34,886 nucleotides of DNA. It comes from a virus. The stretch spans positions 1 through 34,886 of IMG/VR virus record IMGVR_UViG_3300047494_000031. The stretch is one strand, 5' to 3'. How positions within the stretch are numbered: the stretch's first letter is position 1; each line of letters begins with the position of its first letter. The notes below the pieces were generated by a model, which saw nothing but the letters and a program-made list of their open reading frames with translations, made no database searches and was not told where the DNA came from. A program made the translations under genes and the position numbers. Below are positions 1 to 34,886 of this stretch, piece by piece.

Positions 1-127
1 TCCGACGGGTCAGAGCCCACCATGGACGTATCGCGTTCGACAAGCTCGCTGGAATCATCCGTAACTTCTGGGCCATTCTCTTTGACTTCGTCCGTTCCAG
101 CGTCGTCGGAATCATTGTCACGATCCT
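1..127. repeat. Terminal overlap, left copy (circular contig)
   Basis: These 127 bases are identical to 34760-34886. The repeat lies inside the portal coding sequence, and the reading frame continues exactly through the join. This is what a circular assembly graph gives when one k-mer is left at both ends, and 127 is a common assembler k-mer size. It fits a circularly permuted, headful-packaged genome of 34,759 unique bases better than a true terminal repeat. Confidence 0.95.
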
Positions 128-566
128 GGAAGTGAGGAACATAGCGCACCCACATCGTCCCGCGACCGGGCAACAGACGGTCTAAAACCGCTGACTTAGC
201 CGAATCATAGAAATCGCTGCAATCCATGAAATAAGTGATGGACCGCTCAAGAACATCTGAGGCAATACGCCCCACCGGGTCATCATCCTTAAACCGGCGC
301 TCGCATTCGGGCTTAGGATTCTTGGCATAACAGGCAGGTAGAAGCGTCTGAATATTCGACCAGAGGATATTGAAATTGACCTGATCTTCATTGGCCTGAC
401 GGCGTTCGTCTCGGTAGCGCCTGAGAATCTTGTTACCGCGTGTCTGAAACTTCTGAGCAAGCTTGTTGTATGTCTCTATCTCGATGATGTACTTGCGCAC
501 ATCATCGTTAGACGCCGTCGGAGCGCCGTCGATGACTTCTGGAGCGCCGTCAGCAAATTCAGCCAT
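1..566 (-). CDS. Portal protein, N-terminal part (continues across the circular join)
   Basis: This is the N-terminal 188 codons or so of the portal, the dodecameric ring through which DNA enters and leaves the head. Reading starts at ATG 566 (MAEFADGAPEVIDGAPTA), runs off position 1 and resumes in frame at 34759, ending at 32800; the whole protein is about 841 residues. The early helical segment (RKYIIEIETYNKLAQKFQTR) and the stretch with NFNILWSNIQTLLPACY resemble P22-type portals. The Shine-Dalgarno before ATG 566 is poor, so expression may depend on coupling to the upstream gene. See the entry at 32800-34886 for the rest. Confidence 0.9.
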   Translation of the reverse strand, partial: MAEFADGAPEVIDGAPTASNDDVRKYIIEIETYNKLAQKFQTRGNKILRRYRDERRQANEDQVNFNILWSNIQTLLPACYAKNPKPECERRFKDDDPVGRIASDVLERSITYFMDCSDFYDSAKSAVLDRLLPGRGTMWVRYVPHFQDRDNDSDDAGTDEVKENGPEVTDDSSELVERDTSMVGSDPS

Positions 567-569
567 GGA

Positions 570-662
570 TTAGCTCGGGAATGCGTACATCGAGGAAGGG
601 ATGAGCAAATAGGTTATTTGCACATACTCGCCAGGATTTAATGGACGGGACAGATTGCGCAT
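570..662 (-). CDS. Possible 30-residue protein before the portal
   Basis: This small frame lies in the gap between the 111-residue gene and the portal. It starts at ATG 662 (MRNLSRPLNPGEYVQITYLL) and ends at TAA 570, four bases before the portal ATG. The residue mix is protein-like, and close spacing to the portal could couple the two. There is no clear ribosome binding site and I recognise no homologue. It could equally be chance, with this gap acting only as the portal leader. Confidence 0.3.
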   Translation of the reverse strand: MRNLSRPLNPGEYVQITYLLIPSSMYAFPS

Positions 663-684
663 TAGGAGGGGATCGCAACATACA

Positions 685-1020
685 TCAGTGACCTTCCCCT
701 GGCGTCACATAGACATTACCCGTTGCAGAGCCGGTGCCGATAATGGCAATCGTGTCAATCGGGAAGCCCTTAGAAAAGACTTGGACAGAACCGGCCAAGA
801 CAATGCAATCGCCTGGTGTGCCAGGAACAGGAAGTAATGCCGTGACCGGGCCAGAGGATGCTAAGCCAACGCGAAAGGCTATATCGATGGTGGACTTGTT
901 AGACACCAAAATGCAGTTACATGTAACGCCATTACCGGTCAACGTCAGAGACTGGCTGGAAGCAGACGGCACAATAGCCTGCGTAGCTCCCTGCACCTGA
1001 CTAAAGGGCTGTACATTCAT
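685..1020 (-). CDS. Small structural-type protein between terminase and portal
   Basis: This is a 111-residue, low-charge, Gly/Ser/Thr/Val-rich protein that looks like a compact beta protein: the first half has ATQAIVPSASSQSLTLTG, the second TALLPVPGTPGDCIVLAG. The start at ATG 1020 has an AGAGG ribosome site seven bases away. Position between terL and portal, size and composition suggest a virion protein such as a head decoration or stabilising protein. I do not recognise the family and the role is inferred. Two cysteines sit close together (TCNC). Confidence 0.75.
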   Translation of the reverse strand: MNVQPFSQVQGATQAIVPSASSQSLTLTGNGVTCNCILVSNKSTIDIAFRVGLASSGPVTALLPVPGTPGDCIVLAGSVQVFSKGFPIDTIAIIGTGSATGNVYVTPGEGH

Positions 1021-1048
1021 GCTTTAACCTCTTATCGCCTCACGGCGA

Positions 1049-2521
1049 TCAAATACGGTCGTTTCGATACGATTTAGGCGTTTCTTTGGGCCAAAACACT
1101 TCATTTGCCGTGATTTCATGCAGAAACCGTGGCTTTTTATCTTCGGCTGACTTTCTCACATAGGGTCGAGACATGCAAGCATATCGAGCCTCATCGACGG
1201 CGTGGTCTTCCATGTCAGTGTCGATATCTTCAATCTTGAGCTTGTCATGCTGCATCGCAGGAAGTGTGCGGATAAGGTCTTTGCAGGTATCGAAGACATA
1301 CAGCATCGGCACGCCATCTTCGCCGATAAGCCTTGCCCTTAGCTGATCCCAACCGCCCATGGCTCCAGCTGTGGCTACACGCTTATTGTCAGCCCTGCGA
1401 AACCATATCTTCATGCCAGCACCCTTGGCGATGCGCTCGGCAATGCTTGGGCCGCCATCCTGACTAAATGCTGCCGGATCGAGCACGGCGTCAGCGATCT
1501 TAGGATCGTGCTGCTCAAGGCGAGAAATCTCCGCGCCCACTTCCTCAGCCGTGAGCTTTAGACCGATGTTTGGTTCATTGATCGGGTCTTTGCATCCATA
1601 CCATTCCCGATAGCGCACCATCGCCCCACGTGGGATGGTTAGGCCGCTTTCGAGCTGATGACTATCCGAAGCGATTGCCCACCATCCGAAGCTGAAAGGT
1701 CTGGCACTCCCCCAGTCGCCTGAGCGGATGCGCGCCCAGTCGTCGGGTATCTTGAATGGCTTAACCACATGCAGTCTACTGTTCCAGCAGTCGAAGAAAG
1801 CGCCCGCGACAATGTTCCAATCCCCTTCTAGCCACGCCTTGCGCAGGGCCTCATTGCCATTAGTGGCCGCAATGATACGGTTTCGATAGGTCGGATCCTG
1901 AGCCAGCAGGATGACGTTATCGGCCATCGCGCTCGGGACATACATACGCGTTATATCGCTGTCAGGATCGCGATAAGGCGTCATGGGAGGCGCTATATCG
2001 ATGTATCGACTCTTAACCCAAATATGCCCGACGCCACCAGGGTTCCCGGTGAGCCGAACCGTACACGGAACGCCGTGGGCAGATCGCAGGGTCGAAAGCA
2101 TTTTAAGTAGAGGGGCGCTGGTGGAGTACTCCGTAACCTCGTCAAACGATATGCGTGTGTATTGGTGTCCATGGTAACGACCATAGTCCTTTTCGGATTC
2201 AATGAAGCGCATTTTGACGCTAGCGCCTGACGGCCAATACCAGCAGTTGCTAAAGGGATAGTCCGCGCTGGGCTGCGTCTTATAAAACGCTCCTTCGGCG
2301 GGGAATACCTCCATGGCTCGGCTTTGAAGCTCTTCAAGCTCTGGATAGGTCTTGCGAAACATGATTCCGCGATGGGCTGAGCCATACCGGAGTGCCCCGT
2401 CTTCCTGGTAGCCGATCTGAAAATCGGACTTACCGCCGCCGCGTTCACCACCGTAAAAAAGGTCCGGGCACCAGTCGGCTTCAAAGGCTGCGAGCTGATG
2501 TCCGGGCTGAGGAAACCACAT
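1049..2521 (-). CDS. terL: Terminase large subunit (packaging ATPase and nuclease)
   Basis: This 490-residue motor protein pumps DNA into the prohead and cuts it. Walker A is GGERGGGKS (residues 24-32). Walker B is ISFDE (124-128), followed by the coupling motif LTGNPGG (157-163). The RNase H-like nuclease half carries SGDWG (near residue 268), DPAAF and, near the end, DMEDHAVDEARYA, giving the acidic residues expected for metal binding. The start codon overlaps the terS stop as TAATG. Length and motif order match full-length phage terminases. With a P22-type portal, headful packaging is the likely mode, which is an inference. Confidence 0.96.
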   Translation of the reverse strand: MWFPQPGHQLAAFEADWCPDLFYGGERGGGKSDFQIGYQEDGALRYGSAHRGIMFRKTYPELEELQSRAMEVFPAEGAFYKTQPSADYPFSNCWYWPSGASVKMRFIESEKDYGRYHGHQYTRISFDEVTEYSTSAPLLKMLSTLRSAHGVPCTVRLTGNPGGVGHIWVKSRYIDIAPPMTPYRDPDSDITRMYVPSAMADNVILLAQDPTYRNRIIAATNGNEALRKAWLEGDWNIVAGAFFDCWNSRLHVVKPFKIPDDWARIRSGDWGSARPFSFGWWAIASDSHQLESGLTIPRGAMVRYREWYGCKDPINEPNIGLKLTAEEVGAEISRLEQHDPKIADAVLDPAAFSQDGGPSIAERIAKGAGMKIWFRRADNKRVATAGAMGGWDQLRARLIGEDGVPMLYVFDTCKDLIRTLPAMQHDKLKIEDIDTDMEDHAVDEARYACMSRPYVRKSAEDKKPRFLHEITANEVFWPKETPKSYRNDRI

Positions 2522-2790
2522 TACTTGCCCTTATGAATTGCTAACCATTCTTCACGGCTAAGCTGCGGACGAATGCCAATCTCACCCTTATGCTCAACAT
2601 CGGCGGTCATCTCAACCGAGCTGAGATCGGGTACTGATTTCTTTAACAAAATCTCAGCTGACTTAATCTGACTATTGCTAAGTTCACGCTTACCCGTGAA
2701 ATGGTCATGTAGCCCATTGATAAGCATCGACGCTTGTATCTTGGCGCGTATCTCATCGCTGTGCTTAGGGCGTAGTGTTCGGGCTGCCAT
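2521..2790 (-). CDS. terS: Terminase small subunit (probable)
   Basis: This 89-residue protein lies directly upstream of terL and overlaps it by one base (TAATG). The sequence from RPKHSDEIRAKIQASMLING to LLKKSVPDLSSVEMTADVEH follows a pattern I know from small terminase subunits of podoviruses: an N-terminal helical DNA-binding part, then an ILLKKSVPDLS segment. It would recognise the pac site and load the large subunit. The ribosome site before ATG 2790 is weak. Identification rests on motif resemblance and gene order. Confidence 0.8.
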   Translation of the reverse strand: MAARTLRPKHSDEIRAKIQASMLINGLHDHFTGKRELSNSQIKSAEILLKKSVPDLSSVEMTADVEHKGEIGIRPQLSREEWLAIHKGK

Positions 2791-2835
2791 ATATCTGTCG
2801 CTGAAGTCTCAGTCAGATTTAATGTACTACAAAGT

Positions 2836-3027
2836 TCAATTGGGCTGTAAAGGCCCTTGCCAACTCTCAGTTCCATCTAGCGTCCAGTTCTGCACGACCA
2901 ATGCCGGAGTAATGGTCGATGCGCCATAGCCAACCTGATTCACATAAACAATCGTAGGCGTGGGATTGGCTTGATTCTGGACCCAGTACCAGCCGGGCTG
3001 GCTAGGTGTTGGACTGTTCATGGGCAT
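2836..3027 (-). CDS. Hypothetical 63-residue protein
   Basis: The likely start is ATG 3027, which has AAGGAG ten bases upstream; ATG 3021 is an alternative. The protein is rich in Pro, Gln, Asn and aromatics (PSQPGWYWVQNQANPTPTIV) and ends with WTLDGTESWQGPLQPN, suggesting a small beta-strand protein. It overlaps the end of the upstream gene by 26 bases and sits 46 bases before terS, at the head of the packaging genes. I do not recognise a family. Confidence 0.65.
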   Translation of the reverse strand: MPMNSPTPSQPGWYWVQNQANPTPTIVYVNQVGYGASTITPALVVQNWTLDGTESWQGPLQPN

Positions 3028-3229
3028 TGGGCTCGGTCTCCTTGGCCTGTACGCCGCCAAGCTCTTTCCTGAACTTGACTAGATCCGCGTGGAACCGCGC
3101 TTCAAAGGCATCCACGGCTTTTTCAGCCGCATGAATCGCCTCTTCAATCGGCTTACCCATGTTAAGGGTAGCCGTGAGCGCCTTGTCCCACAAACTCATG
3201 CGCCCCTGTTCGGTTTCAACAGGGGTCAT
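3002..3229 (-). CDS. Hypothetical small helical protein
   Basis: This is a 75-residue, mostly helical protein (KPIEEAIHAAEKAVDAFEAR, then RFHADLVKFRKELGG). Its ATG overlaps the stop of the previous gene as ATGA. A charged single-helix or coiled-coil fold is likely. It resembles short proteins often placed just before terminase genes in podoviruses, but I cannot name a function. Confidence 0.7.
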   Translation of the reverse strand: MTPVETEQGRMSLWDKALTATLNMGKPIEEAIHAAEKAVDAFEARFHADLVKFRKELGGVQAKETEPNAHEQSNT

Positions 3230-3387
3230 TTTACTTTCTTCCCATAAGGATCGCGTTCTACATCGAATTTGCCTGCGCCTTGAGGCTGCTTGGCGGAGCC
3301 TTTGCCGGGCATGGGCTTTTCAGGCGTACGCGGGGCAATGCCTTTGGACTTGCCGCGTTCCATATCGTCTTTGCGTGATTCTTTCAT
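3226..3387 (-). CDS. Hypothetical Lys/Pro-rich small protein
   Basis: This 53-residue basic protein starts at ATG 3387 and overlaps the preceding stop as ATGA. The AAGGA site is seven bases or so upstream. It is low in hydrophobics and full of Lys, Gly and Pro (TPEKPMPGKGSAKQPQGAGK), so it is probably disordered. It is one of three successive basic, disordered proteins in this stretch. The function is unknown; nucleic-acid or virion binding is a guess. Confidence 0.7.
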   Translation of the reverse strand: MKESRKDDMERGKSKGIAPRTPEKPMPGKGSAKQPQGAGKFDVERDPYGKKVK

Positions 3388-3569
3388 GACTTTTTCCTTT
3401 TGGAGGGATAACCACCGGAACACGGATCGCCCTTAGGCGGATAACCGCCACGGCCGGGCATGGATCCTTTCGGATACGACGAGGATTTATTCTCGCTCTT
3501 GGAGTCTTCATACGGCGAGCGTGAGCCATCGGGCTGCGTCGTGCCGTTAGCTTTGTCTTTATTTGCCAC
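3384..3569 (-). CDS. Hypothetical disordered Gly/Ser/Lys protein (GTG start)
   Basis: This 61-residue protein is read from GTG 3569 with an AAGGGG site seven bases upstream. The frame is open further upstream, but those residues overlap the previous gene and are not protein-like. It is low complexity with Ser, Lys, Gly and Tyr (SKSENKSSSYPKGSMPGRGG, then GGYPPKG and SGGYPSKRKKS). The repeated GGYPxK motif echoes SGGYKGPSRGK at the end of the upstream protein, so the two may share ancestry. Function unknown. Confidence 0.65.
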   Translation of the reverse strand: MANKDKANGTTQPDGSRSPYEDSKSENKSSSYPKGSMPGRGGYPPKGDPCSGGYPSKRKKS

Positions 3570-3828
3570 GGGATGGCCCCTTATAGCCGCCAGAGGTTGG
3601 CGTATTGGATTTAGGAGGGTAAGCGCCAGACTGCAAGATGCGATTGGCCTTGGCGTCAATCTTAGTCTTGGAGCTTTCCGAGAGATTGCCAGCTTTCACC
3701 TGTTGCGTAGCGCGAGCTTTCGCATTCGCGGCGTGGCTTTTGTCCGGCATCGGATATTTACGCTCGCCGGGCAGCCCGAAGTTAGATTTCGGGAGAGCAT
3801 TACGCGTTTTGGCTTTTAGGTCGGCCAT
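3559..3828 (-). CDS. Conserved phage protein, DUF6582-like
   Basis: This 89-residue protein has the pattern LPKSNFGLPGERKYPMPDKS followed by HAANAKARATQQ and an Lys/Ala-rich helical end. It matches a short phage family (DUF6582-type: LP-x-x-x-F-x-LP-x-x-RKYP-x-x-D-x-x-HAxNAxAR). The family has no established function. Start choice: ATG 3828 is six bases after AGGA; ATG 3831 and TTG 3834 are alternatives in the same frame. The C-terminus adds a Gly/Pro tail similar to the next gene. Confidence 0.75.
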   Translation of the reverse strand: MADLKAKTRNALPKSNFGLPGERKYPMPDKSHAANAKARATQQVKAGNLSESSKTKIDAKANRILQSGAYPPKSNTPTSGGYKGPSRGK

Positions 3829-3883
3829 CATCAATCCTAGGTTCGGCTCACCATATCAAAGGCGCTGATTGTCTACAATGGCC

Positions 3884-4066
3884 CTAGAACGAACCAGAAA
3901 CGCCATGGAGCTTAAGATCGCTCTCCTCGGCTGCGTCGTAGCCCTTGAGCCAATCTTCGCGCTGTAGCGTCTCTGAGTGCGTTGCAAGCACGCCATAAGG
4001 GCACATCGAGCGAACCTCGCCGGAAGCATAGGCGTTTCGGCCTTCGGTGAACGGATCAAATGCCAT
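3884..4066 (-). CDS. Rmf/CrpP-like protein
   Basis: This 60-residue protein carries the ribosome modulation factor pattern: a G-x-x-A-x-x-S-G helix (GRNAYASGEV), SMCPYGVL, and EDWLKGYDAAEE. In E. coli RMF the corresponding motifs are GYQAGIAG, MCPY and WLGGW, at similar spacing. RMF turns 70S ribosomes into inactive dimers; the related CrpP name comes from a plasmid protein. Such small proteins occur in many phages, and whether they act on ribosomes is not established. The start at ATG 4066 has GGAGAGA upstream; a longer reading would overlap the previous gene. It sits among the first genes of the late block. Confidence 0.75.
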   Translation of the reverse strand: MAFDPFTEGRNAYASGEVRSMCPYGVLATHSETLQREDWLKGYDAAEESDLKLHGVSGSF

Positions 4067-4199
4067 CTCGATCTCTCCAGACGTCCCAGCCGTCATAACG
4101 CTGTTCTTTGCGGATGCGCCGATTATCCAAGGCGGATAAGACGAACCCAAGGCAAACGATGATTTCGACAGCGCCTAACGCACAAAAGAACCCGTTCAT
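4056..4199 (-). CDS. Small membrane protein (47 residues)
   Basis: The protein starts at ATG 4199, overlapping the preceding TGA as ATGA, and its end overlaps the Rmf-like gene by 11 bases. It has a single hydrophobic segment near the N-terminus (MNGFFCALGAVEIIVCLGFV) followed by a charged tail with RRIRKEQRYDGWDVWRDRD. The expected topology is one inner-membrane helix with a cytoplasmic tail. No family is recognised. Confidence 0.6.
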   Translation of the reverse strand: MNGFFCALGAVEIIVCLGFVLSALDNRRIRKEQRYDGWDVWRDRDGI

Positions 4200-4303
4200 C
4201 GACTGAGTATCCTTTTCCACCATTTCCACCAATCGCGCTGGGCGTAATAAATCCTCAAGCCCATACGCTGGCGGAAGTTAAGGCGGTGACGGCTAAAAAC
4301 CAT
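4196..4303 (-). CDS. Possible 35-residue Arg/Trp-rich peptide
   Basis: The frame runs from ATG 4303 to a TGA that overlaps the next ATG, so translational coupling supports it. The peptide is strongly basic and tryptophan-rich (GLRIYYAQRDWWKWWKRIL). No ribosome site is visible before ATG 4303, and ATG 4267 is an internal alternative. It is the first candidate gene after the leftward promoter at 4457-4485. The composition resembles membrane-active peptides, but that is only resemblance. Confidence 0.45.
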   Translation of the reverse strand: MVFSRHRLNFRQRMGLRIYYAQRDWWKWWKRILSR

Positions 4304-4456
4304 AAGTGGGTGACATCGGCCTGTTCGTTGCAACAACACAACACGAGAAAGGAGTAGGGACCGTTTTAAGCAACGTCCGTCAAAAGCGCTTCACAGCGGG
4401 AACCTTTAGGGGTGAGTTAAAGGTAAACACGGATCAGTCGCCGATGCCACAGACAT

Positions 4457-4485
4457 TTTGTACACCTAGATTTGACGGGTTTCAA
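4457..4485 (-). promoter_or_regulatory. Candidate leftward promoter for the late block
   Basis: On the minus strand TTGAAA (4485-4480) is followed after 17 bases by TACAAA (4462-4457). It faces a gene-free stretch of about 150 bases and then the run of genes from 4303 through terminase and, round the circle, to 15115. Matches to the sigma-70 consensus are moderate (5/6 and 4/6). The 192 bases between 4304 and 4495 hold no gene that I can support. Confidence 0.4.
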
Positions 4486-4495
4486 GCATTATTTG

Positions 4496-4570
4496 TCAGA
4501 GCTTATGCCTAAGCTCAATCGCCTTGAACTTGCTTTCCCAATAATCGATTGTTGCTTGATCTTGAGTCAT
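4496..4570 (-). CDS. Possible 24-residue peptide
   Basis: The frame starts at ATG 4570 with a good AGGAG site six bases or so upstream and encodes MTQDQATIDYWESKFKAIEL plus RHKL. It is short, charged and probably helical. The ribosome site is the main support. It follows the 46-residue gene by 32 bases in the same direction. Function unknown. Confidence 0.5.
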   Translation of the reverse strand: MTQDQATIDYWESKFKAIELRHKL

Positions 4571-4602
4571 AAAATCTCCTGCCAAAAAGGTAGGTCTAGG
4601 TT

Positions 4603-4743
4603 TTAATCAAAAAGAGGTTGTTGGTCATCAATTAGGAATAGCTTTACTTTTCTCCCTTTCCAGTCAGAAGGAAGCGCTGTAAATCCTAAGTAAGCTTCAC
4701 AGCTTGTTGCTGTTCGGACCTCTACAATCAGTTCGTTATCCAT
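4603..4743 (-). CDS. Hypothetical 46-residue protein
   Basis: The start at ATG 4743 is set by a strong AAGGAGATAGGT ribosome site; upstream codons in this frame run into the iteron-like repeats and are unlikely to be translated. The protein is small and beta-like (MDNELIVEVRTATSCEAYLG, then GRKVKLFLIDDQQPLFD). It is the first gene downstream of the promoter at 5114-5143. No family is recognised. Confidence 0.65.
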   Translation of the reverse strand: MDNELIVEVRTATSCEAYLGFTALPSDWKGRKVKLFLIDDQQPLFD

Positions 4744-4772
4744 ACCTATCTCCTTTAGCTCTTGATCTTTAC

Positions 4773-4853
4773 TAAGCCCCATTGGTGAGAGCCGGAGCAA
4801 AGCGCCCCCCTAACCCCCATTGGAAGTCAGAGGAGCAAGCTAAGCCCCACTGG
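4773..4853. repeat. Three iteron-like imperfect direct repeats
   Basis: Copies of TAA-S-CCCCA-Y-TGG start at 4773, 4811 and 4841. The first two are each followed after eight bases by GGAGCAA (4794-4800 and 4832-4838). Spacing is 38 and 30 bases. The repeats lie in noncoding DNA just upstream of the 46-residue gene. Iterated protein-binding sites at a phage origin or operator look like this; no binding protein is identified. Confidence 0.55.
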
Positions 4854-5028
4854 AGCCAGCCGTCGCTATGCGCCCGAGAACTCTCTTTAAGTGCGTTCTC
4901 GTTCAACCCGACCTACGGACGACAAATGCTCCCAATAGGCCGCCCTAGCTTGCACAGGGCCTGACACTACCCGCAGTGCTTCCGTTGGCGTCTTGACACT
5001 AGGGGATGAGAGCGGAGAAGATGTGGAT

Positions 5029-5118
5029 GCCCACCATGTGGGCCCAAATCCTATCGAGTCGCTATCTCGAAGGTCATGACGCCAGGGTGTTTCGTCGCAC
5101 CGCTGGCGTTTTCTTTGT
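5029..5118 (+). ncRNA. Tandem three-hairpin RNA element with a terminator-like 3' end
   Basis: Three stem-loops follow one another. The first is GCCCAC/GTGGGC (5029-5043, 3-base loop). The second is TCGAG/CTCGA, extended by CCT/AGG across a bulge (5050-5073). The third is ACGCCAG plus GGTG paired with CACC plus CTGGCGT, ending near 5110 and followed by TTTTCTTT. Read rightward it looks like a short RNA ending in an intrinsic terminator, with TTGACA at 4993-4998 as a possible -35 but only a weak -10 near 5017-5022. Read leftward, the same hairpins are the first 80 bases of the transcript from the promoter at 5114-5143, which recalls the paired hairpins of HK022 put antitermination RNA. Both readings are inference. 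Confidence 0.45.
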
Positions 5119-5143
5119 ACGCTACCGTACATAGTGACGTCAA
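5114..5143 (-). promoter_or_regulatory. Candidate leftward promoter overlapped by an inverted repeat
   Basis: On the minus strand TTGACG (5143-5138), an 18-base spacer and TACAAA (5119-5114) form a plausible sigma-70 promoter. A perfect inverted repeat TGTACG-CTAC-CGTACA (5116-5131) covers the -10 and much of the spacer, where a repressor would block it. The same -10 (TACAAA) is used in the candidate promoter at 4457-4485. The expected start site is near 5107, just before the hairpin array. Confidence 0.5.
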
Positions 5144-5209
5144 GGGTTTGTGTATTTCTTGTGTACGCTTCTTAAAAGCTACCGACACCACCTCCAAAGT
5201 GAATTAGGG

Positions 5210-5416
5210 TTAAAGCCTTTGTGTAAACGAAGGGATACTCAACGCGGCAGAGAGATATTTACCAGCGAGCTCGTTATAGCCATCAGCCGCAAGCTCATAA
5301 AACGTATCAATGATAAGTTTGCGTTGCCGCTCTCTTTCGCAATACTTATTGCGTGCTTCGATGATTACAGGATGCCGGCTAATATCTTGAGTCGAATCAA
5401 ACGTGAAATTATCCAT
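5210..5416 (-). CDS. Hypothetical 68-residue helical protein
   Basis: This is the last gene of the leftward early operon. It overlaps the previous gene by eight bases. The protein looks helical and charged (KYCERERQRKLIIDTFYELA) and ends with ALSIPSFTQRL. The ribosome site before ATG 5416 is weak, so it may depend on coupling. No family is recognised. Confidence 0.6.
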   Translation of the reverse strand: MDNFTFDSTQDISRHPVIIEARNKYCERERQRKLIIDTFYELAADGYNELAGKYLSAALSIPSFTQRL

Positions 5417-5627
5417 GCTTGATAGTTAAAGACTCTCTAAGGTCATGTTTCATCGTGGCCTTTTTAGGCTCATCTTCTATTGGCTGAATGCAATCTGGGA
5501 TTGCTTTTCGCAGCTTCCCCATCAGACGATCAGCCTCCGTTATATCCCTGGTAGTAAAACAAACGATCCCGTTCACTAATACCTCGTACTGTATAACTTC
5601 TTTAAAGGTCACTTCGCTGGTCATCAT
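5409..5627 (-). CDS. Hypothetical 72-residue protein
   Basis: The start is one of two adjacent ATGs (5627 or 5624) behind an AGAGGAAAG site; earlier codons overlap the previous gene and are not protein-like. The protein reads as strand-rich then helical (SEVTFKEVIQYEVLVNGIVC, DITEADRLMGKLRKAIPDC), like a small alpha-beta domain. It is part of the leftward early operon. Function unknown. Confidence 0.65.
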   Translation of the reverse strand: MMTSEVTFKEVIQYEVLVNGIVCFTTRDITEADRLMGKLRKAIPDCIQPIEDEPKKATMKHDLRESLTIKHG

Positions 5628-5826
5628 CTTTCCTCTGTCTAGGTGGAATAACCGGCAACGGACGCCACAGTGCAATAGCGTCCATATGCCAGCGTTTGTT
5701 ATCGACTAACCAATACTCACCCGTCCAGTAGGCAATGCGCTCGATCCAATAGCCCCAGTCCAAGACGAGGTAATTACTAGCCTTTGGCGGGATCGAGTTG
5801 TGCCAGCCGGCAGGTGGGATTTTCAT
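5602..5826 (-). CDS. DUF551-like small protein
   Basis: This 74-residue protein has many aromatics (YLVLDWGYWIERIAYWTGEY) and ends with the ALWRPLPVIPPR motif, the hallmark of DUF551-type phage proteins, in which a Tyr/Trp-rich sheet precedes a W-x-P-L-P sequence. The family is common in phages and has no known activity. The ATG overlaps the previous stop as ATGA. It overlaps the next gene by 26 bases. Confidence 0.7.
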   Translation of the reverse strand: MKIPPAGWHNSIPPKASNYLVLDWGYWIERIAYWTGEYWLVDNKRWHMDAIALWRPLPVIPPRQRKDDDQRSDL

Positions 5827-6047
5827 GGCTTGTTGGATTTCTTTACCCAGCTTGGAATTGTTCCAGGAGGGCTAAACCTGTGGGATGCTTGCGCCGCAAA
5901 ATTAATAGATATTCTATTCGCTGCATCAGTTTGAGCTTGAGTCATCTGCGGAACGCAAGGAATGGGCCCGGAAGACTTTGCAATAGACCGCAAATGCTCC
6001 GGCTTCCAAAGGCAATTATCCCAGCTTACTTTTTTGTAGCAGTTCAT
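5823..6047 (-). CDS. Hypothetical 74-residue Cys/Trp-containing protein
   Basis: A very strong ribosome site (GAGGAGGA) precedes ATG 6047, so this gene is likely real even though no family is recognised. Three cysteines and two tryptophans lie in the first half (MNCYKKVSWDNCLWKPEHLR). The second half carries AQTDAANRISINFAAQ and a Pro/Lys tail. It starts 35 bases after the nuclease gene. Confidence 0.65.
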   Translation of the reverse strand: MNCYKKVSWDNCLWKPEHLRSIAKSSGPIPCVPQMTQAQTDAANRISINFAAQASHRFSPPGTIPSWVKKSNKP

Positions 6048-6082
6048 AGCTTTCCTCCTCGGGTTGAACTTTTAAGTAATCC

Positions 6083-6388
6083 TTACAAGTTGCCTCTCAA
6101 GCCCCGCACAAGCTCTATGGCTGTCTCTATGCTATTGACTACAGGTATAGGGCTTCCATGTTCTGCCGCCTCACTATGAATCTCCTGTTGCGCCTGAGTG
6201 AGCTTCTGAGCCGAAGCTATCTTTCTGCCATCCTTGACCTCTACGGGCATCCAGCGGCCATTCACCGCAATAAGCAAATCAGGTATGCCATCTCCACAGC
6301 GAGAAAGGTCCAGAACCAAGCATCCGAGCTTTTCAAATACCACCTTAATCTCGGCATGATTTGAATCGACACGCGCCGCCCTCCTCAT
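6083..6388 (-). CDS. PD-(D/E)XK nuclease, VRR-NUC/resolvase-like
   Basis: This 101-residue protein has the restriction-endonuclease core: a helix with N-H-A-E (residues 10-13), G-x-PD (GIPDLLIAVNGRW) and E-V-K (PVEVKDG), followed by a helix with LTQAQQEIH and a C-terminal strand (GSPIPVVNS). The Asp, Glu and Lys form the metal site of the family. VRR-NUC-like phage nucleases act on branched DNA or in recombination. It sits close to NinB and Ref in the same operon, which fits. Its ATG overlaps the preceding stop (ATGA). Confidence 0.8.
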   Translation of the reverse strand: MRRAARVDSNHAEIKVVFEKLGCLVLDLSRCGDGIPDLLIAVNGRWMPVEVKDGRKIASAQKLTQAQQEIHSEAAEHGSPIPVVNSIETAIELVRGLRGNL

Positions 6389-6489
6389 TTTCTTTGGCTT
6401 TCTTCAATCGTGTAATGGATAGCACATGCCAACAGTCCCCACCAGAAATGGCCTGCGAATAGAAGCGCCAAAGCGAAATAGAACATCAT
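6385..6489 (-). CDS. Tiny membrane protein (34 residues)
   Basis: This gene lies between two genes and overlaps both as ATGA (start 6489, stop 6387-6385), which strongly favours translation. The peptide is one hydrophobic helix (MMFYFALALLFAGHFWWGLL) followed by a short polar tail (HYTIEESQRK). The family is unknown. Confidence 0.65.
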   Translation of the reverse strand: MMFYFALALLFAGHFWWGLLACAIHYTIEESQRK

Positions 6490-6608
6490 GGAGTACCCCT
6501 AATGCAGCAATAAGAAAGCATCAGCGAGACGATCCCAGGCCATACCGCTCCGACAAAGAGGCTACCCAGTGCGACGACAACAAAGATGAAAGCGAATACG
6601 TATTTCAT
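6486..6608 (-). CDS. Tiny membrane protein (40 residues)
   Basis: The peptide begins with a hydrophobic segment (MKYVFAFIFVVVALGSLFVG) and has a second one (IVSLMLSYCC) near the end. The start overlaps the winged-helix gene's stop and the stop overlaps the next ATG, both as ATGA. This chain of exact overlaps supports three co-translated genes here. The role is unknown. Confidence 0.65.
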   Translation of the reverse strand: MKYVFAFIFVVVALGSLFVGAVWPGIVSLMLSYCCIRGTP

Positions 6609-6799
6609 TTCATCGCTCCGTAAATAATAAAAGGACGGCCCTTGGTCGAATGTAGGCCGGTGCGCGGCACATCCATCAACGCCAAGTTCTTGCGGATAGT
6701 CCAGATATCCAGCGATAAGACTTTGCCAAGCTCGACACAGGTCATCGGCTTTAGCTTTAAAGCCATGCGAATACGTTTACGGGTTGGCTCAGGTTTCAT
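6605..6799 (-). CDS. Small winged-helix-type DNA-binding protein
   Basis: This 64-residue protein reads as a compact helix-turn-helix: RMALKLKPMTCVELGKVLSL, then DIWTIRKNLALMDVPR, then a wing with GRPFIIYGAMK. The order (helix, turn, recognition helix, beta wing) matches MarR- or ArsR-like minimal winged helices. It may be a transcription factor for the early genes. The ATG overlaps the Ref-like gene's stop. Confidence 0.6.
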   Translation of the reverse strand: MKPEPTRKRIRMALKLKPMTCVELGKVLSLDIWTIRKNLALMDVPRTGLHSTKGRPFIIYGAMK

Positions 6800-7056
6800 G
6801 CGTAAAGTACCTCTATCGTATGAGCCAGAACGTCCAATTCATCGACCTTGTGAATCTTGAACATGGCACGGTCTCCGTGTAAGCCGTTCGGTCCTCGATG
6901 ACAGCCAGGACATAGCGGTATGACCAGGAAGTTAGATGCTCTCTGCGCCATTCCTTGGCCTTCCCGGATATGGTGCAGCTCTACCCCTTCGATGCCACAG
7001 ACGCCGCAAGGAAGACGTCCTACGCGGTCCATGTGGCGCTTTTCAGACTTGGTCAT
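6796..7056 (-). CDS. Ref-family (RecA-dependent nuclease-like) protein
   Basis: This 86-residue protein has an HNH-like zinc site: PCGVCG, then ELHHIREG, then PLCPGCHRGPNGLHGDRAMF. These are the Cys pairs and the His residues of the Ref / recombination-enhancement family, known from P1 Ref, which uses RecA filaments to place cuts. The chosen start, ATG 7056, has GTGGAG upstream and overlaps ninB by 14 bases. It lies next to NinB, as recombination genes often do. It is shorter than P1 Ref because it lacks the long basic N-terminus. Confidence 0.8.
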   Translation of the reverse strand: MTKSEKRHMDRVGRLPCGVCGIEGVELHHIREGQGMAQRASNFLVIPLCPGCHRGPNGLHGDRAMFKIHKVDELDVLAHTIEVLYA

Positions 7057-7462
7057 TAGCACTCCACTTGACCCCGTGCTCGTCACCAAACCATTTAATG
7101 TATTCGAGGAATTCGGACATTTCTTTTTTCTTCATCTTGCTAGTGCGTACGCCCAAAATGACTAATCCTCCTTCTGGCCCGGCAGCGATCCGCGTCTGCT
7201 TGTTCCAGCCTGCGGACAGAATGTGCTTCCAATCCTCCTCCGTAAGCAGAGTTAGTTCGCCATTGATGCGCCAGTGAAGATAACGGGATATATCCGAAAG
7301 CATCGCCCATAGCCGATCATTTTGGCCGTTATTGCGCATATCGCCATCATCGATACGGATGCGCACCTTTCGGGTGTTTTGCAGCATGCCGGATATATGC
7401 GTAGCGGTTAATGAGCTAATCGTCTTGGCTGTATCCGAGGTGGCGAATAAGGTGCGGATCAT
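7043..7462 (-). CDS. ninB: NinB / Orf-family recombination mediator
   Basis: This 139-residue protein matches lambda NinB (Orf) in order: NGQNDRLWAMLSDISRYLHW, then LTEEDWKHILSAGW, then GGLVILGVRTSKMKKKEMSE, then FGDEHGVKWS. Lambda Orf binds single-stranded DNA and helps load recombinases. Length is near the usual 140-146, with a short C-terminus. The start at 7462 is set by an ATGA overlap with the tiny gene upstream; longer readings cross that gene. It lies beside Ref and a nuclease, which fits a recombination module. Confidence 0.88.
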   Translation of the reverse strand: MIRTLFATSDTAKTISSLTATHISGMLQNTRKVRIRIDDGDMRNNGQNDRLWAMLSDISRYLHWRINGELTLLTEEDWKHILSAGWNKQTRIAAGPEGGLVILGVRTSKMKKKEMSEFLEYIKWFGDEHGVKWSANDQV

Positions 7463-7542
7463 GAGTCCCAATCCGAAAAGATCAGCCATAGGAAATAGCC
7501 TACAGCGACAAAGAAGACGGCGCAGACGAAATAGAGGTTCAT
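7459..7542 (-). CDS. Tiny membrane protein (27 residues)
   Basis: The frame starts at ATG 7542 inside the preceding stop (ATGA) and ends with a TGA that overlaps the NinB start. A GGAGAG site precedes it. The peptide is essentially one transmembrane helix (MNLYFVCAVFFVAVGYFLWL) with an acidic end (SDWDS). Exact coupling at both ends is the evidence; the function is unknown. Confidence 0.65.
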   Translation of the reverse strand: MNLYFVCAVFFVAVGYFLWLIFSDWDS

Positions 7543-7886
7543 TTCTTAGCTCTCCAAATTCTGACCATGTTGAGATGCCGCGAAGCATTCGAGGATTGCT
7601 CGTAGCCCGCGAATTCGATAACACCGTTCTTCTTCGCCCTTCGAACTACAGCGCCCCATGCAGAGGGTGAATCGTCCTCAAGTCCTTCAGACGCCGCCCA
7701 GGCTCGTACAAGCTCCGTGGTGAAGCCTGATGGATGCTCTTTGGCGTAGCGGCATAGATAGGCGTACGCAGCTTCGCCCCAGCCTCGATAGCGGCGTTCT
7801 TGGCCTTCTGGGCCGACCTCAACGGCAGGACCTGTAATCGCCTTGGCAAGTCCCGAACAAGCATTCATTTCTTCAAACATTCCCAT
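7539..7886 (-). CDS. Early protein with winged-helix-type C-terminus
   Basis: This 115-residue protein has HPSGFTTELVRAWAASEGLE, then SPSAWGAVVRRAKKNGVIEF, then HLNMVRIWRAKK. This arrangement (helix, SAWGAVVRRAKKNGVI recognition helix, strand with R-x-W-R) recurs in small phage early proteins close to replication genes and looks like a winged helix. It could recruit host replication proteins, but that is a guess. It overlaps the YdaS-like gene stop by one base and has an AGGAGA site. Confidence 0.7.
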   Translation of the reverse strand: MGMFEEMNACSGLAKAITGPAVEVGPEGQERRYRGWGEAAYAYLCRYAKEHPSGFTTELVRAWAASEGLEDDSPSAWGAVVRRAKKNGVIEFAGYEQSSNASRHLNMVRIWRAKK

Positions 7887-8122
7887 TACTTTCTCCTAGG
7901 CTTATCCCAAGGGAACTGCGGAAGGGTTACACGGCGGTCTACTTCACCCGCCGTCGCATATTCAAGATTGGCGGCAAACTCAGGGGATGGCTGCTTATGA
8001 TTCAACGCCACTTGATACACATAAAACGGCTGCGTGTCGCATAATCGTGCGATCCGTTTTATCTCCTTACCTTCCCGTGAAAGCCTGCCGTCTTTGCTGC
8101 TTAGGTATGTTTTTAAGTCCAC
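7886..8122 (-). CDS. YdaS/Cro-like transcriptional regulator (GTG start)
   Basis: This is a 78-residue helix-turn-helix protein. MDLKTYLSSKDGRLSREGKE and the segment with LNHKQPSPEFAANLEYATAG and VDRRVTLPQFPW follow the YdaS/Cro pattern, in which PSPE-x-A-x-x-x-E-x-A-T-x-G-E is the typical end of the recognition helix region. Cro-type proteins repress divergent phage promoters. It starts at GTG 8122 with AAGG seven bases away, and is the first gene of the leftward operon next to the operator-like palindrome. No CI-type partner is present in the genome. Confidence 0.8.
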   Translation of the reverse strand: MDLKTYLSSKDGRLSREGKEIKRIARLCDTQPFYVYQVALNHKQPSPEFAANLEYATAGEVDRRVTLPQFPWDKPRRK

Positions 8123-8179
8123 TTCGGTGCCTTCTATGCAAGGTTCATAGGTAGGCTAGCACCGGCAATTATTTTTCAC

Positions 8180-8198
8180 AAGGGGTGAAATATCCCTT
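8180..8198. promoter_or_regulatory. Operator-like palindrome between divergent operons
   Basis: AAGGGGT (8180-8186) and ATCCCTT (8192-8198) form a near-perfect inverted repeat with one G/T mismatch and a five-base centre. It touches the candidate rightward -35 and lies 58 bases upstream of the regulator's start codon. The position and symmetry fit a binding site for the YdaS/Cro-like protein. I see no second copy of it nearby. Confidence 0.5.
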
Positions 8199-8225
8199 GA
8201 CAGGAACATTTGACGGGCGCACTAT
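8197..8225 (+). promoter_or_regulatory. Candidate rightward promoter
   Basis: TTGACA (8197-8202) is a perfect -35; 17 bases on lies CACTAT (8220-8225), which matches the -10 at three positions. The first two bases overlap the palindrome at 8180-8198, so a bound regulator would block it. It would transcribe the run of rightward genes from 8267. A leftward partner may be TTGTGA with TAGCCT on the other strand, but that is weak. Confidence 0.4.
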
Positions 8226-8266
8226 CTCCCCATCGGCATCCCGCCGACTTCACAGGAGAGGATCAA

Positions 8267-8542
8267 ATGGTCGCTAAGAAATCGCTTCGCCCCGTTATTG
8301 TCTGCACCGAACATCGTGGTGTTTTTTTCGGATATGCGTACAACACCAAAGGCACTGAAATTGAACTTAAAGGAGCTCGTATGGCTATTCGTTGGGGCAC
8401 GACTAAGGGCGTTATGGAACTTGCTTTAACTGGCCCAACAAAGAGCAGCAATATTTCCGCACGCGCCGATATCGATGTGCGTAAAGTCACTGCCGTTTTC
8501 GAAGTGACCGATGCAGCCACGGTTGCATGGGAGGCGGCATAA
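8267..8542 (+). CDS. DUF6948-like phage protein
   Basis: This 91-residue protein starts at ATG 8267 behind AGGAGAGG. The sequence VIVCTEHRGVFFGYAYNTKG, then EIELKGARMAIRWG, then VRKVTAVFEVTDAATVAW follows the family I know as DUF6948: a strand-rich domain with H-R-G-V-F-F-G-Y and an A-R-x-x-x-x-W motif. Members sit at the start of early or accessory operons in diverse phages, often beside a Gly-rich repeat protein, as here. The role is not known. The following gene overlaps its stop (TAATG). Confidence 0.7.
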   Translation: MVAKKSLRPVIVCTEHRGVFFGYAYNTKGTEIELKGARMAIRWGTTKGVMELALTGPTKSSNISARADIDVRKVTAVFEVTDAATVAWEAA

Positions 8543-9051
8543 TGAACGCATGGTTCAATTACAAGCCACTCGTAACCGTGGTTGATGTGCTTGATGCTGG
8601 CGCATGTATCGATGGCGTTTTGTCTTTTGTCGATAAAGTACGCGTTATTTCCGGAGATGCTTCTAAATACGCCAAGGAAGGCTGGATTCAATTAGGCGCA
8701 AACGGCGACGGCGACGGCTACGGCGACGGCGACGGCAACGGCTACGGCTACGGCTACGGCTACGGCGGCTACGGCGACGGCGACGGCGACGGCAAAGGCT
8801 ACGGCGGCTACGGCTACGGCAAAGGCTACGGCGACGGCGACGGCGACGGCTACGGCTACGGCTACGGCAACGGCGGCTACGGCGACGGCGACGGCTACGG
8901 CAAAGGCTACGGCGGCTACGGCTACGGCTACGGCAAAGGCGACGGCAAAGGCTACGGCTACGGCAACGGCGGCTACGGCGACGGCGACGGCGACGGCAAA
9001 GGCTACGGCGGCTACGGCTACGGCAAAGGCGACGGCGGTTTAGTGGAGTAA
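8542..9051 (+). CDS. Gly-Asp/Tyr/Lys/Asn dipeptide-repeat protein
   Basis: Translation starts at ATG 8542, overlapping the previous stop, with a GGGAGG site. Residues 1-52 form an ordinary small domain (YKPLVTVVDVLDAGACIDGV, then ISGDASKYAKEGWIQLG). The remaining 115 residues or so consist almost only of Gly-X steps with X = Asp, Tyr, Lys or Asn, often as GYGDGDGDGKG. Each amino acid uses one codon (GGC, GAC, TAC, AAC, AAA), so the DNA is a six-base repeat. Gly/Tyr/Asp repeats of this kind are known in phage proteins next to DUF6948, with no assigned function. The tail is probably disordered and could condense or bind metal or surface partners. Confidence 0.85.
   Translation: MNAWFNYKPLVTVVDVLDAGACIDGVLSFVDKVRVISGDASKYAKEGWIQLGANGDGDGYGDGDGNGYGYGYGYGGYGDGDGDGKGYGGYGYGKGYGDGDGDGYGYGYGNGGYGDGDGYGKGYGGYGYGYGKGDGKGYGYGNGGYGDGDGDGKGYGGYGYGKGDGGLVE
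8764..9030. repeat. Nested six-base and 63-base direct repeats within the Gly-rich gene
   Basis: A 63-base block is repeated exactly at 8764-8826 and 8968-9030, 204 bases apart. Around and between them the DNA is a GGC-NAC hexamer array (about 8704-9036). Every insertion or loss of six bases keeps the frame, so length can change without breaking the protein. The two copies diverge immediately after the block (TACGGC against GACGGC). Confidence 0.9.
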
Positions 9052-9055
9052 TGAC

Positions 9056-9409
9056 ATGGCACGCACAGGCACGAACTTAGATTGGGAAGATACCGACGCA
9101 TCCGCAGCCGCGGCGCGTTATTTATCTATCGAGTCGATTCAGGAAGGAATGCTCAAGGATATCGACAAGCTTAAATCCCTAATCGATGACTCTTGCGATG
9201 AACATTTACAGGCACGGATTATCGATGTTGCACTACGTACCGTCCTGTCGGTCAATCATCCAGATGACGAAAAATATTGGGAGGAATCCATAAAGATACT
9301 TTCCGATCATCTTCATAACATCACATGGGAAGCGGCGGCGGAACAGTTGGATGACCAAGAGGACTTATTCGATGATGACCAATATGCACGAATCGGTCCG
9401 AGTTATTAA
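9056..9409 (+). CDS. Hypothetical 117-residue acidic helical protein
   Basis: The start at ATG 9056 has GGAG seven bases upstream and follows the Gly-rich gene by four bases. The protein is acidic and helical (IQEGMLKDIDKLKSLIDDSC, then YWEESIKILSDHLHNITWEA) and ends in an acidic stretch (DDQEDLFDDDQ). Acidic early proteins of this size often bind host proteins or mimic DNA, but no family is recognised. The end overlaps the next gene by 38 bases. Confidence 0.75.
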   Translation: MARTGTNLDWEDTDASAAAARYLSIESIQEGMLKDIDKLKSLIDDSCDEHLQARIIDVALRTVLSVNHPDDEKYWEESIKILSDHLHNITWEAAAEQLDDQEDLFDDDQYARIGPSY

Positions 9410-9608
9410 GTTTTACACTGGTATCGGCGATATTCCGAATCAAGAGGGTTTTCTGTTTCGCGGCTGGATGAAGGATGGCGACCTAAAGCCGTGCATCGTT
9501 TTAAGGAATGAATTAGGCACGCACTACGCAGCCCATGAAATAACGCGTGCTCCGATGTATGACGATCTTAGGGGTTGGACGCCATATTTACCGGAGCCGC
9601 CGAAATGA
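9372..9608 (+). CDS. Hypothetical 78-residue protein
   Basis: The start is placed at ATG 9372 because AGGA lies nine bases upstream; ATG 9375 is the next alternative, and ATG 9351 has no site. The sequence reads as strands with aromatics (ESVRVIKFYTGIGD, then FLFRGWMKDGDLKPCIVLRN) and ends in DLRGWTPYLPEPPK. The end resembles the W-x-P-x-P finish of DUF551-type proteins, though weakly. It overlaps its upstream neighbour. Confidence 0.65.
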   Translation: MMTNMHESVRVIKFYTGIGDIPNQEGFLFRGWMKDGDLKPCIVLRNELGTHYAAHEITRAPMYDDLRGWTPYLPEPPK

Positions 9609-9718
9609 ATCCAATGAAACGAGAACTAGGTCGCTACTGGTATCTATGGCTAGCCTTAGGATCAATCATCCCCTTGTTCGAGTACTTTGTATTCTGGAGG
9701 CATCAATGGCCGTTTTAG
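9605..9718 (+). CDS. Tiny membrane protein (37 residues)
   Basis: The start overlaps the previous TGA as ATGA. The peptide has a basic N-terminus (MNPMKRELGR) followed by one hydrophobic segment with many aromatics (YWYLWLALGSIIPLFEYFVF) and a WRHQWPF end. It would sit in the inner membrane. Its end overlaps the next gene's start region by 13 bases. Confidence 0.6.
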   Translation: MNPMKRELGRYWYLWLALGSIIPLFEYFVFWRHQWPF

Positions 9719-9894
9719 CACTGGAAGAATTGAGCGAACAGGAATTGATGCATTGGCTAGAGATGGAATTGGCTAAGCGAAACGAACGCATTTACTGGCG
9801 TGGTTTTTACCGGGCAAACATTTCAACTATTTCTAAAGGTGAGCAGTATGCCAAAGAGCAAGCTGCGCCATCTCCATCAGAAGATATGGGTTAG
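9706..9894 (+). CDS. Hypothetical 62-residue helical protein
   Basis: A strong GGAGG site five bases before ATG 9706 fixes the start; longer readings overlap two upstream genes and look unlike protein. The protein is helical and charged (ALEELSEQELMHWLEMELAK, then KRNERIYWRGFYRANIS), likely a coiled coil. It is the last gene before a leader of about 100 bases in front of the SSB gene. Function unknown. Confidence 0.65.
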   Translation: MAVLALEELSEQELMHWLEMELAKRNERIYWRGFYRANISTISKGEQYAKEQAAPSPSEDMG

Positions 9895-9947
9895 CTCCAG
9901 TTGCTAACCGGGATAGATAGCGATCCTATGAAGGCGCTATCCGCCTA

Positions 9948-9971
9948 GGCATGGGGGCGTTGGTCCATGCC
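9948..9971 (+). promoter_or_regulatory. Leader hairpin upstream of the SSB-like gene
   Basis: GGCATGG (9948-9954) pairs perfectly with CCATGCC (9965-9971) over a ten-base loop. A second potential stem (GGATAG with CTATCC) lies just upstream, at about 9910-9942. The 108 bases from 9895 to 10002 hold no gene. No T-run follows, so this looks more like a leader structure, mRNA stabiliser or protein-binding site than a terminator. Confidence 0.4.
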
Positions 9972-10002
9972 ACATCACACTAACTAATGAAAGGACATGA
10001 AT

Positions 10003-10620
10003 ATGTTGAATTTACCTGTAAGCGGGGGCGGCCGCGATTTCAAACGCGCACCAGCCGGATCGCATATCGCAGTATGTAACTTGGTGGCTGATTGTGGGTT
10101 GCAGCCCGGCTCACAAAGTTTCCCCTCTCCGAAACGCAAGCTCTACATTCGTTTTGAGATTCCTGCCGAACGTATTACTTACGAGAAAGACGGCAAGGAA
10201 ATGGAGGGGCCTCTAATAATTGGCAGGTTCTATACCGCTTCGATGAATGAAAAGGCCACTTTGCGTAAGCATTTAGAGGGGTGGCGAGGACGCTCTTTTA
10301 CAGATGCTGAGGCCGCATTGTTCGACGTCTCTGCGGTACTTGGTAAGGCGTGCATGCTGTCGGTGATTGAAGCGGATGTTGGAGGTAAGCCCTATTCCAA
10401 CATTGCAAGCATCGGCGCTTTGCCTAAAGGACTGGATGTTCCTAAAGCTGAGAACAAGCTCGTCTTCTATGACAATTATACGGGCGAGGGATTTGATAAC
10501 CTGCCTAAGTGGTTGCAAGAAAAGATTCAATCTCAGATTCAACCGGCTAACCCAACCGCTAGCGAATCACATGCTGGAAGCGATGGCCGTCACTTTGACG
10601 ATGACGATATCCCCTTCTGA
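10003..10620 (+). CDS. ssb: Single-stranded DNA-binding protein (SSB-like)
   Basis: This protein of about 205 residues has a beta-rich body (KLYIRFEIPAERITYEKDGK, then EGPLIIGRFYTASMNEKATL) that suits an OB-fold. After a linker with PANPTASESHAGSD it ends in HFDDDDIPF. The acidic DDDDIPF tip is the same type of tail as bacterial SSB (DFDDDIPF), which recruits host replication and repair proteins. It would protect phage DNA during replication and recombination. ATG 10003 is eight bases from AAAGG; ATG 9997 is too close. It is the only clear replication-type protein in the genome. Confidence 0.8.
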   Translation: MLNLPVSGGGRDFKRAPAGSHIAVCNLVADCGLQPGSQSFPSPKRKLYIRFEIPAERITYEKDGKEMEGPLIIGRFYTASMNEKATLRKHLEGWRGRSFTDAEAALFDVSAVLGKACMLSVIEADVGGKPYSNIASIGALPKGLDVPKAENKLVFYDNYTGEGFDNLPKWLQEKIQSQIQPANPTASESHAGSDGRHFDDDDIPF

Positions 10621-10880
10621 TGCTTCTTATTCCAGTCGATGACGTAAGCGAAGATGTGCGGCTTCTTTTACATCAGGCTGCTGTTGGGCGTTGCTATAAG
10701 TCAATCGCTTATATCAAGTCATGTTTTGATAGCGATGAACCTGATGCCTACGCCATTGCCGAAGCATGGAATGAAATACCTAGAGATGAGCAACTATTGC
10801 TATGGCGCTCCCCACGTAAAGGAGGGGTATTCACTACGAAGGAGCGCGATTTTTTACGTAATCATTTACCAAAAGGCTAA
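10620..10880 (+). CDS. Hypothetical 86-residue protein
   Basis: The start overlaps the SSB stop as TGATG. It is a soluble, helical protein (VSEDVRLLLHQAAVGRCYKS, then AYAIAEAWNEIPRDEQLLLW) that ends with FTTKERDFLRNHLPKG. The position right after SSB and the TKERDFLR segment suggest an early helper protein. No family is recognised. Confidence 0.7.
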   Translation: MLLIPVDDVSEDVRLLLHQAAVGRCYKSIAYIKSCFDSDEPDAYAIAEAWNEIPRDEQLLLWRSPRKGGVFTTKERDFLRNHLPKG

Positions 10881-10883
10881 AAC

Positions 10884-11075
10884 ATGTGTTACGCCATCAT
10901 CGAAGTAAAGTACGCCGCAGCAGGTGAGCAAGATCAGTTGTTAAAGGTCTTGGATGAAGAAGCTTGCGCGATCAAAATAAGTCATCTGCAAAGTCTCGAA
11001 ACCGTGGCGCAGTTCACGTTATTTCATCCGGCTAAGACGTATCTTAAGAAAACGGTATGGGAGGAATCGGAATGA
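10884..11075 (+). CDS. Hypothetical 63-residue alpha-beta protein
   Basis: An AAGG site seven bases upstream supports ATG 10884. The sequence reads strand, helix, strand (MCYAIIEVKYAAAGEQDQLL, then ACAIKISHLQSLETVAQFTL), as in small ferredoxin-like folds. The next gene starts inside its stop codon. Function unknown. Confidence 0.65.
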   Translation: MCYAIIEVKYAAAGEQDQLLKVLDEEACAIKISHLQSLETVAQFTLFHPAKTYLKKTVWEESE

Positions 11076-11263
11076 AACCTGATTGGAAAGACGCGCCTTA
11101 TTTTGCTAATTATTTGACATGTGATGAAAATGGTGATTGGTATTGGCATGAGAGGAAGCATCGGGCAATTATTGGATGGGAATTGTGGGCAAGCACTGGC
11201 CTTTTTAAGAGAGCCATTATAGCCAACTTTGACTGGAGAAATACTTTGGAGAAGCGCCCATGA
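11072..11263 (+). CDS. Hypothetical 63-residue Trp-rich protein
   Basis: ATG 11072 is preceded by GGAGG and overlaps the previous TGA. The protein has eight tryptophans in 63 residues (MKPDWKDAPYFANYLTCDEN, then GDWYWHERKHRAIIGWELW). Similar small W/D-rich proteins of phages begin with a PDWKDAP motif; their role is not known. Its own stop overlaps the next gene as ATGA. Confidence 0.7.
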   Translation: MKPDWKDAPYFANYLTCDENGDWYWHERKHRAIIGWELWASTGLFKRAIIANFDWRNTLEKRP

Positions 11264-12162
11264 ACCGCGAACGAGCCCGTGAACTACTTCCGATCATCCA
11301 GCAGTATGCGGATGGAAAAGATGTGCAGTTTAAAGACATGGACGGTAACTGGGTAAATATTGGTCGTCCCACATGGACGAACGGCGTCGATTATCGCATC
11401 AAGCCTGAGCCGCTGCATTTATTCGGCCTCGTGCGTGAGGGAACACTTATTAATGGATTTCCGGCTATTTTTTTTAACAAAAACCGAAGCGGAGAATTAC
11501 TGCAATACCTACAGCTAAGCAAAAGGCAGTCATGTCGTAAAATTCGTGGAGAAAGAATCATGACACTTAGCTATCACAATGACCCGAAGGTCAAAGAGTT
11601 TCACGTGCGTCTTGCTAAGCATCATTACGATGCGGACATGCTGCGAGCTGGAACGTACGGGGAGGATGATAATGGTTTCAAGGCATGTAGCGTCGGGTGC
11701 ATGGACCACGACATCAACCCTGAGGACCTTGATTACCATGCAGCGGTCGCTGATTCAGCTGGATGGCCGGAATGGCTAGTAAAGCTGTCAGATTTTATGT
11801 TTGAAGGATTGCCTGAGGGTACGCGGAATCGATTCCATGTTGATTTGCGTGAAGCTATTCCTGTCGGTGTCGATCTGGAACCGGTTCGACATAGGTTAGC
11901 TATCTGTCGTATTGATCGATTGATTGCACTGCAATCTAAAAATAAAGGTCATGGTATAGACAATATCATCGACCAAGTAATTGCGGCAATGATGCAAGTA
12001 CGGCGCTTTCATGAAGCAGAGATCGGCGGTCAAGTGTGTGATGTGAGTTTTGAAAAGGCGGCGGAGGCGGCGCGGTCGGCGGCGCTGTCGGCAGCGGAGG
12101 AGGCGGCGGCGTGGATAGCAGAACGCGACGACCTATTGCGATTGTTGCGGGAGGCAGTGTGA
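11260..12162 (+). CDS. Two-part accessory protein, possible in-frame fusion
   Basis: The first 56 residues or so (MNRERARELLPIIQQYADGK, then WVNIGRPTWTNGVDYRIKPE) match a small phage domain seen as a separate protein. From residue 101 a second familiar phage unit begins (MTLSYHNDPKVKEFHVRLAK), with KACSVGCMDHD, then WPEWLVKLSDFMFEGLPEG and REAIPVGVDLEPVRHRL. Its own ATG at 11560 has GGAGA eight bases upstream. The whole frame could thus give a 300-residue fusion or a separate 200-residue protein, or both. The C-terminus is alanine-rich (KAAEAARSAALSAAEEAAAW), as in other members. Function unknown. Confidence 0.75.
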   Translation: MNRERARELLPIIQQYADGKDVQFKDMDGNWVNIGRPTWTNGVDYRIKPEPLHLFGLVREGTLINGFPAIFFNKNRSGELLQYLQLSKRQSCRKIRGERIMTLSYHNDPKVKEFHVRLAKHHYDADMLRAGTYGEDDNGFKACSVGCMDHDINPEDLDYHAAVADSAGWPEWLVKLSDFMFEGLPEGTRNRFHVDLREAIPVGVDLEPVRHRLAICRIDRLIALQSKNKGHGIDNIIDQVIAAMMQVRRFHEAEIGGQVCDVSFEKAAEAARSAALSAAEEAAAWIAERDDLLRLLREAV

Positions 12163-12368
12163 TGGATAAGTCTAAACAAGCATTTCCGATTTCTATCAAT
12201 GACAGTCAAATCCCTGCATATGAGGGCATGACGCTGCGCGAACATTATGCATGGATGGCGATGCAGGGCCTACTAGCTGCCTCAATAAATATGTGTCCAT
12301 ACACTATAGAGGTGGCATACCGGGCTGTAGAGCATGCCGACGCGCTACTGGCGGAGCTGACGAAATGA
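12162..12368 (+). CDS. Conserved small phage protein (68 residues)
   Basis: The start overlaps the preceding stop as TGATG. The pattern GMTLREHYAWMAMQGLLAAS followed by VAYRAVEHADALLAELTK is known to me from many phage accessory operons (a G-MTLRDYFA helix, then a C-terminal A-x-x-x-A-D-A-x-L helix). No biochemical role is known. It is followed by an ATGA-coupled gene. Confidence 0.75.
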   Translation: MDKSKQAFPISINDSQIPAYEGMTLREHYAWMAMQGLLAASINMCPYTIEVAYRAVEHADALLAELTK

Positions 12369-12547
12369 TTTACTCAGTCGACTCACTTTTACATTTTTCT
12401 CGTCAAACTTCGGTGCTTATTGATGGAAGATATGTGCCGTTGCGTCCATACGTCTTGAGAGGATTGTATGGCCTGAAAATTCGCATCACGGCGGCATGGT
12501 TGTGCCTGACAGGTAAAGCTGACGCGGTGACTTGGGAGGGGCAATGA
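12365..12547 (+). CDS. Conserved small phage protein (60 residues)
   Basis: The frame is coupled to its neighbours at both ends (ATGA). It reads SLLHFSRQTSVLIDGRYVPL, then LRGLYGLKIRITAAWLCLTG and KADAVTWEGQ. The combination IDGRYVPLRP and AW-x-x-x-TG-K-AD-A-x-x-W is a recurring short phage protein. Longer readings upstream overlap another gene. The activity is not known. Confidence 0.75.
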   Translation: MIYSVDSLLHFSRQTSVLIDGRYVPLRPYVLRGLYGLKIRITAAWLCLTGKADAVTWEGQ

Positions 12548-13005
12548 CAACTATCCATATCGACAACTTGCACATCACACTGAACCGGCCGAACCCTACG
12601 CCAGTGCAACCGTCAGTGCGTCCGCGTTTTGAGCTGCGCAAAGATTACGTGCTCGACCACAAGCTCAACGTGATGTGGTCGGCAGACGAATCCGCCAAAG
12701 AACTCACGCTCGAGAACGCGGAAAAGTATGCCGGCGAGTGCCGTCTCGGTGGGTTTACAGACTGGCGCCTGCCCGACCAGGACGAGCTGCAATCGCTCCG
12801 TGACTTGTCGAAGCACAACCCATGCATCGATACGAACGTGTTCAAGAGCAACGCTAGCTATGTGTGGACGCGTACGCCCGAAGCGCGGTCTTCGGGCCTC
12901 CTCTGGGTCGTCAACTTCAGCGGCGGCTACGTCGACCTCTACTACCGCTACTACAAGTGTTTCGTGCGGCCGGTTCGCGACATGCTGCCGGGAGAGTTTG
13001 AATGA
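12544..13005 (+). CDS. DUF1566 (Lcl C-terminal-like) protein
   Basis: This 153-residue protein carries the DUF1566 core: KLNVMWSADESAKELTLENA, then GGFTDWRLPDQDELQSL, then SYVWTRTPEARSSGLLWVVN, and the end VDLYYRYYKCFVRPVRD. The WRLP, W-T-S/T-x-T and F-V-RPVR elements are typical of the family, which has a C-type-lectin/FGE-like fold used for ligand binding. The gene is visibly more GC-rich at third positions than its neighbours, suggesting separate acquisition. It sits in an accessory operon rather than the tail cluster. No reverse transcriptase or template repeat is present in the genome. Confidence 0.85.
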   Translation: MTTIHIDNLHITLNRPNPTPVQPSVRPRFELRKDYVLDHKLNVMWSADESAKELTLENAEKYAGECRLGGFTDWRLPDQDELQSLRDLSKHNPCIDTNVFKSNASYVWTRTPEARSSGLLWVVNFSGGYVDLYYRYYKCFVRPVRDMLPGEFE

Positions 13006-13577
13006 ACAACGACCAAGAAGCGGAAAAGCTGGATGCGATGCGGGCGGATTTTGAAGCGTGGTGGGCTGTCGAAAACGCTGGTGAAGTACCGTCGCGAAAT
13101 GATGTTGGTGGTTATCTTGACGATGATGTCGATGACTCTTGGAAGGGATGGTGTGCAGGCATCGCCGCCGAAAAACGCAAGGCAGCGGATGTGATCATGG
13201 TGGAAGCTGTCGCAGTAGTGCGTTACGACAATGACGGCAACCAGTACCTAGAAAGTTGCATAGGTGGAGATCGATTGGTAGAAGGCGAAATTCTACTTGT
13301 GTCGCCGGAGCTAGCTAAGCTTACCGAAGATGATGGAAGTGTTGAGGTGTATCTATCGGTTCCATCGCAGCTTGTGGCGCAGAGGGTGAGTGTGCCAGAC
13401 GGCGATATGTCAGAAACCAAATGGTTCGTAATGACGGGGAATAACGAGGCAGACACGGCCATTTTTTTATTCAGTAGCCGTTATTTCGCAGAGCAATACT
13501 GCGCGAACAATCCGTCGTCACGCGGATACCGGATTTATCAAGCTACTCCGGTAGCGCCGAAACGGGAGGGTGAGTAG
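13002..13577 (+). CDS. Hypothetical protein with N-terminal FEAWW/SW-GW module
   Basis: This 191-residue protein overlaps the DUF1566 gene by ATGA. The first 60 residues or so (MRADFEAWWAVENAGEVPSR, then DSWKGWCAGIAAEKRKA) form a short module repeatedly found in phage accessory proteins, with FEAWW and SW-x-GW. The rest is strand-rich (AVAVVRYDNDGNQYLESCIG, then AIFLFSSRYFAEQYCANNPS). Function unknown. The two parts might once have been separate genes. Confidence 0.7.
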   Translation: MNNDQEAEKLDAMRADFEAWWAVENAGEVPSRNDVGGYLDDDVDDSWKGWCAGIAAEKRKAADVIMVEAVAVVRYDNDGNQYLESCIGGDRLVEGEILLVSPELAKLTEDDGSVEVYLSVPSQLVAQRVSVPDGDMSETKWFVMTGNNEADTAIFLFSSRYFAEQYCANNPSSRGYRIYQATPVAPKREGE

Positions 13578-13766
13578 ATGAAAACGCCAGAAGATCGCGC
13601 AAAAGAGTTTGGCGTTCCACTCATTCCGAGGTTGCCGGACCATAAGCCATTTGAGTCGAATCCTATCGTCGCTGTATGCGGTCAATGCGGAAGGGATGTT
13701 TATCAAGTGGAAGGCTACTACTGCTGCAATTCAAGGTGTCCAATGCAGACAAAGGTGATTGCATGA
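13578..13766 (+). CDS. Small zinc-ribbon protein
   Basis: This 62-residue protein has a GGGAGG site. It contains two Cys pairs, VCGQCGRD and YCCNSRCPMQ, spaced as in zinc ribbons (C-x-x-C ... C-x-x-x-C). The first half (PLIPRLPDHKPFESNPIV) is proline-rich. Such small phage proteins are usually of unknown function; binding nucleic acid or a protein partner is plausible. The next gene overlaps its stop by ATGA. Confidence 0.75.
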   Translation: MKTPEDRAKEFGVPLIPRLPDHKPFESNPIVAVCGQCGRDVYQVEGYYCCNSRCPMQTKVIA

Positions 13767-14206
13767 CCACCAATGCGAATAGCTATACGGATGATGAGAT
13801 TAAACGCATCGTCGAAAAGTTGCGATATCGCTTTAAAAATACCGATGGCGAATACGGTTATATGGATGACTTTATGGACGATGGTGCTGAAGTCATAGAA
13901 TATCTCCTTGCCGAAAGGCAGCAGCGCAGGGTGGTGAGGGACGAGATAGTACTTTTTGCTGCCAAGGCATATTGCAATGCGATTAAATCAAGCGGCCCTC
14001 ATCCACATCAAATAGCAGGTGTTAGAGCTGCTCTCGAGGCAGCGCTAGGGGAAGTGATGAATATTCATGGCCTAACAATTATCGAGAATACGGGGTTCAG
14101 CTTTGTTGGGATATTTGGCAAGCTGCACGTAAGGGCTATGTTCCTGTTGCGATGCTTATGGATTTACGTGATCGTATGGTTGATTCAGACATGTTCGATC
14201 CTGTGA
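13763..14206 (+). CDS. Hypothetical protein with suspect C-terminus (likely frameshift)
   Basis: Translation starts at ATG 13763, coupled to the previous stop. Residues 1-90 or so look normal: SYTDDEIKRIVEKLRYRFKN, then GAEVIEYLLAERQQRRVVRD and AGVRAALEAALGE. The remaining 50 (IHGLTIIENTGFSFVGIFGK, then FLLRCLWIYVIVWLIQTC) are hydrophobic and read like a wrong frame. The -1 frame here (14026-14250) is soluble and ends exactly at the next ATG. So a real frameshift, a sequencing error or a programmed slip near 14050 is likely. Confidence 0.65.
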   Translation: MTTNANSYTDDEIKRIVEKLRYRFKNTDGEYGYMDDFMDDGAEVIEYLLAERQQRRVVRDEIVLFAAKAYCNAIKSSGPHPHQIAGVRAALEAALGEVMNIHGLTIIENTGFSFVGIFGKLHVRAMFLLRCLWIYVIVWLIQTCSIL

Positions 14207-14250
14207 CTGATGAGCTTAATAAAATCATCGATGAGTATTCCAAGTCATGA
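14026..14250 (+). pseudogene. Open -1 frame that continues or replaces the previous gene's end
   Basis: This frame is open from 14026 to TGA 14250 and lacks a good start codon until ATG 14152. It encodes SWPNNYREYGVQLCWDIWQA, then ARKGYVPVAMLMDLRDRMVD and EYSKS, a typical soluble phage sequence. The TGA overlaps the next ATG as ATGA, the coupling used throughout this operon, so the frame is probably translated in nature. It may be the real C-terminus of the gene at 13763 or a remnant gene that lost its start. Confidence 0.55.
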
Positions 14251-14348
14251 GCAAATACACCGCTGACGATATTAGAAGGATGCGCGATGATGATGTATGG
14301 CAGGATAGTCGTGTACACGAAGCATTATCAGCCTACGCCGCGCTATAG
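14247..14348 (+). CDS. Possible 33-residue peptide
   Basis: ATG 14247 overlaps TGA 14250 of the -1 frame. The peptide is charged and helical (MSKYTADDIRRMRDDDVWQD, then HEALSAYAAL). There is no strong ribosome site, so translation would depend on coupling. It ends 50 bases before the secreted-protein gene. Confidence 0.5.
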   Translation: MSKYTADDIRRMRDDDVWQDSRVHEALSAYAAL

Positions 14349-14365
14349 GGGATAAGTAACACCAA

Positions 14366-14384
14366 AACTGGCCCTTCGCCAGTT
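14366..14384 (+). promoter_or_regulatory. Leader hairpin before the secreted-protein gene
   Basis: AACTGGC (14366-14372) and GCCAGTT (14378-14384) form a perfect seven-base stem with a five-base loop, 13 bases before ATG 14398 and just before the AAAGGGG ribosome site. It could influence translation, protect the mRNA or act as a partial terminator. No T-run follows on the plus strand; on the minus strand TTTTGG follows. Confidence 0.4.
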
Positions 14385-14397
14385 ACAAAGGGGATTT

Positions 14398-15078
14398 ATG
14401 AAATGCTTTATCGCAGTTTCATTGCTTCTTGTTGTATCCGTTGCACATGCTGATATTCGTCCGGAAATTGGCATAGGGGAATCAAGCTATCGCGTGTATC
14501 CCGATGGCACTTGGTATCAGCTTGGCATGCCGCATCGTCTTAACTTGCATAGCTCAGCATTCAAACTTGGCTTAACAGGACCGATTATCACATCGGATAG
14601 CTGGGGCATAGACTGGCATGCCGATTATGTCGATATCGGCCATGCTTCATCGTGGTGCAAATGCACGTCCGATGCGAACTATAGTGATGCGCTGCACAAA
14701 GAGATTAACCATAATCCGGGGTTCCCTAATGCGCGCTATGTGGGTCACGGACTAGATCAGGGATTCAACCTATCGCTTGCGCCGCATATCCAGTTCCACG
14801 GCATTGAGGTCGGCTATAACTATGGTCTATTCCCGTATAAGCCGCACTGGAATGAGGTCATCTATGATTGGTCAAATGGGTTGGGCGGATCGCTGCACAC
14901 GCTTTACGGCTCTACGCCGCATTCCTGGCGACTTGGCGTAGATAGTGGCTTCTACCTAAAGAAAGGTCGCTACACGTTGTCCTATGAGCATTACCGGCCA
15001 CCTACGCGGTACGACGCGATGCATGATCCATCGTTGATGACGGATTCGGATGTGCTAATGCTTGAGATACGGCTTTAA
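14398..15078 (+). CDS. Secreted protein, possible outer-membrane barrel
   Basis: This 226-residue protein has a clear signal peptide (MKCFIAVSLLLVVSVAHA, cut before DIRPE). The mature part is rich in aromatics and alternating strands (YRVYPDGTWYQLGMPHRLNL, then IEVGYNYGLFPYKPHWNEVI and RYTLSYEHYRP) and ends in VLMLEIRL, consistent with a small outer-membrane beta-barrel whose last strand ends in Leu. It is the last gene of the rightward operon. An exported early protein could alter the host surface, for example to exclude other phages, but this is inferred. No family is recognised. Confidence 0.75.
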   Translation: MKCFIAVSLLLVVSVAHADIRPEIGIGESSYRVYPDGTWYQLGMPHRLNLHSSAFKLGLTGPIITSDSWGIDWHADYVDIGHASSWCKCTSDANYSDALHKEINHNPGFPNARYVGHGLDQGFNLSLAPHIQFHGIEVGYNYGLFPYKPHWNEVIYDWSNGLGGSLHTLYGSTPHSWRLGVDSGFYLKKGRYTLSYEHYRPPTRYDAMHDPSLMTDSDVLMLEIRL

Positions 15079-15086
15079 CTGGGGGA

Positions 15087-15104
15087 GATGCCGTCCCTGG
15101 CATC
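15087..15104. other. Hairpin between convergent operons
   Basis: GATGCC (15087-15092) pairs with GGCATC (15099-15104) over a six-base loop, in the 36-base gap where rightward and leftward genes end. Position suggests a bidirectional stop or 3'-end protection. There is no T-run on either side, so an intrinsic terminator of the usual form is not shown. Confidence 0.4.
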
Positions 15105-15114
15105 CTGCCGTCCA

Positions 15115-15594
15115 TCACTGTTCCAGTTGCTTGATTACCTTTGCATGCTCTTGCTCATACGGGGATAAATCGAGGTCTTTAGGCGCTTCAAGATTCACAG
15201 GCTTCTTGATCGCTTCATTGATGTAGGGCTTTAACGCATCCGTGTAGCGCCCCCATGTAAAGCCATCGGCCTCAACGGCTGAACGTTCGGCGGACGTGGC
15301 AATATCATGCGCATGTTCATATGACATGTTTAGCTCATCCATCAAACATTTCTCAACACATTCATGAATAAGAATGTAACGTTGCGGTATAAGCTCTTTA
15401 CCATCGACTTTCAGCGTGTCGGGGAAGCGAGCATCGAAAAAGACTTCAGGCTTCGCCCAATTTTTCGAATAGCCGCCCAAGTAAGGCACCCAATGGGTAG
15501 AATCGATCTTTACCGAGTCTATTAACGACGTAATGGTGTCGTCGATATTCTTTTTCGATAGCGCGCTATCGGGTGTCTTGTCGCCGGTACTCAT
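15115..15594 (-). CDS. Conserved phage protein with HExxE signature
   Basis: This 159-residue protein starts at ATG 15594, coupled to the o-spanin stop (ATGA). The core is YILIHECVEKCLMDELNMSY, then EHAHDIATSAERSAVEADGF and TWGRYTDALKP. I know this pattern (HE-x-x-E, then Y-E-x-AH-x-x-A-T-x-x-E) from unassigned phage proteins. The His and Glu placement could bind metal as in zincins, but it is not the HExxH motif, so activity is unproven. It is the last gene of the late block. Confidence 0.75.
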   Translation of the reverse strand: MSTGDKTPDSALSKKNIDDTITSLIDSVKIDSTHWVPYLGGYSKNWAKPEVFFDARFPDTLKVDGKELIPQRYILIHECVEKCLMDELNMSYEHAHDIATSAERSAVEADGFTWGRYTDALKPYINEAIKKPVNLEAPKDLDLSPYEQEHAKVIKQLEQ

Positions 15595-15848
15595 GGGTGC
15601 TTCCATCCGCACAACTTCTGCCCGTACAGATCATGCGAAAGTATTTCTTTTGCCGTGGCATCGGAAAGAACATCGCCGGTATGGACATAGATCGCCGAAA
15701 ACCCGGTGCATGGATCAGGTTTCACGCCAATCTTTTTGCAACACCCCGGCAGCACTAGCAGGATCAGCATTACCAATAGGCTGAGCCGTCGTGGGCGTCG
15801 TAATCGGAGGCGGGACGGTAGGCTTTGGAATAGGAAGATCGGAAACAT
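15591..15848 (-). CDS. Outer-membrane spanin (Rz1-like lipoprotein)
   Basis: This 85-residue protein begins at ATG 15848 (AGAGG nine bases upstream) and lies largely inside the inner-spanin gene in another frame, as Rz1 does. It has a basic n-region (RLRLRRPRR), a hydrophobic stretch (LSLLVMLILLVLPGC) and a lipobox-type LPGC, followed by CKKIGVKPDPCTGFSAIYVH. The proline at -2 is unusual for a lipobox. The mature part of about 46 residues is longer than many Rz1. It would pair with the inner spanin to fuse the membranes. Confidence 0.75.
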   Translation of the reverse strand: MFPIFLFQSLPSRLRLRRPRRLSLLVMLILLVLPGCCKKIGVKPDPCTGFSAIYVHTGDVLSDATAKEILSHDLYGQKLCGWKHP

Positions 15849-16041
15849 GGGAATCAACCTCTTGACGCGTTTGGGTCTGCTTCTGGATCGCCTGGGCCGT
15901 TTCCTTAGCCTGATCGACTTCAACGGTTTTTTTCTCCGCTGAGCTTCCCTTGAATTTGCCGACTAAAAATGCACCTAGAACGGCCACGATGATTGCGCCG
16001 AGTGCCTCTATCCAACCCTTCAATTTAAGTAGTAGTGCCAT
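15715..16041 (-). CDS. Inner-membrane spanin (Rz-like)
   Basis: This 108-residue protein has an N-terminal membrane helix (WIEALGAIIVAVLGAFLVGK, residues 10-29) and then a coiled-coil part (VDQAKETAQAIQKQTQTRQE). A Pro/Thr-rich linker (PIPKPTVPPPITTPTTAQP) leads to the C-terminus. Type II single-pass topology and the overlapping lipoprotein gene identify it as the i-spanin, the last step of lysis. Start ATG 16041 has GTGAGG nine bases upstream. Confidence 0.75.
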   Translation of the reverse strand: MALLLKLKGWIEALGAIIVAVLGAFLVGKFKGSSAEKKTVEVDQAKETAQAIQKQTQTRQEVDSHVSDLPIPKPTVPPPITTPTTAQPIGNADPASAAGVLQKDWRET

Positions 16042-16180
16042 GGCTTATAGCCTCACTTGCAGAGTGCAGTAATGCCAATGCTTGCTTCTTACTCATCCCT
16101 GATGGCAACTGAACTTCGTGCGGCTCAACCTGACTATGCGGGGTGGGGTTGATGACGATTATCACTGGCGGCTGGCTCAT
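16025..16180 (-). CDS. Possible 51-residue peptide
   Basis: The frame starts at ATG 16180 with AAAGGA upstream and ends inside the spanin start. It reads MSQPPVIIVINPTPHSQVEP, then PSGMSKKQALALLHSASEA, with no membrane segment. It overlaps the previous gene's end by 47 bases, which weakens the case. Position among lysis genes suggests a late role; nothing further can be said. Confidence 0.5.
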   Translation of the reverse strand: MSQPPVIIVINPTPHSQVEPHEVQLPSGMSKKQALALLHSASEAISHGTTT

Positions 16181-16511
16181 AACTTTTATCCTTTGGCTTT
16201 AACTGTGGTGCTTGAACATAGATAGCATCTAAAAACGATTGCATCGTGGTCATTTTACTATGCATTTCTCTTATCTCGGCACGTTCATCCGATACATAGA
16301 AAAAGGCTCCGACAAAGAACGATACAAACATGATGAACATGATAATGCAGCACGTAGAGGCTATCCAAAGACCCATGCCGCCTGCATTGATGTGAACGCT
16401 AGACTCACTTTTGGTGGATGCGTTAGTCACGGGGTTCAAGCGATCAGCAGCGGCATATAGTGTATCGGCGGCGCTTTGTAACTTTGCGATTTCATCCCCT
16501 GAAAGCTCCAT
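16134..16511 (-). CDS. Membrane protein near the lysis genes
   Basis: This 125-residue protein begins with a helical segment (IAKLQSAADTLYAAADRL), has one strong membrane helix (GLWIASTCCIIMFIMFVSFF, residues 47-66) and then a charged helix (DERAEIREMHSKMTTMQSFL). AAGGA lies just before ATG 16511. It could be an anti-holin or a second holin of the lysis cassette. The family is not recognised. Confidence 0.65.
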   Translation of the reverse strand: MELSGDEIAKLQSAADTLYAAADRLNPVTNASTKSESSVHINAGGMGLWIASTCCIIMFIMFVSFFVGAFFYVSDERAEIREMHSKMTTMQSFLDAIYVQAPQLKPKDKSYEPAASDNRHQPHPA

Positions 16512-16515
16512 GTCC

Positions 16516-16776
16516 TTATCCCTTTATATGGGTCAGTAGTGCATCGAACCTTTTGTGCAAGTCTCTAACGCTTTCCTTGATATCGGTAAGCAAATTGTCC
16601 ATGTCGGCTTTAGGATGAAAGCTTGTAAAGACGAATTCCTTTAACTTTTCATGCTCTTTTTCCACTTCTTTCAGGTCTTCACGCGTGTTGCGCGCATACC
16701 ATCCTATGATGGTGACTAAGACGCCTATAGCGGATATGGCGAGGTATTCCCAAACCGACTGCGGGACAAGGTTCAT
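16516..16776 (-). CDS. Small membrane/coiled-coil protein, lysis cassette
   Basis: This 86-residue protein has a membrane helix (YLAISAIGVLVTIIGWYAR, residues 11-29) and a long charged coiled coil (TREDLKEVEKEHEKLKEFV, then LTDIKESVRDLHKRFDALL). The topology resembles i-spanins and phage antiholins. It overlaps the holin-like gene as ATGA. A holin partner or alternative spanin is plausible but not proven. Confidence 0.65.
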   Translation of the reverse strand: MNLVPQSVWEYLAISAIGVLVTIIGWYARNTREDLKEVEKEHEKLKEFVFTSFHPKADMDNLLTDIKESVRDLHKRFDALLTHIKG

Positions 16777-16979
16777 GGCGATCGACTCTGGTCGATAATA
16801 CGGCCAAATAAGCCAGCGCCTAATAAGACGACCGCCAGCCAGATGATGAAGTTATGCGGCAAGTGACCTTTTAGATCATCCGGGAACTGTGTCCAGCCTG
16901 CCAAAATGGCACCGTTCGCAACCGTAACGTGCGTGCTGTACCACTTCCATGAAGTTTTCCAGTTATCGACTAGCCTCAT
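16773..16979 (-). CDS. Holin-like protein (DUF7940-type)
   Basis: This 68-residue protein has the pattern NWKTSWKWYSTHVTVANGAI, then FPDDLKGHLPHNFIIWLAVV, then LGAGLFGRIIDQSRSP. It gives two hydrophobic segments and a charged end, a holin topology I recognise from phages where it sits beside a GH24 lysozyme. It would make inner-membrane holes that release the lysozyme. It overlaps the lysozyme stop by ATGA. Confidence 0.75.
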   Translation of the reverse strand: MRLVDNWKTSWKWYSTHVTVANGAILAGWTQFPDDLKGHLPHNFIIWLAVVLLGAGLFGRIIDQSRSP

Positions 16980-17431
16980 GGTGAGCCTCCTAAGAATACG
17001 CGCCGTTCGTCCTCCCGACGATTTAGAAGTCCATCAATCACTTTGCCGTTATCATGGTCCCAAAGTAAAAACTGATCAGCAGCATCTTTCACATTTCCAG
17101 CGTTGATAAATGTCAACAGTGAGCTATTGAGAAATGCTGTAACGCCTATGTTATAGGCTAACGAAAGCATGGCCCCTAACTCTTCACTTGTTACAGCGAA
17201 GGTGATATGAGGGCATATCTCATTGCACAGAACCGCAAGACGAAGCGTAAGCGCGTTATCGGCTTGCTCTTGCGTCCATACCGTTCCCTCTGAAATGCCT
17301 GTACCCGTAGCGCCATAGCCAATCGTCCAAGGCGCACCGCCCGTATCAGGGTCGGGATAGGCGGTTAACTTACAACCCTCCCAATGCTTGATAAGGATCG
17401 CGGCGATTTCGGTAGCTTCTAAGGTATCCAT
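16976..17431 (-). CDS. Endolysin, GH24 lysozyme
   Basis: This 151-residue protein carries the T4-lysozyme-type catalytic region: IKHWEGCKLTAYPDPDTGG followed by APWTIGYGATG. Glu18 and Asp27 are nine apart as in T4, and Thr36 is the likely third residue, slightly further along than in T4. The C-terminal part has SLAYNIGVTAFLNSSLLTF and a LLNRREDERRVFLGG end, as in phage endolysins. No signal peptide is seen, so release by the adjacent holin is expected. The start at ATG 17431 overlaps the preceding stop (TAATG). Confidence 0.9.
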   Translation of the reverse strand: MDTLEATEIAAILIKHWEGCKLTAYPDPDTGGAPWTIGYGATGTGISEGTVWTQEQADNALTLRLAVLCNEICPHITFAVTSEELGAMLSLAYNIGVTAFLNSSLLTFINAGNVKDAADQFLLWDHDNGKVIDGLLNRREDERRVFLGGSP

Positions 17432-17874
17432 TAGGGGCCTGTGTATGTCAACGTGCCGCTGCACATATTGGTCGAGGTGGTTGCGCCTGTAACGGTATCG
17501 GTAACATTACAGAAGGCCGTAAAGGTCGCCGTATTAACCGTATTATTGAGTGTTGCCTGAAAAGTCGTTGTTGCAGAGTTTGGACTTGTCGCGTTAACAG
17601 TTGTCCCACCAGTCGTTGTTAGCTGCCATGAGTAACTGTATGTGCCGCTACCCTGTGTAACGGTGACGGTAACGGACGAGGTAATAACAGGATTAGTATT
17701 TCTCGTCCCATTTGCGGTTACGGGACTTACACTGGCTGACAAGAAGCCAAAGTTAACCCATGCGCTACCACTCCATCGACGGCCAAAGCCTAATGCGGTC
17801 CAAGCCGAACCGGACCAACGCCTAACAGTCGTCAGCTGAATCCATGCACTACCTGACCAGCGGTTATAGGCCAT
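17431..17874 (-). CDS. Tail-associated protein with WSGSAW repeats and Ig-like domain
   Basis: This 147-residue protein begins with three copies of the RWSGSAW motif (RRWSGSAWTALGFG and two similar) spaced 14 residues apart. A Thr/Ser/Asn-rich beta domain follows (NTNPVITSSVTVTVTQGSGT, then YSYSWQLTTTGGTTVN) that looks like an Ig fold. It lies directly behind the fibre gene, whose end (NVGDLWFF) it almost touches. A role as fibre tip or chaperone-like adaptor is reasonable; the family is not recognised. Start ATG 17874, with a weak ribosome site. Confidence 0.7.
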   Translation of the reverse strand: MAYNRWSGSAWIQLTTVRRWSGSAWTALGFGRRWSGSAWVNFGFLSASVSPVTANGTRNTNPVITSSVTVTVTQGSGTYSYSWQLTTTGGTTVNATSPNSATTTFQATLNNTVNTATFTAFCNVTDTVTGATTSTNMCSGTLTYTGP

Positions 17875-17875
17875 A

Positions 17876-18607
17876 TCAGAAGAACCAAAGATCGCCGACG
17901 TTGCGAGCGGTCGGCGTAGCAGATTGAACGAAAATGGTGGGCTGAGCGTTACCACCTAAATTGATAATGCCAGGGATGCTTAAATTTCCCCCGTTATCAA
18001 ACACAGACTGAGTGCTTGTTACACCTGAGCCACCTGGCCTAACGATAACGGCCCCTGACGTTCCGGGAGCTAAAACGACGTTCCCGCTAGAAGAAATAAA
18101 GTTTGTGTTGGCTATGACGCTGCCAGCAGTGGTTAGATTGCTACCTGCATTAATCGAGCCACCGGCGTTAATAGTGCCGGTCATACTTATATTTCCACCT
18201 ATCGTAATGGTGCCCGAAACCGTCCCACCCGAAAGGCTCAAGAAATTGGAGGTAACAAACGCTGTAGTAGCAATCTGCGTACTGTTTGTTCCCGATGCTG
18301 GCGTAGGTGCAGTCGGTGTTCCGGTAAACGCTGGAGAAGCCAACGGAGCCAGCGTAGAAATTTGACCGAACGTCGCATAGTCGGTTGACGCGCTACCCGG
18401 CGCACAGTTCGTATGCTTGAACCCATTCATCGGTAAATTAGATGTAGCCGATCCCTGTCCATCGCGGGTCAAGGTATTACCAAACCCATTGCCCGTAATG
18501 TCGTTCGTATCGGCATCCACGCGTGATGATGTAATTGGGATGTTATTCGCAGCGTCATTGACCCACGAATAGTTGCGTACGAATTGACCCGACCCATTCC
18601 AGCTCAT
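17876..18607 (-). CDS. Tail fibre / appendage protein
   Basis: This 243-residue protein starts like phage fibre proteins (MSWNGSGQFVRNYSWVNDAA, ITSSRVDADTNDITGNG). It has the characteristic LAPLASPAFTGTPTAPTPAS and STQIATTAFVTSNFLSLSGG segments, then repeating short strands (GTITIGGNISMTGTINAGGS). It likely forms a trimeric fibre or its base. The start overlaps the transglycosylase stop (ATGA). Confidence 0.8.
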   Translation of the reverse strand: MSWNGSGQFVRNYSWVNDAANNIPITSSRVDADTNDITGNGFGNTLTRDGQGSATSNLPMNGFKHTNCAPGSASTDYATFGQISTLAPLASPAFTGTPTAPTPASGTNSTQIATTAFVTSNFLSLSGGTVSGTITIGGNISMTGTINAGGSINAGSNLTTAGSVIANTNFISSSGNVVLAPGTSGAVIVRPGGSGVTSTQSVFDNGGNLSIPGIINLGGNAQPTIFVQSATPTARNVGDLWFF

Positions 18608-21477
18608 GGCGACCCCGCATTGGCAGGCTGTAGAGCGCCGCCGAGATTAGATAATTGTTGTAGCCGTTGGGCCATCAAGGCTCTGGCTTGTTGCTGCGCA
18701 GCGGCCTGTGTGAGACCTTTTCCGGCAAGCGCATTAAGTGGATTAGAGGCTGCTGAAACACGCGCTGCTAATGCCTCATCTGCGGCCTTTTGTGCACTGC
18801 GTTCTGCGGCACCCTTCAGGTATTCACCCGCGCCCATACCAATGGCCGCGCCAGGAGCGTGCCCAACACCACCGCCAATGAGTGCGCCGGCCCATGGGGC
18901 TTTGTTTGCCGCCGCCGTACCGATCTTGCCTAATACGGTTTGCGGCTGTTGCGGTGCAAGCGTATCGATCAGGTTTTGTGATTGCGCAGCGGTGCCGGGA
19001 GGATTGAATCCAGGCCGTTGCGGCGGCACGGTTGTCAGATCTATAGCGCCACGACGCAATGCGCCTAAATAGTTCTGCTGGTCCGAATTGAACAGCACAT
19101 TCATTTTCGGGCCAATCTTATCCAGCTGCTGGCCGAATTTCAGCCCACTGAATGCCCCCGCTCCTGTTTCACCAGGCGTTTTAGCTACTGCGTTGTTAAC
19201 CGCATTTTGCATCACGGAGGCACGCAACTGGCTGGCGATTTGCTGCCCTTCTGGCGTCTTATTCAGCTCACCCATGACGGTATTGAGCTGATCAGCGCTT
19301 TGCGTATTCAAGAGATTGTTAACGATCTTTTCATCAGCCACGCGAGGCGTCCCACCTTTGGCCGTAGAAAGCATCGCGGCAATGGCCGGATTGTTCTCAA
19401 AGGTTTGTGCACGCTGTTGATTGAGCGCACGGGCTTGCTGATAAATCTGCCCCGCGCCGGCAGAGTCTTGTGCTTGATCGACTGATTGTTTGATCTTGCC
19501 AAGCAGCCCGGAATTTTCAGGCGTCCAAACGCTGTTAAGGTATTTGCGGAAGTTTTCGCTATCCGTAAACGTCATCTTTGGCGGCACATCGGCACTGGAC
19601 AGCAATGTATCGCCGTTCGCGTCTTGGATAACAGGCGTCCCGGGTGTTTGAGGCGGTCCGCCGCTAAAGTCTTGTAAGCGCGCACGAATGCCGTTTAATA
19701 GGCTTTTGCCTTCGGATTTTGCAAGGAACTGTGATCGATTGGCCTGCAACGACTGAATAATGGGATTAGTCGTAACTTGGGGCGCTCCACCGGCCTGCTG
19801 GTCGGCAGCTTGATAGGCGGCATTGATCTGCCCATCCAGATTGTTTGCTTGCTTAGCAAAATACCCTCGGATCGTCGAGCCCATTTGTGGGAACGGTTGC
19901 GGCGCAGCACCCATCACATTTTGCGCCCGATTGGCCGATGCCAATAACTGCTGCTGCATGGCATTTTGCGTATCGCGCAAAGGTTGTCCACGCTCAACGT
20001 TTTGTGCCAAATTACTCTCAGTCGCCGTTGTCCCATAATCGCGGCTAATGGCCGAGGCAGGATAGCTATTAACCCCAAGCGCGCCATACGTAAGCACACG
20101 GGCCTGCTGCTCGGGTGGCAGGCTCTTTAGAGGGCCGTTGGTTAGAAGGTCCTGAACATCGCTAGGAAGCGCGCTGGCATCGATGGTCGTAGCGCCCTGC
20201 GCATCTGTCTTGATGGCATTGAGAATAGGCGCGGCATTCTTCTGTATCGTCTGCTGGATAGGCGCGGCGGCATTCGTGACGGCAGGCGCATCACTGGCGA
20301 GGTATTTAGCCGCAATATTCCCTAAAGGCCCCAAGACCGCAGGTAAAACAGCACCCGCTGCAGCACCAATGCCAAGCTGACTAGGTAAAGAAGCGTTAGA
20401 CTGCTCAGAGCTAAGAGCTGCCGTTCCCGCCCCGCGATATGCATTCGATAGTACATTCGCCACACGCTGGGCCGCAGGTGAAGTAAATCGCGCTATATCA
20501 AGTAAACCAGCTCGCCCCAAAGCTGAAGCACCGGCAGCGCCGAGTTTCTCAACGCCCGCCTCAACACCACCCGGGCCGATGACTTGTCCAACGATGCGCC
20601 CCCAATCTGTTCCGGGGGCAGGCTTCTGTCCGGTGATAAGCCCGGATAGGTTTTGCGGCATGGAAGCTTGTCGATTTTGTGCATAGGTTTGTTCGGCTTG
20701 ATTGGCAGCCTTAAAATAAGAATCAACCTCAGAGTCAGGAACTAACCCCAAGGTATTTCCGACCAAGCGAGCTCCTTTCCCTAAGAATTGGCCGGTATCC
20801 GTTACTCCTTGTGCCGCGCCTGCTGCAAATCGGCCAAGTCCGCCGTATTGCATTAACCGTTTTTCATCGTTCTGCACATCCTGCATGCCTAACGAATTGG
20901 TATCTTGCGCCTGCGGTTGTGGTGTGGGCGTTAAATTCGTTCCACGTGGAACATTACCCGATGCCTGTTGGGCTAGCATTTGATCGAGCGGATCGGCTGA
21001 TGGCTGTGGCGCAGCTTGAGTAGCTTGAGGCGCACTCTTCCCTGCTGCCTGCTGCGCCAAGAGCTGGTCTAAAGGATCATTGGAGACAGGCTGGGGGGCT
21101 TGCTGTGGCACTTGTTGTCCCTGAAACGCGTTAGATACCTTTTGAAGATAATCTTGTGTTTTAGGACCCCAGTTTCGAGGGTCCGTACCGCCGTGGTAGG
21201 CCAAAACCGCCTTGTCCACATCGCCATATCGCTGAATATTCTCAGCCATTTGGCGGGCCATGCCGTTGATCGATTGAGCCGGGTCAGTAGGATCAATGCC
21301 TAACGCTTTAGCCGTTGCTGGAATTTGCTGACCTAATCCTGTCGCGCCCGTAGAGGCATTATAAGCCGCTGGATTGCCCCCACTTTCAATCTGGATTTGC
21401 GCCTGCAATAGTCGTGGATCGACATTATTTTGCATCGAAGCCTGATTAATAAGGTCGGTGTAATCCTGGACAGCCAT
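18604..21477 (-). CDS. Ejection protein with N-terminal lytic transglycosylase
   Basis: This is a 957-residue internal virion protein. Residues 1-115 or so form an SLT domain: LLQAQIQIESGGNPAAYN with catalytic Glu31, GATGLGQQIPATAKALGI and AYHGGTDP (93-100), in the place of the usual AYNAG. It would cut peptidoglycan as DNA enters the cell. The rest is long, helical, Gln/Ala-rich and low in cysteine. It overlaps its neighbours by one and four bases. Large multi-domain ejection proteins like this exist in T7- and P22-like phages. Confidence 0.9.
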   Translation of the reverse strand: MAVQDYTDLINQASMQNNVDPRLLQAQIQIESGGNPAAYNASTGATGLGQQIPATAKALGIDPTDPAQSINGMARQMAENIQRYGDVDKAVLAYHGGTDPRNWGPKTQDYLQKVSNAFQGQQVPQQAPQPVSNDPLDQLLAQQAAGKSAPQATQAAPQPSADPLDQMLAQQASGNVPRGTNLTPTPQPQAQDTNSLGMQDVQNDEKRLMQYGGLGRFAAGAAQGVTDTGQFLGKGARLVGNTLGLVPDSEVDSYFKAANQAEQTYAQNRQASMPQNLSGLITGQKPAPGTDWGRIVGQVIGPGGVEAGVEKLGAAGASALGRAGLLDIARFTSPAAQRVANVLSNAYRGAGTAALSSEQSNASLPSQLGIGAAAGAVLPAVLGPLGNIAAKYLASDAPAVTNAAAPIQQTIQKNAAPILNAIKTDAQGATTIDASALPSDVQDLLTNGPLKSLPPEQQARVLTYGALGVNSYPASAISRDYGTTATESNLAQNVERGQPLRDTQNAMQQQLLASANRAQNVMGAAPQPFPQMGSTIRGYFAKQANNLDGQINAAYQAADQQAGGAPQVTTNPIIQSLQANRSQFLAKSEGKSLLNGIRARLQDFSGGPPQTPGTPVIQDANGDTLLSSADVPPKMTFTDSENFRKYLNSVWTPENSGLLGKIKQSVDQAQDSAGAGQIYQQARALNQQRAQTFENNPAIAAMLSTAKGGTPRVADEKIVNNLLNTQSADQLNTVMGELNKTPEGQQIASQLRASVMQNAVNNAVAKTPGETGAGAFSGLKFGQQLDKIGPKMNVLFNSDQQNYLGALRRGAIDLTTVPPQRPGFNPPGTAAQSQNLIDTLAPQQPQTVLGKIGTAAANKAPWAGALIGGGVGHAPGAAIGMGAGEYLKGAAERSAQKAADEALAARVSAASNPLNALAGKGLTQAAAQQQARALMAQRLQQLSNLGGALQPANAGSP

Positions 21478-23111
21478 TACGGCACCTGCGAAAGGTTAGG
21501 CAAGCCTCCCAACTGTTTCAACGCTTGACGAGATTGCATTAACGCCTGCGCTTGCTGTGGCGATAGGCTACGAACAAATTGTGCCTGCTGCTGTGGAGGC
21601 ATGGCCTGAAGCCTATAAACGTCCGGGTTGTAGCTTGTATTCCATACCTGCTCGTATTTTTGTAGCGACATGGGCGAATTACCATGCGACTGAAGCCAGT
21701 TCTGGCGCGCATTGGCATTGCCGATATCGGCCATTTTCAAGCCGATGAGATTCGGTGTTAATTGGCCAATCGCTTGGGGAGACATTTCGCCGTTGGTCGT
21801 GGAATGGATGGCGTTCTCAAGCGCGGCATCCGAACGACCGCCGTTACGGGCAGCGGATTGGGCGACGTATTTGGAAATCTGGTCATAAACGTCCTTATCC
21901 GTGGAATTAATATTCACGCCGGGGATAGCGTTCGCCAAACTTTCAATGTAGCCCTTACGTTCCAGACCTACACCGGTCGGCGCTTGCTGAGACAGGCGGT
22001 TAATTTCCTGGAGCGCCTGAATATCCCGCTGCGCAGTGGACGCAGCATCCATAACGGCTTGATTGCGAGTTACAAAACCCTTAATCATGTCGTTTGTGCC
22101 GGCAGGAAGGCCAGGGGCAACCCCAGGGGGGTTTTGCGGACCTTGCTGATTGGGCGATCGATAGCCAGGGAACGAACCGCCTTGTGGACCTCCTTGACCG
22201 CCCATGCCAAGGATATTGCCTTGCGTCGTATATACCGGCGCACCGGTCGATGGGTCAAAGCCCGACATAACGTTATAAGGGGCCTGCCCAGCCGCCGCGC
22301 CAGCGGCCTTGGCACCGGCCATGGCTCCCTCTACGCCGGCTGCACCAGGAAGCGCCTGCGTGCCCGCTACGCGCCCATTGGCGTCATATAAAGGCTGGCC
22401 ACCCTGCGGGATAGGCTGGTTATATTGCATGCTGTAATGGATTTGACCGTCTTGCCCCACATAAGGCGTGCCTGTGTACCCACCCGCACGCCCTTCAATC
22501 GGCGCAATGTTATTGGCTTTGCGCAAGGCATCAGCATTGGCGGCAACCGGGTCAGATCCGCTTTGCAGGGCCATTTTTGTAGCATCGGTCGGCGCATAAT
22601 AAGGCGCAACTAAATTCTTGTTGTAGTCAGAAGGATTGGTGTAATACATCATCGCCGCTGCCGAAGGCGGTAACCCGGCAGGATTTAACGGCGAACGCAT
22701 CGCGGGCTGAGGTCCTGATTGTCCAGGCTGACCTTGCGCAGAAGACTGCGCTCCTTGCGGCATGGGAGCACCTGACTGGCTCGTATTATTGCCCTGCTGT
22801 AAACCTGAGCCCTGTGGTGGACCACCGCCCATCATGGACTGGATGCCCTGCCATTGTTCTTGACCAAGCTGACGCTGCGCCTGGACAGCTTGATTACCTT
22901 CATAGCCACCTAATAGGGCTTGGCCTAGCTTCGCTACTGAAGCGAGTGGGCTGGCCCTAGGGACCATACGCATCTGATTCCAGCCCGACTCATCCGCTTG
23001 CATTGGCTGCATCGCCATGCCTTGCAATGCCTGTGCCAGCGCTTGCTTGCGCTGCAAGTCGTAATAGTCTCCCTGATATTGCGGGAGTATCGGGAAAGGA
23101 TTATCAGCCAT
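21477..23111 (-). CDS. Ejection / internal virion protein
   Basis: This 544-residue protein has an N-terminus with Tyr and Gln (FPILPQYQGDYYDLQRKQAL), a Gly/Gln/Pro-rich low-complexity middle and a helical C-terminus (DVYRLQAMPPQQQAQFVRSL, SPQQAQALMQSRQALKQL). Composition, size and position before the transglycosylase gene match the DNA-ejection proteins of podoviruses, but no named family is recognised. It probably enters the host with the genome. Its stop overlaps the next start (TAATG). Confidence 0.75.
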   Translation of the reverse strand: MADNPFPILPQYQGDYYDLQRKQALAQALQGMAMQPMQADESGWNQMRMVPRASPLASVAKLGQALLGGYEGNQAVQAQRQLGQEQWQGIQSMMGGGPPQGSGLQQGNNTSQSGAPMPQGAQSSAQGQPGQSGPQPAMRSPLNPAGLPPSAAAMMYYTNPSDYNKNLVAPYYAPTDATKMALQSGSDPVAANADALRKANNIAPIEGRAGGYTGTPYVGQDGQIHYSMQYNQPIPQGGQPLYDANGRVAGTQALPGAAGVEGAMAGAKAAGAAAGQAPYNVMSGFDPSTGAPVYTTQGNILGMGGQGGPQGGSFPGYRSPNQQGPQNPPGVAPGLPAGTNDMIKGFVTRNQAVMDAASTAQRDIQALQEINRLSQQAPTGVGLERKGYIESLANAIPGVNINSTDKDVYDQISKYVAQSAARNGGRSDAALENAIHSTTNGEMSPQAIGQLTPNLIGLKMADIGNANARQNWLQSHGNSPMSLQKYEQVWNTSYNPDVYRLQAMPPQQQAQFVRSLSPQQAQALMQSRQALKQLGGLPNLSQVP

Positions 23112-23120
23112 AGAAGCCTC

Positions 23121-23444
23121 TTAGGTGTTCTGGCCGTGCTGGAGCTGCATTTGCTGGACGGGAGCCTGTGGCGAACCCTGCTGCATGCGCATAAGCGCCT
23201 GTGCCATCATCATTTTTTGAGCCGCTGACATGCCTGCATTAGGCTGGCCTGCGGCAGCGGCTCGCTGAGTAAGCGCTCCAGGCTGTCCCGCAGGGTTCAT
23301 GTTCGAGCCAAGCCCCTGCTGCGGGAAAGACATGGGATTAGCGCCTGCGTAGGGATTCATCCCCGTGGGACCGCCGACACCGCCAGCTCCCATCCCACTG
23401 CCACCGTTTAGCATCTGCATCATTACGCTGGGATCGACTGACAT
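23121..23444 (-). CDS. Small Met/Gly/Gln-rich protein of the ejection cluster
   Basis: This 107-residue protein starts at ATG 23444 with AGGAG six bases upstream. It is unusually rich in Met, Gly, Gln and Ala (GMSAAQKMMMAQALMRMQQG) and has PTGMNPYAGANPMSFPQQGL. There is no obvious fold. It lies between two ejection-type genes, so it may be a virion component. Function unknown. Confidence 0.65.
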   Translation of the reverse strand: MSVDPSVMMQMLNGGSGMGAGGVGGPTGMNPYAGANPMSFPQQGLGSNMNPAGQPGALTQRAAAAGQPNAGMSAAQKMMMAQALMRMQQGSPQAPVQQMQLQHGQNT

Positions 23445-23457
23445 CACACGCTCCTAA

Positions 23458-24348
23458 TCAATACATCATGAAAGCCATTGCCGCAGTCGCTGCAAGGCTG
23501 GTTAGTTCGCCGGTTTCTTGATTGCTCGCCGCATTACTGGCATTGGCTGAATTCACATTGCCCTCGTAGGCGTTCCATACATCGCTAGACAGATCGGTAG
23601 GCGAAGCATTGGACTGGGCGGAATTGCTAAACTGAGGCATCTGAATGCCTGAACCTTGAAGACCCTGCCAGACTGAAATAGGCTGGTCCTGCAAGGAAAT
23701 ATCCTGCTGCAATCCCTGCTGATTGGCCTGATTTTGAAATTGCCCGGCCGACAGCGATTGCCCGAACAACTGATTTTGCATGGCGTTGCCGGTTTGCACG
23801 GCATTGTTCGCCACCTGAGTATTAGTGAAATTGTTCTGCAACGCCTGGTTATTGATGGCGTTGTTATAGGCTGTCGAGCCCTGCGGCGCGCCTTCGGCGG
23901 CTAACTGTGATTGTAGCGATTCCTGCTGCTGCTGCATTTGAGGCTGTAGTAAAGCCTCCTGAGCGTTATAGGAGCTTTGCTGGGCCTGATTAACTTGGTT
24001 GCCAAAGTTGGTATTGACCGAGGATTGAATGCCAGGGAGATTGGACGTGTTAAGGGGGTTGGATAATGTCCCCATGCTGTTTTGCAGTTGCTGCGCACCC
24101 GCGCTACCTGCTTCAGCCTGTCCCCACTGAAGCGAGCCCGCCGCTTGTTGAAGCGCAGGCGTAAGACTTTCCTGGTTCGTCCACTGCCCATAAGGGTTTT
24201 CAGTCCATGTGGACGAACCCATGGGCGTATTTTGGTTATAGCGATTGAGCGCCGCATTAAATTCGGCGGTTTGTTCGTTGGATTGGGTTTGTGCCCCGGC
24301 AACGGTGTAAGGATCAGGTGTTGACGGTTCGCTGGATGACTTTCCCAT
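23458..24348 (-). CDS. Gln/Asn-rich internal virion protein
   Basis: This 296-residue protein opens with MGKSSSEPSTPDPYTVAGAQ and QSNEQTAEFNAALNRYNQNT, a beginning I associate with podovirus virion proteins (DPY-x-x-A-x-AQT ... N-x-x-T-P-x-G). It is extremely Gln/Asn/Ser-rich with few charges and ends in a hydrophobic helix (SLAATAAMAFMMY). The C-terminal helix could insert into the host membrane during ejection. It overlaps the acetyltransferase by 35 bases. Confidence 0.75.
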   Translation of the reverse strand: MGKSSSEPSTPDPYTVAGAQTQSNEQTAEFNAALNRYNQNTPMGSSTWTENPYGQWTNQESLTPALQQAAGSLQWGQAEAGSAGAQQLQNSMGTLSNPLNTSNLPGIQSSVNTNFGNQVNQAQQSSYNAQEALLQPQMQQQQESLQSQLAAEGAPQGSTAYNNAINNQALQNNFTNTQVANNAVQTGNAMQNQLFGQSLSAGQFQNQANQQGLQQDISLQDQPISVWQGLQGSGIQMPQFSNSAQSNASPTDLSSDVWNAYEGNVNSANASNAASNQETGELTSLAATAAMAFMMY

Positions 24349-24757
24349 AGTAGCCCCGTAGCCAGCGGCATTCGCGCCGCAACATGCCGAAAATTAGTAG
24401 ATCATCGTCTGGTAAACCTTCCCTTAAACGACCCTCCGGGAAGAAACCGAGGCGATCCACCAATGTCAGGCACTTAGCGTTTTTTGAGGCGACGTAAGCG
24501 GTGACTCGTTGGCACTGCAATTGCTCGAAGGGATAGGCGAAAAACACCTTCAAGGCTTCCGGTTTGGCCCAAACGCCACGACCGGCGACGTGCATAGCAA
24601 TATCATTGCCGCTGTAATGATTGTATACCACGCCACATACTAATTGACCATTCCTTTCCCAGCCAATGGCTTTGTACTCATTGCCCCACGTATCGACGCA
24701 TTTAATCCTTTCCTTGACCCATTCGCCGACCTTTTCTCTATCGAAAATAGCCGTCAA
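24314..24757 (-). CDS. GNAT-family acetyltransferase-like protein (TTG start)
   Basis: This 147-residue protein has the core of an N-acetyltransferase: strands with LVCGVVYNHYSGNDIAMHVA, helix and strand with EQLQCQRVTAYVASKNAKC, and LTLVDRLGFFPEGRLREGL. The R-x-G-F-x-x-E-G-R end is typical of RimJ/RimL-like members. It would move an acetyl group from acetyl-CoA to an amine; the target is unknown. The start is TTG 24757 overlapping the preceding stop (TTGA). A GNAT between virion genes is seen in other podoviruses. Confidence 0.8.
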   Translation of the reverse strand: MTAIFDREKVGEWVKERIKCVDTWGNEYKAIGWERNGQLVCGVVYNHYSGNDIAMHVAGRGVWAKPEALKVFFAYPFEQLQCQRVTAYVASKNAKCLTLVDRLGFFPEGRLREGLPDDDLLIFGMLRRECRWLRGYYGKVIQRTVNT

Positions 24758-26322
24758 AGCACACCGCCCATCTGGTAGGTGTAATCAAGTGCGATCAGAT
24801 TAACGTTAGTGACACTGGAAATGGTTTTCATATTGAGTGATGCGGCATATCCCACTCCCGAAACCGTCTCCCAGCCCAGCCGAATAACGCCTAGCTGCGA
24901 CCAATACGACGTATTCCAGGAGGCCACATTCCAGATAGATGAGCCGGTCTGTGATGGCAGCGCTAAAGATGAATTGGGCATAACGGCGCGGTAATCCACG
25001 CTAAGCGCTACGCTAATGCCGATGCTGCCATCCGCCTGGATCGTGGGGCGAGCCATCGTGTACTGCTTGTTTTGACCCGGCGCGCCAAAGTAGGAATAAG
25101 CCGGTGCTACAAAGGCGGTAATGGGCACGCCAATATCCGTCGATCCGGTATCGCACCAAATGACCTTGCCATTCGTGCCATAAAACAACTGATCGCCCAT
25201 CAATTCAAAGCATGCCGCATTCCAGCCGTTATAAACGGTCCATGACCCAGTAATGGTGTTCATGACGTACTGATACTGGATGGAGTCCTCAGATTGAGGC
25301 ACATTCACGATCAGCTTTGAACCAATCGGGTGCAAAATGACTTGCCATCCGAAATGGGTGTTATAGCTCTGAAAATCGCTCAGAATGGCGTTACGGATTT
25401 TATCCGTCGTGGCAATGGACTGTTGTAAGCGGTCCGTCAACAGCTCTTGTGATAGCGGGATAAGACCATCGGCACAGATAATGCTTACGTCTGAACCTGT
25501 CTTGCAATAACACCGACGACCTACCGGACGCCCCATCCGGAACGTGCCTAGCTGTGACCAGCTTCCTACCTGAGTCGGGTCATACCCCTGGTAGACGATG
25601 ACCTCGCCTTCCGTAGACACGAATGCCATATAGTCCTGGGGACCGGCGACCGTATCGAGTGACCATGGGAAGCAGGTCATAAGCGAGCCGCCCAACTTGA
25701 AGAGGCTGGACATGTCGAAGAGCTGCGCAGCTCCGCCCACGGCGTTGACGGCCAAATACCATACGTGAAACGTTCCTTTTGCAATGAAGTAAAGCCGCGA
25801 CTTGAAGTTCGTCACGGTAATAAGACTGATAAGAGGATCCGTGACACCTGTAATGCTGATCGGCGAACTCGTAGCTGTCACAGCCTGAAAGGCTGTTCCA
25901 TTATACAGCTGCGGGCTATCTTGTCCGTTGACGAGATAAAGCCATGATCCGGCCGGATTGCCGTAATTAACAAACTGCCAGCGGTTAGACGTATTGCCCG
26001 TAACGACTGGACTTCCGACGACGCCCGACGTGGTAGCGTTGTAGATATTGCCGCCAGCCGCCGCAAACAATTGGCGCGTGCCGGAAGGCGGTGAGTAGCA
26101 CGCCAAGGTTTCAACCCATCCAGGAAAACCAGTGACCCAATTCTCCGAACCATTACGCACCACAATGGCCGAGGTGGAAGGAAACCAATTGCTGATGCTT
26201 ATGGCATCCGTGGCAGGCATCGCAGCGATGGATTCACGCGCATTCAATCCACCAATCGGCGCAGGGATCGTCGTCGTTTGGGAGACTTGCGTACGTGTCT
26301 TGGCGCGATTAGTACGAGCCAC
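24754..26322 (-). CDS. P22 gp10-like packaged-DNA stabilisation / tail protein (GTG start)
   Basis: This is a 522-residue beta-rich protein. The pattern IPAPIGGLNARESIAAMPAT, then DAISISNWFPSTSAIVVRNG, and FVSTEGEVIVYQGYDP is typical of gp10-type tail hub or stabilisation proteins that plug the portal after packaging. GTG 26322 is supported by a strong GGAGG site. It sits after the connector genes, as in P22-like clusters. The family call is from motif memory. Confidence 0.8.
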   Translation of the reverse strand: MARTNRAKTRTQVSQTTTIPAPIGGLNARESIAAMPATDAISISNWFPSTSAIVVRNGSENWVTGFPGWVETLACYSPPSGTRQLFAAAGGNIYNATTSGVVGSPVVTGNTSNRWQFVNYGNPAGSWLYLVNGQDSPQLYNGTAFQAVTATSSPISITGVTDPLISLITVTNFKSRLYFIAKGTFHVWYLAVNAVGGAAQLFDMSSLFKLGGSLMTCFPWSLDTVAGPQDYMAFVSTEGEVIVYQGYDPTQVGSWSQLGTFRMGRPVGRRCYCKTGSDVSIICADGLIPLSQELLTDRLQQSIATTDKIRNAILSDFQSYNTHFGWQVILHPIGSKLIVNVPQSEDSIQYQYVMNTITGSWTVYNGWNAACFELMGDQLFYGTNGKVIWCDTGSTDIGVPITAFVAPAYSYFGAPGQNKQYTMARPTIQADGSIGISVALSVDYRAVMPNSSLALPSQTGSSIWNVASWNTSYWSQLGVIRLGWETVSGVGYAASLNMKTISSVTNVNLIALDYTYQMGGVL

Positions 26323-26614
26323 CCATTACCTCCTTGCAGGCTTTGTTTGCATAGAAGGTTAAATCGATCTCGCCACGCTGCATAGCTTTATTGGCCGCGC
26401 TCCACATGGCATCGCGTGCGCGAACCATTCTTGCCTCTTCCCAATCGCCTCGCAATTCAAGCGAAGCGATCGACGCCATACGAGACAGCGATTCGTATTC
26501 TTCCCATGTGCTCTCATCAGGATCACTTGCCAGCAGCCCATAAAATCCAGCAAGCGCCTTTAGACCTGCGTCATAGCGCTTTGCTTTCATTAACCGGATG
26601 AGTTTTGCACTCAC
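26309..26614 (-). CDS. Small protein of the connector region (GTG start)
   Basis: This 101-residue helical protein (MSAKLIRLMKAKRYDAGLKA, then EEYESLSRMASIASLELRGD) starts at GTG 26614 in the overlap with the preceding stop (GTGA). It lies between the connector and the gp10-like gene. Short helical proteins at this place often act as head-tail adaptors, but the family is not recognised. Confidence 0.65.
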   Translation of the reverse strand: MSAKLIRLMKAKRYDAGLKALAGFYGLLASDPDESTWEEYESLSRMASIASLELRGDWEEARMVRARDAMWSAANKAMQRGEIDLTFYANKACKEVMGGSY

Positions 26615-27597
26615 GAGCCGAATCCCGTATCAGGCACTTGCGCATTGGAAAGAAGACGCACGCCCGTCTGCTGTGCATTCGTCGGTAAGTTGCGCACGCT
26701 GGATTGACGACCCTTATAGCGGGAGATGGAGTTATCCCACATGGTGCGCTCTTCGGAGTAATCCAAGCCTTTTGCCATCCGGTAACGCCAGATAAGCCCA
26801 AGAATGAACGTGTCATCATCCAGCGCATAAATGTCGCTATCAGCCGCCCAGCGACCTTGGGGCTGGCCCTGCACGCTCTGGCACCAGCTGTGTGAGTAAT
26901 ACTCAAAGACAAGCTGATTACTGTCGTATGGAACAGGATCAATATAAAACTGGTTTTGCATGATACGAAAACGCCGGCGCGGGCCGGTCGGGCTAATGCC
27001 TGACTTAAGCACCTGCCATTCTTGTGGATCAAGCGGACCCAGCAATTGCCAGCGAAATCCACGATCCCACTGTGTCTGAACGGTCATATGGTCATAGTCA
27101 GAAGGAAGCGCATAGGCTTCCTGACCAATCGCCATGGTGTTTGAGGTATTAGTATTTTCCGCCGTTGTCGATACTTGAATCTGCGTTGAGCTAATGATCG
27201 CGGTGATGGTAGTCGGATAAGTGAAATCCGTTGCGTTCGATCCACCCGAATTGCTGATAACCCATCCCACCTGTGGCGCAACGGCTGGCGTGGTGATGAA
27301 GTTAATCAGGTTAGAGCCTTGCGTATAACTAACGGTAATAAGGCCCGTCGATTGGACATTGAACAAGTATTCACGGCGCAGCGGCTGCCAGCCGTAATCC
27401 TTAGTGCTCATCTTGTACGTTTCATAGCCCTCGCGCTGCGCTAAGGCTAGAAGCTGCACAATTTGCTGATCCGAATTGCCAAAGATGGTCGATGGCTGGA
27501 TAAGACTTAGCTCACCGCATGCCTGCTGAATCATCTGAAGCAGGGTAAGCTTGATGGGATTGGGAGCATTCGCGCCAAGCTGGATGACAATCGTCAT
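26611..27597 (-). CDS. Head-tail adaptor / connector protein
   Basis: This 328-residue protein begins with an alpha-helical part (LTLLQMIQQACGELSLIQPS, then DQQIVQLLALAQREGYETYK), has a strand-rich centre and a helical end (FILGLIWRYRMAKGLDYSEE). Phrases such as ALPSDYDHMTVQTQWDRGFR and PRRRFRIMQNQFYIDPVP occur in the phage adaptor family that joins portal and tail. Its place next to the gp10-like and fibre genes agrees. Start ATG 27597, overlapping the fibre stop. Confidence 0.78.
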   Translation of the reverse strand: MTIVIQLGANAPNPIKLTLLQMIQQACGELSLIQPSTIFGNSDQQIVQLLALAQREGYETYKMSTKDYGWQPLRREYLFNVQSTGLITVSYTQGSNLINFITTPAVAPQVGWVISNSGGSNATDFTYPTTITAIISSTQIQVSTTAENTNTSNTMAIGQEAYALPSDYDHMTVQTQWDRGFRWQLLGPLDPQEWQVLKSGISPTGPRRRFRIMQNQFYIDPVPYDSNQLVFEYYSHSWCQSVQGQPQGRWAADSDIYALDDDTFILGLIWRYRMAKGLDYSEERTMWDNSISRYKGRQSSVRNLPTNAQQTGVRLLSNAQVPDTGFGS

Positions 27598-28742
27598 ACG
27601 CTGTACTCATAGACAACTATGACCGCATTGGATCCCGCGCTCCCCGCCACAGCGGCCGACGATGCGGCGAGCTGAACAGCGCCACCGCCACCTGCACCAA
27701 AACCAGTACCAGCACCAGCAGCGCCAGACCCCGTGGCACCGCCAAAGCCCAAAAGAGAATTACCACCACGCGAAGACATTACTATCGAGCCGCCTGCCAA
27801 AACATAGCCAGGACCACCGCCCTGCCCTTGTAGAGAAACAATAGTGGTGCCGCCCGTAATCGTTGGCGCTGACGAAACCGACGATCCATTGGCCTGTGTA
27901 ATCGTCGATGCGGCCGAGCCGGCAGAACCTGCGGTTCCACCCGGACAACTGATTAAGGCTCCAAAAGATGCTGTGGAGCCCGCAGTACCCGCATTGGCAC
28001 CTGCTGCGCCACCCGCGCCACCTGCGGGAATAGTGACAGCGACGCCGCCAGTGAAGCCGGTAGCGAATCTAGCCCGGGCAAATGATCCACCCCCACCCGC
28101 TCCCGCCACGGCACTTTGACCTGCGCCTGTTGCCGGCGTTCCACCGCCACCACCGCCAGGGGCCTGGACGTCCACCACCACATAGGAGGTTCCTGCGGTA
28201 CTGTTATAAGTACCGGTGGCCGATAACGTCTGCGTATTGATAAGACGGCCGGTAAATCCGGTTAGCGTCCCTGTGGCCGTCAAATTGGTGAACGAACCTG
28301 TGCTAGCTGTCGTCGAGCCAATCGCAGGCGGTGAAGCAAAAAGCGCGATGAACCCATTACCGCTTACATTTCCACTGGCGGAAAGACTGGTAAAAGCGCC
28401 GCTACTCGGCGTCGTTGCTCCAATGGGCGTGTTGTCGATCGACCCGCCTGTGATAACCGTCGTCTGGCCGTTTGCCGGGTCATCTTCTAAGGGGAAGTCT
28501 TGCAGATTGTAACTGACGCCCTGATAAGCAATCAAGAGCGAATAACGGCCGTTTGCTGCATAAAATGCAAATCGGCCGTTAACGTCCGTCGTGAGAGGAT
28601 TAGCGGTCGTTGTAATGCCGTTATCGCTATAGATGGCCGCAATTGCACCGCCAGGATAGGTGAGAACAGTAACGTTCGCTCCCTTTTGCGGAAGGAGCGT
28701 CTGTCCATTCTGGCCTAGGACAATATCCGTGTATTTTTGCAC
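27594..28742 (-). CDS. Tail fibre with polyglycine receptor-binding domain (GTG start)
   Basis: This 382-residue protein starts at GTG 28742 (AAGGA upstream). The N-terminal part (YTDIVLGQNGQTLLPQKGAN, then DNGITTTANPLTTDVNGRFA) is a carbohydrate- or capsid-binding-like domain. The middle has two fibre motifs (PIGATTPSSGAFTSLSASG and AIGSTTASTGSFTNLTATG). The last 180 residues or so are glycine/alanine-rich strands with GGNSLLGFGGATGSGAAG and end in SNAVIVVYEYSV. Polyglycine-rich tips like this are known from T-even adhesins, where they bind host receptors. Confidence 0.82.
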   Translation of the reverse strand: MQKYTDIVLGQNGQTLLPQKGANVTVLTYPGGAIAAIYSDNGITTTANPLTTDVNGRFAFYAANGRYSLLIAYQGVSYNLQDFPLEDDPANGQTTVITGGSIDNTPIGATTPSSGAFTSLSASGNVSGNGFIALFASPPAIGSTTASTGSFTNLTATGTLTGFTGRLINTQTLSATGTYNSTAGTSYVVVDVQAPGGGGGGTPATGAGQSAVAGAGGGGSFARARFATGFTGGVAVTIPAGGAGGAAGANAGTAGSTASFGALISCPGGTAGSAGSAASTITQANGSSVSSAPTITGGTTIVSLQGQGGGPGYVLAGGSIVMSSRGGNSLLGFGGATGSGAAGAGTGFGAGGGGAVQLAASSAAVAGSAGSNAVIVVYEYSV

Positions 28743-28751
28743 GGCACGTCC

Positions 28752-29129
28752 TTATTTGCTGATCCAGGTCAATCCGTTAGTAGATACGCAGGTCAAATAG
28801 TCAAGCGCCCCGGCCGCTAGACTTAATGATGCGCCACCGTTGATGGTGCCACCGGTCGGCGGATAAATAAGCACGGCATTAGCACCTTCATTGGCAATGC
28901 AGTACTCATCGAACAAGCCCGTGAAATTGGGTGCCCCGGTTGTCCCGGGCGGCAAGATAACGCCCGTGCCTGATGCGGCGGTGGTAATCAACGTGTTGCA
29001 GGCCCCAATGGGATAGGCGGTGGCTGCATTCGTACCCAATGCCGTCACAGCGGGGTCCACGTCGCCGATGATGTTAACGACCTGCAATGGCGAGAACCCG
29101 GACCCGCTTAACTTTTTCTGTACTGACAT
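28752..29129 (-). CDS. Small structural protein
   Basis: This 125-residue protein starts at ATG 29129 with GGAGAG nine bases upstream; the open frame further up is not used. It is a Gly/Ala/Thr-rich beta protein (FSPLQVVNIIGDVDPAVTAL, then SGTGVILPPGTTGAPNFTGL) resembling minor head or tail-spike base proteins. It lies between the AT-hook-like protein and the fibre. Function not certain. Confidence 0.7.
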   Translation of the reverse strand: MSVQKKLSGSGFSPLQVVNIIGDVDPAVTALGTNAATAYPIGACNTLITTAASGTGVILPPGTTGAPNFTGLFDEYCIANEGANAVLIYPPTGGTINGGASLSLAAGALDYLTCVSTNGLTWISK

Positions 29130-29130
29130 G

Positions 29131-29787
29131 TTAACTCTCCTTGGGAGGGCGTCCCGGCTTTCGCTTGCCTGTGGCCGGTTCAATCTCGGTGCCAGCAAGC
29201 GCGGCAAGTTCCTTGACTTGAAGTGTCAAAGCATCCACCTGGGCTTGCAGCTGTTCGTTTTGTTTAGCGAGCTTTGCCTCGCCGGCATGATTCTTTGCCG
29301 ATTCGATCCACGCTTTTGCCTCATCACGCCGTTTACGGCCGCCGAACCATGTCAAGGAACTATCTGGCAATGCCGCCAACTGCTCGACCGTGTAGATGTT
29401 CATCTGCTTGAACGCATTGGCTTCGGACTTGCTCAGCGGCGGCCAGTTATCCAAGGATAAGCCCGATTCGGCTTCCCGCGTATTGTTCTGGAATGCATCC
29501 CACTGCGCACGGAAACGAAGATGGTCAAGCGGACCCGTATCCGTCGGATCGTCTGGACGAAGTTTAGCGGGTCGATCCCATTGCTTGGTGCGGTCGCCCG
29601 GGACCATGATGCGAATCCACGGCACGTCGATATGAATCGGACGCCCTGCCTCTTCGGTCAAATCCGGATCTGGATGAAGACTAGGGGCTAGGTAAAACTC
29701 GGCGTAAAGGTTTTGATCGGAGCCAGTGGAAGCCATGGCAACGGTTGCGCCTCGTGGCATATCTACTTTGTGCTCGGCAAATTGCAT
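29131..29787 (-). CDS. Head protein with C-terminal AT-hook-like motif
   Basis: This 218-residue protein begins with a domain of strands (ATVAMASTGSDQNLYAEFYL, then VPWIRIMVPGDRTKQWDRPA). It carries a helical part (MNIYTVEQLAALPDSSLTWF) close to a helix-hairpin-helix and a coiled coil (LAKQNEQLQAQVDALTLQVK). It ends in GKRKPGRPPKES, an AT-hook-type motif (K/R-x-GRP-x-K). Such a tail could hold DNA in the capsid or guide assembly. I know this type of protein from podovirus head clusters but not its function. Confidence 0.72.
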   Translation of the reverse strand: MQFAEHKVDMPRGATVAMASTGSDQNLYAEFYLAPSLHPDPDLTEEAGRPIHIDVPWIRIMVPGDRTKQWDRPAKLRPDDPTDTGPLDHLRFRAQWDAFQNNTREAESGLSLDNWPPLSKSEANAFKQMNIYTVEQLAALPDSSLTWFGGRKRRDEAKAWIESAKNHAGEAKLAKQNEQLQAQVDALTLQVKELAALAGTEIEPATGKRKPGRPPKES

Positions 29788-29800
29788 GAATCACCTCGTG

Positions 29801-29825
29801 AGAGAAAGAGGCCCCGGAGGGCCTC
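29801..29825 (-). terminator. Intrinsic terminator after the head genes
   Basis: On the minus strand GAGGCCC (29825-29819) pairs with GGGCCTC (29814-29808) over a four-base loop and is followed by TTTCTCT (29807-29801). It lies between the 197-residue head protein gene and the next gene. It probably reduces transcription of later genes relative to the coat gene. Confidence 0.75.
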
Positions 29826-29844
29826 ATGGGTAAGTATGTTAATT

Positions 29845-30438
29845 TTATGTTATAGCGTCCTGGCCGCACGGATATTGCAGCAAGACGACGGCCTGCGTAT
29901 TAGGCAGCACCTGCGCTGAGCTGCCAGAGCCAAGCGTAATGCCGTTGGTGCTAGCAAACTGTGCACCTTGCATCTGCTTCGATGCCACAGCAGTACCAGA
30001 AACAACGCCAGAGGCCTGCCAATAGACTGGTGTATTAGCCGTAGGCGTGCCGCTAACCTGCGTGATGGCTGGACCCTGGACCTGAAACCAACCCCAGTTA
30101 CCTACAAAGCCAGTGGCCGCTACAGCGACGCCCAGAGGATTGCCCGCATTAGCGGTGCCCGTCCATACGGTAGCCGTGGTAATCAGCAAGCCAGCAGCCG
30201 ACAGGGATTCGGTGAACTGAACGACCGTGCCAGCGACGATGGTGGCACCATAAGCGGCATAAACGAACGTGCCACCGCCAAGACGCGTATCGTAGCCACG
30301 CAGCTCGCCGAAGTACTGCGAATTGCGACCATAGGTTGCGCCAGAGGTACCCGGAATCGAGAACGGACCCGGGCCACCGTTGTCAACGATGCTCAGGTCA
30401 ACTTCACCTAAGATCGGATCGTAAGCGACAAATGCCAT
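29845..30438 (-). CDS. Head decoration-type protein
   Basis: This 197-residue, nearly cysteine-free, Gly/Ala/Thr/Val-rich protein directly follows the coat gene (AAGGAG before ATG 30438). It reads as an all-beta protein: MAFVAYDPILGEVDLSIVDN, then YAAYGATIVAGTVVQFTESL and NPLGVAVAATGFVGNWGWFQ. The placement and the GVA-x-x-A-T-G phrase suggest a capsid decoration protein of the type that follows major capsid genes. The exact family is not certain. Confidence 0.72.
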   Translation of the reverse strand: MAFVAYDPILGEVDLSIVDNGGPGPFSIPGTSGATYGRNSQYFGELRGYDTRLGGGTFVYAAYGATIVAGTVVQFTESLSAAGLLITTATVWTGTANAGNPLGVAVAATGFVGNWGWFQVQGPAITQVSGTPTANTPVYWQASGVVSGTAVASKQMQGAQFASTNGITLGSGSSAQVLPNTQAVVLLQYPCGQDAIT

Positions 30439-30450
30439 GATAGTTTCTCC

Positions 30451-31440
30451 TTATGCCGAGAGGACCGCTTGCAAGCGGCGGTTGCTGACGGTCATGTTAC
30501 CGGCGAAACCGATAAGCTTAACCATGGCGTCCTGGTTCACGGCGTAACGATCATCGCCCAGCGGGGCGAAGAAACGATCGACATGCGGACGGAAATAGAT
30601 GTAGTCGGTATTGAGGAAATACATGGTGTTCGCAGGCGCGCCACCACCGAAGCCGCCATCGAGCACGACATCGGAATTCATGTACTTCAACACCTGATAG
30701 CCAGCATCAGCCATCTTGGCATCACCGATACGCTGAATGCCTTGCAGCGATTCCAGATACAAGCGGTAGTAGTTGTTATCGGCGACGATCAAGTCCGGAT
30801 GGTCAGCACCACGAACCTGCTGCACCCAAACCTGATTCATATAGGATTGGATGTTAGCGGCCGTTGCCGGTGCACCACCATTGGTCGCCGAACTGAACGC
30901 GGTATTGCGCCAGAACGTACCAATCGTGGTCGATGCGTCAATACCGCCCACGACGCCGGTCGCAGGCGTCTTTGAGACAAGCAAAGCAAGACCACCAATC
31001 TGGCGCCCGCCATCGGCCGAACCGTCCGAATAACAATCCAACGCGGTATTGTTCGTGATGGTCTTTTCGCCGTTCTTGATGCGCGATTCCAAGAGATCGA
31101 TAATCGCCTCTTCGCCGGAATTCTGGATCATTTCCAGGCCAGAGATAGAGATCGCAACGGCAGACTGTGCGTAGTTGAACTCTGCCCCGGTAAAGACGTC
31201 AGAGGGCGAGATATTCAGCGCTTCATACCCGCTGTAGCGCTTATACGTGCCGTTCTCGGCGTATTCCAGTTCTTGCACAATCGTGCGGCCACCGGATACA
31301 GGCTTAACATTCTCTTTTTCTTTGAGACGGAATAAGAGGGCATTGTTCTTGGTGACGTTATCCGCCAACTTACCCGTGCGATTGCGCAGGGTCGTGGTGA
31401 CGATTTCCGTCAGCGTGGTACTCGGGTTAATCAGTGCCAT
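30451..31440 (-). CDS. Major capsid (coat) protein
   Basis: This 329-residue protein comes after portal and scaffold genes. Motifs such as KLADNVTKNNALLFRLKEKE, then EALNISPSDVFTGAEFNYAQ, and NNYYRLYLESLQGIQRIGD resemble the HK97-fold coat proteins of podoviruses. It forms the capsid shell. AGGAG lies six bases before ATG 31440. It is the largest Gly/Ala-balanced protein of the head group. Confidence 0.85.
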   Translation of the reverse strand: MALINPSTTLTEIVTTTLRNRTGKLADNVTKNNALLFRLKEKENVKPVSGGRTIVQELEYAENGTYKRYSGYEALNISPSDVFTGAEFNYAQSAVAISISGLEMIQNSGEEAIIDLLESRIKNGEKTITNNTALDCYSDGSADGGRQIGGLALLVSKTPATGVVGGIDASTTIGTFWRNTAFSSATNGGAPATAANIQSYMNQVWVQQVRGADHPDLIVADNNYYRLYLESLQGIQRIGDAKMADAGYQVLKYMNSDVVLDGGFGGGAPANTMYFLNTDYIYFRPHVDRFFAPLGDDRYAVNQDAMVKLIGFAGNMTVSNRRLQAVLSA

Positions 31441-31458
31441 GATGGGCTCCTAAACGGG

Positions 31459-32478
31459 TTAGCGGTCTTTGGAAGCTGCAAACGCAGCCTTCAATTCCTC
31501 ACGCAATGAACCCTTTGGAGCCGGGGACGCAGCCGTGCTTAAACCGGACGACGACCCGCGAACACTGCCGGAGGCATTGCGCGCTGCTGAGGTCTTGGCT
31601 TTCGCCTCTGCCGCCCGTTTCGCTTCTGCCTCAACCTGCTGTTGAGTTAGAAGAGTCGAACGAAGCTCAGGATCAGCCCAGATCGCCTTTTGATAAGCAT
31701 CTTCCAGGTCATTGGCTTGATTGTTATGCAGCAGAGAGGCCATTACTGGCGCTACTTTCCGCATATGCTCATGCCCTGGAGCGGATGCAAAACTAGACAA
31801 CTGGCTGTCGATACTGACCTGTTCTTGATATTTCTGCGCCTGTACGCTTTGATCGCGCCAGCCTTTAAGTTCAGCCAATTCCTGTTGGAGAGCGTGAACT
31901 TGCGGGTCAACCCAACCCTGTTGCTGTACAGGTTCAGTGAGGTCTACGTTAAAGGTTTTTGCGGCGCTTAGCAACATCGCCCGCTTTTGTTCCGGAGTTC
32001 CCATCCGCAGCACATAATTTTGCTGCAAAAGCCCTTGGACAGCCTGAACGAGATTCAAGCCCTCAGCCTGGAGCATTGGCATATAGGGGGCAGCGACTTC
32101 ACGAATGACCTTGCCGCCTAGACGGTCCTGGTCTTGGCTCGTGAGTGCCTTGCGCGTTTCAGCTTCATGCTGATTAATGTACTTGCGCACCTCTGGCGGG
32201 AGTTTATTCCAGTGCGCTTGCTGCTCTTTCTTCCATGAAGGCGGAAAGGGGTCCTCGGCGGGTGTTGCCTCGGCCGTTTTTGGAACCTTTCCACCCTTCT
32301 CATTAGGTGCTTCTACAGGCGTATCAGGCGTAGCTTCCGCTGGCGTCTCGACATTGGGCTCATCAGGCTTAGTCGATGCAAACCTTCCCGCCTCATCGCG
32401 CTGACGATCCATGATCTCTTGCCGGCTTTCTTCAATCTCTTCCCGCAGTGAACGATCGTTCTCGCTGCTCATGTGCAT
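31459..32478 (-). CDS. Scaffold protein
   Basis: This 339-residue protein has the signs of a scaffold: acidic and disordered start (NDRSLREEIEESRQEIMDRQ, then EATPDTPVEAPNEK), helical centre (HWNKLPPEVRKYINQHEAET) and a basic, Ala/Lys-rich C-terminus (SLREELKAAFAASKDR). Lying between portal and coat genes is the standard place. It would direct coat assembly and then leave. The start is ATG 32478 or the coupled ATG 32472. Confidence 0.82.
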   Translation of the reverse strand: MHMSSENDRSLREEIEESRQEIMDRQRDEAGRFASTKPDEPNVETPAEATPDTPVEAPNEKGGKVPKTAEATPAEDPFPPSWKKEQQAHWNKLPPEVRKYINQHEAETRKALTSQDQDRLGGKVIREVAAPYMPMLQAEGLNLVQAVQGLLQQNYVLRMGTPEQKRAMLLSAAKTFNVDLTEPVQQQGWVDPQVHALQQELAELKGWRDQSVQAQKYQEQVSIDSQLSSFASAPGHEHMRKVAPVMASLLHNNQANDLEDAYQKAIWADPELRSTLLTQQQVEAEAKRAAEAKAKTSAARNASGSVRGSSSGLSTAASPAPKGSLREELKAAFAASKDR

Positions 32479-32813
32479 AATACCTTTTTAGTGGCCTGGA
32501 TTAATTCTTTCTTGCAGTCAAAATCGCCGCGCAGCTCGCGTTTCTTGGGTGCATCGGGCATTTCGACGTAATCATTACGACGCAGGAACTCTTTATGCTC
32601 CTTGCGCGATGTGATGTAAGGACGTTTCCCAGATCGCTTATCGACCGCGACAGCCTGATAGGGCTGGATATCTACTGAAACCATCGTCGGCGAAAGGATA
32701 TTGACCATGCGCTTACCACAGCATTCGGGCAAATCCTTTTCACGGTCAGCCATGCGCCTAACTATCTCTTCAACCTTCCCGCAGTCGTAACACTTCACGT
32801 CATACAGAGGCAT
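32469..32813 (-). CDS. FmdB-type zinc-ribbon protein
   Basis: This 114-residue protein starts at ATG 32813 (AGGA eight bases upstream). MPLYDVKCYDCGKVEEIVRR with PECCGKRMVNILSPTMVSV contains two Cys pairs (C-x-x-C and CC) arranged as in the FmdB / CxxC-x-CxxC zinc ribbon family. The C-terminus is basic (ITSRKEHKEFLRRNDYVEM). It sits between portal and scaffold in many podoviruses. Function unknown; a role in assembly is plausible. It overlaps the scaffold by ten bases. Confidence 0.8.
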   Translation of the reverse strand: MPLYDVKCYDCGKVEEIVRRMADREKDLPECCGKRMVNILSPTMVSVDIQPYQAVAVDKRSGKRPYITSRKEHKEFLRRNDYVEMPDAPKKRELRGDFDCKKELIQATKKVLCT

Positions 32814-34886
32814 TGTCATCATCCTGCGACTGCTGAGACTGCTTTAACTGGTCCGTTAGATCATGAGCGCCGTCAACCATCGCCATGCCGTTGCCGGCTT
32901 CCGTTTCGTGAAGCTCTTGATAGGCCAGATCAGCGGTCCCATCCGTCGGGAAAGCTTTCGAGCCGATGCGAGCCGATGCGATCTGCGCTTCGGCCCTGAT
33001 ACGAGCCACAGCAATAGCCGTCTTATAGGCATATTCCTGCCTCATGGTCTCGATCTGAATTTCATTATTGGCCTTGAGCTGATCGCGCTGCGCTTCAAGC
33101 TGATTCTGTTGCGCAGATTGCTGGGCCTGAGCTTGCTGTTCGGCCTGCCCAATCTGAATTTGCGCCTGGGCTTTGATCTGCTCTATCTGCTTCTGTGCCT
33201 CAACCTTGCCCTGCTCGATCTGCATATCTGTCTGTGCACGAAGCTGCTGCGTTTTCTGCTCGCCTTCCTGCTTCATTTGCTCGATCTGCTGAGCGCCCTG
33301 CATCTTCATCTGCTCGGGATTGGTCTTAGGCGGTGGCGGCTGTTTAGCCAGCTGGTCAAGGGTTTGATCGATCACGCCTTCCAGGCTGCGTGCCTGAGTA
33401 AAGCCACGCACAATCCACTTAATTGACTCAATCATGAGCGGGACTACAGTCGGGTTGGTCTCGCCAGCCTGAACAGCCTGCTGAATCAATGGGCCAAGCG
33501 TTTTTAAGAACTCAAGCCGCTGCATTTTCTCCGTATCGTCATCGTCCCCGATGGTCGAATCGGTCTCTATATCAAGCCGGAACTGGCGCATTGCGTTGTT
33601 ACGCAACAATGCCTCTACATCTTCCCAACTTGGCTGGGCGATCTGGTTTTGTACTTCTGGTGGAAGTGGTGCGGGCGGTTGCGGCTGTGGCGGCGGCTGA
33701 TAACCCGGTGGTGGCTGCTGGCCCATCTGCTGCATTTGCTGAGCATGTTGCTTGCCGGCATTCCACTGTTGCATCGCGGCCTGGAAATGCTGCATCGCTA
33801 TTTGCTGCTGCATCTGAACCATTTGCTTTTGCTGATTAGTCATCAGCTTGACGCCCGATATTTGAGCGAGCGTCTGGTAACTAATATGGTTAGCAATGAC
33901 CTCGCCCATAAGGCGGATCATGTCGCGCATAAAGCGCTGTACTTCGTCCTGCACGGCGCGAAGACGTATCGATCCATACTGGCCCTTGATCTTTTCCGCC
34001 GTCGCCGTAGAACGCGGATCGTTAGCGCCTCGGATAATATCAGGCATGCCAGAGACTTCATAAAGATCGTTTTTGATCTTGTCCCGGGCCTGATACATCA
34101 TCATCAGGGTGTTAGCGATCTCTTGAATGGGGAAGAGTTCAAAGGTTCCTTTGAGGCCACCTTTCTCGGCAAACATGGCCCATTCTTCCACCGGGATCAG
34201 CTGGTTTTCTGTTCCTTCGGATAACAGCCGGTCAATGCCATTAGCACCTGCAGCGTAAACACCACAGACCTTAAGCGAGCGAATAACCGAACTGATTCGT
34301 GCGGTTAACTGATCCAGTTCTCGGGCCTGATCCTGATACTCCGAATAGTCGGCCGTCGGAATGATCGAATCATTCGCCGTGGTCGCCAGCAATGGCTTAG
34401 GACAGGGGAAGAACTTTTCAAGCTTAAGCGGATCTTCGCGCTTATCCAGGAAGTCCGGCATCTTCTTGTGGACCCACACCGCACACTTAGTGCGCTTGTC
34501 CCACATTTCAAAGATGCGCGCCTTCTTCATCGCCTCCGTGATCTTTTCATCGGCTAGGTTCTTCGGGCTGTAATCGAGCGGTATTTGCTTACCTTTCTCT
34601 GAGCCGAAACGCTCAATGCATTCATTGCGGTCTAGAAAGACTTCGCGCCAGACAAGATAAACTTCATCCCACGTCCGCGAGACGTTGTGTCCGAAGTTCT
34701 CCCAATGGACGTAATCGCAGACCACTTCCTCATATTCGACGATCTCATCGTCTTCAATGTCCGACGGGTCAGAGCCCACCATGGACGTATCGCGTTCGAC
34801 AAGCTCGCTGGAATCATCCGTAACTTCTGGGCCATTCTCTTTGACTTCGTCCGTTCCAGCGTCGTCGGAATCATTGTCACGATCCT
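32800..34886 (-). CDS. Portal protein, main part (joins the copy at 1-566)
   Basis: This is the rest of the portal of about 841 residues. The clip/stem region has GLKGTFELFPIQEIANTLMM and DLYEVSGMPDIIRGANDPRS, found in P22-type portals. A Pro/Gln-rich stretch (QQPPPGYQPPPQPQPPAPLP) follows, then a long Gln/Glu/Lys coiled coil (QIEQGKVEAQKQIEQIKAQA), which would form the helical barrel inside the head. This C-terminal extension makes it longer than P22 gp1 (725 residues). The last 127 bases here duplicate 1-127, so the gene should be counted once. Confidence 0.92.
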   Translation of the reverse strand, partial: DRDNDSDDAGTDEVKENGPEVTDDSSELVERDTSMVGSDPSDIEDDEIVEYEEVVCDYVHWENFGHNVSRTWDEVYLVWREVFLDRNECIERFGSEKGKQIPLDYSPKNLADEKITEAMKKARIFEMWDKRTKCAVWVHKKMPDFLDKREDPLKLEKFFPCPKPLLATTANDSIIPTADYSEYQDQARELDQLTARISSVIRSLKVCGVYAAGANGIDRLLSEGTENQLIPVEEWAMFAEKGGLKGTFELFPIQEIANTLMMMYQARDKIKNDLYEVSGMPDIIRGANDPRSTATAEKIKGQYGSIRLRAVQDEVQRFMRDMIRLMGEVIANHISYQTLAQISGVKLMTNQQKQMVQMQQQIAMQHFQAAMQQWNAGKQHAQQMQQMGQQPPPGYQPPPQPQPPAPLPPEVQNQIAQPSWEDVEALLRNNAMRQFRLDIETDSTIGDDDDTEKMQRLEFLKTLGPLIQQAVQAGETNPTVVPLMIESIKWIVRGFTQARSLEGVIDQTLDQLAKQPPPPKTNPEQMKMQGAQQIEQMKQEGEQKTQQLRAQTDMQIEQGKVEAQKQIEQIKAQAQIQIGQAEQQAQAQQSAQQNQLEAQRDQLKANNEIQIETMRQEYAYKTAIAVARIRAEAQIASARIGSKAFPTDGTADLAYQELHETEAGNGMAMVDGAHDLTDQLKQSQQSQDDDNASV
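34760..34886. repeat. Terminal overlap, right copy
   Basis: This is the exact second copy of bases 1-127, within the portal coding sequence. It is best regarded as the assembly overlap of a circular map. Real genome ends cannot be read from it. Confidence 0.95.

Follow-up and report, generated by a model that had tools for sequence, protein, structure and literature searches.

The three hairpins at positions 5029-5118 of the window, by which we mean the whole 34,886-base phage contig analysed here, are, as judged from sequence comparison, the overlap of two opposed transcription units, not a put site and not a small RNA standing alone. The predicted products of these units, a short terminated rightward RNA and a long structured leftward RNA, form an RNA pair that has not been described before; this RNA family is not represented in Rfam and is unusual in its two-strand design. 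The pair itself is recognised by comparison and is well supported by the sequences of its relatives. As to its function, we infer, with slightly better than even confidence, that the segment is a counter-transcribed RNA module, in which an antisense RNA controls a replication RNA that possibly acts as a primer. The pair probably regulates the copying of the phage DNA in a way similar to that of some plasmids.

The window probably represents a near-complete genome. Judged from the layout of a relative (L020), it appears to be circularly permuted with the portal gene spanning the contig ends, this gene apparently being split across positions 1-460 and 32800-34886. The three stems sit in the interval that separates the early genes, which run leftward from 8122 to 5210, from a small open reading frame (ORF) of 46 aa (4603-4743, minus strand), which directly follows the element and is absent from the other members of the family; in the window, the RNA element is located at the end of the early genes. 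A preliminary description of this DNA had placed the stems in a gap free of genes, and no gene was recognised between the ORFs at 5210-5416 and 4603-4743. Elsewhere, the plus strand carries a low-complexity ORF (8527-9051) consisting almost wholly of G, D, Y and K repeats (GDGDGYGYG), and one phage carrying the element, L168, has a similar repeat region on the corresponding strand.

The stems, at 5029-5043, 5050-5073 and 5079-5109, fold as claimed in the preliminary description, and they do so on both strands. The three-hairpin segment folds with -38.9 kcal/mol on the plus strand (z -4.5, 0 of 200 shuffles as good) and with -35.7 kcal/mol on the minus strand (z -3.8, 1 of 200 shuffles as good). 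Paired substitutions preserve all three stems in homologues, so that the observation withstands the refuting condition set in the preliminary description, namely stems not kept by compensatory changes; the stems covary and the loops vary. Hairpin 3 (5029-5043), which is the first in the antisense RNA, reads GCCCAC/GTGGGC, GCACA/TGTGC or GGCAC/GTGCC in different phages. In hairpin 2 (5050-5073), which has a variable loop of 7-9 nt, pairs also covary (G-C/A-U and A-U/U-A). Hairpin 1 (5079-5109) is the terminator hairpin when read on the plus strand and the first hairpin of the long RNA when read on the minus strand. It shows compensatory C-G/A-U and A-U/G-C pairs: across the close phages an A-U pair is changed to C-G and a G-C pair to A-U, with the bulge kept. 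This 5' domain folds on both strands, as a counter-transcript needs, with z values of -6.0 (sense) and -5.2 (antisense) in the close phages and of -8.8 (sense) and -11.4 (antisense) in the distant group.

Just upstream of the stems lies a rightward promoter missed in the preliminary description (4993-5022, plus strand), with a -35 box TTGACA (4993-4998), a spacer of 18 and a -10 box GAAGAT (5017-5022). Both boxes are invariant in the five closest phages; the spacer varies, being 18 in the window and 17 in the others. The conserved blocks of the 5' part that lie outside the stems, ATCTTC and TGTCAAG, are the reverse complement of CTTGACA-N17/18-GAAGAT. In the distant members the equivalent place is occupied by TTGATA, TTGATT or TTGCTA, followed after N17 by TAGGAT, TAGTAT or TACTAT. 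Since the promoter sits just before hairpin 3, the predicted RNA comprises just the three hairpins and terminates in the T tract TTTTCTTT (5109-5116, plus strand), which was found where it had been placed before; the A/T tract is kept when the sequence of hairpin 1 changes from CGCCCG to GCCCCG. The putative antisense RNA (5029-5118, plus strand) would be ~90 nt long, its start being set from the -10 box, and its three-hairpin fold is present in 5/5 close members. Its predicted length is 88-92 nt in the five close phages and 84-90 nt in nine of the ten distant members. The exception, L273, has a weaker TTGCTC-N17-TATCCT, which would give 73 nt. The rightward alternative of the preliminary description, a small RNA with its own terminator, is therefore borne out by the conserved promoter, three hairpins and terminator, which predict an RNA of 84-92 nt in 14 of the 15 homologues, with constant promoter spacing and constant length from the presumed start to the end of the T tract.

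The leftward promoter also lies where it had been proposed (5114-5143, minus strand): a -35 box TTGACG (5143-5138) and a -10 box TACAAA (5119-5114) are separated by a spacer of 18. The close phages conserve the leftward pattern CTTGAC-N17/18-(TACAAA, TAAAAA or CCAAAT), with CTTGAC and its distance to hairpin 1 retained in 5/5, and the RNA is predicted to start at hairpin 1. In L273 the sense promoter reads TTGACG-N17-TAAAAA. The members linked to rusA show no evident promoter dedicated to the sense RNA, so that their long RNA may be no more than a stretch of an operon mRNA. The long sense RNA predicted for the window is a structured noncoding transcript of ~360 nt (4747-5107, minus strand; start taken from the promoter boxes), to which covariance model R1 gives 345 bits, the scores in the 14 other members being 55-377 bits.

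The first ~85 nt of the long RNA are complementary to the short RNA. To the left of the stems there is a further ~240 nt of conserved structured RNA (4757-4990), which the preliminary description had overlooked. In the window group these remaining 240 nt fold on the leftward strand only (z -6.6 versus -1.95). The conserved 3' core of the sense RNA (4758-4967, minus strand) has a mean column identity of 74% in alignment A9, which comprises 12 sequences. Covariation in the core, measured over 12 members, is 0.386 versus 0.149 (sd 0.016) in shuffles, none of 500 of which reached it, and slid controls gave at most 0.10; the fold of the core is confined to the sense strand (z -7.6 versus -2.2 on the antisense strand). 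A G-rich motif at 4798-4818 (minus strand), GGGG-TTTA-GGGGG in most members, is nearly invariant in A9, and this pattern retrieved the distant members. The possibility that the 5' part is protein-coding, being open in L082, L083 and L168, was rejected: the window has stops on either side in that frame, and it is base pairing and not codons that is conserved.

The first homologues came from loci fetched by terminase and a small structural protein, which gave three phages, and from a scan for the hairpin 1 pattern, which added one. Besides the window, the close members are L083 (1505-1900), L082 (255-440), L004 (1583-1750) and L168 (7180-6774). About 370 nt are common to L168, L083 and the window. 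In L082 and L004 the similarity is limited to the 5' ~150 nt, corresponding to the short RNA and its promoter, with unrelated sequence in place of the 3' core; a hairpin near 1922-1965 of L004, 3' of the element, is a possible terminator. Ten more divergent members were obtained through the G-rich 3' motif; they are full length and score 55-99 bits with model R1. In most of them the sequence of hairpin 1 is new (GCCCCG for CGCCCG) with the A/T tract intact, and hairpins 2 and 3 are rebuilt. Altogether, the covariance searches against related phages, as suggested in the preliminary description, recognise 15 members; membership was judged on viral contigs only, and the independent count is slightly below 15 because L265 and L271 are identical over the element. 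Three further loci retrieved by sequence patterns (L266, L270 and L282) gave no model match. No Rfam family matched the window and the four close members (E up to 5-10) or five further loci (E up to 1), no DNA similarity was detected by blastn in phage or plasmid collections, and no tRNA or tmRNA was found. Weak matches of 19-25 bits to the model in bacterial genomes were treated as noise. A search for relatives in host genomes with the small structural protein returned none. A capsid search found prophages of Robbsia, Paraburkholderia and Chromobacterium among others, and five genomes from this search contained no match to the element model.

The element is usually found among phage replication genes. 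Nine distant members lie directly before a codirectional primase-helicase-like gene, most of these being behind rusA. The nine downstream genes start with MNLEQ...TRIRCPVC...RKK, a zinc-finger primase start; Pfam was applied to one of the nine, L268, and the families of the other eight were read from the start sequence. In L268 the gene downstream is a primase-helicase of the Toprim plus DnaB type, and RusA is encoded upstream, near a Sak annealing protein. In L273 the element lies between genes for SSB (upstream) and a helicase (downstream). In both L004 and L168 it follows a Cro-like gene and another ORF, and downstream of it is encoded a protein that is limited to the C-terminal domain of O-like initiators and has no origin-binding part (3947-4525 in L242 for L004; 12290-12811 in L239 for L168). 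No downstream gene is common to the members. In the window, L082 and L083 the gene in this position is not one for replication, and these three phages have no recognisable gene for DnaB and none of DnaC type or O type. Neither a tyrosine integrase in the element phages of the window group nor a ParA-type ATPase (PF13614) in the five close element phages was detected. The closest sister phage lacking the element, G001 (L243), has a capsid 95% identical and carries a DnaB gene (4115-4837) in the slot between the Cro-like gene and the late genes, where its relatives carry the element. This suggests an exchange of replication modules. The element does not stand out as an origin by GC skew: the window shows no flip, and in three distant phages the element lies near a local minimum that coincides with a change of gene direction.

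A second candidate leftward promoter, TTGAAA-N17-TACAAA, and after it a leader closed by the inverted repeat GTGGCATCGGC / GCCGATGTCAC occupy 4485-4310 (minus strand) of the window. The same layout, with a repeat of 14-15 nt and an identical -10 box, is seen in L020 at ~4085-4260, and L004 has at 5390-5500 a promoter and then a strong terminator. The window region 4485-4310 is probably the true late promoter with its leader. The earlier proposal that the promoter at 5114-5143 feeds the late block is doubtful in view of this separate downstream candidate at 4485-4457. A role of the element as a dedicated leader of the late promoter was rejected for the same reason and because four close relatives carry the element kilobases upstream.

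How the pair may act is suggested by a third strand. The sequence GTCAAGACGCC (4987-4997, minus strand), which overlaps the antisense -35 box, could pair with the 3' arm of hairpin 1 (5073-5083) as an alternative to hairpin 1. Direct reading of sequences from a few lineages reveals that an inserted base in a hairpin 1 arm is matched by an inserted base in this downstream strand, and that, in the window, the one base by which the lineages differ is changed in all three pairing strands (A/C, T/G, A/C); in the alignments of the rusA-linked group, GGCTTGA in hairpin 1 is complementary to TCAAGCC at the start of the core. Since the 3' arm of hairpin 1 has two possible partners, its own 5' arm and the downstream strand, we infer that pairing of the short RNA with the nascent long RNA would alter the fold of the latter. 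The choice of fold would then determine how often the long RNA becomes active. That the active long RNA serves replication is less sure than the change of fold. Most likely, the transcript would stay hybridised at its G-rich end and prime DNA synthesis, as does ColE1 RNA II, from which Pol I starts after cleavage by RNase H; failing such a primer role, it would be an antisense-controlled leader of replication genes. Several observations weigh against a role in replication: the place of the element in the window, at the end of the early genes and before a small ORF with no recognised role, the short copies in L004 and L082, the GC skew, the lack of an evident sense promoter in the rusA-linked members and the lack of detectable similarity to the ColE1 core. 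By eye, neither a terminator nor a trapped ribosome-binding site is seen after the core, the visible ribosome-binding sites being outside it. Together with the lack of a conserved downstream gene, this favours action by the RNA itself and is no proof of it.

The antisense-controlled leader is the main alternative. Here, in the style of CopA/CopT or pT181, the short RNA would block translation of, or elongation into, the replication gene that follows, and the long RNA would be the 5' leader of a replication-gene mRNA. The nine members placed directly before a codirectional primase-helicase-like gene, without an obvious dedicated sense promoter of their own, speak for this explanation, as does the O-like gene downstream in L004 and L168. 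Against this, the downstream gene differs between members and is not one for replication in the window, L082 and L083, the features of translational or transcriptional control mentioned above are not visible after the core, and the strongly conserved 3' core exceeds the needs of a simple leader. We regard the leader as possible, with a probability well under one half. An oop-like or otherwise trans-acting small RNA with a target elsewhere, the long structured RNA being a separate regulatory RNA, appears unlikely. The place of the element in L004 and L168, after a Cro-like gene and another ORF, is that of lambda oop, and the short RNA, like oop, runs against the early operon; however, it overlaps the end of neither a repressor gene nor a cII-like gene, and a target in trans would not require the fixed overlap of 84-92 nt between both units that is maintained across very divergent phages.

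The other reading offered in the preliminary description, a put-like processive antiterminator whose leftward hairpins make RNA polymerase ignore downstream terminators, is very improbable. The tandem hairpins do begin almost at the leftward start site and point in the direction of the late operon, and L004 has a strong terminator after the promoter ahead of its late genes. However, the conserved unit is one of ~360 nt with a large 3' domain and not two short hairpins, it includes a conserved opposed promoter and terminator, in 4/5 close phages it sits kilobases upstream of the late operon, and the distant members are in replication operons with no obvious promoter ahead. In addition, blastn detected no match to any phage record, HK022 included, and model R1 finds nothing in HK022 27000-30500. 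Least credible of all is a type I toxin-antitoxin system, with the long RNA encoding a small toxic peptide and the short RNA as antitoxin: size and overlap resemble those of hok/sok, but the window, L083 and L168 share no conserved small reading frame, and stops occur in every frame.

One may tentatively go further and suppose, at well below even confidence, that the element represents an undescribed family of phage origins in which a structured RNA transcribed by the host primes DNA synthesis under three-hairpin antisense control, and which arose independently of ColE1 and is exchangeable with DnaB or O modules. To our knowledge, the way in which replication starts in phages without a recognisable initiator is mostly unknown. 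The element provides a defined and compact RNA module with 15 natural variants, perhaps a phage origin under RNA control or a switch of replication, parallel to ColE1 without descending from it. Confirmation would open the way to new replicons whose incompatibility can be programmed through the variable loops of the hairpins, and to a new means of acting on the copy number of phage DNA.

Several known systems share features with the element. As in HK022 put RNA, a phage transcript begins with hairpins in tandem; unlike put, to which no similarity was found, the element is much larger and has an opposed promoter and terminator. The short RNA described here recalls lambda oop, likewise a short antisense RNA with a terminator that lies at the replication module of the early operon, but it overlaps no cII-like gene and opposes a long structured noncoding RNA. 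In CopA/CopT of plasmid R1, a terminated antisense RNA with two hairpins acts against a leader upstream of replication genes. The element resembles CopA/CopT and other rep leaders in this arrangement, and at least nine members, but not the window group, occupy such a position before a replication gene; it differs in having no conserved downstream gene, three hairpins rather than two and a large conserved 3' core. The layout of the element is the one known from ColE1/pMB1, in which the three-hairpin antisense RNA I is complementary to the 5' end of RNA II, a long noncoding RNA with two folds (PMC8683028, PMC11012335). Both systems have a terminated three-hairpin antisense RNA of ~90-110 nt (here predicted) that ends at the start of a long structured noncoding RNA, with a G-rich motif near the 3' end of the latter and with variable hairpin loops; unlike ColE1/pMB1, the element is found in phages, beside replication genes. 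The element does not match RNAI (RF00106), which the same Rfam library finds in two real ColE1 plasmids. A homology to ColE1 RNA II suggested by eye (CGGGTTG..GGCG..AGCG) was unsupported, the best score of model R2 over five ColE1 origins, with filters off, being 4.2 bits. With no homology detected by sequence or structure model, the element is at most an analogue of ColE1. Finally, extrachromosomal mycobacteriophage prophages that have no Rep protein replicate by means of a noncoding RNA, which lies next to parABS (PMC7157519). These RNA-based origins, although from other phages and hosts, are a precedent for RNA-based replication in phages (PMC7157519).
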